From assembly GCA_025360645.1 (NCBI GenBank), contig JANYBT010000108.1:1-64000 (forward strand): a DNA stretch of 64,000 nucleotides, written 5' to 3'. The position numbers and the translations under genes are program-made. Positions 1 through 64,000 of the stretch are shown piece after piece. Numbering within the stretch: the first letter of the stretch is position 1; every line of letters begins with the position of its first letter. Under the pieces are notes generated by a model, which worked only from the letters and a program-made list of their open reading frames with translations, was not told the origin of the DNA and ran no database searches. Origin of the DNA: Acidobacteriaceae bacterium. GTDB taxonomy: Bacteria > Acidobacteriota > Terriglobia > Terriglobales > Acidobacteriaceae.

Positions 1-1518
1 CGCTACGACAACTTGCGCACCTCACAGAACCTGAACGAAACCGTGCTCAACACTGGCAATGTCAACCAGAACCAGTTCGGCAAGCTGTTTTCGGTACCGG
101 TAGACGGATACGTTTACGCGCAACCTCTTTACGTGGCCAACGTGAACATTCCTGGGCAGGGCAACCACAATGTGGTCTATGTGGCGACCGAGTATGACAG
201 TGTGTTTGCGTTCGACGCGGACGTGAGTCAGGGAACCTTTCTGTGGCACACCAGCTTTGTGAACCCGGCGGGGGGCGTCACTCCCATCCCATCCAACGAA
301 GTGGAGATTGGCAACGACTTGGTGCCTTGGGTGGGCATCACAGCCACGCCGGTGATTGATCCCGCCACCAACACGCTGTTCGTGGTGGCGCGGACAAAAG
401 AAATCGTTGGGACCGCGGTGAACTACATCGAGCGCCTGCACGCGCTCGACATCACTACTGGAGCGGAAAAAGCCAACAGCCCGGTGGTGATTCAGGCCAC
501 GGTGGCCGGCACAGGCGCAGGCAGCGTGGGCGGACAACTTCCCTTCGAGCCGCTGCGGCAAAACAATCGCACCGGATTGCTGTTAGTCAGCGGAATCGTG
601 TACGCGGGATTCTCATCGCTGGAGGACATCGATCCCTTCCACGGTTGGATTCTCGGCTATGACGAAAACTCACTGCAGCAAGTGAGGGTGTTCTGCACGA
701 CACCTAACGGCCAACATGGCGGAGTGTGGCAAGGCGGCGATGGCCTGGCGGCCGATGCCAACGGGAGCATGTTCTTCACCACCGGCGATGGCACGTTCGA
801 CGCCAATACCGGAGGGGTCGACTACGGAGATTCGGTCCTGAGGTTGACCTCGACGAGCGGAACTCTGGCGGTAGCCGATTATTTCTCGCCGTATAACCAG
901 GCGTCGCTTGGCCCCATCAACTGGGATGTGGGTGCGGGCGGCACCCTGTTGCTGCCCGACCAACCCGGCCCTTACCCTCATCTGGTGCTGGCTGGCGGCA
1001 AGGGCGGAACGATTTACCTTGCCAACCGCGACAACCTGGGCCACTTCAGTTCCACGTCCAACCAAATCCTTTTGACGCTGCCCGGAGCCGCCGGCCCGGT
1101 GACTGAGAGCGGAGGCAGCCGGGGCGGGCCGGGGTACTGGAACGGAATGGTGTACTACGTGGGCGCCAACGATATTCCGAAACAGTTTGGGCTTTACAAC
1201 GGGATGCTTTCCGCGACTCCGATCCAGCAATGGACGCCGCATAACTACGGCTATCCAGGAGCTTCCCCAGTGATATCAGCCAACGGCAACACCAACGGCA
1301 TCCTGTGGACCGTGCAAACCAATGGGTTTACCACGAATACAGCAGCCGTTTTGCGTGCGATGGACGCGGCCAATGTCTCGCGGCAAATCTACTACAGTAG
1401 CAAGTCGTCGAAGGACACAGCCGGTGTGGCAGTCAAGTTCGCGGTGCCCACGGTGGCCAACGGCAAGGTGTACCTTGGCACCCAGACCGAACTGGACGTG
1501 TATGGGCTGTTGCCCTAG
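1..1518 (+). CDS. Secreted PQQ-like beta-propeller protein, 5' end missing
   Basis: The frame is open from the first base (Arg-Tyr-Asp-Asn-Leu...) to a TAG at 1516-1518, so the start and any signal peptide lie outside the window; 505 residues remain. The visible part has repeated beta-strand units with the alternation typical of PQQ/WD-like propellers, for example DGYVYAQPLYVANV, VVYVATEYDSVFAFDAD and WILGYDENSLQQV, and a Gly/Asn-rich C-terminal half. No PQQ-dehydrogenase catalytic motif or CxxCH is visible. Proteins of this style are usually exported and often form part of much longer repeat proteins. Function is unknown; an adhesive or binding role is only inference. The next rightward gene starts about 390 bp downstream. 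Confidence 0.7.
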   Translation, partial: RYDNLRTSQNLNETVLNTGNVNQNQFGKLFSVPVDGYVYAQPLYVANVNIPGQGNHNVVYVATEYDSVFAFDADVSQGTFLWHTSFVNPAGGVTPIPSNEVEIGNDLVPWVGITATPVIDPATNTLFVVARTKEIVGTAVNYIERLHALDITTGAEKANSPVVIQATVAGTGAGSVGGQLPFEPLRQNNRTGLLLVSGIVYAGFSSLEDIDPFHGWILGYDENSLQQVRVFCTTPNGQHGGVWQGGDGLAADANGSMFFTTGDGTFDANTGGVDYGDSVLRLTSTSGTLAVADYFSPYNQASLGPINWDVGAGGTLLLPDQPGPYPHLVLAGGKGGTIYLANRDNLGHFSSTSNQILLTLPGAAGPVTESGGSRGGPGYWNGMVYYVGANDIPKQFGLYNGMLSATPIQQWTPHNYGYPGASPVISANGNTNGILWTVQTNGFTTNTAAVLRAMDAANVSRQIYYSSKSSKDTAGVAVKFAVPTVANGKVYLGTQTELDVYGLLP

Positions 1519-1555
1519 CCGGCCGGCGCTCCCAGCCAACTCACAGATGCGCCCC

Positions 1556-1687
1556 TCACACCGTGTGTTTATGCTCCCACCCTTCCGCGTGTTTGGTTTT
1601 GGATTCTTTGACTGCGGCGGTAGTGAGAAGCAATCCGATTAAGCCGAACACGGCCAGCGCCAACAAGGCGACAAAGAGGATTGGCAT
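1556..1687 (-). CDS. 43-residue single-pass membrane microprotein
   Basis: A short leftward frame with an AGGAGG Shine-Dalgarno five bases before its ATG. It encodes MPILFVALLALAVFGLIGLL followed by a basic/His-rich tail ending in HKHTV. Residues 3-22 form one hydrophobic helix. The tail (KESKTKHAEGWEHKH) is charged and would be cytoplasmic or periplasmic depending on topology. The strong ribosome site, the uninterrupted hydrophobic helix and the lack of any other gene on this stretch make it a credible real gene. It sits convergent to the propeller gene and divergent from ugd, with a CRP-like site 45 bp upstream. I do not recognise the family. Confidence 0.55.
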   Translation of the reverse strand: MPILFVALLALAVFGLIGLLLTTAAVKESKTKHAEGWEHKHTV

Positions 1688-1731
1688 ATGCGCCTCCTGG
1701 GGATAGTGTGGGGGCAGGCAACGGGAAAGGA

Positions 1732-1747
1732 TGTGACGGCGGTCACG
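1732..1747. promoter_or_regulatory. CRP/FNR-type dyad (TGTGA-N6-TCACG)
   Basis: TGTGACGGCGGTCACG matches the CRP-type consensus TGTGA-N6-TCACA at 9 of 10 arm positions. It lies between the divergent microprotein gene (start at 1687) and ugd (start at 1907). It resembles the stronger palindrome at 34129-34146: both begin TGTGACG and share a GTCAC arm. No clear -10/-35 pair was found beside it, so the regulated gene is uncertain. Confidence 0.35.
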
Positions 1748-1906
1748 GTCCTAGGTGCGCACCACTCCCGACTCCACTTTCCCATTTTGGAGACAAGTCC
1801 GGACCCCGCCAACGGATTCTCGTCCTGCGCTAAGTTGAAACTGCTAAATTAGGGATTGGCAGAGCTGCGATTGAGCTGCGCCATCAATGCCTCTCTGGAG
1901 TCACCT

Positions 1907-3313
1907 ATGCGGATTGCAGTGATTGGATCAGGGTATGTCGGGCTAGTCACAGGCGCCTGTTTTGCGGACCTCGGGCACCAAGTCGTGCTGGTGGATATTG
2001 ACCAAGCGAAACTCGCGGCACTGCAGCGGGGCGAAGTGCCGATTCACGAACACTTCCTGTCCGAGTTGCTGACGCGGCACAGGGACTCGCGTTTGCAGTT
2101 TTCCAGCAATTTGCAGAAGGCGGTAAAAGAATGTGCGGCGGTCTTTATTGCAGTAGGCACGCCGCCCACCGATCGTGGTGAAGCCGACTTATCTTATGTG
2201 GAGTCGGTAGCGCGGGCAATTTGCGGGGCCATCGGCGACTACAAGGTGATCGTTGAGAAAAGCACCGTGCCGGTGTACACCAGCGACTGGATCCGCAAGA
2301 TCGTGGCCCGCAACGGCACCAGAGCCGAGCACTTTGACGTCGCGTCGAATCCGGAGTTTTTGCGCGAAGGCTCCGCCGTAAGCGACTTCATGTATCCCGA
2401 CCGCATTGTGGTGGGCGTGGAAACGGAACGCTGCGCCGCCGTGATGCAGGAGATTTATGCTCCGCTCACCGAGGGCCATTACTATAAGACCGCCGGCGCC
2501 ATCCCCGCACCCGACGGAGCCCAGATTCCTCCCCGCCTGATCGTGACCAGCACCAAGAGCGCGGAACTGATCAAGCACGCTTCCAATGCGTTCCTGGCGA
2601 TGAAGATTTCGTTTATCAACGCGGTCGCTTCGATCTGCGAGTCGGTGGGCGCCGACGTGCAACAGGTGTGCCAGGGAGTGGGCACGGACCGCCGCATCGG
2701 GCCGCGCTTCCTGAGCCCTGGCATTGGCTACGGCGGCTCCTGCTTCCCCAAAGACCTGATGGCATTCCGGTCCGTGGCCCGGGAGTGCGGCTATGAGTTT
2801 GGACTGCTGGATGAGGTGATGCGCATCAACGAACAGCAGCGCGGCCGTTTTCTGCGCAAAGTGCGCGAGGCACTGTGGACACTGCGCGACAAGCGTCTGG
2901 CGGTCCTGGGCCTGGCCTTTAAGGGCGGGACCGACGACATTCGTGAGTCTCCGGCGATCTTGTTGATTCAGGAATTGCTTCACGAAGGATGTCATGTCAC
3001 CGCTTATGACCCGGCGGCGATGGACCGCGCCAAAGAGGTGCTGCCGGCCACCGTAGAATTTGCGTCATCCGCCTATGACGCCGCGCGCGATGCCGATGCC
3101 TTGCTTATCTTGACCGAGTGGGAAGAATTCGCCTCCCTCGACTTGCCTCGCCTGCGCCAGCAACTGAAGGACGCCATCGTGCTCGACGGACGCAACTTGT
3201 ATGATCCGGCGGTGATGGCGGCGCAGGGCTTTACCTATTACAGCGTGGGACGGCCGACAGTGATTGCGGAGGCCTATGTGGCAGGCCGCAGCGAGGGCAA
3301 AACACCCCGATGA
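1907..3313 (+). CDS. ugd: UDP-glucose 6-dehydrogenase
   Basis: Oxidises UDP-glucose to UDP-glucuronate with two NAD+ in the cytoplasm, feeding polysaccharide precursor synthesis. The protein is 468 residues, normal for the family. It opens with a Rossmann dinucleotide motif [18 protein letters not shown] (residues 7-24) and carries the catalytic cysteine C279 in [12 protein letters not shown] 1907 was chosen over an upstream TTG because GGAG precedes it by six bases and [13 protein letters not shown] is the family N-terminus. The stop overlaps the start of the next gene (ATGA), so the two are translationally coupled, and the product is the substrate of the next enzyme. Confidence 0.95.
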
Positions 3314-4293
3314 CGAAATTGCGCGCTCTGGTCACCGGCGGTGCCGGATTTCTGGGCTCTCACCTTTGCGATGCCTTGTTGGCCAACGGCTATTCGGTCA
3401 TCGCACTGGACAACCTGCTGACCGGACGCCTTGACAACCTGGCCCATCTGCACGCGGAACCCGGTTTCGAGTTTCAGCAACGCGACATCTGCGAAGCCTT
3501 CGACGTTGGGAGGGTGGACTACGTTTTCAACTTCGCTTGTCCAGCCAGCCCGGTAGATTACATGGAGCACGGAGTCGAGACGTTGCGCGTGGGCTCGGCG
3601 GGGACGCTGAATGCTCTGGAAGTGGCCCGCAAGCATGGCGCACGCTTCATGGAGGCATCCACTTCGGAGTGCTATGGCGATCCGCTCCAGCACCCCCAGA
3701 CCGAGACCTACTGGGGCAACGTCAACCCGATCGGCCCACGCTCGGTGTATGACGAAGCCAAACGCTTTTCTGAAGCCGCGACGATGGCCTACCAACGCTA
3801 CTACCATGTGGATACCCGGCTGCCGCGCATCTTCAACACTTACGGACCGCGTATGCAAGTGAAGGACGGGCGCGTGATTCCCAACTTCATGGACCAGGCA
3901 TTGCGCGGCGAAGACTTGACCGTGTACGGAGACGGCAGCCAGACCCGGAGCTTCTGCTATGTCAGCGACGAAATCGAAGGTCTGATGCGCCTGGCCCACG
4001 CCACCGAGCACGACCCGGTAAATATCGGCAACCCCGGCGAGTTCACCATTCTGGAGTGCGCGGAAAAAGTGTTGCAGGTGACGGGATCCAAGAGCAGAAT
4101 CCGCTTGGAGCCGCTGCCCCAGGATGATCCGAAGCAACGCTGTCCGGACATTGCCAAGGCGAAGACACTGCTGGGGTGGGAACCCAGGATCGACCTGGAA
4201 ACCGGGCTGAAGCTGTCGCTCGATTACTTCCGCAAGGCGGTGCGGGAGCGCAGCGCGCAAGAATCGACAAGTCGCAAAACCAGCGGCGATTGA
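3310..4293 (+). CDS. UDP-glucuronate decarboxylase (UDP-xylose synthase), SDR family
   Basis: An extended short-chain dehydrogenase of 327 residues. It has the NAD-binding GGAGFLGSH near residues 10-18, the STSECYGDP segment supplying the active-site Ser/Thr, and the catalytic Y147-x3-K151 in [18 protein letters not shown] and the [16 protein letters not shown] stretch are characteristic of UDP-xylose synthases (UXS). It would convert UDP-glucuronate to UDP-xylose. Coupling to ugd by a 4-base overlap supports a two-step UDP-glucose to UDP-xylose route for cell-surface glycans. A related dTDP-glucose dehydratase or UDP-glucuronate epimerase is possible but fits less well. Confidence 0.88.
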
Positions 4294-4314
4294 GAGGCCT
4301 CGCGCGTCGCTGGC

Positions 4315-4755
4315 TTACTTGACTTCCCACACCCCGTCTTCTGCGGCGTGGTAACACGAGACCTCCAGATTCGGGAACTCGTGGCGAATCACCTTGGCGG
4401 CCTGCTCTAATTCGCTCTGATGAAAGGCTTTTTCCGCTTGGCGATCATGCCCAAACGCCGCCAGTCCGCCATAGCGTCCGCAATCGGAATGACTAAAGAG
4501 CAAGACGCGCCGCGTCTGGTGAATGGCGATCGAGGTGCGGAGTTGCTCCAGCACGAATGCTCGCTCGTATTCCTCGGTGGAAGAAGTAAGAGCCCGGATG
4601 CTGCCGGCAATCGTGATGACATCCGGGCGCGTCACCCCTATGCGCTTAATGAATTTTTGGGTGGCGAGCCCGAAGCGATGGTCGAAACACTGCACCACTG
4701 CGGCATCGCTAACGTATGGCTCAACAGCGGTATCAAAGTGAAAAACTCTCTGCAT
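4315..4755 (-). CDS. Small beta-carbonic-anhydrase-like zinc protein
   Basis: At 146 residues this is shorter than typical beta-carbonic anhydrases (about 180-220). It retains the metal-site pattern: C23-x-D25-x-R27 (CFDHR) and H89-x2-C92 (HSDCG), which would give Cys/His/Cys zinc ligands and the Asp-Arg dyad. The N-terminal helices and C-terminal dimer extension of classical enzymes are missing. It could hydrate CO2 or be a non-catalytic relative. Its start at 4755 has GAGGAT upstream. It is convergent with the UDP-xylose pair and followed upstream by the DUF4019/PspA operon on the same strand, 73 bp away. Confidence 0.6.
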   Translation of the reverse strand: MQRVFHFDTAVEPYVSDAAVVQCFDHRFGLATQKFIKRIGVTRPDVITIAGSIRALTSSTEEYERAFVLEQLRTSIAIHQTRRVLLFSHSDCGRYGGLAAFGHDRQAEKAFHQSELEQAAKVIRHEFPNLEVSCYHAAEDGVWEVK

Positions 4756-4828
4756 GCTTGGCCATCCTCGAAAGTTGTGCGCCTTTAGGTTTCGAACCAG
4801 CCGGTCTCTGTGGTCCCCGGGCGATTCG

Positions 4829-5281
4829 CTATTTGATGAAGTAGCCGCTCACCCGCCATTTACCGTCTTTGTCGAGCATGGGGGTGACGGTTTCCACCGC
4901 CGACTGCTTGTGCTCGAAACGGGTCTCGTATTGGATGACGACGTATTCCCCATCGGGCGCGCCGGGCAGCGACTTGGTGTAGGCGGCGCTTAGGAGCTTC
5001 CGCGAAACCACTCTACCGAGAGGTTCTCGACTGGCCCGCATGGCGGCCGCCCACTGCGGATGGGTCACGGCGGCCTTGAACAGGGAAGCGGATTGCTGCC
5101 AGCTCTCGCCATAGGTTCCGGAATCGGTCAAGGCCAGCCACGCCTCAGCCGACTGCTGAGCGACTTGTTCCAGCTTTTGTTGCGCCGGTGCGGGGACGCT
5201 TAGAAATACCAGCAGCATAGCGGACCCAGCCACCCATCCCAGGGCCGCCCACCTTTGCGAAACGATTCTGGATGGTTGCAT
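4829..5281 (-). CDS. Secreted DUF4019 protein
   Basis: A 150-residue protein with a signal peptide (hydrophobic WVAGSAMLLVFLSVP, cleavage after APAQ). The mature domain matches DUF4019: an N-terminal helix (AEAWLALTDSGTYGESWQQSA), VSRKLLSA, and the strand pair YVVIQYETRF...GKWRVSGYFIK. The function of the family is unknown. GGGAGG precedes the ATG, and the start lies one base after the pspA stop, so it is the last gene of the XRE-NfeD-flotillin-PspA operon. That suggests an envelope-stress role (inference). Confidence 0.8.
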   Translation of the reverse strand: MQPSRIVSQRWAALGWVAGSAMLLVFLSVPAPAQQKLEQVAQQSAEAWLALTDSGTYGESWQQSASLFKAAVTHPQWAAAMRASREPLGRVVSRKLLSAAYTKSLPGAPDGEYVVIQYETRFEHKQSAVETVTPMLDKDGKWRVSGYFIK

Positions 5282-5282
5282 G

Positions 5283-5942
5283 TTAGGCCTCCCTTCTCGT
5301 CTTCAATTGTGCCAGCAACTGCTCAATCCGATCGTCTTTCTCCAGGGCCGCCAGACGCGCTTCCATATCACTGGCGACGATCTCAGACTTCGCCTGGCTC
5401 TCGGCTTCGCTGTGCGCCACTTTGCGCTTCATGCGGTCAAAGGTGGACGAGCCTGACATGGAGCCCAGCTTGAATTGCGCGTCCGTCGCCCGGCTCACCG
5501 CCCGTGCCCGCCTCTGCCGGGCCGCCAGCAGATCCGCCTTGGCCGTGGCTTCCGCCAACTTTTGCTCCAGCTGACGAAGTGCCGCCTTGAGGTTCTCGAC
5601 CTGCATTTTTTGGTCATCCACCTGCTGCGCGTAACTGTCAGTGAGTTCGCGATAACTCTCGCCACGTTGCAAGGCCGCGCGCGCCAGGTCATCCTGCTTT
5701 TTGTCCACGGCGAGCTCCGCCTTGCGGGACCACTCCCCCACGCGGTCGGAGTTCTCTTGCTTCTTCTTCTCTAGCAGGTGCTGATCGGCGATGGCGATGG
5801 CCACCTGCGTCTTCACCTGCAGGAGCTGGTTCTGCATGTCGAGGATCACCTGCTTGATCATTTTCTCGGGGTCTTCGGCCTGATCGATCAGGTCGTTAAG
5901 GTTGGCCCTCACCAACGTTGCGATTCGCTCCAGCAATGCCAT
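5283..5942 (-). CDS. pspA: PspA/IM30-type phage shock protein A
   Basis: A 219-residue, almost entirely alpha-helical coiled-coil protein. MALLERIATLVRANLNDLIDQ is the classic PspA amphipathic N-terminal helix, and long heptad stretches follow (AELAVDKKQDDLARAAL, EVENLKAALRQLEQKL). Such proteins assemble into ESCRT-III-like polymers on the cytoplasmic face of the inner membrane and protect it under stress. AAGGAGT lies eight bases before the ATG. Immediately downstream of flotillin and upstream of the DUF4019 gene in one leftward operon. Confidence 0.9.
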   Translation of the reverse strand: MALLERIATLVRANLNDLIDQAEDPEKMIKQVILDMQNQLLQVKTQVAIAIADQHLLEKKKQENSDRVGEWSRKAELAVDKKQDDLARAALQRGESYRELTDSYAQQVDDQKMQVENLKAALRQLEQKLAEATAKADLLAARQRRARAVSRATDAQFKLGSMSGSSTFDRMKRKVAHSEAESQAKSEIVASDMEARLAALEKDDRIEQLLAQLKTRREA

Positions 5943-5998
5943 AAAAGACTCCTTCCGTTGCTATGCCATGGGAACGGGCTTGCCCGCCCCCATCGCGG

Positions 5999-7432
5999 TT
6001 ACTTGCTTTGCTCTTGGTCCGGCTTCGGCGCCTTATCTCCGATTTGCCGCACCTTCCCGAGCATGTCTTTCAAACCCATGCCGGTCAGGGTTTCAAACAG
6101 AGCGGGGACCTGGGCCACTATTTGGGTTAAATCGCCGGTGATTTTGTTGAGACCCGCCGCGTCTCCGTTGCCGGTTGAGACCACGGTGATCTTGTCCACA
6201 TTGGCCAGGGGACTGGCCAGCGCTCGCACAATTTCCGGCAATCCGGTGAGCAGCTTGTCAATGACCGCCGCCTGGTTGTACTCCTGGAACGCGGCCGCCT
6301 TCACGTTCATCGCCCGAGCTTCCGCGTCACCCTTCTTGAAGATGATCTCGGCTTCCGCTTCACCCTGCTGACGGATGGAGGAGGCCTGACCTTCCGCTTC
6401 AGCCATCAAGCGCTGCCGCTCAGCCGCCGCCAGCGTTTCGATTCGCTGGCGCTCGATCTCAGCGGGCTTCAGCACCGTCGCAATCAACTCTTTCTCGCGA
6501 CGGTTGATTTCCGCTTCCTGCACTTTCACTTGCTGTTCTTTCTCAATCTGCAGCACCTTGACGCTCTCAGCCACCACTTGCTGCTGCATGATGTTGGTCT
6601 GGATGTCGTAGGCCTTGTCGGCTTGCGCTTGTTGTTTCTTAATGACTTCCAGGTACTGCGCTTTCTTGACCTCCAGGTCGCGCTGGGCTTCCGCCTGTTT
6701 GGCCAGGGAGAGGGTCTCGGCCAGGACCCGTTCCTGGTCGGCCTGCGCCCTGGCAACCGCAGCCTCCCTGGTGGCGTTGGCGCGCCGGATGGCGGTATCG
6801 CGTTCGGCTTCCGCAGTGGCAACGTCGGCATCGCGGCGGATGCGCGCCACGTCTGGTTTACCCATGTTGCTGATGTATTCATTCTTGTCGCGGACTTCCT
6901 TGATGGTGAAGGAGATGACTTCCAGACCCATCTTGGTCATGTCGTCGGCGCAAGTGGAGCGCATGCGGTCGGCCACCATTTCCGGTTCTTTGACAATCTC
7001 TTCCACCGTCAATTGCCCGATGATGCCGCGCAAGTGGCCTTCCATCACCAGCCGGATCAAGCCTTCGCGCAATTCGGGCGTCTTGGTGAGAAATTGCTCG
7101 GACGCGGTCAAGATGGACTCCGCGTCGGACTTCACTTTGATCTGCGCCACCGCTTCCACCGTGACCGCCACACCCTGTTTGGTGTAGAGATCCTGTTGCG
7201 GAGCGACGTCGAACGACATCAGTTCCAGGGACAGGCCCCGGCAATTCTCGATCATGGGGAAGATGATGGTGCCGTGCCCCTTGACCACGCGCGTCCCGCG
7301 AAAGCCGTAGACCACCAGCGCCTCGTGCGGACCGGCTTTGCGATACAGTTTCGCCAACATGCTCATCAACAACATGATGGCCAGTACCGACAGTCCTACA
7401 ATCACCCAGATTTGTACTGCCAATCCCAACAT
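5999..7432 (-). CDS. Flotillin-family (SPFH) membrane scaffold protein, YqiK-like
   Basis: A 477-residue protein: one N-terminal transmembrane helix (IWVIVGLSVLAIMLLMSMLA), an SPFH/band-7 domain (about residues 30-200, with VVYGFRGTRVVKGHG and FTIKEVRDKNEYI), a long Ala/Glu/Gln-rich coiled coil (about 200-400), and a C-terminal Gly/Leu segment. It organises membrane microdomains. AGGAGG lies before the ATG. An NfeD/YqiJ-like gene sits directly upstream; flotillins and NfeD-type partners are commonly paired, as in E. coli yqiJ-yqiK. PspA follows in the same operon. Confidence 0.9.
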   Translation of the reverse strand: MLGLAVQIWVIVGLSVLAIMLLMSMLAKLYRKAGPHEALVVYGFRGTRVVKGHGTIIFPMIENCRGLSLELMSFDVAPQQDLYTKQGVAVTVEAVAQIKVKSDAESILTASEQFLTKTPELREGLIRLVMEGHLRGIIGQLTVEEIVKEPEMVADRMRSTCADDMTKMGLEVISFTIKEVRDKNEYISNMGKPDVARIRRDADVATAEAERDTAIRRANATREAAVARAQADQERVLAETLSLAKQAEAQRDLEVKKAQYLEVIKKQQAQADKAYDIQTNIMQQQVVAESVKVLQIEKEQQVKVQEAEINRREKELIATVLKPAEIERQRIETLAAAERQRLMAEAEGQASSIRQQGEAEAEIIFKKGDAEARAMNVKAAAFQEYNQAAVIDKLLTGLPEIVRALASPLANVDKITVVSTGNGDAAGLNKITGDLTQIVAQVPALFETLTGMGLKDMLGKVRQIGDKAPKPDQEQSK

Positions 7433-7532
7433 ATCGCCTCCTCGTTACTTGTAGCGCCGGCGGACTGCCGGCTGTTCGAGAACGACTCCGCTCTCGTAAA
7501 TGATTGCGGAGGACTGCCCGCAAGCCGAAGAA

Positions 7533-8171
7533 CTACTTCGCCGATTCCGGCTCCTGAGGCGCGTCATCCGACTCGCCCGTCATATCTTCCCAGCGCCTCA
7601 CGTAGGCAATCCCCTTCTCATAGCGGGTGACTACAACTTCGGCGCCCTTGCTGAGAGCGCGGCCGCCTTCGCTGCGCGCCCCACAGGCGCGGCGCGTGCC
7701 CGCTTGCGAGTAGATGATTTCGCCGGTGCCAGCTTCGCGGATGGAACTGGAGATGCGACCGAGCACTCCCACCATGTTGAAATCCGCGGGGTCCAGGTTC
7801 TCCTCGTGCGAGATCAAGACCTTGGTCATGAACAGGAAGACAATGCCCGCGCCCACGATTCCGCTCGCCGAAGCAATCAATAGTCCCAAGGCGAACCAAA
7901 TGCTGGCATAGCGGGTGATGAGGTAGCCCGTCCCGCCAAACCAGGCCAGAAAGGCGGTGAAAGTGATGAAGTTGAACGGCGAGATCTCCGCCCCTTGCGC
8001 GGCATGAGATGGGCCATGGAACGGGGGATGTCCGGGCGTCGGCGAATGGCCCAGGCTGTGCGGCAAGTGCGGCCAATGGAAGTGCCAACTCAACGCGCCG
8101 GACAGGAATGAGAATACGCTGAAAAAGAAGCCGATGGCGAAGCAGATCAGATAGAAAGTTGGCCAGGTCAC
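7533..8171 (-). CDS. NfeD/YqiJ-like membrane protein with OB-type domain
   Basis: 212 residues. Three hydrophobic helices (about 3-26, 65-85 and 90-118) flank a His/Pro-rich loop (HFHWPHLPHSLGHSPTPGHPPFH). A C-terminal cytosolic beta-rich domain follows (VGVLGRISSSIREAGTGEIIY...GAEVVVTRYEKGIAYVRRW), consistent with the OB fold of NfeD-type proteins that work with SPFH proteins. Its ATG overlaps the stop of the XRE regulator gene by four bases, so the regulator, this protein and flotillin are co-expressed. The His-rich loop is unusual and might bind metal (inference). Confidence 0.75.
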   Translation of the reverse strand: MTWPTFYLICFAIGFFFSVFSFLSGALSWHFHWPHLPHSLGHSPTPGHPPFHGPSHAAQGAEISPFNFITFTAFLAWFGGTGYLITRYASIWFALGLLIASASGIVGAGIVFLFMTKVLISHEENLDPADFNMVGVLGRISSSIREAGTGEIIYSQAGTRRACGARSEGGRALSKGAEVVVTRYEKGIAYVRRWEDMTGESDDAPQEPESAK

Positions 8172-8674
8172 AGGGTTCTTCTCCGTCCCGTCGAGCTCGA
8201 CTGCGGGGGCTGGGGCCTCAACGCCTCAAACAACCGGTCTGCCAGGCCGGGCGTATTCAAAATCTCTCCCAGGAGCAAGAGACGGCCTCGGGTATCTTTA
8301 TCGCGCGCCACTTTGATCAGCACTTCGCTGACTTGGGCGTCGGCGGCAAAACGCTCGGAGCCTTGCAGCAGCCACACATCGAGCTTGCCTTCGGTGGTGC
8401 GGAGGTCAGAGACCAGCTCGGTGTGGTAGCCCTTGGGGTCGTCCACCAGGAAGCCAGGATGCACCTTGAAAAACTTCGCCAGCAAGGTACGCGAAGACTG
8501 GGTCATGTGGCGGCGCTTGCCGCTTTCGATCTGCGACAGATACGACTGGCTGATGGCGTGCTTGGTTTCCCGCTTGATGGCCTTCATGAGTTCCTGTTGA
8601 GTCAAGGGGCGGTCCAGGCCGCGCAAAGAGCCTTCGACCTCACGCAAGTAGCGGATTTTTTCGCCCAGCGTCAT
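8168..8674 (-). CDS. XRE-family HTH transcriptional regulator
   Basis: 168 residues with an N-terminal Cro/C1-type helix-turn-helix (about residues 3-65: LGEKIRYLREVEG...LTQQELMKAI...ISQSYLSQIESGKRRH). A helical C-terminal part follows (VHPGFLVDDPKGYHTELVSDLR) with no recognised ligand domain. ATG 8674 was preferred over an in-frame GTG five codons upstream because GGAAGG is correctly spaced only for the ATG. As first gene of the membrane-stress operon it is the likely local regulator, and probably binds the promoter at 8711-8739. Confidence 0.85.
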   Translation of the reverse strand: MTLGEKIRYLREVEGSLRGLDRPLTQQELMKAIKRETKHAISQSYLSQIESGKRRHMTQSSRTLLAKFFKVHPGFLVDDPKGYHTELVSDLRTTEGKLDVWLLQGSERFAADAQVSEVLIKVARDKDTRGRLLLLGEILNTPGLADRLFEALRPQPPQSSSTGRRRTL

Positions 8675-8710
8675 CGCATCCTTCCCCACGAGGAATCGCT
8701 AATCGTTATA

Positions 8711-8739
8711 TTTATATTGCATATTGCGATTTAAGTCAA
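8711..8739 (-). promoter_or_regulatory. Near-consensus sigma-70 promoter with duplicated 7-bp motif in the spacer
   Basis: On the minus strand TTGACT (8739-8734), a 17-bp spacer and TATAAA (8716-8711) match the housekeeping consensus at 5/6 and 5/6 positions. The region contains a perfect tandem repeat GCAATAT-GCAATAT (8727-8714), mostly within the spacer and running into the -10. It is flanked by inverted AATCG/CGATT arms (8701-8705 and 8727-8731). This lies 37-65 bp upstream of the XRE start and is the natural place for autoregulation. The stretch is strikingly AT-rich against its surroundings. Confidence 0.65.
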
Positions 8740-8914
8740 GGACTGGGTTTGGCTTGTTTTCAGCGGCTTGGCGGAGCCGTCTGAGGAATTCCCAAACCCA
8801 AGGCGCCCACCGTACCGCTCGGAACTTTCCCTTCGGCGGCCACGTATCGTCGAGTGGCGGAGGTTTCGAGGGCCGCACATGGCGCAATGGCGCCACACAA
8901 GCGAGGGCGACAGT

Positions 8915-9265
8915 ATGGGCGAGATGACGGGGCTGGTGGCAGTAGTGATGTTGTTTGGAATCCCGATGGCGGGGATGTACACCTACTACCGGGTGCGCAA
9001 GTTGCGCAGCGAAGAGCGCCAAGCTGCGATTCAACGCGGAGTGAGCGTTCCGATGGAGCCGGAGCTCTCGCAAGTGGCGAGTTCGCGACGCTCGGGCATT
9101 TTGCTCAGCGCGGGTGCGCTGGGATACATGGTTGTATTTGCGATGATTGCGCGAGTGGAGCCGGATGCCCGAACCGCGATGGCGTTTGGCGCAATTCCGC
9201 TGGCGCTGGGGCTTGGGTTCTTCCTCGACTCAGCGTTGGTACGCCGCGACGTGCGCAGCCAGTAG
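8915..9265 (+). CDS. Small inner-membrane protein, three predicted helices
   Basis: ATG 8915 gives a 116-residue protein; the frame extends upstream, but the Arg/Pro-rich extension looks non-coding. Hydrophobic helices lie at about residues 3-25 (LVAVVMLFGIPMAGMYTYY), 60-80 and 88-110 (AMAFGAIPLALGLGFFLDS), with a basic cytoplasmic loop after the first (RKLRSEERQAAIQRG). The arrangement resembles short DUF6249-type membrane proteins, but assignment is tentative. It is divergent from the XRE-flotillin-PspA operon and shares its upstream region. Confidence 0.6.
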   Translation: MGEMTGLVAVVMLFGIPMAGMYTYYRVRKLRSEERQAAIQRGVSVPMEPELSQVASSRRSGILLSAGALGYMVVFAMIARVEPDARTAMAFGAIPLALGLGFFLDSALVRRDVRSQ

Positions 9266-9415
9266 CAAAGGTCGGTTGCGCTTCGGGGTCGAGCGCTTTG
9301 GGTAGGTCCGGTTGCTCAACACTTCATAGTGGCGAACATGCGGTTCCAGTTCCAGCAGGAACCGCACGTCCTCCGGGACAGTCCACCGCGCGCCGTAGTC
9401 GGCGGCGGCCTCCAC
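9230..9415 (-). CDS. Hypothetical 61-residue protein (doubtful)
   Basis: A short leftward frame starting at GTG 9415, 17 bases after the acyl-CoA mutase stop, with GGAG nearby. The sequence (VPEDVRFLLELEPHVRHYEV, then a basic tail) has natural-looking composition, but no family was recognised. It overlaps the 3' end of the convergent membrane-protein gene by 36 bp. It may be a real mutase-operon gene or a chance frame. Confidence 0.25.
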   Translation of the reverse strand: MEAAADYGARWTVPEDVRFLLELEPHVRHYEVLSNRTYPKRSTPKRNRPLLLAAHVAAYQR

Positions 9416-9431
9416 GAACGCTCCGACGACG

Positions 9432-11243
9432 CTAGGTGATGCTGACTTCGGTGTAGGTGCCGAACACTTGCCGCAGGGCTTCGCAGATTTCGCCTACGGT
9501 AGCGTAGGCGCGGACGGCGTCGACGATGTAGGGCATGGTGTTGGCCGGAGAGATTTTGCCGCCCGTACCGGCGGTTGGCTCCTGAGCGGCGGCGCGCTTC
9601 AGGGCTTCGAGGCAGCGCTGCACCTCCTGATTGGAGCGTCGAGTGCGCAAGGTCTTGAGTTTTGCCGTCTGCGAGACCGCCACGCTCTCGTCAATGTAGA
9701 GGATATGCGGAGACTCCTCTTCGATGACGAATTCGTTAACCCCAACGATGACTTTCTCTTTGGCTTCCGCCGCGCGTTGGAACTGGTAAGACGCTTCAGC
9801 GATTTCCTTCTGGGGATAGCCGCGCTCGATGGCCTTGACCATTCCGCCCATCGCATCCAGCTTGCTGAAATAGTCGAACGCGCCCTTCTCCATGTCGAGA
9901 GTGGAACGCTCCACAAAGTAGGAGCCTCCCAGCGGATCCACGGTTTGCGCGACGCCTGATTCGTAGGCGATGATCTGCTGCGTCCGCAGCGCAATGCGCG
10001 CCGCCTCTTCGGTGGGCAGGGCGAGGGCCTCGTCGTAAGAATCGGTGTGCAGCGATTGAGTTCCCCCCAGCACGGCCGCCAGCGCCTGAATGGCTACGCG
10101 GGCGATGTTGTTCATGGGTTGCTGCGCGGGCAGCGAAACGCCGGCGGTCTGGGTGTGAAAGCGCAGCAGCCAGGTCCGCTGGTTCTTGGCGTTGAAGCGG
10201 TCCGTCATCAAGCGGTACCAGATCTTGCGGGCGGCGCGATACTTGGCGATCTCTTCAAAAAAGTCGTTGTGGGCATTGAAGAAAAAGCTGAGGCGAGGTC
10301 CGAACTCGTCCACATCCAGGCCGCGGCGGCGAGCCCATTCCACGTACTCCACGCCATCGTAAATGGTGAAGGCGAGTTCCTGCAGCGCGGTCGAGCCGGC
10401 CTCGCGGATGTGGTATCCGCTGATGGAGATGGTGTTGAACTTGGGCGTGTACAGCGAGCCGAACTCGAAAGTGTCAATCACCAGGCGCATGGATGGCGCG
10501 GGCGGGTAAATATATTCCTTTTGCGCGATGTATTCCTTCAGAATGTCGTTCTGGATGGTGCCGGAGATTTTTTTCCAGTCCGCCCCTTGTTTTTCGGCGA
10601 CAACGAGGTACATGGCCCACAACACCGACGCCGGCGAGTTGATGGTCATGGAGACTGTGGTCTTCTCCAGGTCAATGCCACCGAACAGAATTTCCATATC
10701 CTCAAGCGAGTCAATGGCGACGCCGCACTTGCCAACCTCGCCTTCACTGGCGGGGTGGTCGGAATCGTAGCCCATCAGCGTGGGCAGATCGAAGGCCACG
10801 GAGAGTCCGCTTCCGCCGTGTTCGAGCAGATACTTATAGCGCTGATTGGTTTCCTCCGGTGAGGCAAAGCCGGAGAACTGCCGCATGGTGTAGAGCTTGC
10901 CGCGATATCCGGTGGCATGAATGCCGCGGGTGAACGGCGCCTGCCCGGGATAGCCCAGGTACGAATCGTAGTTGAAGTCTTCCGGCAGGTCTGCCTGGGT
11001 GTACAGGCGGCGAATGGGCACATCAGAAATGGTGGAAAAACGAGCATTGCCGTGATCGTCGAGATTGGCGCCGGTGGACGCACCGATGGGCTTTTCTGGG
11101 GACTTCGCAAGAGTGGGAGCGAGGGTGTTCTCGGCCCACGCGGCTTCGCTTTCCGACGGATGGCGATCCGTAAAAACGTCGGTGATGGGACTTTCGGCAA
11201 CCGTGTTCACGACAGACGAATTCTTCAACTTGTTTTCCGGCAT
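9432..11243 (-). CDS. B12-dependent acyl-CoA mutase large subunit, isobutyryl-CoA mutase-like
   Basis: 603 residues: an N-terminal extension of about 75, then the TIM-barrel mutase domain, for example [51 protein letters not shown] and [14 protein letters not shown]. It ends without a cobalamin-binding DxHxxG domain, so a separate small subunit is required; none is in the window. Family knowledge: methylmalonyl-CoA mutase uses Tyr89/Arg207, isobutyryl-CoA mutase Phe80/Gln198. Here the aligned residues are F123 (TMRQF) and Q241 ([11 protein letters not shown]), with the same 118-residue spacing, pointing to isobutyryl/n-butyryl-CoA rather than methylmalonyl-CoA. ATG 11243 was chosen for its upstream GGTGAG. 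Confidence 0.88.
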
Positions 11244-11530
11244 GCTCACCCCTGAGGCAACCCTAGATAATATGAGAGCGCGGGCTTGAGAGCAAGGAAC
11301 GGGTGGCGGGAAGGGCAAGAACGCAATCGTGACGCCGCTGAGTTGCGCCTCGCCCTTTGTAAGAGGTGAGAATGTGGGTTCTAAACTTCACTGATCTACA
11401 CAGCAAGTGGTGGGCCAATACCACGAGAGAGCTAAACACTTTGGGCTCAGCGCGGACAGAACCCTGCTGCGGCCAACCCCGTGCACAGCGGATAGCGAAC
11501 TATCGCTTCGGATAGTTGGCGGTCGAGTTT

Positions 11531-12229
11531 CTAGGCGCTCATCTGCGCCAGAATGGCGCGGGCTTCAGCGGCGGGATCGGCCGCCTCGGTGATAGGGCGA
11601 CCGACGACGATATGGGTGGCGCCGGCGGCGATGGCCTCGGCGGGGGTCACGACGCGAATCTGGTCGCCCGCTTCCCTGCCGGCTGGACGCACGCCGGGGG
11701 TCACGATTAGCAACCCTGGACCCAACTCGTGGCGAATCGCGCGGGCTTCGCGGGCCGACGCGACGACACCGTGGCAACCGCTGGCTGCGGCGAGGGCCGA
11801 CAGGCGCAGCACCTGGTCCACAACTTCGCCCCGCACTCCCATTTTGGCGAGGTCGGATTCGTCGAGACTGGTAAGAACGGTGACCGCGAGGATGGCGAGA
11901 TCGGGATGGTTGCGCGCCGCATCAACCGCCGCCCGCAGCATCTTTCCGCCGCCGGAACCGTGCACCGTCAGCATGGTGACGCCGAGCAGCGCGGCTTCGC
12001 GCACGGCGGCGGCCACGGTGTTGGGAATGTCGTGATACTTGAGGTCGAGGAACACTTTACGCCCTGAGGTGACCAAGTCATGCACGATGCCGGGGCCTTC
12101 GGCGGTATAAAGCTGAAGGCCGACCTTGTAGAGCAGGGCGGAGTCTCCGACGGCGGTGACAATACGCTGCGCCGCAGCGGCGGAAGAAACGTCAAGGGCA
12201 ACGATGAGACTATGGCGCGGGTCAGACAT
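11531..12229 (-). CDS. pyrF: Orotidine-5'-phosphate decarboxylase
   Basis: Decarboxylates OMP to UMP, the last step of pyrimidine synthesis. 232 residues, normal for the bacterial PyrF type. It starts SLIVALDV, carries the catalytic D62-x-K64-x2-D67 in DLKYHDIPNT, and has the phosphate-binding VTPGVRP and THIVVGRPIT motifs. Start ATG 12229 fits the family N-terminus, although the ribosome site is weak; an in-frame ATG six codons upstream is possible. It stands alone, 249 bp from the divergent permease gene. The 287 bp between it and the mutase gene show nothing recognisable. Confidence 0.95.
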   Translation of the reverse strand: MSDPRHSLIVALDVSSAAAAQRIVTAVGDSALLYKVGLQLYTAEGPGIVHDLVTSGRKVFLDLKYHDIPNTVAAAVREAALLGVTMLTVHGSGGGKMLRAAVDAARNHPDLAILAVTVLTSLDESDLAKMGVRGEVVDQVLRLSALAAASGCHGVVASAREARAIRHELGPGLLIVTPGVRPAGREAGDQIRVVTPAEAIAAGATHIVVGRPITEAADPAAEARAILAQMSA

Positions 12230-12478
12230 GCGCTTCAAGAATAGCATCGTGTGGAAAGACCGGCGCGCAGAGGACGCCAGGGCCATCGCTCCGACTGGGA
12301 TCTCTCAAACCCTGCTTCCAACGTTGCAGCCATCCCGACGGTCGCCATCCTTCAGTGCCGTATCATGGCCGTAATTCCTAGCTGTAATTCCCAATTCTGC
12401 AATCCCAATGAACAAACGTTTTAATACCCCGGATTGGCATTGACACGGCAGGGCGCAACGTAAGACAATCCAGCGCGA

Positions 12479-13861
12479 ATGTCGAGCCCAACCACGACTC
12501 CGTCTTCGGCACCGAAACTCCGCCGGTCGCTTACGCTTTGGGACTTAATTCTGTATGGGGTGATCGTGATTCAGCCCACCGCGCCAATGTCGGTGTACGG
12601 AGTGCTCAGCCAGCGGGGACGCGGGCATGTGGTCACCACCATTCTGATCGCGATGGTAGCGATGCTGTTCACGGCCATCAGCTATGGGCGCATGGCGCGC
12701 GCCTATCCCAGCGCCGGGTCGGCATTCACCTACGTGGGGCAGGAGATTAATCCAGCGCTTGGCTACGTGACAGGCTGGAGCATGGTGATGGATTACATGC
12801 TCAATCCGATGATTTGCGTGATTTGGATCAGCCAGCAGGCGCATGACTTCGCGCCGGGGATTCCGTACTGGGGGTGGGCCACCTTTTTCGCCCTCGTATT
12901 TACGTTGCTGAATCTTCAGGGAGTGAAGACCTCAGCGAGGGTGAATTCGGGGTTGGCCGCGGGGATGGGAGTGGTGATCGCGATTTTCTTCGTCGCAGCG
13001 GCGCGCTATGTGTTTGGCCACCCTCACGACAGCGCGGGATTCTTCACTCACCCGTTTTACGATCCGCAGACCTGGAATTCAAAGGCGGTACTGGGAGGGA
13101 CCTCGGTAGCGGTGCTGACCTACATCGGCTTCGACGGAATATCCACGCTTTCAGAAGAGGCGGAAAACCCGCGACGCAATATCCTGCTGGCCACGGTGCT
13201 GACGTGCGTGGTCATTGGACTCTTGTCGGCGCTGGAAGTGTACGCAGCGCAACTGATCTGGCCGGTTTCGCGGGCATTCCCGAACGTGGATACGGCATTC
13301 GTGCATGTCGCCAAGCAGGCTTGGGCACCGCTGTTTGCAATAGTCGGATTCACCCTGGTGGTAGCGAATTTCGGGTCGGGTATGGGAGCCCAGTTGGGTG
13401 CAGCACGATTGCTGTTTGGGATGGGACGGAGCAATGCACTGCCGAAGTCGTTCTTCGGCGTAGTGGATGCGAAACGACACGTGCCACGCAATGGGGTGAT
13501 ATTTGTGGGCGCACTGGCGTTGGCGGGAGCCTTTTTGCTACCGTGGGCCGCCGGGGGAGAAGGCACGGGATTTGAACTGGGCGCGAATTTGCTGAATTTC
13601 GGAGCGCTGATTGCATTCATGGGAGTGAATGCGGCGGCATTCATGCGCTATTTCGTCCGCGCTCAGGAAAAGAAGCTGATGAATTTCTTCCCGCCGGTGC
13701 TCGGGTTTGTGATTTGCGCGGTCCTGTGGTGGAACTTGAGCTCGAAGTCGCGAGTGTTCGGAGCGCTGTGGATGGCGATTGGCATTGCGTTTGGCGCCTG
13801 GAAAACACGGGGATTCCGGGGCGAGTTGGTGAATTTTGACTTGCCTGCGGAAGAGGAATAA
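12479..13861 (+). CDS. APC-superfamily amino acid permease
   Basis: 460 residues with about 12 hydrophobic segments. It shows the APC pattern: a first helix (LWDLILYGVIVIQPTAPMSVYG), YPSAGSAFTYVGQEINPALGY in helix 3, and TYIGFDGISTLSEEAENPRRN after helix 6. It would import an amino acid or polyamine by H+ or Na+ symport; substrate cannot be inferred. The upstream 249 bp hold one TTGACA at 12440 without a good -10 partner. Convergent with the GH2 gene. Confidence 0.88.
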   Translation: MSSPTTTPSSAPKLRRSLTLWDLILYGVIVIQPTAPMSVYGVLSQRGRGHVVTTILIAMVAMLFTAISYGRMARAYPSAGSAFTYVGQEINPALGYVTGWSMVMDYMLNPMICVIWISQQAHDFAPGIPYWGWATFFALVFTLLNLQGVKTSARVNSGLAAGMGVVIAIFFVAAARYVFGHPHDSAGFFTHPFYDPQTWNSKAVLGGTSVAVLTYIGFDGISTLSEEAENPRRNILLATVLTCVVIGLLSALEVYAAQLIWPVSRAFPNVDTAFVHVAKQAWAPLFAIVGFTLVVANFGSGMGAQLGAARLLFGMGRSNALPKSFFGVVDAKRHVPRNGVIFVGALALAGAFLLPWAAGGEGTGFELGANLLNFGALIAFMGVNAAAFMRYFVRAQEKKLMNFFPPVLGFVICAVLWWNLSSKSRVFGALWMAIGIAFGAWKTRGFRGELVNFDLPAEEE

Positions 13862-13889
13862 ACCGTCGTCTCCCACGCCGTGGTGCGGC

Positions 13890-16556
13890 TTAGTCCACGT
13901 TCCATCCCTTGACTTCAACCGCTGGCTCTGCGGCTCCCAGAGCACTGGTGCGGTACGTGGCCGTGATTTCGCGTTTCTCCCCAGGCAGGAGCGACAGGTA
14001 ATTGTCCTCCCAGATCACAGGCAGGATTTCGTCTCCCTCCGCTCCTTTGTTGACTTTCAGCCGGATGAAAAATGCCAGACTCGGGCTGGGATTTTCCAAC
14101 ATAACGCGGGTGATGGAATCGTCCGCATGGCGCTCGGTCTGGCTACGGACGTGCAGTTTGACTTTGGGCAGGTTGGCCAGCGCGGTATAGTTGGCGAAAG
14201 ACCGGGTCGGGGTTTTCCACCAATTGGATTTGGCCCAGTCCAGAGTTTCCGGCGCAGTGGACAGCCAATAGAAATTCGATCCCACCAGTTTTCCCTCGCT
14301 ATTGGTCAAGCGTAGCGAGAGGAAGTAGGTGGGAGTGAGCTCGGGGATGGAAGGTAATTCAAACACCTTGCGCGTGCTGTCTGCAGGGGCGTCGATAGCG
14401 ACCTGCTTGCTGAACTTCTGGTTCATTTGGAGGTCAAAAATCTGCGCGGACAATGTGAGGCCATTGGCGTCGGCGTACTGGCTGCTGACCACCCACACCG
14501 CGTGGTCATCGTAGCCATAGACAGGATGCAGCGATTGATTGGCAGTCTTAGCGCCGAAGTAGCCGCCTCCGGGCAGCAGGTAATAGTCGTACAGGTGCCA
14601 GATCACCGAAGGCCAGGCGTTGTTAAGCATCCACTGGATGACCCCGGTGGAGACATACTTGTTGCGCGAGTAGGCCTCAAACATGGCGCGCACACCTTCG
14701 TAGGTCATCAGTTGCGACTTGAGTGCGTAGTCGTCGAGACTGTCCGCTTTGCCGTAACGCTTGTCCAAAGCCTCGGTGAAGACCTTGAGGTTCTTGAATT
14801 CTCCTCCGCCGGCATGGAAACCCCAGTATTCATCGATAGGCCAGAGGTGGTCGGCAGGGAGCATCTTGCGCAGACTCTCAACCGGTGGGACCGCGGGACC
14901 CATGCTGGTTTCGGTATTAAAGCCATAGGCTCCGCCGCAACCACCGGGATTGCAGACGGCCTCGGGCTTGCCGCGAGTACCGTCCAACTGCCAGTAGCCC
15001 GGCGCGACGTATTCGTAAGGGCCAGTCATTTTCACGCCACTGTCGCCGGATTTTGAAGTAGGCTTGCCGGTGGCCGACGACACGATCGGGTTCGGCCAAA
15101 GCAGCTTCTGCTCGACTTTGAGATACACGGCTTCGACGTCGGCTGGCGGTGGGTTGTCGCTGCCGTTGAGCCACATCAGCAAGCTGGGATGGCTGCGCAG
15201 GCGATAGATCTGGTCCTGCAGCGAGGCCTCCGCGATTTGATAGTCGGCAGGCTTCCATTTCGACCAATGCTCCCAGTGGTCGCAGCAGCACCAGCCCGCC
15301 ATGACCAGGATGCCCTGTTCGTCGGCGAGGCGAAAGAACTCTTCGGATTCGAGCTTGCCTTCCAGACGAATGGTATTGAGACCCAGGTCGCGCACGTACC
15401 GGAACTCATCGCGAAGCCGCGTTGGATCCTGGCGAAGCATCAGGTCGGGAGACCAGCCGCCACCGCGAATCAAAATTTTCTTATGATTGACCGAGAAGAC
15501 TCGACGCTGGTGGGAGTCGAGGTCCGACGCAATTTCGCGGATGCCAAAGCGGGTGTGCGTGGCATCAGAAAGCTGGCCGCTGGTGGCGAAGGACAGGTGC
15601 AGGTCGTATAGGTTGGGCGTTCCCATCTGCGCCGGCCACCACAAGCGAGGGTGGGAGAGATTCAACTGCGGGAATTGCGCGGGCTGAAGGGTAACGTCTT
15701 GGGCCTCGCCTGGAAGCAGATCGACATTGCGGGAGAATTTCACACCTTCGATGTCTCCGTTCAGCGTGCCATGGACTGGCTGGTCGAGTGCGTTCTTCAA
15801 CTGAACGGTCACGGTAAGTTGGGCGCGGTCACCGTCGGACGAGACCTGCGAGATAACGGTGGGATAGCGCAGAGCGACTGGACCGGTGGCGGAAACAGAA
15901 ACGTCACGCCAAAGCCCCATAGCGCGATCGGGAGGGGCGGGGTTCCAATCCACGAAAGTAATGGCCAGATCCGTGGGAGTGGGCGGCCACACCTGAACCG
16001 CGACAACGTTGACGGCTCCAGGCTTGGCGACGCCGGAGATGTTGAACGAGTAGGTTCGCCAGGCACCGGCAACTTCGCTCGAGTTGGCGATCTGCCGGCC
16101 GTTCACCCAGATGTTGGCGCGATAGTTGATGCCGGCGAAATTCAACCAGATAGTTCTGCCCGCGAACTCGGCGGGAACGGTGACCTCCTTGCGATACCAC
16201 CAGGGCACGGCATATGGGCTGCTGCGGTCCATGGAAACGTTGGAGAAGTTGGCGCCGATGGGATAGGTCATGCCCGGCAGTTGGCGCAGGTTCATGCCAA
16301 AGTACGGATCGGAAAAATCGCCGGCTTTCCATTGCGCTGCGACGACCGTGGTGGGAACACTGACGCGGTACCAGCCTACGGGAGCGAACCCGGCGGCAGA
16401 AATCACGTCGCCCTTGGCGGTGATTTTGGCCGAGCTTTGGAGGGTCCATCCCTCCGAGAGCGGCAGCGGATCCGGCAACTGACAGAAAGAGACCGAGGTG
16501 GACAACAGGAAGAAGCCGGTCAGAAGGCCATAGAAAGCTATGGTACGAATCGACAT
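13890..16556 (-). CDS. Secreted GH2 exo-beta-D-glucosaminidase-like enzyme
   Basis: 888 residues from ATG 16556 (GGAG upstream), with a signal peptide (AFYGLLTGFFLLSTSVSFCQ). GH2 architecture: a sugar-binding jelly-roll (INYRANIWVNGRQIA), an Ig-like domain, a TIM barrel (ILIRGGGWSPDLML, LGLNTIRLEGK) and C-terminal beta domains. In place of the usual Glu acid/base there is D467 in GSDNPP, and E549 in NTETSMG fits the nucleophile. This Asp/Glu pair is the signature of the exo-chitosanase subfamily (CsxA-type). It would remove glucosamine from chitosan oligomers. Another GH2 activity cannot be excluded by sequence alone. Confidence 0.82.
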   Translation of the reverse strand: MSIRTIAFYGLLTGFFLLSTSVSFCQLPDPLPLSEGWTLQSSAKITAKGDVISAAGFAPVGWYRVSVPTTVVAAQWKAGDFSDPYFGMNLRQLPGMTYPIGANFSNVSMDRSSPYAVPWWYRKEVTVPAEFAGRTIWLNFAGINYRANIWVNGRQIANSSEVAGAWRTYSFNISGVAKPGAVNVVAVQVWPPTPTDLAITFVDWNPAPPDRAMGLWRDVSVSATGPVALRYPTVISQVSSDGDRAQLTVTVQLKNALDQPVHGTLNGDIEGVKFSRNVDLLPGEAQDVTLQPAQFPQLNLSHPRLWWPAQMGTPNLYDLHLSFATSGQLSDATHTRFGIREIASDLDSHQRRVFSVNHKKILIRGGGWSPDLMLRQDPTRLRDEFRYVRDLGLNTIRLEGKLESEEFFRLADEQGILVMAGWCCCDHWEHWSKWKPADYQIAEASLQDQIYRLRSHPSLLMWLNGSDNPPPADVEAVYLKVEQKLLWPNPIVSSATGKPTSKSGDSGVKMTGPYEYVAPGYWQLDGTRGKPEAVCNPGGCGGAYGFNTETSMGPAVPPVESLRKMLPADHLWPIDEYWGFHAGGGEFKNLKVFTEALDKRYGKADSLDDYALKSQLMTYEGVRAMFEAYSRNKYVSTGVIQWMLNNAWPSVIWHLYDYYLLPGGGYFGAKTANQSLHPVYGYDDHAVWVVSSQYADANGLTLSAQIFDLQMNQKFSKQVAIDAPADSTRKVFELPSIPELTPTYFLSLRLTNSEGKLVGSNFYWLSTAPETLDWAKSNWWKTPTRSFANYTALANLPKVKLHVRSQTERHADDSITRVMLENPSPSLAFFIRLKVNKGAEGDEILPVIWEDNYLSLLPGEKREITATYRTSALGAAEPAVEVKGWNVD

Positions 16557-16744
16557 GGGAAAAATTCTCCGGGGACTGTCAGCCACAAACATTACCACAA
16601 CGAGCGCCAGCGAATCGTCGAAATCCCTGTATTGATTCGTTTCAATACAACCGGGCGGAGGGGAACGCGGCAGCGCGTGGGTGGGCGAGAGCCCTTCTAG
16701 TTTATAATCGGAAATTCCCTTTATTTCTTTGGAGTGTTGAAACG

Positions 16745-18730
16745 ATGATTCGATTTTTGCAGACCCCTGGCCCAGCCTTGAAGATCATTCTGGGCGGCAT
16801 CTTGCTTGTTATCTGTGCCTCTATGGTGATCACGCTGGTCCCCGGCGGGATTGGCAATGAGTTCCTTTCCGGTCAACCGGGAAAAGGCATCATCGCCAAA
16901 GTGGGCAGCGAGGAAGTGACCGCGACCGAAGTGCAACGAACGGCGCAAGCCATGATCCGGCGGCAGTTTCCCAAGGGTGGACCGGATGCCGCAATGTTGA
17001 TGCCCTACCTGGCTTCCCAGGCGGCCGAACAATTGATCACGCAAAAGGCCATGCTAGCGGAAGCCCAACGCATGGGGCTGCGCGTTTCCGACGCCGAGCT
17101 GCGCGACGAAATGCAGCATGGACAGTTAGGGTCGATCCTGTTTCCGGGAGGTAAGTTCATCGGACAGGAAGGCTACGACAGTTTCGCTCAGAGCAACAAC
17201 CTGACCATTCCTCAACTGGAACAACTGGAGTCGGAAATCATCCTGGAGCGGAAGCTGCGCAACCTGGTGACGGGAGCGGCCACGGTGAGTGACGCCGATG
17301 TGCGCAAGGGGTTCGACAAGGCGAACACCAAGGTGAAGTTTGAGTATGCGGTGCTGTCGCAGGAGGATATCCGCAAGAGCCTGCACCCGACGGAATCTGA
17401 ATTGAAGAGTTTTTACGAGCAGAAGCGACCGACCTACACTAATTCGATTCCGGAAAGACGAAAAATCAAGTTTGTGAGCGTGGATATTGCCAAGCTCGCG
17501 GCTGAAGTCCAGGTCACGCCGCAGGAATTGCAATCGTATTACACCCAGCATCGCGACGAGTACCAGATGCCGGAGCAGGTGAAAGTAAGCCACATTCTGA
17601 TCAAGACTCCGCTGCCAGGCGCAGACGGGAAAGTGGATGAGAAAGGCGTAGAAGAAGCCCGCAAGAAAGCGGAAGACGTGTTGAAACAAATCAAAGCGGG
17701 CGGCGATTTTGCCAAGTTGGCAGAGAAATACTCGGATGATCCGGGAAGTGCGAAACAAGGCGGCGCGCTGGGCTGGATTGGACGAGGCCGCACCGTACCG
17801 GAATTCGAGAAAGCCGCTTTCTCTCTGGGCAATGGACAGATCAGCGATCTGGTGAAGAGCAGCTACGGGTTCCACATCATCAAGGGTGGAGAGAAGCAAC
17901 AGGCCCACCTCAGGACGCTGGAGGAAGTGAGGCCGCAGGTCGAGCCGGTACTGAAACAGCAGAAGGCCGCAGGCATGGCCGAGGCTGCCGCCAATGGGGT
18001 GCTCAACCAGGCGAAGGCGCTCGGGTTGGAGAAAGCGGCGGAGGCTAAGAAGTTGCCGGTCGTGACTACGGACTTCTTCGCGCGCAACGAGAATCCTCGT
18101 CCGGGAGAGTTGTCGCCGCAATTCCTGGATGCCGTCTTCGCGGTGAAAGAGAAGTCGCCGCCGGAAGTGGCCGCAACGGCTCAGGGCTACGCAGTGTTTG
18201 AACTGGAGGGTATTAAGCCGCCAGGGACGCCGACTTTCGAGGAGATCCGCGCGAGAGTGGAAGAAGACTTTAAAGGCGAACGCACCGGAGCCCTGCTGCA
18301 ACAGAAAACCCAGGAACTCGCCGACCGGGCGAAAGCCGGACATGATTTGAAGAAAGCGGCGAAAGAAGCGGGCGCGCAAATGAAGACCAGCGAATTTGTC
18401 GCCCCCGATGGGCAGGTTCCGGATCTGGGTTCGATGTCGGGACAGGCAGCCGTGGCGTTCTCTCTGAAGCCAGGAGGAATCAGCGGACCGCTGATTTCGG
18501 GTCAGACCGGGGCCGTGTTACAGGTGCTGGAGAGGAAAGACCCCACCGAAGAAGAGTATGCCCAGAAGAAGGATCAATTCCGCGACCAGGAGTTGCAAGG
18601 GCGGCAGAATGAACTCTTTGGCTTGTTCGTCTCTAACTTGCGAGCGCAAATGGAGAAGTCGGGCAAGATCAAGGTCAACCAGCAAGAGTTGAAGATCCTG
18701 ACCCATCGCGGTCAGGAAGAAGGACAGTAA
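16745..18730 (+). CDS. PpiD/SurA-like membrane-anchored peptidyl-prolyl isomerase
   Basis: 661 residues. A single N-terminal membrane helix (LKIILGGILLVICASMVITL) anchors a periplasmic foldase. A SurA_N-like helical region follows (about 40-230). A parvulin PPIC domain spans about 265-390 (VKVSHILIKTPL, FAKLAEKYSDDPGSAKQGG, GRGRTVPEFEKAAF, SYGFHIIK), followed by a second, degenerate parvulin-like region. It would help fold secreted and outer-membrane proteins, fitting the many exported proteins nearby. GGAG lies ten bases before the ATG, and a perfect TATAAT sits at 16703-16708, although no good -35 is visible. Confidence 0.88.
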   Translation: MIRFLQTPGPALKIILGGILLVICASMVITLVPGGIGNEFLSGQPGKGIIAKVGSEEVTATEVQRTAQAMIRRQFPKGGPDAAMLMPYLASQAAEQLITQKAMLAEAQRMGLRVSDAELRDEMQHGQLGSILFPGGKFIGQEGYDSFAQSNNLTIPQLEQLESEIILERKLRNLVTGAATVSDADVRKGFDKANTKVKFEYAVLSQEDIRKSLHPTESELKSFYEQKRPTYTNSIPERRKIKFVSVDIAKLAAEVQVTPQELQSYYTQHRDEYQMPEQVKVSHILIKTPLPGADGKVDEKGVEEARKKAEDVLKQIKAGGDFAKLAEKYSDDPGSAKQGGALGWIGRGRTVPEFEKAAFSLGNGQISDLVKSSYGFHIIKGGEKQQAHLRTLEEVRPQVEPVLKQQKAAGMAEAAANGVLNQAKALGLEKAAEAKKLPVVTTDFFARNENPRPGELSPQFLDAVFAVKEKSPPEVAATAQGYAVFELEGIKPPGTPTFEEIRARVEEDFKGERTGALLQQKTQELADRAKAGHDLKKAAKEAGAQMKTSEFVAPDGQVPDLGSMSGQAAVAFSLKPGGISGPLISGQTGAVLQVLERKDPTEEEYAQKKDQFRDQELQGRQNELFGLFVSNLRAQMEKSGKIKVNQQELKILTHRGQEEGQ

Positions 18731-18740
18731 CTCTCTCTCC

Positions 18741-18775
18741 GCGGCGCTCGCCGGCACGTGTCGAACAAGCGCCGC
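18741..18775 (+). terminator. Hairpin after the PpiD-like gene
   Basis: GCGGCGCT (18741-18748) pairs with AGCGCCGC (18768-18775) around a 19-base loop. There is no T-run beyond TTC, so it may be a weak terminator or only an RNA processing or stability element between the foldase gene and malQ. Confidence 0.35.
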
Positions 18776-18816
18776 TTCATGGACCCTCTTCACAGGAACC
18801 GGAAGAAACCAAGCTC

Positions 18817-20349
18817 ATGGCCTTTCCTCGCGCCAGCGGAATCCTGCTTCACCCCAGTTCGTTGCCCTCGCGCGGGGGGATTGGCGACTTTGGGCCGGCG
18901 GCTTATCGTTTCGTGGATTTCCTCACGGCCTCGGGGCAAGCTTGGTGGCAAGTCTTGCCGCTCGGCCCCTTGGGAGAAGGATTCTCTCCGTACTCTTCGA
19001 CTTCGGCATTTGCTGGAAACCCGCTGCTGATCAGCTTGGAACGACTGGTCGACAAGGGCTACGCCAACACCTCCGAGATGGACGAACTGGGCGCGGAGCA
19101 GGGAGCAGTGGACTACGAATCGGTGTTGCGGCGCAAGACTCCACTGCTGGAGGCCGCGGCGGCTCGGTTCCTGGAAATCGCTTCGGCCCGCCACCAGCAA
19201 CGCTATCAAGACTTCTGTTCTGAAAACGCATGGTGGCTGGAAGACTTCGTATTGTTCGACGCATTGCGCGCTAAATTCAAACAACGAAGTTGGATTGACT
19301 GGCCGCGGGAACTGGCTCGGCGCGAAGATGCGGCGATGCGGAAGATGCAAATGGAACTCGCCCCACAGCTTGCCGTTCGCCGCGTTCTGCAGTTCTGGTT
19401 TCATGAGCAGTGGCGGGCGCTACGGCAGTACTGCAACCACAACCAGATTCGGATTGTCGGCGACATCGCGATCTTCGTGAACTACGACAGCGCCGATGTT
19501 TGGAGCCAGCCGGAACTATTTCGCCTCGACAGAGACCTTCGCATGGAAGTGGTGAGCGGAGTGCCGCCGGATTTTTTCAGTCAGACGGGTCAGCGCTGGG
19601 GAAATCCGCTGTACAACTGGGATGTAATGCAGTCGCGCGGCTATGATTGGTGGATTGATCGCCTGCGCTGGGCTACCCACACCTGCGACTACATCCGACT
19701 GGACCACTTTCGCGGCTTTGAGCAATGCTGGGAAATTCCAGCGGGCGAGGAGACGGCCATCCACGGGCGCTGGGTGGACGGACCGCGCGATGAACTGTTC
19801 AACAAGCTACAAGCCGCGCTGGGCGGACTTCCCTTCTTCGCCGAAGACCTGGGGTACATCACTCCGGAGGTCAACGCTTTGCGCGAGCGCCATAACATAC
19901 CAGGCATCGCGGTGTTGCAGTTTGGGTTTGGAGATGCTGGCGCGCACATCTACCTGCCGCACACCTTCACCGCCGAGAAGGTGGTGTATACCGGGACGCA
20001 CGACAATGACACAATCGTGGGCTGGTGGCGCTCAGGCGCGGCGGAACACGAGCGGCGCAATGCCCTTGCCTATCTGGGAAATTGCGCTGACGAAATCCAC
20101 TGGGCATTCATCCGCGCTGCGGAGACTTCCGTGGCCCATCTCTGCATTGTTCCGTTGCAGGATGTTCTCGGCCTCGGCAGCGAGGGGCGCATGAATGTTC
20201 CCAGCCAAAGCGTGGGCAACTGGTCGTGGCGATACCAGCCGAGCGCTCTGACTTCGGACTTAGCGGAGAAACTGAAGCACCTGGTGGAGATCACCGACCG
20301 CCTGCCACAATCGTTTGCGGCGGCTGCCGACGAAGATTTTGCCGCTTGA
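18817..20349 (+). CDS. malQ: 4-alpha-glucanotransferase (amylomaltase)
   Basis: 510 residues, GH77. It starts ASGILLHPSSLPSRGGIGDFG, the family N-terminus. It contains IVGDIAIFVNYDSADVW, DYIRLDHFRGFEQCWEIPA (catalytic Asp), FFAEDLGYITPEV (acid/base Glu) and YTGTHDNDTIVGWW (third Asp). It transfers maltodextrin segments between glucans in the cytoplasm. It is 87 bp after the foldase gene on the same strand. The secreted alpha-amylase at 43.9-45.2 kb could supply its substrates (inference). Confidence 0.95.
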   Translation: MAFPRASGILLHPSSLPSRGGIGDFGPAAYRFVDFLTASGQAWWQVLPLGPLGEGFSPYSSTSAFAGNPLLISLERLVDKGYANTSEMDELGAEQGAVDYESVLRRKTPLLEAAAARFLEIASARHQQRYQDFCSENAWWLEDFVLFDALRAKFKQRSWIDWPRELARREDAAMRKMQMELAPQLAVRRVLQFWFHEQWRALRQYCNHNQIRIVGDIAIFVNYDSADVWSQPELFRLDRDLRMEVVSGVPPDFFSQTGQRWGNPLYNWDVMQSRGYDWWIDRLRWATHTCDYIRLDHFRGFEQCWEIPAGEETAIHGRWVDGPRDELFNKLQAALGGLPFFAEDLGYITPEVNALRERHNIPGIAVLQFGFGDAGAHIYLPHTFTAEKVVYTGTHDNDTIVGWWRSGAAEHERRNALAYLGNCADEIHWAFIRAAETSVAHLCIVPLQDVLGLGSEGRMNVPSQSVGNWSWRYQPSALTSDLAEKLKHLVEITDRLPQSFAAAADEDFAA

Positions 20350-20424
20350 TGCGGCCATTCCTGGGCTGTATCGTAAACTTGCTTTCCAGTTCCATCACAA
20401 CGCCATTGCCATTGGAGTAACAGC

Positions 20425-21768
20425 GTGACGGATCCAATCATTCAGGCCCGCGCGGTCGAAAAGTTTTATGTCCAACCCGGCGGCAAGCAGATTGAGGTGA
20501 TCGCCCCCATCGATCTCGACGTGGCCGGCGGCCAAATCATTGCCTTGCTGGGGCCCTCGGGGTGCGGCAAATCTACTCTGCTGCGGATTCTCAGCGGCTT
20601 GTCTCAACCGTCTTCGGGGAGCGTGTTGTGGCACGGCAAGCCCTTGGCGCAACAGCAGCCGAGCGCGGCCATCGTGTTCCAAAGCTTCGCCCTGTTTCCG
20701 TGGCTGACGGTGCTGGAGAACGTGGAGGCTCCGCTGGAAGCACACGGCATGGGTGCCGTCGAGCGGCGCAAGCGCGCCCTCAAGGCGGTGGACACGGTCG
20801 GCCTGGATGGATTTGAGACCGCCTACCCCAAAGAACTTTCGGGAGGCATGAAGCAGCGAGTCGGTTTCGCACGGGCGCTGGCGGTAGAACCAGAAGTGCT
20901 TTTCATGGACGAGCCTTTTTCCGCTCTGGATGTGTTGACCGCGGAATCGCTGCGCAATGAACTCCTGGAACTGTGGCTGAGTAAGAAGATGTCGAGTAGC
21001 GCGATTTTTCTAGTGACGCACAACATTGAGGAAGCTGTGCTGCTAGCCGATCGAGTGATCGTGCTGGGAAAGAATCCCGCCCGCGTGCGCGCAGACTTTC
21101 AAGTGGACATTCCGCAGTGGCGAGACCGCAAGGCGGCGCGGTTTGTAGAGTACGTGGACTATGTGTACCGAGTGATGACAGAGCCGGAGGCCGACCATGT
21201 TCCGCCGGGAAGCGTGGCGACCACCATCCCTACAATCAAGGCGACCCGCCAGAAATATCAAATGCTGCCCCATGCGCGCGTCGGCGGCATCACCGGACTG
21301 CTGGAGTTGCTGGCGGACCGCGGCGACCGCGAAGACATCTACCGTCTCTCGGACCAATTGGTGATGGACGTGGAAGACCTGCTGCCCATCCTGGAAGGCT
21401 GTGTTCTGCTGGGCTTCGCCACTTTGAAAGAAGGCGACGTCGAAACTACGCCCGACGGCAGACGATTCGCGGAAGCCGACATTCAAGACCGCAAGAACCT
21501 GTTCCGCGAGGCCGCTCTCAAACATGTGGTGATCTTGCAGCAAATCGACAACATTCTGCATGCGAAATCGGACCATTCCATCCCGGAGGAATTCTTCCAC
21601 GACATCCTGGACGATCACTTCAGCGAAGACGAAGTCGAGCGCCAGTTCAGCACTGCCTTGAACTGGGGCCGCTACGCGGAGATTTTTGACTACGATCCGG
21701 AAACCCACCGCCTACTGCTGGCCGAACATCTCGACGGCAATTCCCATCCGGCCGCGGCACGCCCATGA
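20425..21768 (+). CDS. ABC transporter ATPase (NitT/TauT class) with C-terminal AAA-associated domain
   Basis: 447 residues, start GTG 20425 with GGAG seven bases upstream. Residues 1-265 form a complete ABC domain: Walker A GPSGCGKST, Q-loop VFQSFALFPW, signature LSGGMKQR, Walker B VLFMDEPFSALD, H-loop VTHNIEEA. The extra 180 residues (about 270-447, VGGITGLLELLADRGDREDIY... to FDYDPETH) fit the helical AAA-associated C-terminal domain found in some anion-type transporters, probably regulatory. It overlaps the permease start by four bases. No substrate-binding protein is adjacent. Confidence 0.88.
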   Translation: MTDPIIQARAVEKFYVQPGGKQIEVIAPIDLDVAGGQIIALLGPSGCGKSTLLRILSGLSQPSSGSVLWHGKPLAQQQPSAAIVFQSFALFPWLTVLENVEAPLEAHGMGAVERRKRALKAVDTVGLDGFETAYPKELSGGMKQRVGFARALAVEPEVLFMDEPFSALDVLTAESLRNELLELWLSKKMSSSAIFLVTHNIEEAVLLADRVIVLGKNPARVRADFQVDIPQWRDRKAARFVEYVDYVYRVMTEPEADHVPPGSVATTIPTIKATRQKYQMLPHARVGGITGLLELLADRGDREDIYRLSDQLVMDVEDLLPILEGCVLLGFATLKEGDVETTPDGRRFAEADIQDRKNLFREAALKHVVILQQIDNILHAKSDHSIPEEFFHDILDDHFSEDEVERQFSTALNWGRYAEIFDYDPETHRLLLAEHLDGNSHPAAARP

Positions 21769-23519
21769 AGACACGGGAAACCCCGCGGCCTAATCTTCTC
21801 CGTCCGCTGTGGTCCGTACTGCCGCGGCTTTCTGTATCGCGCCTGCCCGATCTGCTGATGTTTTCCGCGGCGCTGGCGCTCTTCTATGGCACCGTGGTCG
21901 TGGGCAAAACCTGGCTCGGACCGTTTACTCCATCGGTCGAAATCTCCCGCAGCCCCTTCGCACTCCCCATCTATGCGGGCTATTCGCTGTTGCGAATTAC
22001 CGCGGCTTACGTGCTGAGTCTGCTGTTCGCTTTGGTTTACGGCTACATCGCTGCTTACAACTCACGCGCAGAAAAATTCATGGTTCCATTGCTGGACGTG
22101 CTGCAGTCCATCCCGGTGCTGAGTTTCTTGCCGGGAGTGATGCTGGCGATGGTGGCGCTGTTTCCCGGGCGTCAGCTCGGCGTTGAGGCGGGCGCCATCC
22201 TGCTGATTTTCACCGGACAAGTGTGGAACATGGCTTTCAGTTTCTATGCGTCGCTGAAGAGCATTCCGCGTGAGATGCGTGAAGCCGCGAAGATTTACGG
22301 GTTTAGTGGGTGGCAGCGGTTTGTGCAGATGGAGCTGCCCTACGGCACCATCGGCTTGGTGTGGAATTCGATGATGTCGGTGGCCGGCGGGTGGTTCTTT
22401 TTGATGGCCTGCGAGATGTTTGTCCTGGGCGAGCGCGACTTCCGCTTGCCAGGACTGGGTTCCTACTTGCAAACCGCGGCCAGCGCGGGCGATACCTCGT
22501 CATTGCTGTGGGGTTTGGCCACCATGATCGCCGTGATTGTGCTGCTCGACCAGGTGGTGTGGCGACCGGTGATTGCATGGGCCGAGAAATTCAAGTTCGA
22601 ACAGGTGGAGAGCGCGGACGCGCCGGAGTCCTGGTTTCTGAACTGGGTGCGGCATTCCCGCGGATTGCGACGCATCCAAAAGAAAGTAGTGCGACCGGTG
22701 GGGGAGTCGGTAATGGCGCATTTCGCGCGCCAGCATGCGAGAGTCGCGCCGCCAGCGCGGTCCAAATCTATCGTGGTATGGACTGGACGCTTGCTGGGAG
22801 CGACTGTGTTGCTGCTGGTGATATATGCGGTGGTGCGCGTGGTAGGAACTCTGTCCACGCTCCGAATCATGGAATTACGGGAACTGGGATGGGGTCTGAT
22901 CGCAACCTTTCTTCGCGTGAACCTCGCGCTGATGATTGGCGCAGCCTGGACCATTCCCGCCGGGGTCGCGATCGGCCTGAGTCCGCGCTTGGCGCGAATT
23001 GCTCAACCACTGGCGCAGATTGCGGCATCCGTACCGGCAACCGCACTGTTCCCAGTTGTGCTGCTCTTGCTTATTCGCATCGGCGGCGGGCTGGGGATGG
23101 GCTCAATTGTGCTACTCCTGCTGGGGACCCAGTGGTACATCCTGTTCAACGTAATCGCTGGAGCTATCGCCATTCCTTCCGACTTGAAAGAGGCGGCATC
23201 CATCTTCGGGATCGACGGCTGGATCCGCTGGCGAAAGTTAATCCTGCCCGGCATCTTTCCGTACCTAGTCACAGGATTGGTCACTGCCTCAGGCGGCGCG
23301 TGGAACGCCAGCATTGTGGCTGAGTATTTCCACTTCAAGGGCCACATTTACTTCACTCCTGGTCTGGGTTCCACCATCTCTCACGCCACGGATTCTGGTA
23401 ATTCGCAACTTCTGCTGGCGGCGACCATTCTCATGGCGGCCGCAGTGGTCACGGTGAATCGCCTGGTGTGGCGGCGCATGTACGCGCTGGCCGAGAGCCG
23501 ATACAAGATGGAAGGATGA
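21765..23519 (+). CDS. ABC transporter permease, two fused membrane domains
   Basis: 584 residues containing two BPD-type permease units in tandem (about 60-270 and 345-575), each with an EAA-type loop (IPREMREAAKIYGFSGWQRF and IPSDLKEAASIFGIDGWIRW). A cytosolic linker between them is basic. One polypeptide would therefore provide the whole transmembrane pore for the upstream ATPase. The NitT/TauT class suggests nitrate, sulfonate, bicarbonate or a similar anion, but the ligand cannot be read from the permease. Translationally coupled to the ATPase. Confidence 0.88.
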   Translation: MKTRETPRPNLLRPLWSVLPRLSVSRLPDLLMFSAALALFYGTVVVGKTWLGPFTPSVEISRSPFALPIYAGYSLLRITAAYVLSLLFALVYGYIAAYNSRAEKFMVPLLDVLQSIPVLSFLPGVMLAMVALFPGRQLGVEAGAILLIFTGQVWNMAFSFYASLKSIPREMREAAKIYGFSGWQRFVQMELPYGTIGLVWNSMMSVAGGWFFLMACEMFVLGERDFRLPGLGSYLQTAASAGDTSSLLWGLATMIAVIVLLDQVVWRPVIAWAEKFKFEQVESADAPESWFLNWVRHSRGLRRIQKKVVRPVGESVMAHFARQHARVAPPARSKSIVVWTGRLLGATVLLLVIYAVVRVVGTLSTLRIMELRELGWGLIATFLRVNLALMIGAAWTIPAGVAIGLSPRLARIAQPLAQIAASVPATALFPVVLLLLIRIGGGLGMGSIVLLLLGTQWYILFNVIAGAIAIPSDLKEAASIFGIDGWIRWRKLILPGIFPYLVTGLVTASGGAWNASIVAEYFHFKGHIYFTPGLGSTISHATDSGNSQLLLAATILMAAAVVTVNRLVWRRMYALAESRYKMEG

Positions 23520-23659
23520 GGATAACTTGTAATGTCGAGGTTTTTTAATTTGGCGATTTTGCCATTCGATCTCATCGCTACATGGAGCGGGAGCGGTTGG
23601 AGGAATTCCGGCAATACCACCGGCTGAGCGAAGGCGATGGCATTCCACTCACAGAGAAA

Positions 23660-24964
23660 TTAGCGAGCCGATCCACCTTCGGCGATTTGCAAATCCAATC
23701 CGACCCTCTCGCCGTTGATGAGCACCGTCGCGGCGTCAATGAGTTGCTGCCCTGTGCAGTCGTATTTCTGGTAACACTTCAGCGCGGCGAAAGGGAAATA
23801 AAACTCAATCGCCTGCGCTCCAGCTGCGGACTGGTTCTTGCCGGCCAGGTGAACCGTAGTGCTGACCCCGATCCCGTCAAACTTCTGTTCGCCGTTGAAA
23901 TAACCGAGCAACGGCCGGATGAGGTGCGACACATGGTCATCAAATGCGACGGCTGCCAGCTTGTAGCGAGAGCCAGCCGCCGACTCCGGCAGCGCAGTGT
24001 TCACCGACAGCTCCAGATAAATTCCCTGCCGGAAAGCCACAAAGCTGGGCGCAGCATAGGTCACAAAGTGGGCCTGCGGATCGACGTCCTTGACCATCTT
24101 GGTCAGCAGTTCCTGATTGGAGGCCAGCAGCTCACTTAAAGCTTCCGGTGAGGTATTCCGCGCAGGCTGCTGGATTACTTCTGCATCGCCTGCCGTCTTG
24201 AGACGCTTAGGAAAGCTGGCTACGGTGGGCGCTGGCAACACGTGTCCCTGTTCGTCGCGCACCGTGTCCGCTGAAGATGTTGCGCCGGGCTGCCCTTGGA
24301 CTGGAGCATCGGGCACAGCCGCCGTGGCCATTTGTGGGCCTTCGCCATTAGCCCAAATGGTGACCGGCTCCCCGTTCAAGAAGAATTGTCCCTCCAGCAA
24401 TGCCGCCTGTCGAACCGACTCGTCCTTGGAGGTGACGAATCGAGTCGCCTCAATCTGGGGGACATACACCAGGAAATTCTCGGGGCGCTCCATCGAGACA
24501 CCCATTGCTTTGCCGCGGACGTGGTGAGAAATCTCAATCGCGTAGCCGTCCACACTCTTGTTGTTCTGGAAGTGGGGGACCGTGGCCTTCAGCAGAGGCT
24601 CGACCACATCGAAAAACGTCTTGTGGGCACGCTCGCCCTTGTTCAATTGCTCGGCGTTGTAGGCGGCGAAATAGTTCCCGGTAATCGCGATCACGGTCTT
24701 GGCGTTGTAGCGTTCGAAGCGGAGCGAACGCTGGTCCGCCCAACGCTGCTTGGCTTCGTCGAGATCGAGTTTACGGCTGAGGTAGAACGGATACTCGAAC
24801 GGCAGGTTGATGATGTCGGCACCCGCTGCCTTGAGGTCGTCCATGTACTTCAATTGCAGGTCGCGCAGGACGGGATCTTTGATCTCAACCGGGGTGACCA
24901 CCTGCGCCCGAGCCACCAGGACGACGCTCATCACCAGCAGCAAACACCAACTACTTTTTGGCAT
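23660..24964 (-). CDS. Secreted protein of unknown function, last gene of the cytochrome operon
   Basis: 434 residues with a signal peptide (WCLLLVMSVVLVARAQ). The mature part is rich in alternating strands and helices (YMDDLKAAGADIINLPFEYPFYLSRKLDLDE, ITGNYFAAYNAEQLNKGERAHKTFFDVV). A Pro/Ala-rich middle linker follows (about 225-270), then a second beta-rich half. No haem, copper or Fe-S motif is visible and no family was recognised. Its ATG lies inside the 3' end of the lipoprotein cytochrome gene (14-base overlap), so it is very probably co-translated with the electron-transfer genes. The 140 bp between its stop and the ABC permease contain nothing clear. Confidence 0.7.
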   Translation of the reverse strand: MPKSSWCLLLVMSVVLVARAQVVTPVEIKDPVLRDLQLKYMDDLKAAGADIINLPFEYPFYLSRKLDLDEAKQRWADQRSLRFERYNAKTVIAITGNYFAAYNAEQLNKGERAHKTFFDVVEPLLKATVPHFQNNKSVDGYAIEISHHVRGKAMGVSMERPENFLVYVPQIEATRFVTSKDESVRQAALLEGQFFLNGEPVTIWANGEGPQMATAAVPDAPVQGQPGATSSADTVRDEQGHVLPAPTVASFPKRLKTAGDAEVIQQPARNTSPEALSELLASNQELLTKMVKDVDPQAHFVTYAAPSFVAFRQGIYLELSVNTALPESAAGSRYKLAAVAFDDHVSHLIRPLLGYFNGEQKFDGIGVSTTVHLAGKNQSAAGAQAIEFYFPFAALKCYQKYDCTGQQLIDAATVLINGERVGLDLQIAEGGSAR

Positions 24965-25688
24965 ACACCATCCCGGAGGTTTGGTACGGAGGATCGGAGA
25001 TGGTGCGAATGTAAGCGATGAGCGCCTGCATCTCCGCCTTGCTCAGAGTATAGCCGTAGGGCGGCATCAGGGGCGACTTGTTCAGAGCCGGCCCGCCGTG
25101 GCTGATAATGGCCAACAGGTCGGCGTCGGAAATCTTGTTTAGCGTGTCTCCTTCGGTGAAGGGGTGCGGCTTGACGGCAAGATTGTCGTAGTTGGAAACG
25201 CGTTCCGGAGTGGACTCTGGGCTGTGACATCGCGAACAGTACTTGTCGTCGAGAGTCTGTCCCCACGCGCGCTGATAGTCGAGGGCAATCTCTTCCATCT
25301 TCAGATCGACGGTCTTGTGCGCCTTGGTCAGCGTGGTGGCCATCAGCTGGTAGCGGCCCGCCATGCTTCCGAGCATCACGTTGGTGGTGGCTTGTCCGCT
25401 AGAGTCGGTGAGCATCTGGGGAGGATCGAAACTCGTCCCCGCCGGGCCGTAGAATTGGACGAGGGCTCCCGCCACGGCGGCGCCTTGTTCGTCGTTCACT
25501 TGGACTACCAGCGGTTGCGGCAGAGTCGTGCCAGCAGTGGCAATCTGCTTGCCACCACTCGATTCCACCACTGCGGCGCCAAATCCGCTCGCGACGGGAC
25601 TGGCCGATTGAGCGTTTTTGCGCGCACACCCCGCACTCATCAACGCGGCACATAGCCACAGTCCAAGGGCAACATTTTTTTTCTTCAT
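24951..25688 (-). CDS. Lipoprotein monohaem cytochrome c with Ig-like domain
   Basis: 245 residues. MKKKNVALGLWLCAALMSAG-C21 is a lipoprotein signal (lipobox MSAGC). Residues about 55-120 look like a Big_1/Ig-like fold (VVQVNDEQGAAVAGALVQFYG...SGQATTNVML). Residues about 140-245 form a class-I cytochrome c with C151-SRCH155 and a probable distal Met in SPLMPPYGYTLSKAEMQALIAYI. It would be anchored to a membrane on the periplasmic side as an electron carrier. Start ATG 25688 overlaps the stop of the octahaem gene by one base (TGATG). Confidence 0.85.
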   Translation of the reverse strand: MKKKNVALGLWLCAALMSAGCARKNAQSASPVASGFGAAVVESSGGKQIATAGTTLPQPLVVQVNDEQGAAVAGALVQFYGPAGTSFDPPQMLTDSSGQATTNVMLGSMAGRYQLMATTLTKAHKTVDLKMEEIALDYQRAWGQTLDDKYCSRCHSPESTPERVSNYDNLAVKPHPFTEGDTLNKISDADLLAIISHGGPALNKSPLMPPYGYTLSKAEMQALIAYIRTISDPPYQTSGMVYAKK

Positions 25689-27739
25689 CACTTCTTCGCC
25701 CCCTGGGACTTGACGCTTCCCTTCTGCATCATCAGAAATGCGGTCAGCGCTTTGGCATCCTCGTCGCCCATGTGGCGATTGGGTTCCACGGTTCCCGGGC
25801 GCAGCAGCTGCGGATCTTTCAGCCAGTGATAGACCCACGCTCCGGTCATGCGGCTGCCGACTGCGGTGAGCGTCGGCCCGATGTAGCCCTTATCCACCTT
25901 GGCATCCACGATGTGGCAGGACTGGCAGGCATACTTCGAGTAGAACAATTGCTTGCCCTGCTCGACCTCTGTGGGCGAGTAGCCGGTCGCAGGCAGTGAG
26001 TCACGATCGAACGCCGGCGTCTGATACACCGTCATGATGTAGTCGGTCAGCGTCGTAATCTCATCGTTGGTCAGGTTGAACTTGGGCATGCGGCGAATGA
26101 GGGCCGGACGCAGGGTGTTGGGATTCTTGAAGAACTCTTCCAACCACTGGCGCTGCACCGAACTGCCTTCCCAGGTGAGGTCCGGCGCCATGTCGCCGCC
26201 GCGGCCGTTGATGGCATGGCAGCTGAAGCAAGCGAGATCGGTCATCAACTGGCCCGCTTTGCCCGCCGGTTGATAGTGAGACGCGGGGGCATTGGGCGCC
26301 ATAAGCGCAGGCGGCAGAGTTTGGGCTCGCTCGTTCTGCGCCAACAAGGCCGTCGTCAGTGAATCGATTTGCGCGAGGCTCAAGGTGTACTGCGGCATTT
26401 TCAAACCCGAGCCGAAGGCGCGGGGCTGGCGAATCTTGGCAGCGATATAGTCAGGCAAGGTGTGCGGCATGCGCTCCAGAAACACCAACTGCGACACGGG
26501 CTTGCTGCCAATCCGAGTGAGTTCCGGCGCAAAGTTCTCGGGGCGCTTGATGCCGCTGATCTCGTGGCAGGAGGAGCACCCGTACTCGGTGACCAGGCTC
26601 TTGCCGTGGGCGATCTGATCGGGAGTCGCAGTGTCGAGATGGACGTTGGCCAGCAGGTCGGCGTCCTTCTTCGCTAAGAGAAAGCCCTCCATGACCTCCA
26701 ATTGCTGGTCGTTGAAGCGGTAGTGCGGCATCTCTGTCGCAGCATCGTACACGCGAGGATTGCGCACCCAGGCTCGCAGCCAATCCGGTTTCACTTTGTT
26801 GCCGATGTGAGTCAACTCCGGTCCGACATTGCCCCCAACCAGATTGCCCGCAGCATTCTGTACCGCATGACAGGAGGAGCAAAACGCTTCCCCATACAGA
26901 CTCCCGCCGGCCGCGGGGTCGGCGGCCTTGTGAGCGGTCTCAGGGGCAGTGTCCCCCACGACTGGTGTGCTGTTCGCCATCAGAAACGCCGAGATGTCGC
27001 GCGCTTCCTCGTCCTTCAACTGGAAGTTCGGCATGGTGGTGGAGACGGCATAGGCTTGCGGATCTTTCAGCCAGGCATACACCCACTCGCGGGTTGTCTT
27101 GTCGGCAACGTGACTCAGCGCCGGCGCATCCTGAGTGGCCTTGATGATGGTCCCGTCGGGCGACTTCACGGTGTGGCATTGCACGCATCCATAGCGGGCG
27201 AGGGTGGCGCGCCCCTGGTTCAACACGGGAGTGCTGTCGAGAGGCTTCTGATGGCATTGCCCGCACCCGGACTGGATGTAGCGCGCGGGCAGCAGCGGCT
27301 GCTCCCAGGCGAGCGTGCTGCTGTGCGCTTCCTCCACGGTGGTGGCCGCGCCCTGTCCGCGATGGCACATCACACAGCCGAACTGATCGATAGCATGAGG
27401 AATCACCGGGTGCTTACGATAGGGCTGAGTGCTGACGTCGGCCAGACTCGCTTCTTTCAGGCCCACATGGCAAGACGTACAGCGGTCGGTGACACCTAGC
27501 TCAGGATGCCAGATCTGCTGGATGCCGGGCTGGACATGACGCTGCAGCGTGACTGCATCTCCGCGATTCCGAATCAGCCTCAAATAGCCGTTTTGATAGT
27601 GCCGCCACTCGCTGAAATAATTCTTCGCCGGGGCAATGGCAAGAAGGGCCAGCAAAACCACACTGACCGCGCCAAAAGTGCGCACCGGGTCGCTTATGAA
27701 CTTTCGCCACCACGATAATGCGGAATTCGATGATTGCAC
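25688..27739 (-). CDS. Membrane-anchored octahaem cytochrome c
   Basis: 683 residues, GTG start 27739 with GGAGG upstream. After a TM anchor (VSVVLLALLAIAPA) there are eight CxxCH motifs with first cysteines at residues 87, 122, 159, 185, 287, 388, 504 and 605. The first three are closely spaced, like a small multihaem module. The remaining five sit in mono-c-type repeats, each followed by a GP/AP-x-LT segment, and several by a likely Met ligand (MPNFQL, MPHYRF, MPQYTL, MPKFNL). It replaces the cytochrome c1/f subunit expected beside Rieske and cytochrome b genes and could act as a haem wire. Confidence 0.88.
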   Translation of the reverse strand: MQSSNSALSWWRKFISDPVRTFGAVSVVLLALLAIAPAKNYFSEWRHYQNGYLRLIRNRGDAVTLQRHVQPGIQQIWHPELGVTDRCTSCHVGLKEASLADVSTQPYRKHPVIPHAIDQFGCVMCHRGQGAATTVEEAHSSTLAWEQPLLPARYIQSGCGQCHQKPLDSTPVLNQGRATLARYGCVQCHTVKSPDGTIIKATQDAPALSHVADKTTREWVYAWLKDPQAYAVSTTMPNFQLKDEEARDISAFLMANSTPVVGDTAPETAHKAADPAAGGSLYGEAFCSSCHAVQNAAGNLVGGNVGPELTHIGNKVKPDWLRAWVRNPRVYDAATEMPHYRFNDQQLEVMEGFLLAKKDADLLANVHLDTATPDQIAHGKSLVTEYGCSSCHEISGIKRPENFAPELTRIGSKPVSQLVFLERMPHTLPDYIAAKIRQPRAFGSGLKMPQYTLSLAQIDSLTTALLAQNERAQTLPPALMAPNAPASHYQPAGKAGQLMTDLACFSCHAINGRGGDMAPDLTWEGSSVQRQWLEEFFKNPNTLRPALIRRMPKFNLTNDEITTLTDYIMTVYQTPAFDRDSLPATGYSPTEVEQGKQLFYSKYACQSCHIVDAKVDKGYIGPTLTAVGSRMTGAWVYHWLKDPQLLRPGTVEPNRHMGDEDAKALTAFLMMQKGSVKSQGAKK

Positions 27740-27740
27740 T

Positions 27741-28445
27741 TCAACTCCTCCAAGGCCATACCCAGGACCAGCCCGGGCCGCGGAAGAAGGTACCGACGGC
27801 CGTCAGCACCACCAGTTCAAATAAAAACCAAGTCATGATCCAGTAAGAGAGCGGCTTCGCGGCCAGATAGCGACGGAAGGACCCCGGCGACTGCAGTGAA
27901 CTCTGCGCCGCCGCCACCATGAAGGCCACCACAATCAGCGTGGGGACCAGGGCCACGTACACGTGAAACGAAAATAGAAAAATGGAGAGTGCAACCGCCA
28001 CGATGTAAAACACCCGCAGGCGCCGCTCCCGGTCCTTGGAAAACAAACCTTCCGCTTCCACATTGATATTGAAATACGGGATGACGATCAACGCCATCAC
28101 CACCAAACCAGGCACCAGAACCCCCGCAACCACGGGTGGGAAGTAGTGCAGCATCTCCTGCAAGCCGAGAAAGTACCACGGCGCCTTCGCGGGATTGGGG
28201 GTGTGCGACGGGTCCGCCAGTCCTTCCAGCGGAGCGCTGAACAGTAGCGAAACCGCGACCAGGGCAATGGCGAGCAGTTCTACTGCGACCGCCCCGCGAA
28301 ATAGCACTTCCGGAAAGGTCTGGACCTCAGCTTCGTCCACCGCCTTTACTTGCGCCGAAGTTCTGCGGGTAACGAAGACCACGCGCCGCGGCGAACGCTT
28401 CGCGCTGGAATCAACCCCTGTGACAAAATCTTTTCCGTCGCTCAT
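27741..28445 (-). CDS. Cytochrome b C-terminal subunit (subunit IV type)
   Basis: 234 residues. An N-terminal soluble stretch precedes four hydrophobic helices. [21 protein letters not shown] aligns with the quinol-site PEWY region; here the motif is APWY, a variant seen in menaquinol-type complexes (family knowledge, from memory). The C-terminus ends in WSWVWPW. With the preceding gene it forms a split cytochrome b, as in b6f and many low-potential bc complexes. Its ATG overlaps the stop of the b6 gene (ATGA), and the octahaem gene starts two bases after its stop. Confidence 0.88.
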
Positions 28446-29230
28446 TGCGCCTCCTTGGCTGGAGTCAGTGGAGTCGCTGCGGCGGCCACCTTGGGCTGGC
28501 TCTGCAGCGAGTACAAGCCGCCGTCTTTGCGGATCCTCCAGAAGTGGATAGCAATGAAGAACATCGCCACCAGGGGAAGAATCATGCAGTGCAGCACGTA
28601 GAAACGGAGCAGGGCGTTGGCATTCACCAGGTTTCCGCCCAGCAGCATAAAGCGGATCTTGTCACCGACGAACGGCGCCGCCGACGCGATGTTGGATCCG
28701 ACTGTAATCGCCCAGTAGGCCAACTGGTCCCAGGGCAGCAGGTATCCGGTGTAGCTGAGCAGCAACGTCATCAGTAGCAGCACCACTCCGATCACCCAGT
28801 TAAATTCGCGAGGTGGACGATAGGCGCCGCGATAGAACACTTTGAACATATGCGCAAAGACCAGGAACACCATGGCGTGCGCCGACCAGCGGTGCAGACT
28901 GCGCAGAAACAAGCCCGAAGAAACTACAAATTGCAGGTCTTTGGTGTCGGCATAGGCCTGAGGTGCAGACGGATGGTAGTAGAGCATCAGCAGAATGCCG
29001 GTAATCACCAGAATCACGAACGTGCCCAAGGTGAGCGTTCCCAAGTACCAGGTCGCGCTGAAACTCATCATGCGGCGACGGACTTTGGTCGCGAACAAGT
29101 GAAAAAAGACATTCTGCTGTATCACCAGCGAGCGGTGCAGCGGGCTCGAACCTGTGCCGCTGCGAAACACGGAGCGCCACACTCGCGTGCCGCGCAGTTC
29201 GTCGAAGTATTGCTCCAATGTTTTCGCCAT
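28442..29230 (-). CDS. Cytochrome b6-type subunit (N-terminal cytochrome b)
   Basis: 262 residues, four transmembrane helices. Haem ligands: H113 and H127 in [15 protein letters not shown], and H214 and H229 in [17 protein letters not shown]. The second pair is separated by 14 residues, as in cytochrome b6 rather than the 13 of mitochondrial-type cytochrome b. [15 protein letters not shown] is the conserved Qo-side segment. ATG 29230 was chosen because it begins two bases after the Rieske stop with GAGGG upstream; the longer reading is an artefact overlapping the Rieske gene. Confidence 0.93.
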
Positions 29231-29232
29231 GT

Positions 29233-29721
29233 CTAGACCCTCAGGAACTCCATTTCGCGAACGGTGGTGGAGCGGTCCACCATCAGATCGCCGTCGTCGC
29301 TCAACCAGGTGCGATACCAGGGCAGGGGCTTGGGCGCGGGGCCTTCGATTTTTTGCCCTTCCCGATTGAACTTGCTGCCGTGACACGGACAGGCAATAAT
29401 CCCCAGTTCTGGTTTCCAGGAAGTGAGGCATCCCAGGTGCGTACACACCGCACTCAAGGCGAAGAAGCCTTCCTTGGAGTGGACCAGGAAGATGCCCGAG
29501 TTAACGTCGAGGGTCACCGAGTCCAGGGGATAACTGTCGGGCTTGCCTGCGTTGATGATTGGCGAGGGTTCGTACAACACATTGGGCGACAAGAACTGGT
29601 ACGCAAACACCGTGGTTCCGGCTGCCGCAATGCCCAGCGATCCCAGTCCCATCTTAAGAAAGAAATCACGCCGGTTCAGATCGTTGCCGGCCTTCATGTC
29701 GACTTCAGATTTTTCAGTCAT
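29233..29721 (-). CDS. Rieske [2Fe-2S] protein of the bc-type complex
   Basis: 162 residues. The N-terminus has a twin-arginine-like signal/anchor ([21 protein letters not shown]). The cluster ligands are C93-T-H95 and C111-P-C113-H114, with the disulfide pair C98/C113 (CTHLGC and CPCHGS boxes), as in high-potential Rieske proteins of quinol oxidases. ATG 29721 follows the GltD-like stop by one base with GAGGTGAT upstream. It carries electrons from the quinol site to the c-type haems encoded next. Confidence 0.94.
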
Positions 29722-29722
29722 A

Positions 29723-31720
29723 TCACCTCGTCGCTGCGGCCACCGGCGGATTGGGGCGCAAGCCTGCATCCATGCCTTCGATCGAAATCAGTCCTGTCGG
29801 CTCGGCGGGAATCAAGTTGTAGGACTCCATAGTGATGGTGCCCACCGGGCACCGCATCGCGCACAGTCCGCAGCGAATGCATCGGGTCTCGTCCTTCAGC
29901 ATGGCGGAGCCGGAGATTACGCCCAGCTCGTCCACCCCAACATCGCTCAGTTCCACTCCGAAACACTCGTGTTCATTGCGAATGTGAGCAATCGTCTCCT
30001 CGGTAAAGTCGAGGCGCCCGAGCGAGACCAGCTCCAGGCAGTTCTCCGGACACACATCCACACAACCACCGCACAGGACGCAGGTGGTCCCATCTTCTTC
30101 GTGACCTTCGAAGATGGTATTGATCCAGCACTTCAGGCAGCGCTGCGCCTCTTCCATGGCGGAATCGGCGTCGTAGCCGATCTCCACTTCGGTCACGCCA
30201 GTACGGCGGTCGAGGGGCAGCATTGGAATGGCCTGCCGGTCGATGTTCATGAAGTCGAGAGGCATGGAGTGGCGAGTAAAGACTTCCACTTCCACTGTAG
30301 GTTCCGGGTGCTTGTGACCGCGCAAATACTCGTCAATACCGACTGCGGCCTTCTTGCCGTCGGCCACGCTGTCGATGATCATGCGAGGACCAAAGACGCA
30401 GTCCCCGCCGGCAAATACGCCGGGAGCCGATGTCATCAAAGTCTGCGGATTGACCGCGATCAATCCCCGCGGCGAAATCTCGATGCCGTCTTCCGGCTTC
30501 AGGAAGTCAAGCCGCGGCGCTTGCCCGATCGCCATAATCACCGTATCGCACTCAATGATGCTCTCGCTGCCCTCATAGAAAGCGGGATTGAAGCGCTTGT
30601 TCTCGTCGAACACCCACTTGGTGGCAAGGGTTTCCAGGCCCACCACCTTGCCGTCTTTGCCAATCACCCGGTTCGGCCCCAGGCCGGGATGCAGAATGAC
30701 GCCTTCGGTTTCCGCCTCTTCGATTTCTTCCAGTGCCGCAGGCATCTCATTGCGGCGTTCCAGGCAGACAATGTTGACTTCGCGCGCGCCCATGCGCAAG
30801 GCAGAGAGCGATACATCCACCAATTCGCGGGTCGCCACCGCGGTCATGTTGTCGGTCGAAGGCTCAGCATCCTCGATTCCCTCGGTGTGCTGCTTCACCA
30901 CCTCGCGCGCCGCCGAACGGGCGACATCCATGGCGACATTGCCGCCGCCAATCACCACAACTCTCTTGCCGATGGTGAACTTGTAACCAAGATTCACGTT
31001 GAGCAGGAAATCAATGCCCTTGTGAACGCCATCCAGGTCCACCCCAGGAATGCTGAGGTCGCGGCTACGATGGGCGCCAACTGCGATAACCACCGCGTCG
31101 AAACCCTGGCGCCGCAAGTCTGAGACGGTGAAGTCCCGTCCCGCCGCCTGATTCAGTTTCAGCGTGATGTCACCAGTCTCCAGTATCTCGCGCACTTGCG
31201 CTTCCACCACATCGCGAGGCAGCCGGTATTCCGGAATTCCCAGGTACAACATGCCGCCCGCGACTGGCGCCGCTTCAAAAATGGTCACCGAGTATCCCAT
31301 CAAGGCCAGATCGTGGGCCGCGGAAAGACCGACCGGCCCGCCACCGACCACCGCCACCTTAAAGGCCAGTTTGGGCTGCGTGCGTCCCTCATAAACGTTA
31401 ATGGGATGCTTGGACTCAGGCCCGTGACGCTCGGTGAGAAACCGCTTCAGGGCGCGAATCGAAATGGGCTTGTCGATTTCGCCGCGCCGGCATGCGGTTT
31501 CGCAGGGATGGGCGCAAACTCGCCCGCAAATTGACGCCAGCGGATTGGGATCGCGTGAGATGCGATACGCTTCTTCAAACCGGCCTTCGGCAATCAGTCC
31601 AACATAACGGCCGGCATTGGTATGGGCCGGGCACGCCATCATGCACGGGAAGTTGGTGTTCAGCCAATCCGCATCGACTTTTTTGTTGACGTATCGTTTG
31701 AGCAGGAAGACCCATCCCAT
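29723..31720 (-). CDS. GltD-like flavin/iron-sulfur oxidoreductase with C-terminal ferredoxin domain
   Basis: 665 residues. The N-terminal cysteine-rich domain (CMMACPAHTN... CGRVCAHPCETACRRG) matches the Fe-S domain of the small glutamate-synthase subunit family. Two Rossmann modules follow: FAD-binding VAVVGGGPVGLSAAHDLALMG and NAD(P)-binding RVVVIGGGNVAMDVARSA. The C-terminus has two [4Fe-4S] motifs, CVLCGGCVDVC (near 547) and CIRCGLCAMRC (near 613). It could feed NAD(P)H electrons to quinone or the Rieske/b complex, or run in reverse. No glutamate synthase large subunit is present, so the context argues against GltD itself. Confidence 0.85.
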   Translation of the reverse strand: MGWVFLLKRYVNKKVDADWLNTNFPCMMACPAHTNAGRYVGLIAEGRFEEAYRISRDPNPLASICGRVCAHPCETACRRGEIDKPISIRALKRFLTERHGPESKHPINVYEGRTQPKLAFKVAVVGGGPVGLSAAHDLALMGYSVTIFEAAPVAGGMLYLGIPEYRLPRDVVEAQVREILETGDITLKLNQAAGRDFTVSDLRRQGFDAVVIAVGAHRSRDLSIPGVDLDGVHKGIDFLLNVNLGYKFTIGKRVVVIGGGNVAMDVARSAAREVVKQHTEGIEDAEPSTDNMTAVATRELVDVSLSALRMGAREVNIVCLERRNEMPAALEEIEEAETEGVILHPGLGPNRVIGKDGKVVGLETLATKWVFDENKRFNPAFYEGSESIIECDTVIMAIGQAPRLDFLKPEDGIEISPRGLIAVNPQTLMTSAPGVFAGGDCVFGPRMIIDSVADGKKAAVGIDEYLRGHKHPEPTVEVEVFTRHSMPLDFMNIDRQAIPMLPLDRRTGVTEVEIGYDADSAMEEAQRCLKCWINTIFEGHEEDGTTCVLCGGCVDVCPENCLELVSLGRLDFTEETIAHIRNEHECFGVELSDVGVDELGVISGSAMLKDETRCIRCGLCAMRCPVGTITMESYNLIPAEPTGLISIEGMDAGLRPNPPVAAATR

Positions 31721-31762
31721 CCGGAACGTTGGGTTAAACAGGTTGAAAGAGAGGAAACAAGA

Positions 31763-31787
31763 GGAGCGGCGGTGCCTCCGCCACTCC
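31763..31787 (-). terminator. Intra-operon hairpin upstream of the GltD-like gene
   Basis: GGAG-C-GGCGG pairs with CCGCC-A-CTCC around a five-base loop, in the 75 bp between the cupredoxin stop and the GltD-like start. On the leftward transcript it is followed by TCTTGTTTCC, a weak U-rich tail. It may be a partial terminator or an RNA-stability element separating cupredoxin from the complex genes. Confidence 0.4.
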
Positions 31788-31795
31788 CTGCAATG

Positions 31796-32377
31796 CTACT
31801 TGGTGAGCGTGAATTCGGCTTTGGTGTCGCCGGCAACGGTCACGGGTTTGCTTTGGTTCTTCGCGCCCTCGTGCCATGCTGTCACGGTATAGCTCCCATC
31901 CGGAACGCCCTCGATCTTAAAGTCTCCCGACTTGTCCGTTACGGCAAAATACGGAGTCGGGGAAACGACCACGTAGCCCGACATCTCGGGGTGAACGTTG
32001 CACAGCAGAGGCACTGCGCCCGGGTTGTCAAACTTGAAGGAACGCTTCTCGCCCTTGGGCCAGGTACCCAGGTTGTGGGTGAGCTTTTTGTTGCCTCCGA
32101 CGCCGGTCCAGAATACGTTGTGGGCAACCGTGTCGCTATTCAGAAAATCTACGGTCGTCCCCACTTGCACGGCGACGATATGCGGCTGGAACATCAGCCC
32201 CTTCTGGTCAATCGTCGGGTGAGCGGTGGGCGCGGGATAGGTCTTTCCGGCTGCGGCCTCCACGTACACCGCGGACTCTCCGGCCACACCGGACACCTTG
32301 CCGGAGATCGATCCCGCGTAGGCCATCGCACTCAACACTGTCATCATCAGCACTACTGCTGCAAAATTGCGTTTCAT
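31796..32377 (-). CDS. Periplasmic cupredoxin (plastocyanin-like blue copper protein)
   Basis: 193 residues with a signal peptide (FAAVVLMMTVLSAMAYAG). Type-1 copper ligands are visible: H86 (TVAHNVFW) and C126-x2-H129-x2-M132 (LLCNVHPEM). The C-terminal 50 residues form a second beta domain of carboxypeptidase-regulatory type (GDFKIEGVPDGSYTVTAWHEG). It is a plausible soluble electron acceptor or donor for the Rieske/b/octahaem complex. It lies in the same leftward cluster with hairpins on both sides. Confidence 0.88.
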   Translation of the reverse strand: MKRNFAAVVLMMTVLSAMAYAGSISGKVSGVAGESAVYVEAAAGKTYPAPTAHPTIDQKGLMFQPHIVAVQVGTTVDFLNSDTVAHNVFWTGVGGNKKLTHNLGTWPKGEKRSFKFDNPGAVPLLCNVHPEMSGYVVVSPTPYFAVTDKSGDFKIEGVPDGSYTVTAWHEGAKNQSKPVTVAGDTKAEFTLTK

Positions 32378-32393
32378 AAATTCTCCTTGGACT

Positions 32394-32422
32394 CCAAAAA
32401 TGGCGGGGAGGCCGGGCCTCCC
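32394..32422 (-). terminator. Hairpin with U-run between the porin-cytochrome and cupredoxin genes
   Basis: On the minus strand GGGAGGCC/GGCCTCCC (32422-32406) forms a tight GC stem followed by CGCCATTTTTGG. It lies after the porin-cytochrome stop and could end or attenuate transcription before the cupredoxin gene. Confidence 0.5.
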
Positions 32423-32428
32423 TCAACC

Positions 32429-34009
32429 TCAGTATACGAATTCTAATGCTGCCACCGCAGAATTGGTGCGGAACGGGTTGGTAAGGGCGAAATTCGTTCC
32501 CGGCGCATACACAATCTGCTTTGGCCGGATTTGATACTCGAACGAGGTCTTGATGTTGGCGTGAATCAGGAACTGCACCCCCGGGGTAAACCGGTTGCGC
32601 ACAGAACTAAAGGGCGAGAAGAAGGGCGACGGCGGGGGATTGCCGGCGTCGGCTCCAATGCCGTTGATTTGATCGGCCGTGGAATTCACCCGGTCCCAGC
32701 GCATGATGGTCATCAGCCAGGGTAGGGGGAGGTAGTCGGCTTCCAGAAAGCCGCCGGAGAAAGTGGCCGCGCGGCCTCCGATGAAACCGGTGGGCAAAAT
32801 AAAGCCGCTGGGCGTCAACGGCACCAGATTCTTATCGTGCCCATACATGTAAAGGCCGAAAAAGTTCAAGGCGCGGTAGTTGAAGCTGAAATCCCCGCCC
32901 ACGCGATAGAAGGGCTCGCGGGCGGTGATCACTGTCTGGGTCAGGCCGTCCGATCGCACTCCCGTCGCCCTCTGCACCGATCGCCCATACAAGTAATAGG
33001 TCCCCAAATTCAAAGAGGTGTGATCGTGCGGGCCAGTCGCTCCCGCTGCCTGGATTTCGTTCCGGCTGGCCGGATCGCGTTCCAGGTTGAAGCGGTAGGA
33101 AAACCGCGCGTAGATGTCTTTGAAGTTGGAATCTGAGGAGAACCCGACTCCATTGGCAGGATCCACGTTCGCCGGAGCGGCGGAACTTCCGCTGGTGTTC
33201 TGGTTGATAAAGGCTACGGAATAGTGATATCCGCGATACAGGTGACCACCGCTGATCTCAATTCCCTGCCCGGGACTGGAAAACGCAAATCCGTTGTTCA
33301 CATTTTGCGGCTGCAGACCATTGGCGGCGCCGATGTTGGCCTCGCTGTAAATGTCCCATCCGCTCAAATTCCAACTGCGGGCCTGGCTAAAGGGCAAGTC
33401 CACCTCAAACTGACCAACCCGCAAGCTGAGAGAGTCGGTGGGAAGCTTAAGGATGCGGCCGAGGTTGACGAACTTCAAATAGGCGTCGCCCAGTCCGCCG
33501 TTGGCATTGGAGCCGGCAACACTGAGGTCGTCGTCCACCCAGAAAGCGATGTCGCTGCCGAAATTGCCAGCGGTAAAAATACTAAAGTATCCGGGCTGGT
33601 TATCAACCCGCGGGATGTAGGTGCCCACCTGCCCATTGGGCAATTGCGCATTGTAGGCGTTGCGATTCCGGCTGACCACCTGGAAAAAGTGGTTGTAGCG
33701 CAAGCCAATCGCCGGAATGCCCGGAATGGTCCCCGGCCAAATGGTGTGCGGCCAAAGGTCTTTGTTGGCTGGCGCTCCCAGCAGCACCGGCGGAATCTTC
33801 ATGAACGACTCGTCGTCCTTGGGAAACTTAAAGCCGGCATCTTTAAACGCCTTGCCAAAATCGTTTAGCTTTGGAAAATCTACGTGGCACGTGCTGCATG
33901 AGGTTCCATACTGCCGCGACCAGGCAGGAATGGCATAGCTGCTAGTGGTGAACCCGGTGAGCATCAACAAGCCCAAAACTACTGCGTATACGCGTTGGCG
34001 CACCTGCAT
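32429..34009 (-). CDS. Outer-membrane beta-barrel protein with N-terminal haem c motif
   Basis: 526 residues from ATG 34009 (AGGAGG seven bases upstream). After a signal peptide ending SSYA comes C38-STC41-H42, followed by HVDFPKLNDFGKAFKDAGF. The rest is rich in alternating aromatic beta-strands (YNHFFQVVSRN, FWVDDDLSVAGSN, YHYSVAFINQNTSG, FNLERDP) and ends in an aromatic residue (AALEFVY), typical of outer-membrane barrels. A one-haem plug in a barrel would be a candidate electron conduit across the outer membrane. It is the first gene of the electron-transfer cluster. Confidence 0.78.
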   Translation of the reverse strand: MQVRQRVYAVVLGLLMLTGFTTSSYAIPAWSRQYGTSCSTCHVDFPKLNDFGKAFKDAGFKFPKDDESFMKIPPVLLGAPANKDLWPHTIWPGTIPGIPAIGLRYNHFFQVVSRNRNAYNAQLPNGQVGTYIPRVDNQPGYFSIFTAGNFGSDIAFWVDDDLSVAGSNANGGLGDAYLKFVNLGRILKLPTDSLSLRVGQFEVDLPFSQARSWNLSGWDIYSEANIGAANGLQPQNVNNGFAFSSPGQGIEISGGHLYRGYHYSVAFINQNTSGSSAAPANVDPANGVGFSSDSNFKDIYARFSYRFNLERDPASRNEIQAAGATGPHDHTSLNLGTYYLYGRSVQRATGVRSDGLTQTVITAREPFYRVGGDFSFNYRALNFFGLYMYGHDKNLVPLTPSGFILPTGFIGGRAATFSGGFLEADYLPLPWLMTIMRWDRVNSTADQINGIGADAGNPPPSPFFSPFSSVRNRFTPGVQFLIHANIKTSFEYQIRPKQIVYAPGTNFALTNPFRTNSAVAALEFVY

Positions 34010-34128
34010 GGTCTCGCCTCCTATGTTCAAACTTTATGAAACTGCGTTGTAGTGCGTTACCCCAAATCACAACTGAGTCATTCTGGCAAAGGAGCAAACA
34101 TGCCCGCTGTAGCTGCCGTCACTATTGG

Positions 34129-34146
34129 TTGTGACGTACGTCACAA
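34129..34146. promoter_or_regulatory. Perfect 18-bp CRP/FNR-type palindrome
   Basis: TTGTGACGTACGTCACAA is a perfect inverted repeat and matches TGTGA-N6-TCACA exactly. It is centred 128 bp upstream of the electron-transfer cluster and 283 bp upstream of aqpZ, in a 411-bp divergent intergenic region (34010-34420). Apart from this site I found no gene, and no clear -35/-10 pair, there. The position fits activation or repression of either unit by a cAMP-, oxygen- or NO-responsive CRP/FNR regulator. Confidence 0.7.
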
Positions 34147-34420
34147 TGCACGCACAGAGTCCCTGTTTGCAGAACGCTGCGAGGTGATGGCTTCCCTTCT
34201 TAGCTCGGGGACGGCGAGACGAACAACACCGACCCACATCATCTCCAAAGAAGCTCGATTCTGAACATTTCAGCGCAGGAAACTGTGCAATACAGCTCAA
34301 TCGCAGCTCTTTAGTCATTCTGCTCGCCGGCCACCCTGCAATTTTCCGGTTTGCTTTCCCTGCTCGACACGGTAAGAGGTCGCCACGACGCAACACCATC
34401 CCACAGGAGAACCAACCCTC

Positions 34421-35110
34421 ATGCCGATTGGCAAACGAGCAGCTGCAGAGTTTTTTGGCACTTTCTGGCTGGTATTTGGAGGCTGCGGCAGCGCGGTTCT
34501 GGCAGCCGCATTTCCCGGTCTCGGGATCGAGTTCGCAGGCGTGGCCCTGGCTTTCGGCCTCACCGTCCTCACCATGGCATTTGCCATTAAGCACATTTCA
34601 GGCTGTCACTTGAACCCAGCGGTCACCGCAGGCCTGGTGGCCGGCGGTCGTTTTCCCGCGTCGGAAGCCCCGTACTATGTGGTCGCGCAGGTGTTGGGCG
34701 GAATTTTCGGCGCCGGGGTGCTCTATGTCATCGCCAGCGGCAAAGCGGGCTTTGATTTAGCCGGCGGCTTCGCCTCCAATGGTTACGGGGCCCACTCCCC
34801 GGGTGGCTATTCCTTAGTGGCCTACCTGGTCGCGGAAATCGTCTTGACCATGTTCTTCCTGCTCACCATCATGGGCTCAACCGACCGCGCCCCGGCCGGG
34901 TTTGCACCCATCGCCATCGGCCTCGCACTGACCCTCATCCACTTCATCGGCATCCCGGTCACCAACCTCTCCGTCAACCCCGCTCGCAGCACCGGGCCGG
35001 CGGTATTTGTTGGGGGCTGGGCGCTTGGACAACTCTTGATGTTCTGGGTGGCTCCCCTGATCGGTGGCATCTTGGGCGGCTTCGTGTACAAGTCTGTTTT
35101 TGAAGAGTAG
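34421..35110 (+). CDS. aqpZ: Aquaporin Z-type water channel
   Basis: 229 residues, six membrane helices plus two half-helices carrying the NPA boxes: HLNPAVTAG (N65) and [11 protein letters not shown] near residue 188. [21 protein letters not shown] is the typical first helix. The short loops and the Arg after the second NPA favour a water-selective AqpZ over a glycerol facilitator. GGAG precedes the ATG, and a good intrinsic terminator follows, so it is probably monocistronic. Confidence 0.95.
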
Positions 35111-35151
35111 ACGACTCAATTTCTGGAGACTTCCGCAGTGTTGGCGCGAGT

Positions 35152-35188
35152 CGGAGAGCCTGGTTCCTCCCTAGGACTCTCCGCTTTT
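35152..35188 (+). terminator. Intrinsic terminator of aqpZ
   Basis: CGGAGAG (35152-35158) pairs with CTCTCCG (35177-35183), with further partial pairing inside, and is followed by CTTTT. It lies 42 bp after the aqpZ stop. The remaining bases up to the next start (35386) contain nothing else recognisable. Confidence 0.7.
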
Positions 35189-35385
35189 GCGCTCGGTTAG
35201 TCACACGCCCCGCCGGGATCGTTGAGCCCGTGTGGCAAGGCTGCCGGCTGGGCTGGAAGCCGGGTAGTTGCTCGGCATTTTCGGAATGCTCTGGCTCCGC
35301 AACGGTGATACATTAGAGGCTCATTTGTAATCCTCCCCTGGGATCCGATTCGTTGTTGCACAATCCAGTTTGTCGGGAGTTTGGG

Positions 35386-38300
35386 ATGCCTTCTTGCCGA
35401 TCGTTTCGCCTGCTTGTGACCTCCATCCTCTTCCTTCCACTCTTCATGTGCAGCGCAGCTGCTCAGGAGCAAAAGAAAGATTCGAACGTCGCGAAACTTC
35501 CTCCCCACTTCGAGAAACAAGAAGGCTTCGTGCAGCACCGCATGGATTGGTTCTACCACCAGCGCGCCTACCCCAACCAGAAGGTACCCGCGGGAGCTCG
35601 CATGCGCGCCCTTGAACAGCGTGACACTATGCTCGCCAAAGAGACTGCCGAGCGCATCGCGGCCAGCCTACCTCTTCCTAGTTTGAGCTGGACGGCCATC
35701 GGCCCCCAGCCCGCTGACAGCTTCGGCCTGGTGAGTTCCGGTCGCGTGACCGCAGTGGCCGTCGATCCCACCAACACACAGAGTATTTACGCTGGCGCGG
35801 CCGACGGTGGCATCTGGAAAACCACGAACGGTGGAACTTCGTGGACTCCGCTCACTGACACCCAGGCTTCCCTCTCCATCGGTTCCATCGCCCTCGATCC
35901 GCAGAACCACAACACCATCTATGTCGGCACCGGCGAACTCAACAACGCGGTAGACAGCTACTACGGCGCGGGCATCCTGAAGTCCACCGACGACGGCGCC
36001 ACCTGGACCAACTATCCCAGCCTGTTTGCGGGCGGCAGCGGCGGCGGCTCCCGCATCGGCGGCATCGCCGTGCACCCGACCAACTCGCAGATCGTTCTCG
36101 CCGCGGTGGGCTATGGCGGCCAGAACAATTGGGGCGTGTTCCGCTCTGCCGACGCCGGACAAACGTGGATCAACGTCTTGTTCAACGGCAGCCAGGCCTA
36201 CAACGTCATTTTCGACTTCGTGAATCCCAACAACGTCTATGCCTCGCTCGACGGTAACGGGGTATGGAAGTCCACCGATGCGGGCATCACTTGGGCCGCC
36301 GACAACGGCAGTGGCTCGACCTCGCTGCCCACCGGCTCCGCTTATGAGCGAGTCGCTCTTGCCATCGATCCCAATAACTCAAACACACTCTACGCCGCCG
36401 TCGCCAACACCCCATTTGGCGGCCCCGGCACTCTCGCCGGCCTGTTCAAGACCACTAACGGCGGCTCCTCCTGGACCCAGCTCACCAACACTCCCAACTA
36501 TTGCGGCGGGCAGTGCTGGTATGACAACGTGATTGCGGTTGCGCCCGGAAACTCGAACTTGCTCTTCGCCGGCGGCGACGGGGGCACCCCTCTCGCCCGC
36601 TCCACCGATGGCGGCAACTCCTGGACCACGTACAACTCCATCCATGCCGACCTGCACGCCTTGGCCTTTACTCCCAATGGCGCGCAGCTCATCATCGGCA
36701 ACGATGGCGGGATGTATAGCGCCGCCAGTCTCACCACAACCCCGGTCTTCACTTCGCTCAACTCGACTATTGAGACCCTGCAGTTCTATCCCGGCCCCGC
36801 TATCAACCCCAGCAATGCCAACAAGGGCTTCGCCGGCACCCAGGACAATGGCACACTCCAGTATTCCGGTTCGCTGGCCTGGACCGGCGGTCCCTATTGT
36901 GGCGATGGCGCCCGCAACTTGATCGACCCCTCGAATACCAACACCATCTACGAAAGCTGCACCCAACTGGCCATCGGCAAGTCCACTGACGGCGGCGTAA
37001 CCGTCAACTCCGCACAAAGTGGCATCGATCCCTCCGGCACCGACAGTGTCAACTGGGTCGCGCCCTTCACCATGGATCCCAGCAACGCCCAGAACCTTTA
37101 TTTCGGTTCGAACTTTGTCTATCAGACCACCAACGGGGCTATGACATGGAGCGCAATTTCACTCGATCTGACCGGTGGCGGCGGCAATAACCTCACCGCT
37201 CTCGCCGTCGCGCCTACGGATTCGAACACCGTGTACTCGGGATCCGGAGATTCCAAGGTGCACGTCACCCGTAACGCGCTGATGGGCGCCGCCGCCACCT
37301 GGACCAACATCAGCAGCACGACCTCCCTGCCCAACCGCTACATCACGGCCATCGCGGTAGACCCCTCGAGCTCCAGCAGCGCTTACGTCACTTTTTCCGG
37401 CTTCTCGGGTTACGGCGACAATCTCGGGCATATTTTCAAAACCGCGAACGCTGGCACCGCTTGGACGGACGTCAGCGGCGACTTACCCAACGTTCCGGTA
37501 AATGATGTAGTGGTCGATCCCGTGCTCTCCCAGACCATCTACATCGCCACCGACGTGGGCGTGTTTTACACCACCAGTGGCGGCACCAGTTGGGCGACCT
37601 TGGTCACCGGGCTGCCCAACGTCACTGTCACCGGACTCGCCTATCAGAAAGCGACCAAGACGCTCTGGGCTGGCACTCACGGCCGCAGCATATGGTCCCT
37701 GAATGTCTCGTCCGTCACTGCCGTTCCTACTCTAACTTCCATCGCCCCGACCAGCGCATTGGTCGGTGGATTGTCGTTCACTCTTACCGTGAACGGCACC
37801 GCTTTCACTTCCTCCTCCGTGGTGCAGTGGAACGGCGTTGCGCTGACTACCACTTTCGTGAACAGCGCTCAGTTGACGGCCTCGGTTCCGGCCAGCGACC
37901 TTGCGGTTGCCGGAACCGCATCGGTCGCGGTCCTCAACGGCACGCTCGCCTCCAACTCCGCGACCTTCGCCATCAATAATCCAGTCCCAGTGCTCACTTC
38001 TCTTTCGCCCACTAGTGCGACCGCGGGCGGGGCGGGGCTCACCCTCATCGTCAACGGCAGCAACTTCGTGAACGGCGCTTCGGTGCTGTGGAATGGCTCA
38101 AGCCGGACCACCACCTTCGCCAGTTCGACCCAGGTGACCGCGAGCATTACCGCCAGTGACATTGCCATGGCGGGCACTGCCAGCGTGACACTGTCAAATC
38201 CTGCGCCCGGCGGCGGGACCTCCGGGGCGCTCACTTTCACCATCAACAACCCTGTGCCTACGCTGACTTCGCTTTCGCCCTCCAGCAAGACCGCTCCAGG

Positions 38301-39330
38301 CGCGGCGTTCACTCTCACCGTGAACGGTACCAATTTCGTGCGTGGAGCGACGGTGAACTGGAACGGCTCGGCTCGGACCACAACGTTTGCCAGCGGCACC
38401 AAAGTGACGGCGGCCATCACGACTGCCGACGTTTCTGTTGCGGGCTCATTCCCGGTGACGGTCACCAATCCCACGCCGGGAGGTGGAACTTCGGGTTCGT
38501 TGACCTTCACTGTGAACAATCCCAAGCCCACAGTGTCATCGCTCTCCCCAGCCAGCGCTACCGCAGGCGGGACGGCGTTCACTCTCACCGTCAACGGCAC
38601 CAACTTCGTGGCCACCTCGGTGGCGAATTGGGCGGGATCGGCTCGCACTACAACGTTTGTCAGCACCACCAAGCTGACCGCCGCCATTACCGCCGTTGAC
38701 ATTGCTACGGCTGGCATTTTTAAGGTGACGGTGACCAATCCTGCACCGGGAGGCGGCACCTCCGGATCGCAGAACTTTACCGTGAACAACGCGGTCCCGA
38801 CTCTGACTTCGATCTCTCCGACTTCTGCCAGCGCGGGCGGCGCGACTTTTACCCTCACGGCGACCGGGACCAACTACGTCTCGGGATCTAAAGTCGAATG
38901 GAATGGCGCAAAACTGACCACGACCTTTGTGAGCAGCACATCGCTAACCGCCTCTGTGCCGGCCGCGGACATCAAGAACGCGGGCACGGCCTCAGTCACG
39001 GTGAACAACCCCACACCCGGCGGAGGAAACTCGGGGTCCAAGACCTTCACCATTAACAATCCGGTGCCGACCATCACCACGCTCTCGCCCTCGAGCGCAA
39101 CCCACGGTGGAGCGGCTTTCACTCTGACGGTGACGGGCACAAATTTTGTTTCCACCTCAACCGTGCGCTGGAACGGATCGAACCGCACCACTACGTTTGT
39201 GAGCGCCACCAAGGTCACGGCGGCCATCACTGCGTCGGATATTGCAACCGCCGGCAGCGCCAACGTTGCCGTCAACAATCCCACGCCGGGAGGCGGAACC
39301 TCGGGCGCGTCCACCTTCACCATCAAATAG
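35386..39330 (+). CDS. Giant secreted BNR/VPS10-type propeller protein with six IPT/TIG repeats
   Basis: 1314 residues from ATG 35386 (GGGAG upstream), with a signal peptide (LLVTSILFLPLFMCSAAAQ). Residues about 60-775 form sialidase-like BNR propellers with many Asp-box units (SAGQTW- and TDGGNSW-type: GGIWKTTNGGTSWTPL, RSADAGQTWI, KSTDDGATWT). Residues about 780-1314 are six IPT/TIG Ig-like repeats of about 87 residues, each with PTLTSLSP-, FTLTVNGTNFV- and TTTF-type strands. No catalytic sialidase or GH signature, anchor or sorting domain is seen. Probably an extracellular binding or scaffold protein. A related propeller protein follows. Confidence 0.85.
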   Translation: MPSCRSFRLLVTSILFLPLFMCSAAAQEQKKDSNVAKLPPHFEKQEGFVQHRMDWFYHQRAYPNQKVPAGARMRALEQRDTMLAKETAERIAASLPLPSLSWTAIGPQPADSFGLVSSGRVTAVAVDPTNTQSIYAGAADGGIWKTTNGGTSWTPLTDTQASLSIGSIALDPQNHNTIYVGTGELNNAVDSYYGAGILKSTDDGATWTNYPSLFAGGSGGGSRIGGIAVHPTNSQIVLAAVGYGGQNNWGVFRSADAGQTWINVLFNGSQAYNVIFDFVNPNNVYASLDGNGVWKSTDAGITWAADNGSGSTSLPTGSAYERVALAIDPNNSNTLYAAVANTPFGGPGTLAGLFKTTNGGSSWTQLTNTPNYCGGQCWYDNVIAVAPGNSNLLFAGGDGGTPLARSTDGGNSWTTYNSIHADLHALAFTPNGAQLIIGNDGGMYSAASLTTTPVFTSLNSTIETLQFYPGPAINPSNANKGFAGTQDNGTLQYSGSLAWTGGPYCGDGARNLIDPSNTNTIYESCTQLAIGKSTDGGVTVNSAQSGIDPSGTDSVNWVAPFTMDPSNAQNLYFGSNFVYQTTNGAMTWSAISLDLTGGGGNNLTALAVAPTDSNTVYSGSGDSKVHVTRNALMGAAATWTNISSTTSLPNRYITAIAVDPSSSSSAYVTFSGFSGYGDNLGHIFKTANAGTAWTDVSGDLPNVPVNDVVVDPVLSQTIYIATDVGVFYTTSGGTSWATLVTGLPNVTVTGLAYQKATKTLWAGTHGRSIWSLNVSSVTAVPTLTSIAPTSALVGGLSFTLTVNGTAFTSSSVVQWNGVALTTTFVNSAQLTASVPASDLAVAGTASVAVLNGTLASNSATFAINNPVPVLTSLSPTSATAGGAGLTLIVNGSNFVNGASVLWNGSSRTTTFASSTQVTASITASDIAMAGTASVTLSNPAPGGGTSGALTFTINNPVPTLTSLSPSSKTAPGAAFTLTVNGTNFVRGATVNWNGSARTTTFASGTKVTAAITTADVSVAGSFPVTVTNPTPGGGTSGSLTFTVNNPKPTVSSLSPASATAGGTAFTLTVNGTNFVATSVANWAGSARTTTFVSTTKLTAAITAVDIATAGIFKVTVTNPAPGGGTSGSQNFTVNNAVPTLTSISPTSASAGGATFTLTATGTNYVSGSKVEWNGAKLTTTFVSSTSLTASVPAADIKNAGTASVTVNNPTPGGGNSGSKTFTINNPVPTITTLSPSSATHGGAAFTLTVTGTNFVSTSTVRWNGSNRTTTFVSATKVTAAITASDIATAGSANVAVNNPTPGGGTSGASTFTIK
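37722..39327 (+). repeat. Six tandem ~261-bp IPT/TIG coding repeats
   Basis: Unit starts recur about every 261-270 bp from 37722, visible as GTGCCNACNCTNACTTC-type openings and CCGGGAGGCGGAACCTCGGG-type ends. The later units share long near-identical stretches at DNA level, suggesting recent duplication or recombination within the gene. Assembly collapse or copy-number change is likely here. Confidence 0.8.
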
Positions 39331-39502
39331 CACCATCGATAGCGAGCAGTGCTGTCAGTTTCCGTAGATTCTGCAGGCCCGAAAACAACCTGCGCCACGA
39401 CCAGTGCCTTTCCTCCTTCGGGCGGACGGTCGCGATTTTCGACTCTACGGCGGCAACTTCGTTTATCTTGGATTGCCGAACATTTCTTCCCCGGAGGTCA
39501 TC

Positions 39503-42500
39503 GTGACCCGTCGCCGCCTTCTTGCGCTTACTTTTTTCGCCGCCGTCATCGTATCGTTCCCACTCCTTAGCCGCGCTCAACAGGTTCCTGAGAAGACCTA
39601 CCAGGAGCTGCGTTGGCGAATGATCGGCCCCTTCCGCGGGGGACGTACCAGGGCCATTGCCATCGTCCCGGGCGAGCCCGACACTTTCTACATGGGCCAT
39701 GTCAACGGCGGAGTTTGGAAGTCCAATGACCTCGGCCGCACCTGGGACCCTATCTTCGACAGCGAATCCACCCAATCGATCGGGGCGATTGCCGTGGCGC
39801 CATCGGATTCGCGCGTGATCTATGTCGCGACCGGGGAAGGGTTGCACCGTCCCGACCTCTCGGTGGGCAACGGCATCTACCGTTCCGCGGATGCCGGCAA
39901 GACTTGGACCCACCTGGGACTGCGCGAGGGCCGGCAAATTCCGTGGCTGGCAGTGGATCCGCACGACCCCAACCGCGTGTTTGCCGCTGTCCTCGGACAC
40001 CCTTACGGACCCAACCCCGAGCGCGGAATATTTCGCTCGACCGACGGCGGCCAGAACTGGCAGAAAGTGCTGTACAAAGACGAAAATACCGGCGGATCGT
40101 TCGTCGCGCTCGACCCTGCCAATCCCAACGTAGTGTATGCGTCGCTATGGGAAGAGCGGCTTGGCCCGTGGGAAGACAACAACAGTTTGAACGGAAACGC
40201 TGGTGGCCTGTTCAAATCCACCGATGGCGGCACTACCTGGCGGCAACTGACCGACGGACTGCCAAAGAACCTGATACAGATCAACGTGGCCATCGCGCCC
40301 AGCGATCCGCGGCGCTTGTACGCCTCGCTGGCGACGACCGAGAAGGGCGATTACGGATCCGATGCGGGGCTGGGAGTGTACCGTTCCGATGATGCGGGCG
40401 ATCACTGGTATCGCGTCACCATAGATCGACGGCCGGCGATCCGCATCGGAGGCGGCGACTTGCCGATTCTGGCCGTGGACCCCAACCATCCGGACGTCCT
40501 CTACAGTGCCAGCATCGTCACCATGAAATCTGCCGATGGCGGCAAGACATGGTCCCAGCTTCGCGGCGCGCCCGGAGGCGACGACTACCAGAACGTTCTG
40601 GTGCACCCCAAGAACTCCAACACCATCCTGCTGGTCGGCGATCAGGGAGCGATCATCAGCGTGAACGGCGGCGAAACCTGGAGTTCATGGTTCAACCAGC
40701 CCACCGCGCAGTTGTATCACGTGGCCGTGACCAGTTCGTTCCCCTACCGCGTTTGTGCCGGACAGCAGGAGAGCGGCTCGGCATGCATCGCCAGCCGGGG
40801 CAACGACGGGGCCATCAATTTCCGCGACTGGCATCCGGCGGGAGTGATTGAATACGGCTATGTGGCGCCCGATCCGCTGGATCCCGACGTGGTGTATGGA
40901 GGTGGGCGAACTGAGGTCTCGAAATACCACATGGAAACCGGGCAGGTGCAGAACGTTACGCCCATCCCAGTGAGGGACAAGAAGTATCGCGCCGACCGCA
41001 CCGAGCCGTTGATGTTCTCGCCGCTCGATCCACGCACCTTGTACTACGCCACCAACATCCTGTTCAAGACCACCGACGGTGGACAGTCGTGGCAGGAGAT
41101 GAGCCCGGATCTGACTCGTTCCGAACCAGGCTCTCCCGCCAGCGTGGCTGGCATGATCGCAAAAAACCCGGACGCGGCCAAGCAACGCGGCGTGATCTAC
41201 TCTCTCGCGCCGTCCTTCAAAAGCATGGAAACGCTGTGGGCGGGCACTGACGACGGCCTGCTCTGGACCACTCGCGACGGCGGCAAGAACTGGCAGAACA
41301 TCACGCCGCCGGAAATGACTGCGTGGAGCAAGGTCAGCCAGCTCGAAGCCTCCCACTTCGACGACCAGTCCGCCTACGCTTCGGTCAGTCGTTTCCGCAT
41401 CGACGACCAGCGCCCGTATATCTACCGCACCCACGATGGCGGCAAGTCGTGGCAACTCATCACCAACGGCCTCCCTGCGGATGGGCCGGTCAATACGGTG
41501 CGCGAAGATCCGGTTAGAAAAGGCATGTTATTTGCGGGCACTGAGAATGCGGTCTGGGTCTCATTCGACGACGGCGACCATTGGCAGTCGCTGGAGTTGA
41601 ATCTGCCGCACACCTCGATGCGCGATCTGTGGATTCACGATGCGGACTTGATTGTTGCGACGCACGGACGATCCTTCTGGATTCTCGACGACATCTCGCC
41701 GCTAAGACAGGTTAGCGACACGATGGCGAAAGATGCGGCCTTCCTGTTCCACCCGGCCGCGGTTTACCGGCTGCGGCGAAACACCAACACCGATACGCCG
41801 ATCCCGCCCGACGAGCCCATGGCGCAAAATCCGCCCGATGGCGCCGTGCTCGATTATTATCTGGCGCAACCTGCCACCGCACCGTTGGCCATCGAAATCC
41901 TGGACGGCGAGGGTAAACTGGTGCGTCGCTACTCCAGCACCGACAAGCCGTTCCTCACCGATGCGGAGCTGAAGCAGCATTTGATTCCGGCCTACTGGGC
42001 TCGCATGCCGCGGCAGCTTTCAACGATCGCGGGAATGCATCGTTGGGTCTGGGACCTTCGCTACCCGGCCCCGAAGGCCCTACGCTACGACTACCCGATT
42101 TCCGCAACCCCTCGCGACACGCCACGCGGCCCGGAAGGTCCACTAGTCCCGCCCGGACAATACACGGTGCGCCTGACGGTGGATGGCAAGAAATACGACT
42201 CGCTGGTCACGGTCAAGGTCGACCCGCGCGTCCATGCTCCGGTGCTCGCCTTCCAGGATCAATTTATTCAGGAAATGAAACTGGCCGGGCAGTTGTCGAA
42301 TACTTCAAACGCTTTGCTGCAGGCGCGTCCTCTGCAAAAGCAGTTGGCCAAGCTGGCGGCAGATGCCAAGAGCCTGGTCGCAGCACAAGCTAAGGCGACG
42401 CAGGAGAAACTGGCCGCGCTTATTGAGGGCTCCAAAGCGGCTGAAGCGACGCCGGGACTGGACGGCGTCAACGGCAATGTCGGCGGTCTTTACGAGAGCA

Positions 42501-42703
42501 TTGGGCAGAGCGATGCAGCTCCGACAGCCGCGCAAATGCAGTCTGTCTCGTCCGCAGAGCGCGATTATTCCAACGTGATGAAGCGATGGGAGGAATTCAA
42601 GTCAGCGGACCTCTCCACTCTGAACCAGCAATTGAAAAGCGCAGGCATGGCCGCCGTCCAACTGGAAGCTAATCCGACAGCGGAGACGGGCGTCGAAGAA
42701 TAG
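39503..42703 (+). CDS. Secreted VPS10/BNR-type propeller protein
   Basis: 1066 residues from GTG 39503, with GGAGG five bases upstream and a basic-hydrophobic signal (TRRRLLALTFFAAVIVSFPLLSRAQ). Residues about 30-730 hold repeated Asp-box blades (GGVWKSNDLGRTWDPI, YRSADAGKTWTHL, RSTDGGQNWQKV, KTTDGGQSWQEM, YRTHDGGKSWQLI), the sortilin/VPS10-like architecture common in acidobacterial secretomes. A C-terminal part (about 780-1066) has Ig-like strands (GQYTVRLTVDGKKYDSLVTV) and a helical region (LQARPLQKQLAKLAADAK). Enzymatic function is unknown. It follows the IPT-containing homologue by 172 bp. Confidence 0.85.
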   Translation: MTRRRLLALTFFAAVIVSFPLLSRAQQVPEKTYQELRWRMIGPFRGGRTRAIAIVPGEPDTFYMGHVNGGVWKSNDLGRTWDPIFDSESTQSIGAIAVAPSDSRVIYVATGEGLHRPDLSVGNGIYRSADAGKTWTHLGLREGRQIPWLAVDPHDPNRVFAAVLGHPYGPNPERGIFRSTDGGQNWQKVLYKDENTGGSFVALDPANPNVVYASLWEERLGPWEDNNSLNGNAGGLFKSTDGGTTWRQLTDGLPKNLIQINVAIAPSDPRRLYASLATTEKGDYGSDAGLGVYRSDDAGDHWYRVTIDRRPAIRIGGGDLPILAVDPNHPDVLYSASIVTMKSADGGKTWSQLRGAPGGDDYQNVLVHPKNSNTILLVGDQGAIISVNGGETWSSWFNQPTAQLYHVAVTSSFPYRVCAGQQESGSACIASRGNDGAINFRDWHPAGVIEYGYVAPDPLDPDVVYGGGRTEVSKYHMETGQVQNVTPIPVRDKKYRADRTEPLMFSPLDPRTLYYATNILFKTTDGGQSWQEMSPDLTRSEPGSPASVAGMIAKNPDAAKQRGVIYSLAPSFKSMETLWAGTDDGLLWTTRDGGKNWQNITPPEMTAWSKVSQLEASHFDDQSAYASVSRFRIDDQRPYIYRTHDGGKSWQLITNGLPADGPVNTVREDPVRKGMLFAGTENAVWVSFDDGDHWQSLELNLPHTSMRDLWIHDADLIVATHGRSFWILDDISPLRQVSDTMAKDAAFLFHPAAVYRLRRNTNTDTPIPPDEPMAQNPPDGAVLDYYLAQPATAPLAIEILDGEGKLVRRYSSTDKPFLTDAELKQHLIPAYWARMPRQLSTIAGMHRWVWDLRYPAPKALRYDYPISATPRDTPRGPEGPLVPPGQYTVRLTVDGKKYDSLVTVKVDPRVHAPVLAFQDQFIQEMKLAGQLSNTSNALLQARPLQKQLAKLAADAKSLVAAQAKATQEKLAALIEGSKAAEATPGLDGVNGNVGGLYESIGQSDAAPTAAQMQSVSSAERDYSNVMKRWEEFKSADLSTLNQQLKSAGMAAVQLEANPTAETGVEE

Positions 42704-42734
42704 AACTCACGCCGAGGATGCGACGGTTCAGCCG

Positions 42735-43775
42735 TCACTGATCTGTCGCATCGCCGAACTGTCGCATTGCCCGGCCGCTTCCCCACTTGAAGTGGTGCCA
42801 GTAGGGATAGGGCAACGGCAGTGCGCTCACTTGGTCGAGACGCTTGATTTCTTCTTTTGAAAGCACCCAATCGGCGGCGGCCAGATTGTCCTGGAGTTGC
42901 TGCTGGTTGCGCGCGCCGATGATGATCGACGTCACTCCCGCCTTGCCGCGCAGGTAGTTCAGAGCAACCTGCGCGACGGACGCCGAATGTGCTTTGGCAA
43001 TTTCGTCCATTGCGTCCACTATCGCGTACAAGTGTTCCATATCCACAGTGCCGGGACCGTCCATCGTCGCCAAGCGGGCGTTCGTCGGGGGCGCTTGCCC
43101 GCGACGATACTTTCCTGACAGCCAACCGAAAGCCAGCGGACTCCACACCAGAATTCCGACTCCCTGATCGATCCCTACCGGCACCAGTTCGTATTCTGCC
43201 TCCCGGGCCAGCAGTGAATAATAAATCTGCTGTGAGATGAAGCGTTCCCCTCCGCGTTGATCGGAAACAGCCATGGCCTTCATCAGCCCCCAGCCGGGAA
43301 AATTGGAGCTGCCTATGTAGCGAACTTTTCCCGACTGCACCAGCGCATCCAGCGCGCGCATGGTTTCTTCGACCGGAGTGAAGGCGTCGAAGTTGTGGAC
43401 CTGATAGAGATCGATGTAGTCGGTCCTGAGCCGTCGCAGGCTGGCTTCGCAGGCCTCGATCAAGTGGTAGCGAGAGGAGCCCAGATCATTCGGCCCTGTG
43501 CCCATCGGGGCAAATGCTTTGGTGGCGATCAACACCTCTTTGCGGCGCGGTCCCAGGGCTTCGCCCAAAATCTGCTCTGATTGGCCGCTGGAATAAATGT
43601 CGGCGGTATCGAACAGGTTCACCCCCTTGTCGATGCACTGCGATACCAGGCTGCGGGCTTCGTCAACCTGGGTAGATCCCATGCCCGACCAGAAGCTCTC
43701 GCCGCCAAAGGTCATGGTGCCGAAGCTGAGAACGCTGACTTGCAGACCGCTACGACCTAGAAAACGCATTTCCAT
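42735..43775 (-). CDS. Aldo/keto reductase
   Basis: 346 residues, NADPH-dependent TIM-barrel oxidoreductase. Visible motifs: LGRSGLQVSVLSFGTMTFGG at the N-terminus, NLFDTADIYSSGQSE with the catalytic Asp and Tyr, and the C-terminal cofactor-binding VTSIIIGARNQQQLQDN. It belongs to the ion-channel-beta-subunit/YajO-like group and probably reduces aldehydes. ATG 43775 was chosen for GGAGG nine bases upstream; the longer frame lacks a ribosome site. Convergent with the propeller gene. Confidence 0.9.
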   Translation of the reverse strand: MEMRFLGRSGLQVSVLSFGTMTFGGESFWSGMGSTQVDEARSLVSQCIDKGVNLFDTADIYSSGQSEQILGEALGPRRKEVLIATKAFAPMGTGPNDLGSSRYHLIEACEASLRRLRTDYIDLYQVHNFDAFTPVEETMRALDALVQSGKVRYIGSSNFPGWGLMKAMAVSDQRGGERFISQQIYYSLLAREAEYELVPVGIDQGVGILVWSPLAFGWLSGKYRRGQAPPTNARLATMDGPGTVDMEHLYAIVDAMDEIAKAHSASVAQVALNYLRGKAGVTSIIIGARNQQQLQDNLAAADWVLSKEEIKRLDQVSALPLPYPYWHHFKWGSGRAMRQFGDATDQ

Positions 43776-43888
43776 GATTGCTGCCTCCAGGAATGATGTT
43801 CGTGCTGATGATGTTCGCACTTAAGCCAACGCCGTCATCGGTGCGCGCAGCTGACGCGCCATCCAAACTTCATTTTTCCGAACCCCCC

Positions 43889-45247
43889 TCAATGTACTTT
43901 GCGAAAGATTCGGAAATCCCAAGCGCCCAATGACAACGCCGGCAGTGTCACCGCCGGCTTCGGATCGCCAACCCCGGGAGTTTCGTCTTTGTATTCTCCT
44001 TGAGGCACGGCGACGACACCCTCGAACGGCTGGTTCGAAGTGTTGATCGCAATCAAATACTCTTCGCCACTACCGCGACGAAAATAGGTGAGCACACGCG
44101 ATGAGGCCCCATTCTTTACCCACTCCGTTTCACCCTGCTGCAGCGCGGGGTGGGCCCTGCGCAGCGCAATCATCTGCTCGTAGAAGGGTCGGAAATTCGG
44201 CCGCCGCTCGCCAATTTGCCAAAACACCGGCATTTTTTCGAACAGCGCGGGTGCCGTCGATTCCGTGGTGTCCCCTGCTTCCATGCCGTTGTAGAGCGCG
44301 GGCACTCCGTCCATGGTAAGCACCAATGCGGACGCCGCCATCGCGCCGCGTTCGCCGAAACGCGCAATCGCCCGCTTTTCGTCGTGATCGTCTGAGAAGC
44401 GCATCTCCAGCGAGCCCTTGGCATAGCGCTCCCGGTCTTGGCTCCACGTGTCGATCAGTGCGGTGGCGGGCGCCCCGTTCTCCCACACATTGGTCAGCGT
44501 GGAGTGGAAGGGCCAATCGTAGTCCAGATCAAATGCCTTCAGCAGCAGCTCGGGCTTGTTCGCCTCCGCGATCATGATCATGTCAGGCTTGATGTTGGTC
44601 AACGCGATGCGCGCAGTTTCCCAGAAATCGGTCGGCACTTCTCCAGCCACATCACAGCGGAACCCGTCGAGGTCAAACTCGCGCATCCAATACTTCAACA
44701 TCTCAGTCATGTAAGCCCGCAAATCCTGGCTGGCGTAGTTCAGCCCGGCCACGTCCGACCAATCCGGTACCGGCGGGATGATGTTGCCCTGCGCATCGTG
44801 CTGGTACCACTCCGGATGCTTCATCAGCACGCTGTCCCAGGCGGTGTGGTTGGCCACAATGTCGAGGATGACGCGCAGTCCCCGGCGATGAGCTTCGCTG
44901 ACCAGATGTTTGAAGTCGTCCTTGGTGCCGTAGGAACGGTCGATAGCGTAATAGTCTTGCACCGAGTAAGCGCTGCCGATCGAGCCCTTCTTCTTCACCT
45001 GGCCGACCGGATGGATGGGCATGATCCAGAGGATGGTCACTCCCAGTTGCTTCAGTTCATCCAGCTTTTTCTCAATGCCGCGAAAATCTGCGGACTGAGA
45101 AAACGTGCGCGGATTGATTTCGTAAATTACCCCAGCCCGAATCCACTCCGCCACCGGACGAGCGGTGGGCTGCTGGGCAAACAGTGAACTCAGCAAGCAG
45201 AGATGAATAGCAAAAATCGTCAACATCCGAGCAAGTTTTCTAGGCAT
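43889..45247 (-). CDS. Secreted GH13 alpha-amylase-family enzyme
   Basis: 452 residues with a signal peptide (ARMLTIFAIHLCLLSSLFAQ). GH13 regions: I DIVANHT, II GFRCDVAGE with nucleophile D199, III MIAEANKPE with acid/base E228, IV SDDHDE with D289. The small all-beta C-terminal domain (EEYLIAINTSNQPFEGVV) is normal. It would hydrolyse alpha-1,4-glucans outside the cytoplasm; whether it is an endo-amylase or maltogenic type is not clear. ATG 45247 has GGAAGGAAGAG upstream. Located downstream of the kinase-TPR gene on the same strand, 126 bp away. Confidence 0.9.
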   Translation of the reverse strand: MPRKLARMLTIFAIHLCLLSSLFAQQPTARPVAEWIRAGVIYEINPRTFSQSADFRGIEKKLDELKQLGVTILWIMPIHPVGQVKKKGSIGSAYSVQDYYAIDRSYGTKDDFKHLVSEAHRRGLRVILDIVANHTAWDSVLMKHPEWYQHDAQGNIIPPVPDWSDVAGLNYASQDLRAYMTEMLKYWMREFDLDGFRCDVAGEVPTDFWETARIALTNIKPDMIMIAEANKPELLLKAFDLDYDWPFHSTLTNVWENGAPATALIDTWSQDRERYAKGSLEMRFSDDHDEKRAIARFGERGAMAASALVLTMDGVPALYNGMEAGDTTESTAPALFEKMPVFWQIGERRPNFRPFYEQMIALRRAHPALQQGETEWVKNGASSRVLTYFRRGSGEEYLIAINTSNQPFEGVVAVPQGEYKDETPGVGDPKPAVTLPALSLGAWDFRIFRKVH

Positions 45248-45373
45248 GGACTCTTCCTTCCGAGACCTGGCAACAGACGACAGCCGCCAACCGAGAATCA
45301 TACTGGTGTCGGCGCAATGAGGGAAGGGTGGGCAGCGAACAAAAGATTCGTTTCTGTCAGCCAGCAGCAGTCG

Positions 45374-48046
45374 TCACTTCTTCCCCGCAAGCCCCGCATT
45401 CTTGCTGTCGGCTGCCGCCATTTCCCGGAACTTTGCCGCTTCCTCCGGTTGATGCAGCGCATCGTATTCCGCCACCAGATCTTTGCGGGCCGTTTGCAGC
45501 CACTTCACAGTCGGACTGGCTTTCTTGGTCAGGGTTTCGTAACCGGCACGACTCTCTTGTTGCGCCTCCGCGAAGCGGCGCTGTCCCAGCAGCGCGGTGC
45601 CCAGCCGGATGCGCGAAATGGCCACGCTGGAGTGGTCACTCGCGAGCGTCTTGGCATAGGTCTTGAGAGCATCCCGGAATAGCTGTTCGGCCCGAACATA
45701 GTCCTTGCGCTCAACATAAATGCCTCCGAGATTGGACTGCGCAATACCAACCTGGTAGTTGGTGTCGCCATATACGGACCGATAGATGTCCATCGCCTGT
45801 CGGAAATAGGCCTCTGCATCATCGAGCGTCCCTTGCCTGATCGCTACGTTGCCCAACTCGTTGAGGGCATACGCCACCCGGGGATGCACCGGGCCATATG
45901 CATGTTCCAGAATCGCCCGCGATTGCTTCAGCAGTGCTGCGGCTTCGTCGAATCGCTGCTGGTAAGTGAGCGACTGGCCCAGAATAGTCATCGTGTCGGC
46001 GGTCTCGGGATGGTCCTTTCCGTACCAGGATTGCACGATGTCCAAGGCCTGCCGGTTGAACCGCTCGCTCTCCGGGTAGTGACCCAACTGAAACTGGATA
46101 GCGCCCAAATTGATCAGCGTGTCGGCCACCAGCGGATGCCGCTCTCCATAGATTTGGCGCTGCATCCCCAGCACCCGCTGGTTCAGGGCTTCGGAGACAT
46201 CGTAGTGGCCGGCATAGAAATTCGTGTTCGCCAGTTCAGAGAGCGTGGCGGCAAGGTCTGCCGGCAGCGCCCGCGGTGCCGACTGAAGCTTCGCTGCCTG
46301 ATCGAGCACCTGGATCGCTTGGTCGTACCGGCCGCGATCTTCCAGCACCTTCCCCAGCGCGAAGGTCGCCTTCGCCACTTGAGGATGATTGGGCGGAAGG
46401 TGACGCTGGCTCATCGCCAGGCCTTGGCGCGCGAACTGCTCCGCGTCGTCGTATTTGGCTTGGTCCGCTCGCAGCAAACTGAGAAGCACTAGTGTCTCCG
46501 CCACAGAACGATTGTCCGCACCTAACGACTTCTTGCGCTCCCCGAGGGCTACCAACAGGAGTGAATCGGCGCGATCATACTTCCCCAGCTTCTGGTAAAT
46601 GCCCCCCAGAGTTGCAAAGAGTTCGGCTTGGGCTTCGGGTTCGCCGCTGAGCAACTGTGCCTCTTGCACGCCACAATCCAGCAGAGTTACCACCCGCAGA
46701 TCTTCGGAGGGTCCGGCGGCCTCATCCCCGCCCTTAAACAAATCCAGGGTGAAGCGTTGAATGCGTTGGGTGCGGGCCGCCTCTGCCAACGCGTCGTTGC
46801 GAGCTTTGGCAAGGCGCACCGGGAAGAAACCCACCAACCCGACCGCGATGGCGAATGTCGCTGCCGTGACCGCCACCGCCCGCTGGTTCCGGGTGATGAA
46901 CTTCCTCATGCGGTAACGCGCGCTATCGGGACGCGCTTCCAGCGGTGCACCTTGCAGGTAATGGTCAATATCGCGGATCAACGCTTCCACCGAGCGGTAA
47001 CGGCGAGCCATGTCCTTGTGTATCGCCGTCAGGCAGAGCACGTCGAGGTCCGCCCATGCAGCCTTGCTGACTGCAGGACTGGTCGAATCCCCATCTGCCG
47101 AACCCTGTCGGGCCTTGGTTGAGGGCTTGGCCGGTTCCTGCTCTAGCAGCACAGCCTCGGCTTGACTGGTCGAAAGATTCGACAAGTCGAACGGGGGCGC
47201 GCCCGCCAACAGCTCGTACAGAATCATTCCCAGCGAGTACACATCACTCTGGATCCCCACCCGACTTCCGCGGATTTGTTCCGGCGCCGCATAAGCTAGC
47301 GTCATCAAGCGCAGCCCCGTCATGGTTTGGTCGGTGGCTCGGTCCAGGCTTTCCACTTGCTTGGCGATTCCGAAATCGAGCAGACGGATGCTGCCATCCT
47401 CCTTCACCAGGATGTTGGAGGGCTTCAGATCGCGGTGGATCACGGCATGGCTGTGGGCATACTGCACCGCTTCGCAGACCGAACGGAACAACTGGAGGCG
47501 CCGCTCGATGGAACACCGATGCCGCCTGCAATATTCGGTGAGAGGCTCGCCCTCCACATACTCCATGACGAAGAAGGGTGTGCCGTTCGCGAGTGTATCG
47601 GCATCGTAAAGGCGAGCGATGGAGGGGTGGTTCAGTTGCGCAAGCATGCGCTGCTCGCTGGTAAAGCGTTCGCGCCGGGCGGGGGAAAGCCAGGCATCCC
47701 GCATTAACTTGATCGCCACCCGGATGCCCAGGTCTTCGCGCTCTGCCAGGTACACCACACCCATGCCTCCCTCGCCCAGCACGCCGACGATGCGATACGG
47801 ACCGAGTTCCCCAAACGCAGGCCCGGCTGGTACGTCAGGATCGAGCAGTTGATTTGCGACTTGAGCCATGCCCTGGTCGAGGAGGGAGTCGCTTCGCGCC
47901 TCCTCCTCCAGCATGGCAGCCACATCCGCCATCAGCGATTCGTCGCCTCCGCACGCTTTCTCGAGGAAAGAACGCTGCTCCGACGGCGGAAGATCCGCCG
48001 CGTTGTGAAACACGGCTTGGATCCGTTCCCAGCGATCGCTGTCCAT
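45374..48046 (-). CDS. Ser/Thr protein kinase with TM helix and C-terminal TPRs
   Basis: 890 residues. The kinase domain (about 83-365) is complete: G-loop VLGEGGMGVVYLAE, K113, catalytic D206 in HRDLKPSN, D224 in LLDFGIAK, and YAAPEQIRG. One membrane helix lies at about 390-410. The rest (about 440-860) is tetratricopeptide repeats with a regular ALG/DTLINLGAIQ-type pattern. The N-terminal 75 residues are a short helical segment often found in kinases that sit beside ECF sigma factors. It is encoded 35 bp after its partner sigma gene, suggesting phosphorylation-controlled sigma activity (family knowledge, ECF43-like groups). Confidence 0.92.
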   Translation of the reverse strand: MDSDRWERIQAVFHNAADLPPSEQRSFLEKACGGDESLMADVAAMLEEEARSDSLLDQGMAQVANQLLDPDVPAGPAFGELGPYRIVGVLGEGGMGVVYLAEREDLGIRVAIKLMRDAWLSPARRERFTSEQRMLAQLNHPSIARLYDADTLANGTPFFVMEYVEGEPLTEYCRRHRCSIERRLQLFRSVCEAVQYAHSHAVIHRDLKPSNILVKEDGSIRLLDFGIAKQVESLDRATDQTMTGLRLMTLAYAAPEQIRGSRVGIQSDVYSLGMILYELLAGAPPFDLSNLSTSQAEAVLLEQEPAKPSTKARQGSADGDSTSPAVSKAAWADLDVLCLTAIHKDMARRYRSVEALIRDIDHYLQGAPLEARPDSARYRMRKFITRNQRAVAVTAATFAIAVGLVGFFPVRLAKARNDALAEAARTQRIQRFTLDLFKGGDEAAGPSEDLRVVTLLDCGVQEAQLLSGEPEAQAELFATLGGIYQKLGKYDRADSLLLVALGERKKSLGADNRSVAETLVLLSLLRADQAKYDDAEQFARQGLAMSQRHLPPNHPQVAKATFALGKVLEDRGRYDQAIQVLDQAAKLQSAPRALPADLAATLSELANTNFYAGHYDVSEALNQRVLGMQRQIYGERHPLVADTLINLGAIQFQLGHYPESERFNRQALDIVQSWYGKDHPETADTMTILGQSLTYQQRFDEAAALLKQSRAILEHAYGPVHPRVAYALNELGNVAIRQGTLDDAEAYFRQAMDIYRSVYGDTNYQVGIAQSNLGGIYVERKDYVRAEQLFRDALKTYAKTLASDHSSVAISRIRLGTALLGQRRFAEAQQESRAGYETLTKKASPTVKWLQTARKDLVAEYDALHQPEEAAKFREMAAADSKNAGLAGKK

Positions 48047-48081
48047 GCTTACTCCTGATCAACTCCTGGAAACAGCTGCGC

Positions 48082-48665
48082 CTACCCTTCCGCCTGACGC
48101 AGTTCGTGTGCCAGCCAGGCCTTCGCCGCTCTCCAGTCACGCAACACGGTGGCTTCCGAAACTTCCAGCAGAGCGGCCGTCTCGGGTATATCGAATCCAC
48201 CGAAAAATCGGCTCTCCACCATCAACGCCTGCCTCGGCTGAATCCGCGCCAGCCCCTCCAGCGCCCGGTCGAGGGCTAGCACGTCGTTTCCCCATGAGGC
48301 CATCGGCTCCATCGCGTCGGTGAACTCGATCGTGACTCCGTCCCCCCGCCTCTTTTGTTGGCATGGCGGCGGCGTGCCGCTTCCACCAGCACCTGGCGCA
48401 TGGCGCGGGCGGCAATCCGCTTGAAGTGCAATGGCGAAGTGTGAGCGAAACGAGGCGAGTTGGCCAGCTTGATCCATGCTTCATTGACCAGCGCGGTGGG
48501 GTTCATGGTGCAGCTTGGATCGCCTCGTCTCACACACGAGGCGAGTCGGCGAAGTTCCTCGTAGGTCAGGCTGAACAGTTCGTCCAGCGCCTGCCTCTTG
48601 TTCTCGTTGTCGCCCACTGCGCCAGCCGCTTCTGGGCTTGGCATTCGACTACTTTGAGACTCCAT
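48082..48665 (-). CDS. ECF-type sigma factor, reading frame broken at a G6 run
   Basis: Two overlapping frames give the two halves of one protein. The upstream half (48665 to 48342) has sigma region 2: LDELFSLTYEELRRLASCVRRG, TALVNEAWIKLA, HFKRIAARAMRQVLVEAARRRH. The downstream half (48342 to 48082) has region 4: ALDRALEGLARIQPRQALMVES, FGGFDIPETAALLEVSEATVLRDW. They join at the six-G run on the minus strand (48347-48342). A seventh G, or -1 slippage there, restores one protein of about 194 residues with RGGGD at the junction. As sequenced, the product would end in a 17-residue missense tail. Possible causes: sequencing or assembly error, true pseudogene, or programmed slippage. Confidence 0.75.
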
Positions 48666-48761
48666 GACGGTTTTTCTCGAACTTCTGCGCAATGCGAAGT
48701 GAAAGCCCACTAGACCCAAAGGGAACAAGCCGGGAAGTGTAATTGGCGGGAGAACCCGACT

Positions 48762-48833
48762 CTCGGGAATGCTACCACTGCACCTGCACGGATACAACAG
48801 TTTTTTGGCTCTGCAAGCTTGCACTCGGGAATG
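48762..48833. promoter_or_regulatory. Direct repeats CTCGGGAATG between the sigma gene and the secreted-protein gene
   Basis: CTCGGGAATG occurs at 48762-48771 and again at 48824-48833, 62 bp apart on the plus strand, in the 235-bp divergent gap. GGGAATG-like elements resemble ECF -35 boxes, so one or both could be targets of the adjacent sigma factor. No matching -10 was identified. Confidence 0.25.
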
Positions 48834-48900
48834 TCGCTTTCAACCCCGGCGGCAAACGGATTTCAATTCGTAACTTGATGAATTCGAAGGAGGAACCACC

Positions 48901-50022
48901 ATGATGACAGCAAAACCCAAGCTAGCCACATTCATTGTTCTTGCCCTCGGCACCCTGCTTGCCGCACCCGCCCAGGCGCAAACCACCACTCCCCCGAAAA
49001 CGCCCGTCCCTGCCAAGCCCGTGACAACGGCGAAACCCGCTGCACCTCCCGCCGCAACGGCCACCGCCAAACCCTCCCCATCGGCCCCACGCGCAACGAC
49101 CGCCGCGCCAACACAAACCGTTCCGGCTCGCGCAGGGTCCACTGCCCAACCTTCCGGACGAACTGCGCCGGTCATCGGCGGCGTAGCTGGAGCCAGGGCA
49201 AGTGTCGCCACCACTCTTGCCACTACGTCGCGCTCCACCATCTCTGCCCCAGCGGGTCGCGCCCCGATTCCGACTTCCTCTGCCACCTCCTTGCCAAGAG
49301 GCTCGGTCGCTGCACCGGGTGGTCGCTCCACCATCCCGATGCCAGGCTCGGGGACCTCGACAAGCGCGTCCAGCTACGCCGGGAGGTCGTCCACCTCAGG
49401 TCGCGGATCCATCCCATCGCTTGCCTCGGGCAGCTCTAACTCCGGTTCCGGAGCTGGTTCGGGCGGACCGGCAGTGGCTGGCCCGGATGGCGCCCTCGCT
49501 ACCGTCCAGTACGGCGGCGGCATGCTGACCATCTACGGCTGTGTACGCCAGGGTAGTCAGGTGGCATGCGATTGCGACTTCAACAATCAGAACCAGAACC
49601 GCACTCAGTACGATACCAACTGGTGGAGGGATACCTACGTCATTGATCAGTTCGGCGACCGCCACGCCCGCGCTTCTGGCTATTTCGTGAACGGAGAGGG
49701 CAAACCGCGCGAGACCATTGATATTCCCTACGGCCAAAGTTCGCGCTACATCATGATCTTCAATGATGTTTCCTCCAACGCCGCGTCCGTCAGCCTGCAC
49801 TCTGCCTACGGTCAACTCGACGTGGAGAACATGGCATTGGACGGAAACACAAACGGCGGCGCGGGCAATGCCGCAAACGCCGGCTCCGACAACTCAAGCG
49901 TCGCGGATACCGGCCAGGCGCTGAAGAACACGGGCAAGCAGCAAGCTGACGCGGCCAAGGGCAAGGCGATGGACAAAGCCAACCAATCCTTGCAAAAAGC
50001 CTTGGACAAAATCCCGCACTAA
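48901..50022 (+). CDS. Secreted low-complexity protein with a compact C-terminal domain
   Basis: 373 residues with AGGAGG upstream of the ATG. Signal peptide to AQAQ (about residue 27). Residues about 28-195 are Pro/Thr/Ala/Ser/Gly-rich and disordered, with many APT and SGSG-type strings. A folded domain (about 200-315) has YGGGMLTIYGCVRQGSQVACDCDFNN with three Cys, then NWWRDTYVIDQFGDRHARASGYFVNGEG. The tail is Ala/Lys-rich and helical (KNTGKQQADAAKGKAMDKAN). No known family was recognised. It is divergent from the sigma-kinase pair, so it may be under their control. A hairpin terminator follows. Confidence 0.7.
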   Translation: MMTAKPKLATFIVLALGTLLAAPAQAQTTTPPKTPVPAKPVTTAKPAAPPAATATAKPSPSAPRATTAAPTQTVPARAGSTAQPSGRTAPVIGGVAGARASVATTLATTSRSTISAPAGRAPIPTSSATSLPRGSVAAPGGRSTIPMPGSGTSTSASSYAGRSSTSGRGSIPSLASGSSNSGSGAGSGGPAVAGPDGALATVQYGGGMLTIYGCVRQGSQVACDCDFNNQNQNRTQYDTNWWRDTYVIDQFGDRHARASGYFVNGEGKPRETIDIPYGQSSRYIMIFNDVSSNAASVSLHSAYGQLDVENMALDGNTNGGAGNAANAGSDNSSVADTGQALKNTGKQQADAAKGKAMDKANQSLQKALDKIPH

Positions 50023-50032
50023 GGAATGCTCC

Positions 50033-50067
50033 CAGCGGCGGGCCTCTCCGCACCAGACCCGCCGCTG
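50033..50067 (+). terminator. Strong GC hairpin after the secreted-protein gene
   Basis: CAGCGGCGGG (50033-50042) pairs perfectly with CCCGCCGCTG (50058-50067) around a 15-base loop, followed by ATTTAT. It starts 10 bp after the stop. The bases from here to the tRNA (50068-50140) hold nothing recognisable. Confidence 0.6.
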
Positions 50068-50140
50068 ATTTATGAAACCAGTTCTAGAATTGTGGGGGAC
50101 TGATTGGGGTGCCGTGCCGGAGAAGTCACGCTAAGAAGTT

Positions 50141-50214
50141 TGGTTGCCCCCCAGGGATTCGAACCCCGATAAGCAGATCCAGAATCTGCTGTCCTACCGT
50201 TGAACGAGGGGGCA
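50141..50214 (-). tRNA. tRNA-Gln (anticodon CTG)
   Basis: 74 bases including an encoded CCA (minus strand ends ACCA). Acceptor TGCCCCC/GGGGGCA, anticodon stem GCAGA/TCTGC around TTCTGGA (anticodon CTG, codon CAG), and T-arm GGGGTTCGAATCCCT are all intact. It lies alone on the minus strand between the terminator of the secreted-protein gene and the cysteine hydrolase gene; 145 bp without features separate it from the hydrolase start. Confidence 0.95.
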
Positions 50215-50359
50215 AAGCGTGCAGACAGGGCTTGCATCAGCCAACCCTTCGATTTTATGGGTTGTCGCAGTGCGGGTCAACAGGAACCCCCGCACAGCGC
50301 AGCTCGGTCCCGCCGCGTTAGAATCTCCCTGACCACTCTCCAGCATCGCGGAAGGAAAC

Positions 50360-50971
50360 ATGGCGACCACCCCTGGCAGCATCGGCACTCACATCTACGA
50401 CTATTCCGAAATGACGCGCAGGCCACTCGATGCGGATCAATGCGCGCTCATTGTCATCGACATCCAGCAGAAGCTCCTTCCTCCGATTTTCGAGAAGGAG
50501 CGCTTGATCAAGAACTCCCAAATTCTCATCCGCCTTGCCGGAATCTTACAAATTCCCACGCTACTGACCACGCAGTATGCCAAGGGCCTCGGTCCAACCG
50601 TGCCTGAGATTTCCTCGCTCGCGCCTGACTATCCCCCCATCGACAAGCAAATGTTTTCCTGCTTTGGCAGCGATGTGTTTTGTTCGTTGCTGAAGCGGCT
50701 GCCCGGGACGCGAACCACTGTCTTGCTGTGCGGCATGGAAACCCACATTTGTGTCATGCAAACGGCGCTGGCTGCCCTACGGGAGGGCTACCTTGTCCAC
50801 GTCGCATCTGACGCGGTGAGTTCGCGTGCGGAGTGGAACTGGAAAGTCGGCCTGGAGCGGATGCGGGATGCAGGCGCTATCATCTCCTCCACTGAGATGA
50901 TGCTCTATGAACTGTTGCGTTCCTCCGGAGCCCCGGCTTTCAAAGAGCTTCTGCCCTATTTGAAGGCATAG
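50360..50971 (+). CDS. Isochorismatase-family cysteine hydrolase
   Basis: 203 residues with the catalytic triad of the family: D34 (VIDIQQ), K96 (IDKQMFSCF) and C131 (CGMETHICV). GGAAGGAAAC precedes the ATG. The fold is used by isochorismatases, nicotinamidases and ureidoacrylate-type amidohydrolases. This one resembles the short YcaC/hydrolase group of unknown substrate. No siderophore or NAD-salvage genes are nearby to suggest a role. Confidence 0.85.
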   Translation: MATTPGSIGTHIYDYSEMTRRPLDADQCALIVIDIQQKLLPPIFEKERLIKNSQILIRLAGILQIPTLLTTQYAKGLGPTVPEISSLAPDYPPIDKQMFSCFGSDVFCSLLKRLPGTRTTVLLCGMETHICVMQTALAALREGYLVHVASDAVSSRAEWNWKVGLERMRDAGAIISSTEMMLYELLRSSGAPAFKELLPYLKA

Positions 50972-50999
50972 CTCGCCCAGTGCTTGCTGCGGACCTAGA

Positions 51000-51923
51000 C
51001 TATTCGGTCGGTTCCACTCCAGTTGGCTTCTGCTTGACCCGCACCACGGTGATCTTGGAGAACCCTTCTTCAAAGGTTGGCGGCTTGAGTTTGCCTGCCA
51101 TGCGCCGCATCACGTCTTCAGGAACCACTCGCTGGCGCTTCTGGTTCCGCTCCAAACACACCTCGACCGGAACATCGAAGTACAACGCGTGCACTTCGTA
51201 CCCGTTGTCTTTGGCCAGCTTGATCCAACTATGGCGATCATGCGGAGACAGGTTCGTCGCATCCACATAATTCATCGGACGCCGCGCAATCAATCGCGCC
51301 TTCAGCATCGAGCGCAGATTGGAAAAAACTAGGTCCTGGAAGCGCTGCTCGGTCGGATCGTCGAACAGCAAGTCGCGCAACAAGTCGCTGGAAAGAGGAC
51401 GGATATCGTGCCGCTTGAACCAGGAACTCTTGCCCGATCCAGGCAGCCCAACTGTGAGCACAACCAAGCCTTTGGACACTCTCGGCGCGGCGGATGCAGA
51501 TGCAGCGGTTGCAGCCATCGCCGCGCCATCTTCCCCGGTTGCTGGCACCACTTCCTTAGCTACGCCCTCCGCGGGTTGCTGGGCAACCGCTGCTGTCCCT
51601 CGCCGGCCGCGCTCTCGACCTCCGCGACCGCGACGACGGCGCCGATTCCGATCCGCCGGCACCGCTGCACTGGGAGCCGCCACTGCCGCATCATCCGGGG
51701 TCGCATCGGGCGCGGCTTCGGCGATTGAGGCCGGTGCCGCCTGTGCCGCCTTACCTTCCGGCACCGGAGCCACTCGTGGGTCCACTCGATTCCCGATGTC
51801 GTCCGGCAACGCTTCCGGCAAGTCGTAATAGGCCGGTTGGAGAGGTGTCTGTCCGGGAGTGGAAGACTGATTTGTTGCTGGTTTCTTGCCGCGCTTCATG
51901 CGCTCGCGCATCCATTTACGCAT
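51000..51923 (-). CDS. P-loop kinase (polynucleotide-kinase/zeta-like) with basic linker
   Basis: 307 residues. The C-terminal half (about 148-300) is a P-loop domain: Walker A GLPGSGKSS, LSSDLLRDLLFDDPTEQ, VDATNLSPHDR and HALYFDVPVEVCLERNQKR (an Arg-rich lid), like T4 polynucleotide kinase 5'-kinase domains. The N-terminal half is disordered and Ala/Pro-rich, with a strongly basic patch (NRRRRRGRGGRERGRRG, about residues 94-110) that could bind nucleic acid. Start at 51923. Divergent from hemQ. The substrate is not known. Confidence 0.78.
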   Translation of the reverse strand: MRKWMRERMKRGKKPATNQSSTPGQTPLQPAYYDLPEALPDDIGNRVDPRVAPVPEGKAAQAAPASIAEAAPDATPDDAAVAAPSAAVPADRNRRRRRGRGGRERGRRGTAAVAQQPAEGVAKEVVPATGEDGAAMAATAASASAAPRVSKGLVVLTVGLPGSGKSSWFKRHDIRPLSSDLLRDLLFDDPTEQRFQDLVFSNLRSMLKARLIARRPMNYVDATNLSPHDRHSWIKLAKDNGYEVHALYFDVPVEVCLERNQKRQRVVPEDVMRRMAGKLKPPTFEEGFSKITVVRVKQKPTGVEPTE

Positions 51924-52059
51924 ATACGGCTTTTAACATACCGAGGCGGTCAACTGCAATCTCCACCGCCCCGCCCGTACCTCGAAAGGCAAGAGATTGC
52001 CCTGCGATGCCGGCTCCGTTGGCCGCCACGGGTACAATTGGTATTTCAGGAACCAACCT

Positions 52060-52944
52060 ATGTCCACAACTCATCCAGCCCGTCCCGAAACTCGCGCTGC
52101 TGAAATGCCCGAGATGCCGCTCACCATCGAAGGCTATCCCTCTCTGCACCAAATGATGCGCTTCCGCTGGTCCGCGTGGAGGCAGTTGCCCCGGGCCGAA
52201 CGCGACAACATCATCGCTGAGGCCACTCCTCTGCTCGTGAAAATGGAGCAAAACGCCAACGGCCAGTCTGCTTTGTTTTCGCTGCTGGGACACAAGGGCG
52301 ACCTCATGCTGATCCACTTCCGCGAGACCTTCGACGCCTTGAATCAGGCCCAACTCCATTTGGCGCAGCTTCGCTTGAGCGATTTCCTCGAGCCCACTAC
52401 GTCTTACCTCTCCGTGGTTGAACTCGGCCTCTATGAATCCACCACGAAGGTTTACAAAGCGCTGATGGATCGCGGCATTGAACCCCACTCCGAGCAGTGG
52501 AAGAGCGAAATTCAAGACACCCTGGCGCGTCAGAAAGAGGCCATGCGACCGCGTTTGTTCCCCACCATGCCTCCTCACCGCTACGCTTGTTTTTATCCCA
52601 TGGACCGCCGCCGCGGCGAGCTCAAGAACTGGTACACCCTGCCCATTGCGGAGCGCCAGCGCCAGATGAACGAACACGGCATGATCGGACGCCGCTATGC
52701 CGGCGAGGTCAAGCAGATCATCACCGGCTCGATCGGCTTCGATGACTGGGAGTGGGGCGTGGACCTCTTCGCCGAAGATCCCCTGGTCTTCAAGAAGCTG
52801 ATCTACGAGATGCGCTTCGATGAGGTCAGCGCGGTGTACGCGCAGTTCGGCAGCTTTTATGTAGGCGTGCGCTGCCCGGCGGCCGAGCTGGGCCAACTGC
52901 TCTCCGGTCAGTTGCCCGCGCCTGCCAGTTCGCCACAAGCCTGA
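52060..52944 (+). CDS. hemQ: Coproheme decarboxylase / chlorite-dismutase family (HemQ)
   Basis: 294 residues. It catalyses the final decarboxylation of coproheme to haem b in the coproporphyrin-dependent pathway. Characteristic motifs: YACFYPMDRRRGELKNWY, ERQRQMNEHGMIGRRYAGEV (with the proximal His region), GSIGFDDWEWGVDLFAEDPL and YAQFGSFYVG. ATG 52060 follows AGGA by nine bases and removes a spurious N-terminal extension. Haem supply fits the many cytochromes in the window. Next gene 41 bp downstream on the same strand. Confidence 0.9.
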   Translation: MSTTHPARPETRAAEMPEMPLTIEGYPSLHQMMRFRWSAWRQLPRAERDNIIAEATPLLVKMEQNANGQSALFSLLGHKGDLMLIHFRETFDALNQAQLHLAQLRLSDFLEPTTSYLSVVELGLYESTTKVYKALMDRGIEPHSEQWKSEIQDTLARQKEAMRPRLFPTMPPHRYACFYPMDRRRGELKNWYTLPIAERQRQMNEHGMIGRRYAGEVKQIITGSIGFDDWEWGVDLFAEDPLVFKKLIYEMRFDEVSAVYAQFGSFYVGVRCPAAELGQLLSGQLPAPASSPQA

Positions 52945-52985
52945 CGGGAGCGAAAAAGAAAATCCTCCTCGACCAAGGAACCCTG

Positions 52986-54500
52986 TTGCCTGAACTGCCC
53001 ACTGCGACTCTCCACACCCAGGCGCGCACCGGCTTGCGTCCATGGATGGAGCGAGTCCTGCAGGAATGTGACCATGCCGGCAGCGATTTGGCTCCCGACC
53101 CCGTCCACGACTTGCGCGTAGCGCTGCGCCGCTGCCGCTCCCTGTCCGACGGCATGATGGCCATCGACTTCGACCCCTCCTGGCGCGCCATGAAGAAGGC
53201 CGGCCGCAAACTCTTTCGCGCTCTGGGCGATCTCCGCGACCTGCACGTCATGCTGGAGTGGCTGGGGAAGCTTGGCGATCCAGACGACCCCGTTGCCCGC
53301 AAGCTCACCGAAGTCGTGCGTGCCCGAGAGGCGGAAGCCCGGCCGTTGGCTGCCGAAGCCATTGCCAAATTCGACCGCAAGCAATGGCGGCAGTGGAGTC
53401 AGTCGCTTCCGCGACGCGCCACTCGCATTCGCCTGGGCAGCCCAGCCTTCGAAAACCTGGCTCTGGAAAAATGGGCGGCGGCCTACGACCTGCACAAGCG
53501 AGCGATGCGTAGCCGATCCCAGGTCGCCTTCCACACCCTGCGCATCGGGATCAAACGCTTTCGCTACACCGTGGAGAATTTTCTGCCGCGCCAGCACAAA
53601 CTCTGGAGCGCAGACCTGAAGCGCTTACAGGACTGGTTGGGCGAAGTCCACGATCTCGATGTTCTGTGGCAAACCGCGCTTCAGATCGGCGCGTTTCCTG
53701 ATCCCGGCAGTCGCGATCTCTGGCGCACCAGGCTGCAGGCCGAGCGCAATCTCCGGCTCAATCAGTATCGCGTCAGGATGGTGGGACGCGAATCGCTCTG
53801 GCGGGAGTGGCGTGGCGAACTCCCCCGCGGTCAGGCGATCAAAACCGCATCGCTGGCCCGCCTGAAAGCGTCAGCACGTTTTCTCGACCCCGACTTCGCT
53901 CACTCGCAGCGCGTCGCCCAACTCAGCCTTCAACTCTACGACGGGCTCGCCCGCGTTGGCCTCTTCCAACCCGAAGAAGGACGAGACCTGCGCAGCGCTC
54001 TACTGGCGGCTGCCCTGCTGCACGATGTGGGACGCGGGACCGAAGCCAAGGACCATCACAAGGAAACCTACCGCCTGATTTGCCAGCTGCCCACCCCATT
54101 GGGATGGAGCGAGCCAGATTTTGCCTTGGTCGCCATCGTCGCGCGCTATCACCGCGGTGCACTGCCGCGGACTGGACAGAAGCCGCTGCTCGCTCTCACT
54201 CTTCCTCAGCGCCGCATCGCCACTCGACTGGCGGCCATACTCCGCCTGGCGAGTGTCCTTGACCTTCGTCACTTGGACAAATCGAACACCCGCCGCTTGC
54301 ATCGGGCGGCAGTCCATCTCGAAGCGAAGGCCGTGGTGATTACCGTCGATGGGTATAGCGGTTATCACCAGTCTGCTGAGAAGATCGCCGCGGCACGGCA
54401 CTTGCTGGAACTCACTTTGCGCAAACCGGTGATCGTCAAAGGCGCATCTCCGACGCGGCGCAAGATCCGTCGCCCGCTGCCCAATGATGCGGCCCGCTAG
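52986..54500 (+). CDS. CHAD domain - HD phosphohydrolase fusion
   Basis: 504 residues, TTG start 52986 (AAGGA seven bases upstream; an ATG 19 codons in is possible). Residues about 15-275 form a CHAD domain: paired helices with conserved His and basic residues ([35 protein letters not shown]), a fold known to bind polyphosphate. Residues about 290-480 form an HD domain like the C-terminal part of Ppx/Gpp[35 protein letters not shown]. The fusion suggests a polyphosphate- or ppGpp-related hydrolase. Its TAG overlaps the convergent recR TAG within a shared CTAG. Confidence 0.82.
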
Positions 54501-55096
54501 AGCTCTCTACGGCCTTCCATCGCCTTCAACATCGTGATCTCATCGGTGTATTCGATGTCGCTGCCCACCGGAATCCCCATCGCGATGCGGGTCACTTTCA
54601 GTCCCGGGCGCTTGAGTTGTCCGGAAAGATAGGTCGCGGTGGCCTCGCCTTCGACCGTGGGATTGGTCGCGACAATCACTTCGTCCACTTCGTCGCGCTC
54701 CACCCGCCGCACCAGGTTCGCAGTCCGCAATTGCTCTGGCCCCACTCCGTGCAAAGGGGAAATCGCCCCGTGCAGCACGTGGTACACCCCGTTGTAGTGC
54801 TTCGTTTTCTCAATCGCAGCGATGTTGGTCGGCTCTTCCACCACGCACACCAGCCGTTGGTTTCGGGTGGGGTTGGTGCAATAGACGCAGGGATCCACGT
54901 CCGTGATGTTGTTGCAGATGGAGCACAGCCGCAGACTGGCCTTCACGTCGCGCACCGCCGCGGCCAGCGCCTCAGCATCCTCGTCTGAGGAACGCAGGAT
55001 ATGGAAGGCGAGCCGCTGCGCCGTCTTGCTGCCAATGCCCGGCAGCTTCTTGAGTTCATCGATTAGCCGGGTCATTGGCTCAGCAAACTTGGACAT
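54497..55096 (-). CDS. recR: Recombination mediator RecR
   Basis: 199 residues, normal length. HhH motif [17 protein letters not shown], four-Cys zinc finger [16 protein letters not shown], and Toprim domain ([21 protein letters not shown]). It loads RecA with RecF/RecO in gap repair. The start at 55096 is preceded by an AT-rich palindromic repeat with no Shine-Dalgarno, unlike most genes here. Last gene of the dnaX-ebfC-recR cluster. Confidence 0.96.
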
Positions 55097-55103
55097 AAGA
55101 ACA

Positions 55104-55210
55104 ATTTAGTAATTGGGTAATCGAGTAATTTGGTAATTTAAAAACCGCCGACCGCATGAGTGATTTAAGATTACACATTTACCCAATCACCAGACTGACC
55201 AATTACAAAA
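55104..55210. repeat. AT-rich palindromic repeat element, copy 1 (recR-ebfC gap)
   Basis: The left arm (55104-55140) is built of TAATT units spaced about nine or ten bases apart (for example TTTAGTAATTGGGTAA, TAATTTGGTAATTTA). The right arm (55171-55210) carries the inverted form (ATTTACCCAATCACC, CCAATTACAAAA). The arms can pair imperfectly into a long hairpin. It begins eight bases upstream of the recR start. Confidence 0.7.
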
Positions 55211-55230
55211 TCCCCTCCAGAGACACTTAG

Positions 55231-55337
55231 GATTTGGTAATTGTGTAATTGGGAAATTGTGTAGTTCAACAACTCAGCCCACCTTGAGTCGTCGGGGTTC
55301 AAATTACCCAATTACCAAATTACTAAATTACACAATC
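55231..55337. repeat. AT-rich palindromic repeat element, copy 2 (overlaps ebfC stop)
   Basis: Left arm GATTTGGTAATTGTGTAATT (from 55231); right arm AAATTACCCAATTACCAAAT (from 55301) extending through the ebfC stop codon (55328-55330) into its last codons. Same TAATT-based unit and orientation as copies 1 and 3. Confidence 0.7.
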
Positions 55338-55630
55338 CCTTTCAGTCCCCCGAGCATCCCGCCCATGTTAGACTGCATGGCGTCGTCCACTTTTCGGCTG
55401 GCCTCATTGGTCGCCGCCAAAATCAGGTCTTCCAGCATCTCAACGTCCCCCGACTTCATCGCTTCAGGGTCAATCTTGATTCGTCGAAGCTGCTTCCGGC
55501 CGTCCATCTCAACCTTGACGGCACCCCCGCCAGCCGCCGCCTCCACCACGGTCTCCTGCATCTTCTTCTGCAAGACCTGGTATTGCTCCTGCGCCTGCGA
55601 CATCAGTTTCTTTAAATTGAAATCAGACAT
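55328..55630 (-). CDS. ebfC: YbaB/EbfC nucleoid-associated protein
   Basis: 100 residues: SDFNLKKLMSQAQEQYQVLQ, MQETVVEAAAGGGAVKVEMDG, and the DLILAATNEASRKVDDAM helix, all typical. Dimeric DNA-binding protein, conserved between dnaX and recR in bacteria. No Shine-Dalgarno is seen; the start codon is preceded directly by the AT-rich element (copy 3), and the stop lies inside copy 2. Confidence 0.95.
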   Translation of the reverse strand: MSDFNLKKLMSQAQEQYQVLQKKMQETVVEAAAGGGAVKVEMDGRKQLRRIKIDPEAMKSGDVEMLEDLILAATNEASRKVDDAMQSNMGGMLGGLKGIV

Positions 55631-55634
55631 AAAG

Positions 55635-55805
55635 GTAATTTTGTAATTGTGTAATTTAGTAATCGGGTAATTTGGTAATTTGTAGTTGTGTAATTGTTAA
55701 TGTCGTAAGTGTAAATATGTAAGTTAGTGACTTGGTAGTTATGCTATCCAGACCGATCCAAGAGTCAGGAAGGTTTTCAAATTACCAAATTACCCAATTA
55801 CTCAA
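55635..55805. repeat. AT-rich palindromic repeat element, copy 3 (overlaps dnaX stop)
   Basis: Left arm 55635-55700 with seven or more TAATT-type units (GTAATTTTGTAATTGTGTAA, AATCGGGTAATTTGGTAATT). Right arm 55777-55805 (AAATTACCAAATTACCCAAT) overlaps the dnaX stop codon (55802-55804). It fills almost the whole dnaX-ebfC gap. Confidence 0.7.
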
Positions 55806-57598
55806 TGCTTTTCTCTGTAGTCAATCACCGTTCGTATTTCCGCGCCAAACTTTTCTTGCAGCCGCCGCACCACTGGATCTTGCGCCATTCTTCCGCGCCC
55901 TCCGCTAGCTCCTGTGCTGCGCGGCTCCACTGCGGATTCTGTGCCCCCGGGCAATACCGTAAATTTCAAAGGACGCCCGGCCCGTCCGCTGGCCGTCGCG
56001 CCCGCGATTCGCCGCGTATCCGCACCCACAGTCATATCGATCACCGCCGCCGACGACGCCACTCTCACCACCAGTTGATTGCCTTCCAGTGTCCATTCGC
56101 CAGCTTCGAGCATCGACACCACCATCTGCTGTCCGGCATCGGTCAGCGCGTCCAGTATTGAGTCCCGTATCGCTTGCGGCTCCGTAGCGGCAGCGACTTC
56201 CACCGCAACTTCCACCGCCGGCGCCGCCGATCCCATAATCACCGGGCTACCACTCGATTCCAGCTTTGCGACGGACTGCACTGGCTTCGTCTCAGATGAC
56301 ATTTCCGGCGTTCGGTTGGTCTTTCGAGCTGAATCCGCAGCAAACGGTGACACCGCCGAAGTCCGCGCAGACGGCGCAGTTGAAATCGGCCGGGCCTCCG
56401 GCGCTCTCTCCGCTGCTCGCTCTGGCGCTCGTCCCGCAGCCCGTGCCGGCGCCGCCACAGCAGCCACCGCCGCTCCGCTCAGCAATTGCTCGATGGGCAA
56501 CAGCCGTTGCGCATGGGTCATCTTCAGCAGGCCCAGCTCCAAATGAAATCGCTGCTCCTGGCGGTACCCCAACTCTCCATGAGTACGCAGCATGATCTGT
56601 AAATGACGCGCCAAGTCTTCTTCGCTGAACCACTCTGCCACCCGCGCGATCCGCGCCCGCTCGTCGGACGACACTTGCAGAAGCGCGGAGTTTTCGCCCG
56701 CCACTTTCGCCACCACCGCGTTGCGCAAGAATCGCACCAACTGCCTCGCCAGGTGGGTTGGACTGTGGCCTTCGCTGATCAACTCATCCACCGCCTGCAG
56801 AATGTCCTGACTGGAGTTGTGGATCACCGCCTGCATCATGCCCTCCATCACGCTGGCGGGCGCGGTCCCGATCAGTTGCCGCACCGCATCCACGGTGATC
56901 CCCTCACTGCTCGATGCGATCGCCTGGTCCAGAATCGAAAGCGCGTCCCGGATCGAACCGTCCCCGGCTTCCGCCAGCAGGGCAAGCGCGTCGCGCTCCG
57001 CCACCACATTTTCCCGCGCCGTCAAATCGGCAAGCTGCGTCAGGATCTCCTCAAACTTCACTGCTCGGAAGCTGAAGTGCTGGCACCGCGACCGGATCGT
57101 CTGCGGAATGTCTTCCGGCTGCGTGGTCGCCATCATGAATATCACGTGGCTGGGCGGTTCTTCCAGGGTCTTCAACAATGCATTGAAGGCGGCGTCGGTA
57201 ATCTGGTGGGCTTCGTCGAGAATGTAAATCTTGAAGCGGTCGCGCGCCGGACGATAACGCGCCGCTTCGCGCAATTCCCGAATCTCGTCAATTCCACGAT
57301 TGGTCGCCGCGTCAATCTCGATCACATCCACCGAGTTGCCGGCGCGAATTTCCGTGCACGACTCGCAAATGCCGCATGGCTCCGGCACCGGATGCTCCGC
57401 CGACCGGCAATTCAATGCCATCGCCAGAATGCGCGCCACCGTGGTCTTGCCGATGCCGCGATGTCCGCTGAAAATGTAGCCGTGCGCCACGCGGTCCTGG
57501 GTGATCGCGTTCTTCAGGGTGCGCGTGACATGATCCTGCCCGATCACGTCAGAGAATTTTTGCGGCCGATATTTGCGGGCAAGGACCTGGTAACTCAT
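55802..57598 (-). CDS. dnaX: DNA polymerase III subunit gamma/tau
   Basis: 598 residues from ATG 57598 (SYQVLARKYRPQKFSDVIGQ is the family start). AAA+ clamp-loader ATPase: Walker A SGHRGIGKTT (about 43-52), zinc module CGICESC, Walker B YILDEAHQ, sensor TTQPEDIPQTIRSRCQ. Middle collar domain to about 370, then an Ala/Arg/Pro-rich linker (ARAAGRAPERAAERAP) and a C-terminal tau-like domain (about 470-598). No A/T-rich slippery site for gamma synthesis was noticed. First gene of the dnaX-ebfC-recR cluster; divergent from the STAS gene. Confidence 0.95.
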   Translation of the reverse strand: MSYQVLARKYRPQKFSDVIGQDHVTRTLKNAITQDRVAHGYIFSGHRGIGKTTVARILAMALNCRSAEHPVPEPCGICESCTEIRAGNSVDVIEIDAATNRGIDEIRELREAARYRPARDRFKIYILDEAHQITDAAFNALLKTLEEPPSHVIFMMATTQPEDIPQTIRSRCQHFSFRAVKFEEILTQLADLTARENVVAERDALALLAEAGDGSIRDALSILDQAIASSSEGITVDAVRQLIGTAPASVMEGMMQAVIHNSSQDILQAVDELISEGHSPTHLARQLVRFLRNAVVAKVAGENSALLQVSSDERARIARVAEWFSEEDLARHLQIMLRTHGELGYRQEQRFHLELGLLKMTHAQRLLPIEQLLSGAAVAAVAAPARAAGRAPERAAERAPEARPISTAPSARTSAVSPFAADSARKTNRTPEMSSETKPVQSVAKLESSGSPVIMGSAAPAVEVAVEVAAATEPQAIRDSILDALTDAGQQMVVSMLEAGEWTLEGNQLVVRVASSAAVIDMTVGADTRRIAGATASGRAGRPLKFTVLPGGTESAVEPRSTGASGGRGRMAQDPVVRRLQEKFGAEIRTVIDYREKH

Positions 57599-57712
57599 AA
57601 GCGGAATCCCGATTATACGTGATTGCAAAACCAACGTCCCGACCGCTGGACTGCCCTCTGCCACAAACCGCCAAGCCCTTTGTGGTACGCTTTTGCCATC
57701 CCCGAGGGCCTT

Positions 57713-58090
57713 ATGCAACTGCAAATGAATGTCCGCAGCGCGGACGGCATACAACTGGTCGAGTGCAAAGGCCGCCTGATGTTCGGGGAGGAGTCCGCCA
57801 GCTTTCGCGACATTCTGCGGGCCCTGCTCACCGAAACCAAGCAAGTGGTTTTGACCATGGACCAGATCGAATACATGGACAGCGGCGGCTTGGGCACTCT
57901 GGTCGCGCTGTGCCAGACCGCTCATGCTCAGGGTGCGGTGGTGAAGCTGGCCGCGCTGCCTGCTCCCATTAAAGACATGCTTCGTGTCACCAATTTGCTT
58001 GCCTTCTTCGACGTTTATGACAGCGAGCAGGCCGCGGTCCGCTCCTTCGCAGTCCAGCCCTCAATCCCTCGGGTACGCACACCAAAATAG
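57713..58090 (+). CDS. STAS-domain protein (anti-sigma factor antagonist-like)
   Basis: 125 residues from ATG 57713. A single STAS fold: QLVECKGRLMFGEESASFRDIL, VVLTMDQIEYMDSGGLGTLVAL with the Ser in DSGG that is phosphorylated in SpoIIAA/RsbV-type antagonists, and DMLRVTNLLAFFDVYDS. It probably takes part in partner-switching control of a sigma factor or another signalling protein; no partner kinase (RsbW type) is adjacent. 37 bp upstream of the YeiH-like gene on the same strand. Confidence 0.88.
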   Translation: MQLQMNVRSADGIQLVECKGRLMFGEESASFRDILRALLTETKQVVLTMDQIEYMDSGGLGTLVALCQTAHAQGAVVKLAALPAPIKDMLRVTNLLAFFDVYDSEQAAVRSFAVQPSIPRVRTPK

Positions 58091-58127
58091 TTCTATCCAT
58101 CGCGGTCGAATCACACAGATCTCATTC

Positions 58128-59051
58128 ATGCTCGCCAAAATCATCTTCATCCTCGCTCTTGTATTCGCCGTCAGCGGCTACGCTACCCCGCCTATGGCTT
58201 TGGCCATCGGGCTTTTGTTCGGCCTGCTCTTTCCTCACCCCTATGGCAAACAGGCCAAAAAATATTCCAAGCTCCTGTTGCAGGCCTCGGTGGTCGGACT
58301 CGGCTTCGGCATGAACTTGCAGAAAGTGATCCAGGCCGGCCGCAGTGGCTTTCTCTACACCGTGCTGGGAATCAGTTTCGCCATGCTGGCTGGCATGGGG
58401 CTGGGCATGTTGCTGAGCGTGGAGCGCAAGTCCGCCTTTCTCATTTCCACTGGCACCGCCATCTGCGGCGGCAGCGCCATCGCCGCCGTTGGTCCCATCG
58501 CGCAAGCCAGCGACGAGCAGATGGCAGTCTCCCTCGGCACCATTTTTGTGCTGAACTCGGTCGCCTTGCTCACCTTCCCGGCCATCGGATGGGCGCTCAA
58601 GTTGAGCCAGGCGCAGTTTGGCCTGTGGGCGGCCCTCGCCATCCACGACACCAGTTCGGTCGTCGGCGCCGCCGTCAAGTACGGCCCCGAGGCTTTGGCC
58701 ATCGCCACCACCGTCAAGCTGGCTCGGGCCTTATGGATTGTTCCGCTTTCCCTGGGCACCGCCATTTTTCTCCACGCCAAAGCAAAAATTCAGTGGCCCT
58801 GGTTTATTGCGTTCTTCTGTTTGGCTGCGGTCTGCTACACCTATCTCCCCGCCGGCGCACCGCTCTATGCTCTGCTTTCAAAAGCGGCCAAAATCGGCCT
58901 TACCGTCACTCTGTTTCTGATCGGCAGCGGCATCTCCATTGCCACCCTCAAGCGAGTCGGCCATCGCCCATTGTTGCAGGGCGTTCTGTTGTGGCTGTGC
59001 GTCTCAGTGTTGTCGCTGTGGTTGATTCGGGCGGGCTGGATCAGGATGTAA
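58128..59051 (+). CDS. YeiH-family putative sulfate exporter (UPF0324)
   Basis: 307 residues, nearly all hydrophobic, about nine to ten helices. Conserved family segments: LLLQASVVGLGFGMNLQKV, ISTGTAICGGSAIAAVGPIA, LWAALAIHDTSSVVGAA and VPLSLGTAIF. The family is annotated as a putative sulfate exporter; direct evidence is thin. ATG 58128 starts the first helix (MLAKIIFILALVFAVSGYAT); the longer frame upstream runs through the STAS gene and was rejected. A hairpin terminator follows. Confidence 0.88.
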   Translation: MLAKIIFILALVFAVSGYATPPMALAIGLLFGLLFPHPYGKQAKKYSKLLLQASVVGLGFGMNLQKVIQAGRSGFLYTVLGISFAMLAGMGLGMLLSVERKSAFLISTGTAICGGSAIAAVGPIAQASDEQMAVSLGTIFVLNSVALLTFPAIGWALKLSQAQFGLWAALAIHDTSSVVGAAVKYGPEALAIATTVKLARALWIVPLSLGTAIFLHAKAKIQWPWFIAFFCLAAVCYTYLPAGAPLYALLSKAAKIGLTVTLFLIGSGISIATLKRVGHRPLLQGVLLWLCVSVLSLWLIRAGWIRM

Positions 59052-59070
59052 CTGGTGTGCATAAACCGCA

Positions 59071-59098
59071 AGCGCCTCAGCCGATGTTCTGAGGCGCT
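59071..59098. terminator. Hairpin between the YeiH-like and DUF4397 genes
   Basis: AGCGCCTCAG (59071-59080) pairs perfectly with CTGAGGCGCT (59089-59098) around an eight-base loop. It sits between two convergent genes, 20 bp and 31 bp from their stops, and could serve both, although U-tracts are short. Confidence 0.6.
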
Positions 59099-59128
59099 CT
59101 GCTCTTGCCGCGATTAATTTTCCCGCAA

Positions 59129-59809
59129 CTAGTTCAAGTCGGCCAGCGTTTGCAGCGTGATGGGAAACCCGCCGTTCACCGCGTCCAACACAACCAGGCT
59201 GCGGATCTGTAACGCGGCCGGACTTAACGTGGTGTCAATATACGAGGTGCTGGTGTTTCCCGCCGGCGTAATGATCAGCTCATAGGTTCCCGCCGCCATC
59301 GACAGATACGAGGATGCCGACCGGAATGCTAGCGCCGCCACCGTCGGCGTCACTCCCGTAATGCTGGTGCCGGGAGCGACGATGTACACATCGATGCTGC
59401 CCGCCGTAGGAGACGCATTGATCACTCTCAGGCTCACGTTGCCTGTACTGGGCGCGGTGTTGGTGTCCGGCAGCACCACCGCTGCGATCGACGAGAGATA
59501 GCCGGTGGAGAGAATCGTCGTGAAGCCGCTCCCCAGATCAATGGTCGAACTAATCAGGTCATTCGTGGTTCCCGCCGTCCGCACTTCCAGCTTTTGCGAA
59601 CCTGCGGGCACCGACTGATAACCTGTGTTCTGGCCAAACGCGACATTGGTTAATGTGGTCTTGCTGTTCAGCGCCACGTCCAGGTTGCCGGCATCGGGCG
59701 AGGCCTGCACAAAGCGCGCCTGGGTCTTGCTCGACGATCCACACGCGACGGTAAGAGCAAGCAGTCCCGCAATCAATAGGGCGGGGGACAACAACTTCAA
59801 CAAGCGCAA
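59129..59809 (-). CDS. DUF4397 lipoprotein
   Basis: 226 residues. Start TTG 59809 was chosen because GGAGG lies six bases upstream and it leaves a clean lipoprotein signal (LLSPALLIAGLLALTVAC-GSS). Two DUF4397-type Ig-like beta units are visible: ARFVQASPDAGNLDVALNSK...GYQSVPAGSQKLEVRTAG and LRVINASPTAGSIDVYIVAPG...YLSMAAGTYELIITPAG. Envelope-attached, probably structural or adhesive; no enzyme motifs. Confidence 0.82.
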   Translation of the reverse strand: MRLLKLLSPALLIAGLLALTVACGSSSKTQARFVQASPDAGNLDVALNSKTTLTNVAFGQNTGYQSVPAGSQKLEVRTAGTTNDLISSTIDLGSGFTTILSTGYLSSIAAVVLPDTNTAPSTGNVSLRVINASPTAGSIDVYIVAPGTSITGVTPTVAALAFRSASSYLSMAAGTYELIITPAGNTSTSYIDTTLSPAALQIRSLVVLDAVNGGFPITLQTLADLN

Positions 59810-59942
59810 GAAAAACCTCCGAGGAAGGTAGGGTGGTTGAGACTCTCCTAGTTTGGATGCGTGCTCAACAACATGGGTTGTGGAACCGCACTGCCTTTGC
59901 CATTCTTTACAAGAGTATCGCATTCCCCATCGCTCTCGCGTC

Positions 59943-60272
59943 ATGGACACAAGGTTGACAAGCCGAGCCCGCATCCTCCGCGCCATCCGTTCCGTACCGC
60001 GCGGCAAAGTCTCCACCTATGGCGCGATCGCCAAGGCGGCCCGTCTCCCGCGGGCGGCGCGGCTGGTGGCGCGCGTGTTGCACACTTCCCTCGGACTCCC
60101 CTGGCATCGCATCGTGGGCGCCAGCGGTCAGATCAAGCTGCGCGGCGACCAATTCATCGAACAACGGTTGCGCCTGGAAGCCGAAGGCGTCACCTTCCGC
60201 GGCAGCAGAGTCCGCATGGCGCTCCACGAATTCCAGCTCGCAAAACCGCGTCTGCCAACGCCCTCCAGCTAA
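59943..60272 (+). CDS. Alkyltransferase-like (ATL) DNA-binding protein
   Basis: 109 residues. It has the MGMT DNA-binding domain (VPRGKVSTYGAIAKAARLPRAARLVARVL, the recognition helix) with the active-site box PWHR (P53-W54-H55-R56) where alkyltransferases have PCHR. Trp in place of the acceptor Cys is the hallmark of ATL proteins, which bind O6-alkylguanine and hand it to nucleotide excision repair rather than repairing it themselves. ATG 59943 gives the usual ATL length. A strong bidirectional terminator follows. Confidence 0.9.
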   Translation: MDTRLTSRARILRAIRSVPRGKVSTYGAIAKAARLPRAARLVARVLHTSLGLPWHRIVGASGQIKLRGDQFIEQRLRLEAEGVTFRGSRVRMALHEFQLAKPRLPTPSS

Positions 60273-60385
60273 AAACGCCGCCTCCCGTCCTGGAAGTAAT
60301 TTCATCAATGGTCTAGTGGAAGCGCACGGCTTCAAAACCCAATCGGATGCGACACGCAACTCGCTCACCCTCGCCCGCACCAAAC

Positions 60386-60413
60386 AAAGCCAGCCCGCTT
60401 AGGGCTGGCTTTT
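60386..60413. terminator. Bidirectional intrinsic terminator between atl and lon
   Basis: AAAGCCAGCCC (60386-60396) and GGGCTGGCTTT (60402-60412) form a perfect 11-bp stem around GCTTA, with T-runs on both strands. It ends the rightward ATL transcript and the leftward lon transcript (lon stop at 60438). The 113 bp between the ATL stop and the stem show no gene. Confidence 0.88.
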
Positions 60414-60437
60414 CTAAAATAAAATCTCGCTCGTGGC

Positions 60438-62846
60438 TCAGTTCGCCAGTACTTTTTCCCGCTCTTCCGCGTCCTGTTTTTCCTGCCGCGGAGTGGCCGG
60501 AAGCATCAATTGCAGCGCTTCCTCAATCAGCTTCACGTAATGCACGTTCAAACCTTCCAGTTGTTCCGGGGTCAGGTCTTCCAGAACATTCGTTTTGTTC
60601 TCCGCCGGAAGAATCACGTCTCGTACGCCGGCTCGTTTGGCAGCCAAGACCTTTTCCTTGATGCCTCCCACCGGCAGCACATTCCCACTGAGCGTGATCT
60701 CCCCCGTCATCGCGGTCAGCGGACGCACCGGGCGTTCCGTCAACAAAGACACTAGCGCGGTCGCCATGGTCACGCCCGCAGAGGGCCCGTCCTTCGGAAT
60801 CGCACCCGCAGGAACGTGGATGTGCAAGTCGTGCTCCGCGAAGAAACTCTCCGCAATCCCCAGCGACACTGCATTCGACCGTACCCAGGTCAGCGCCGCT
60901 TGCATGGATTCCTGCATCACCTGCCCGATCTGTCCGGTCATGGTGAAGTTCCCTTTGCCCTTCATCTTGTTGGCTTCGATAAACAGAATGTCGCCTCCGG
61001 ACGGCGTCCAGGCCAGGCCGACTGCCACCCCCGCCCGTTTGGTGCGCTCCGCAATCTCGCCTTCGGTGCGCACTTTGATTCCGCCCAGAAATTCCTGCAC
61101 CACTTCCGGCGTCACCACCAGCGGCTCCGTTTTGCCCTCCGCCATCCTCCGCGCTTGCTTGCGGCAAATGGTGCCAATGTTCCGCTCCAGGCTGCGAACT
61201 CCCGCTTCCCGCGTGTAGTGCCGAATCACGTGCCGCGTTCCCGCTTCCGGAAAGTCAATCTGCTCTTTCGTGATCCCGTTCTCTTCTATCTGCCTCGGAA
61301 TCAAGTACTGATACGCAATGTGTACTTTCTCCTCTTCGGTGTAGCCCTGCAGTTCGATGATCTCCATGCGGTCGCGCATCGGCTCTGCGATGGGATCCAG
61401 CATGTTGGCCGTGGTGATGAACAACACCTGCGACAAATCGAACATCACGTCCAGGTAGTTGTCGCGGAAAGTCGAGTTCTGTTCCGGGTCCAGCGCTTCC
61501 AGTAAGGCCGACGCTGGATCCCCGCGAAAATCGCGTCCCACCTTGTCGATTTCGTCCAACATGAAGACCGGATCTTTGGTCTCCGCCCGCCGAATCCCCT
61601 GGATGATTTGTCCCGGCAACGCCCCAATGTAGGTCCGCCGATGGCCCCGAATCTCCGCCTCGTCATGCACTCCGCCCAGCGACAGCCGCACGAACTTCCG
61701 TCCCAGCGCCCGCGCGATGGACTTCCCCAGCGAGGTCTTCCCCACTCCCGGAGGCCCTACAAAGCACAGAATGGGTCCCTTCATTCCGGGCTTTAACCGC
61801 CGCACGGAAAGGTAATCCAGGATGCGATCTTTGACCTTCTGCAGATCGTAGTGGTCCTCGTCTAGAATTTCTTTCGCTTTCAAAATGTCCACTTCGCCGC
61901 CGGAGGTTTTCGACCATGGCAACACCGCCAGCCACTCAATGTAGTTGCGGGTCACCGAATAGTCCGCCGCCATCGGCGACATGCGAGCCAGGCGCCCCAA
62001 TTCTTTCAGTGCCTCTTTCTTTACATCGTCCGGCATCCCCGCTTGCTCGATCTTGGTCTTCAGGTCTTCGTTGTCGCGCTGGCCTTCGTCCTGCTCCCCC
62101 AGCTCTTTTTGAATGGCCTTCATCTGCTCCCGCAGATAGTATTCGCGCTGCGTCTGCTGGACCTTGTCCTGCACCTCGCTCTGGATCTTGTTGCGCAACT
62201 GCTGCACTTCCAACTCTTTCGCCAGGTGCTGGTTGATCTTTTCCAATCGCACTCGCACGTCGGTGGTTTCCAGCGTGTCCTGCTTGTCCGCGGTCGAAAG
62301 AGCCGGCAGTGACGACGTGATGAAATCCACCAGCCGCCCCGGCTCTTCAATGTTCATCGCCACCGTCGACAGTTCGTCCGACAGCGTGGGAGACCCCGAC
62401 ACAATTTGCTGGAACAACGTCAGCACATTCCGCTGCAATGCTTCGATTTGCGAATCCTGCGGCGGAATGGTCTCCGCAATCGGCGTGACCGTCGCCATCA
62501 TGAACGGAGCCAATTGCGTGAACTCTTTCACCCGCACCCGTTCCAGGCCTTCCGCAAATACGAACAGGCTCTGGTTGGGCATCTTCACTACTTTGTGCAC
62601 CACCGCCAGCGACCCCACTTCATACAAATCTGTGGGCTGGGGAGAATCCACCCGCGCTTCCCGCTGCGCCACCACCACAATCGTCTTGTCTTCCCCGAGC
62701 GAATTGATCAGTTGCACTGAGCTTTCCCGCCCCACCGTCAGCGGCAACACCGCGTGCGGAAAAAGCACCGTGTCGCGCACCGGCAACACCGGCAACGCTC
62801 GTTCCTGGCTTAGGTTGGAGCCCTTTTCTTCGACTTCGTCGCTCAT
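60438..62846 (-). CDS. lon: ATP-dependent protease Lon
   Basis: 802 residues. N-terminal LonN domain ([19 protein letters not shown]), coiled coil ([19 protein letters not shown]), AAA+ domain with Walker [11 protein letters not shown] and Walker [12 protein letters not shown], and a C-terminal protease domain with the Ser-Lys dyad: S689 in KDGPSAG and K732 in the KEK of GGIKEK (spacing 43, as in E. coli S679/K722). ATG 62846 has AAGGAGT five bases upstream. A HAIR operator overlaps that ribosome site, indicating heat-shock control. Confidence 0.97.
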
Positions 62847-62854
62847 TTTTACTC

Positions 62855-62875
62855 CTTGAGTGTAACTCACTCAAC
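62855..62875. promoter_or_regulatory. HAIR operator (HspR-type) overlapping the lon ribosome site
   Basis: CTTGAGT-GTAACTC-ACTCAAC matches the HspR-associated inverted repeat CTTGAGT-N7-ACTCAAG at 13 of 14 arm positions. It lies 9-29 bases upstream of the lon ATG and overlaps its Shine-Dalgarno. In actinobacteria HspR represses lon, clpB and dnaK through this element (family knowledge). No hspR gene is in the window. Confidence 0.75.
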
Positions 62876-62901
62876 CTTGGATGCCCACTCGCTCGCATAA
62901 G

Positions 62902-62927
62902 ATTCAACCAACCCTATCTTGTTGAAT
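62902..62927. promoter_or_regulatory. Second inverted repeat upstream of lon
   Basis: ATTCAAC (62902-62908) and GTTGAAT (62921-62927) form a perfect 7-bp inverted repeat with a 12-bp centre, 27 bp beyond the HAIR. A TATAGT on the minus strand at about 62932-62927 overlaps one arm and could be part of the promoter. Function is inferred only from position. Confidence 0.35.
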
Positions 62928-63003
62928 ACTATACGCTTTCCAAGGAATCTGGCGGACGCAGGACCTCCCTGTCCTCGAAAAGATAAACATTTTCGTTGCT
63001 TTC

Positions 63004-63046
63004 CCCAAAATAATGGCCGCCGTCCCGTACAGCTCGAGCGGCGGCC
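63004..63046 (-). terminator. Intrinsic terminator of the small secreted-protein gene
   Basis: On the minus strand a GGCCGCCG/CGGCGGCC stem (63039-63046 with 63015-63022) is followed by ATTATTTTGG. It lies 20 bp after the stop of the leftward gene at 63066. The rest of 62928-63065 contains no gene that I can support. Confidence 0.65.
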
Positions 63047-63065
63047 CAAAAAACTTTCTCGCTCA

Positions 63066-63464
63066 CTACCGATTGAGTGCCTTCTCTGCCACAAACACGT
63101 GCTTGGCCTTGTCCCCTTTGAATACCATCTCGGTCAGCACGAGCTCTTTGGCGGTGTTGGTCGTGTACATGCGCTCGCTCTTCGTCGCTGGCTCAGTGAG
63201 TGGAACCAGAGTGCAGTTAACTTTTGCTTCCATTTTCTTGAACGACGCCACTTTCCGGAATACCATCACATGATTGGCCCCGTCCATGGTGTGCCGCACA
63301 TCATACTCCCCTTCGGGCAGCAACACCTCGCCCACCCACACCGGTCCGGTGAAGGTCACTGTTCGCAAATCCGAAACTCCATACTGGTTGGTTTTGGCCA
63401 CACTCACCGCACCCACTACCATCACGAATACTGCAAGCACAGCCAGCATTTTCATTACTCGCAT
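63066..63464 (-). CDS. Small secreted protein of unknown function
   Basis: 132 residues, start 63464 with GGAAGG six bases upstream. Signal peptide VMKMLAVLAVFVMVVGAVSVA. The mature part is a small beta-rich domain (TVTFTGPVWVGEVLLPEGEYDVRH, NHVMVFRKVASFKK, AKHVFVAEKAL) of a kind frequent in acidobacterial exported proteins; no enzyme motif is visible. It has its own terminator and an unusual array of 11-bp repeats about 55 bp upstream, so it is probably a separately regulated single gene. Confidence 0.75.
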   Translation of the reverse strand: MRVMKMLAVLAVFVMVVGAVSVAKTNQYGVSDLRTVTFTGPVWVGEVLLPEGEYDVRHTMDGANHVMVFRKVASFKKMEAKVNCTLVPLTEPATKSERMYTTNTAKELVLTEMVFKGDKAKHVFVAEKALNR

Positions 63465-63517
63465 AATTGCCTTCCTTTTCTTTTAAAAATTACCGGTGTC
63501 CCCACTCGGGGATCCAG

Positions 63518-63560
63518 TTCCAGACTAGTTCCAGACTAGTTACAGATTAGTTCCAAACTT
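63518..63560. repeat. Four tandem 11-bp repeats upstream of the small secreted-protein gene
   Basis: TTCCAGACTAG occurs twice without change (63518-63528 and 63529-63539), then as TTACAGATTAG (63540-63550) and a partial TTCCAAACTT (63551-63560). The 11-bp period is about one helical turn, so all copies face the same side of the DNA, as in activator-binding arrays. Confidence 0.7.
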
Positions 63561-63609
63561 TCCGCTTCGCCGTGTGTTAGCTCACATCTGGTTGTGACGA
63601 GCAAACAAT

Positions 63610-64000
63610 TTACCGCGCCAGCAGTTCTCGTTTCTCCTTGACCCCGCCTGCACTGGCCATTTGCTGCTTGATGGCCGATGCCAGCCGCCGAATCCCTTCC
63701 CGAATCTGTTCCGGCGCGGCGTTGGAGAAATTCAGACGCAAATGCCGCGACCCTTCTCCGCCGTTATTCGCGTAGAACGATTCGCCGGGCACAAACGCCA
63801 CGTTTTGTTGCAGCGCCGCCTGCAACAGTTTCTGGCTATCCACTCCTGCCGGCAAGGTGACCCAAAGAAAGAGCCCGCCCTGCGGCCGCGTCCAGGTTGC
63901 TTCGGGTGGAAAACATTCCTGCAACGCCTCCAGCATCACGTTCCGCCGCTCGCCATACACGCAGCGGATCATCCGGATGTGCTCATCCAGAAAATTGTCG
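63610..64000 (-). CDS. PLP-dependent aminotransferase (class I/II fold), N-terminal part outside the window
   Basis: Leftward gene with its 5' end cut at 64000; the frame is open to the edge (DNFLDEHIRMIRCVYGERR). About 129 C-terminal residues are visible, with PQGGLFLWVTLP, VAFVPGESFYANN and RHLRLNFSNAAPEQIREGIRRL. These are typical of 2-aminoadipate/aromatic-type (LysN/MocR-like) aminotransferases: the Arg in RHLRLNF binds the substrate carboxylate. The catalytic Lys lies outside the window. Confidence 0.88.
   Translation of the reverse strand, partial: DNFLDEHIRMIRCVYGERRNVMLEALQECFPPEATWTRPQGGLFLWVTLPAGVDSQKLLQAALQQNVAFVPGESFYANNGGEGSRHLRLNFSNAAPEQIREGIRRLASAIKQQMASAGGVKEKRELLAR

Follow-up and report, generated by a model that had tools for sequence, protein, structure and literature searches.

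In Streptomyces, HspR acts through HAIR operators on a regulon of dnaK, clpB and lon; the consensus TTGAGY-N7-ACTCAA and the assignment of dnaK and lon as targets are given in a paper represented here, like the others cited, by excerpts (PMC2687793). The same excerpt assigns lonB, dnaK, clpB, hsp20 and ftsH to the HspR regulon of Deinococcus radiodurans, whose heat shock also needs the sigma factor Sig1 (PMC6888292). In Corynebacterium glutamicum, the ECF sigma factor SigH and HspR belong to one heat-shock network (PMC3489674). Further, HAIR-like operators of the Helicobacter and Campylobacter HspR/HrcA systems lie on heat-shock promoters (PMC6102357, PMC7464140). The targets there are groESL, hrcA-grpE-dnaK and cbpA-type operons; the excerpts of these two papers do not name lon as a target, and the word lon does not appear in PMC3489674. 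Among titles in the open-access literature, we found no report of HspR control in Acidobacteria.

Here, we describe a HAIR directly before lon in an Acidobacteriaceae bacterium, in a stretch of DNA of 64,000 nucleotides (the window). As in the Streptomyces regulon, the consensus is the same, dnaK and lon are the predicted targets, and dnaK, dnaJ and hspR share one locus; as in D. radiodurans, HspR occurs outside the actinobacteria with dnaK and a lon-type target. HspR control of lon had been ascribed mainly to actinobacteria in the first-pass annotation of this DNA, a statement left incomplete by lonB in the Deinococcus regulon (PMC2687793). The system differs from that of Streptomyces in its phylum, in that no HAIR was found at clpB or at hspR itself, in the gene order dnaK-dnaJ-transporter-hspR, and in a predicted sigma-E/ECF-like promoter with the operator placed just after the -10 element. 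It also differs from that of D. radiodurans, where the excerpt lists clpB, hsp20 and ftsH as targets, since neither a HAIR at clpB nor an hsp20 gene was found here. A predicted ECF-type promoter combined with a probable HspR site recalls the SigH/HspR network of C. glutamicum (excerpt of PMC3489674), with both elements fused at lon and dnaK in the present case.

The lon gene (60438-62846, minus strand) encodes an 802-aa ATP-dependent protease La, a standard endopeptidase La by TIGR00763 (958 bits against a cut-off of 608) and by its Pfam Lon domains. The sequence CTTGAGT-N7-ACTCAAC at 62855-62875 agrees with the HspR site at 13 of 14 arm positions and reads GTTGAGT-N7-ACTCAAG on the lon (minus) strand. 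It lies 8 bases from the lon ATG at 62846 and overlaps the ribosome site AAGGAG (62852-62857, minus strand, read off the sequence); the position directly before lon and the overlap are as the first-pass annotation had described them. The last three bases of the HAIR are the first three of AAGGAG. This overlap is a consequence of the very short predicted leader. On the minus strand, the order toward lon is a predicted -35 element TGAATCTT (62906-62899), a predicted -10 element CATCCAA (62883-62877), the HAIR, the ribosome site and the ATG. Further upstream of lon lies a 132-aa ORF (window 63066-63464, minus strand) with no Pfam match, and a second lon gene, 38% identical and without a HAIR, is located on the same contig, some 11 kb past the lon of the window (G000:C26:73744-74448).

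The letters of the HAIR are by themselves at chance level, so that its significance must rest on place and conservation. Roughly one 13/14 match is to be expected in a genome; this 3.8-Mb genome contains two, as does the reversed control, and 79 sites with at most three mismatches compare with 161 in the control. The other 13/14 site (C97:63807) overlaps the 5' portion of a presumably HAD-like ORF and was taken as chance. The dnaK site is among the matches with two mismatches; for one further stretch of this class the ORFs were listed, and none is a heat-shock gene.

Conservation before lon, whose failure the first-pass annotation had named as grounds for abandoning the site, is found in relatives. 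Among 48 family genomes, a lon orthologue was read in 45 (G024, G041 and G045 lack it and have at most a second lon). A HAIR of at least 12/14 was present in 22 of the 45 upstreams versus 3 of 9000 shuffled ones, and the core TTGA-N9-ACTCA in 31 of 45 versus 0 of 9000, the core being absent from the remaining 14. Outside the family neither was found in any of 19 lon upstreams, nor did any of the six upstreams of second lon genes carry a HAIR or the core. A further scan of lon upstreams covering 76 of 80 loci (four with too little upstream) gave 11/14 as its best match. Two forms of the site occur in the family. One, the form seen in this genome, is a near-perfect HAIR located in most cases 7-8 bases upstream of the ATG; the other is a degenerate TTGATA-N7-ACTCA that abuts the start codon and is also found in Granulicella and Edaphobacter contigs. 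The case for an HspR operator is strongest for the near-perfect form. In the neighbouring family f2, the lon upstreams (e.g. L196, L198, L188) have no HAIR; some of them (G051, G052, G054) carry a TTGACATNATCAA-like palindrome, perhaps another control site.

The HAIR is accompanied by a predicted promoter that had been missed in the first reading. We defined a composite motif, CATCNAA-N0-4-NTTGA-N9-ACTCA, in which the HAIR follows just after CATCNAA. In 80 relatives it gave 48 matches in 28 genomes, with none in the reversed control; judged by location and sequence of the site, 22 precede lon, 24 precede dnaK and two are elsewhere. One of these two falls inside an ORF of G021 that we take to be mutY-like, and the other is at G040:C314. 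When 398 family genomes were searched for the GAG form of the motif, 123 had a single copy each (reversed control, 2 of 398). All 123 were read, and by tblastn lon lies directly downstream in 121, the other two ending at contig edges. At the arm positions left free in the search pattern, these 123 sites have T or C at position 7 in every case, A at position 20 in 120 and G at position 21 in 117, and thereby follow the HspR consensus TTGAGY-N7-ACTCAA (PMC2687793).

A -35-like pattern, G[CAG]A[TA]C[CT], was defined on 22 sites and tested on 100 hold-out sites, 92 of which have the element at the expected place, compared with 33 of 3050 controls in which the position was shifted 5 to 29 bases upstream. 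The lon sites thus share a conserved -35 and a conserved -10 element a fixed distance apart, as in ECF-type promoters. Promoters of the sigma-E type have the form GGAACTT/TCAAA, and the lon elements resemble it, which points to a stress-type promoter of the sigma-E/ECF-like class lying under the operator. A strict regular expression combining both elements matched 24 of the 45 lon upstreams in the family, none of the 19 from outside it, none of the six belonging to second lon genes and 13 of 9000 shuffled sequences; the other 21 family upstreams have variants of the element or are without it. No sigma-70 promoter was found in a scan before lon, and when the promoter pattern was used to seek the sigma gene in the genome itself, three places matched, with no sigma gene among them. 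Overall, transcription of lon seems to be driven by a sigma-E/ECF-like promoter whose predicted start is covered by an HspR operator.

A similar arrangement exists at dnaK, one of the places where the first-pass annotation had advised looking for further HAIRs. The dnaK promoter of this genome holds a 12/14 HAIR that spans TTGACA-N17-TATTAT and follows CATCTAA, so that a single operator may control two dnaK promoters. A dnaK match was obtained in 70 genomes; in the 47 of these that were read (30 taken by rank and 17 selected), TTGA-N9-ACTCA precedes dnaK in 45, and G024 and G051 have GCTCA instead. The same expectation failed for clpB, where none of 30 loci read out of 39 matches has the core or more than 10/14 (the start is possibly misplaced in about five, whose first codons are un-ClpB-like), and for hsp20, as no HSP20 gene was found with PF00011. 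Similarly, no HAIR was found before hspR in the 28 of 30 loci that were read, the best match being 10/14.

HAIR sites also occur before groES in G007, G014 and G028, the last of which has none at lon. In G014 (L304:1791) the site lies between groES and a divergent metallopeptidase-like ORF, presumably of the M48 type, and groES has a CIRCE-like repeat further downstream. A perfect HAIR precedes groES-groEL in G007 (L221:1501-1521), and its letters include GAGTGCTAA, half a CIRCE site of HrcA by the consensus excerpted from PMC9004370; HAIR and CIRCE operators may overlap there.

The search for hspR proposed in the first-pass annotation was successful, and the reading does not fall for want of the gene. 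A Pfam MerR_1 profile search of the genome gave five matches, of which the one at C114:1610-2002 has the NCBIfam HspR model as its best. This gene shares its contig with dnaJ and dnaK and lies at the dnaK/dnaJ locus. Against the equivalog NF047375 its protein scored 101.6 bits (L005:1339-1731; next unrelated model, 54 bits), below the cut-off of 105, and is therefore HspR-like by that test; automatic annotation may narrowly miss acidobacterial HspR at this standard cut-off. The HspR model matched in 15 of 15 family members scanned, with an almost invariant DNA-binding region, and 76 of the 80 relatives gave a strong hspR match (E 1.2e-33 or better), all except G008, G019 (76% complete), G069 and G077. 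In G008, the dnaJ-hspR pair usually downstream of dnaK is missing and its position is taken by other genes (G008:C7:27000-38000, L325). This genome is rated 100% complete and has no detected hspR, yet degenerate sites persist before its lon and dnaK; hspR may have been lost recently or fall into an assembly gap, or the sites may have another binder.

Judged from sequence and its conservation, the HAIR at 62855-62875 is very probably an HspR operator. We further consider it likely that this operator sits on a sigma-E/ECF-like promoter and blocks the start of transcription, with lon and dnaK induced together. In such a scheme, lon would be read from the predicted -35 and -10 elements by a sigma factor of the presumed sigma-E/ECF class, and HspR, binding just downstream of the -10 element so as to cover the predicted transcription start, would block the promoter. 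DnaK is reportedly the corepressor of HspR in Streptomyces. Heat or misfolded protein would then occupy DnaK and leave HspR without its corepressor, and lon and dnaK would be induced together. In Granulicella, dnaK and lon2 transcripts are both lowered under high sugar (PMC7074687, excerpt), which fits co-regulation weakly, as lon2 may be a lon gene other than the one considered here.

The conserved block could instead serve purely as a promoter element, the HAIR being recognized by a different MerR-type regulator or HspR being inactive at lon. The G008 sites retained without a detectable hspR are in line with this, as is the left arm of the dnaK sites, which doubles as the TTGACA -35 element. 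Points against the HspR reading itself are that no HAIR was found at clpB and hspR, which are HAIR targets elsewhere (30 and 28 loci), that the HspR match falls below its family cut-off, that the core is absent from 14 of the 45 family lon upstreams, and that the sigma gene search gave no candidate. Against the alternative, the arms agree with the HspR consensus at each letter, and the other four MerR_1 matches of the genome are less similar to HspR in sequence, which makes this explanation unlikely.

A palindrome touching a ribosome site might also act in the mRNA as a hairpin that hides it, for example as an RNA thermometer. If the HAIR is transcribed in full, the predicted fold of the leader has an energy of -10.4 kcal/mol (z -2.1), and the ribosome site is reached by the right arm. 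However, the predicted start is inside the left arm, and removal of the first four bases of the arm brings z to -0.48; the GGAG is unpaired in the predicted fold, and the same motif is found in the dnaK promoter, far from the dnaK ribosome site. Arm pair 1/21 is unpairable in 44 of the 123 sites and pair 7/15 in 47, without compensation, while the letters keep the HspR consensus, which argues for a DNA operator and leaves the hairpin very unlikely.

A second inverted repeat, ATTCAAC (62902-62908) and GTTGAAT (62921-62927), had been put forward as a site for a further factor. Its two perfect 7-base arms exist as described, although the gap to the HAIR is 26 bases and not 27. Among the 45 family lon upstreams only that of this genome has the repeat, and its ATTCAAC arm overlaps the conserved -35-like element; we judge it a chance repeat, and its binding of another factor is scarcely to be expected. 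That the HAIR itself is a chance palindrome, as its expected frequency and the second match overlapping an ORF start might suggest, has a negligible probability, since 123 of 398 genomes conserve it at this position, in 74 distinct 21-mers.

HspR control of lon very probably represents, as far as comparative sequence evidence goes, a known kind of system in a new lineage. More tentatively, and with somewhat less than even confidence, we propose that the family possesses a two-gene switch for protein quality, in which one ECF-type sigma factor and HspR would act on a fused promoter-operator placed almost only before dnaK and lon, and an envelope-type signal together with loss of the HspR brake would give full induction. 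Under this proposal, lon would have come under HspR in a separate event from those in actinobacteria and Deinococcus, and in one branch the operator would be decaying or sliding onto the start codon. The HspR reading extends control of lon to another phylum and joins a stress promoter to a repressor site in like fashion at a chaperone gene (dnaK) and a protease gene (lon). It would thus provide a directly testable heat-shock circuit for the Acidobacteriota, an abundant and little-studied soil phylum.
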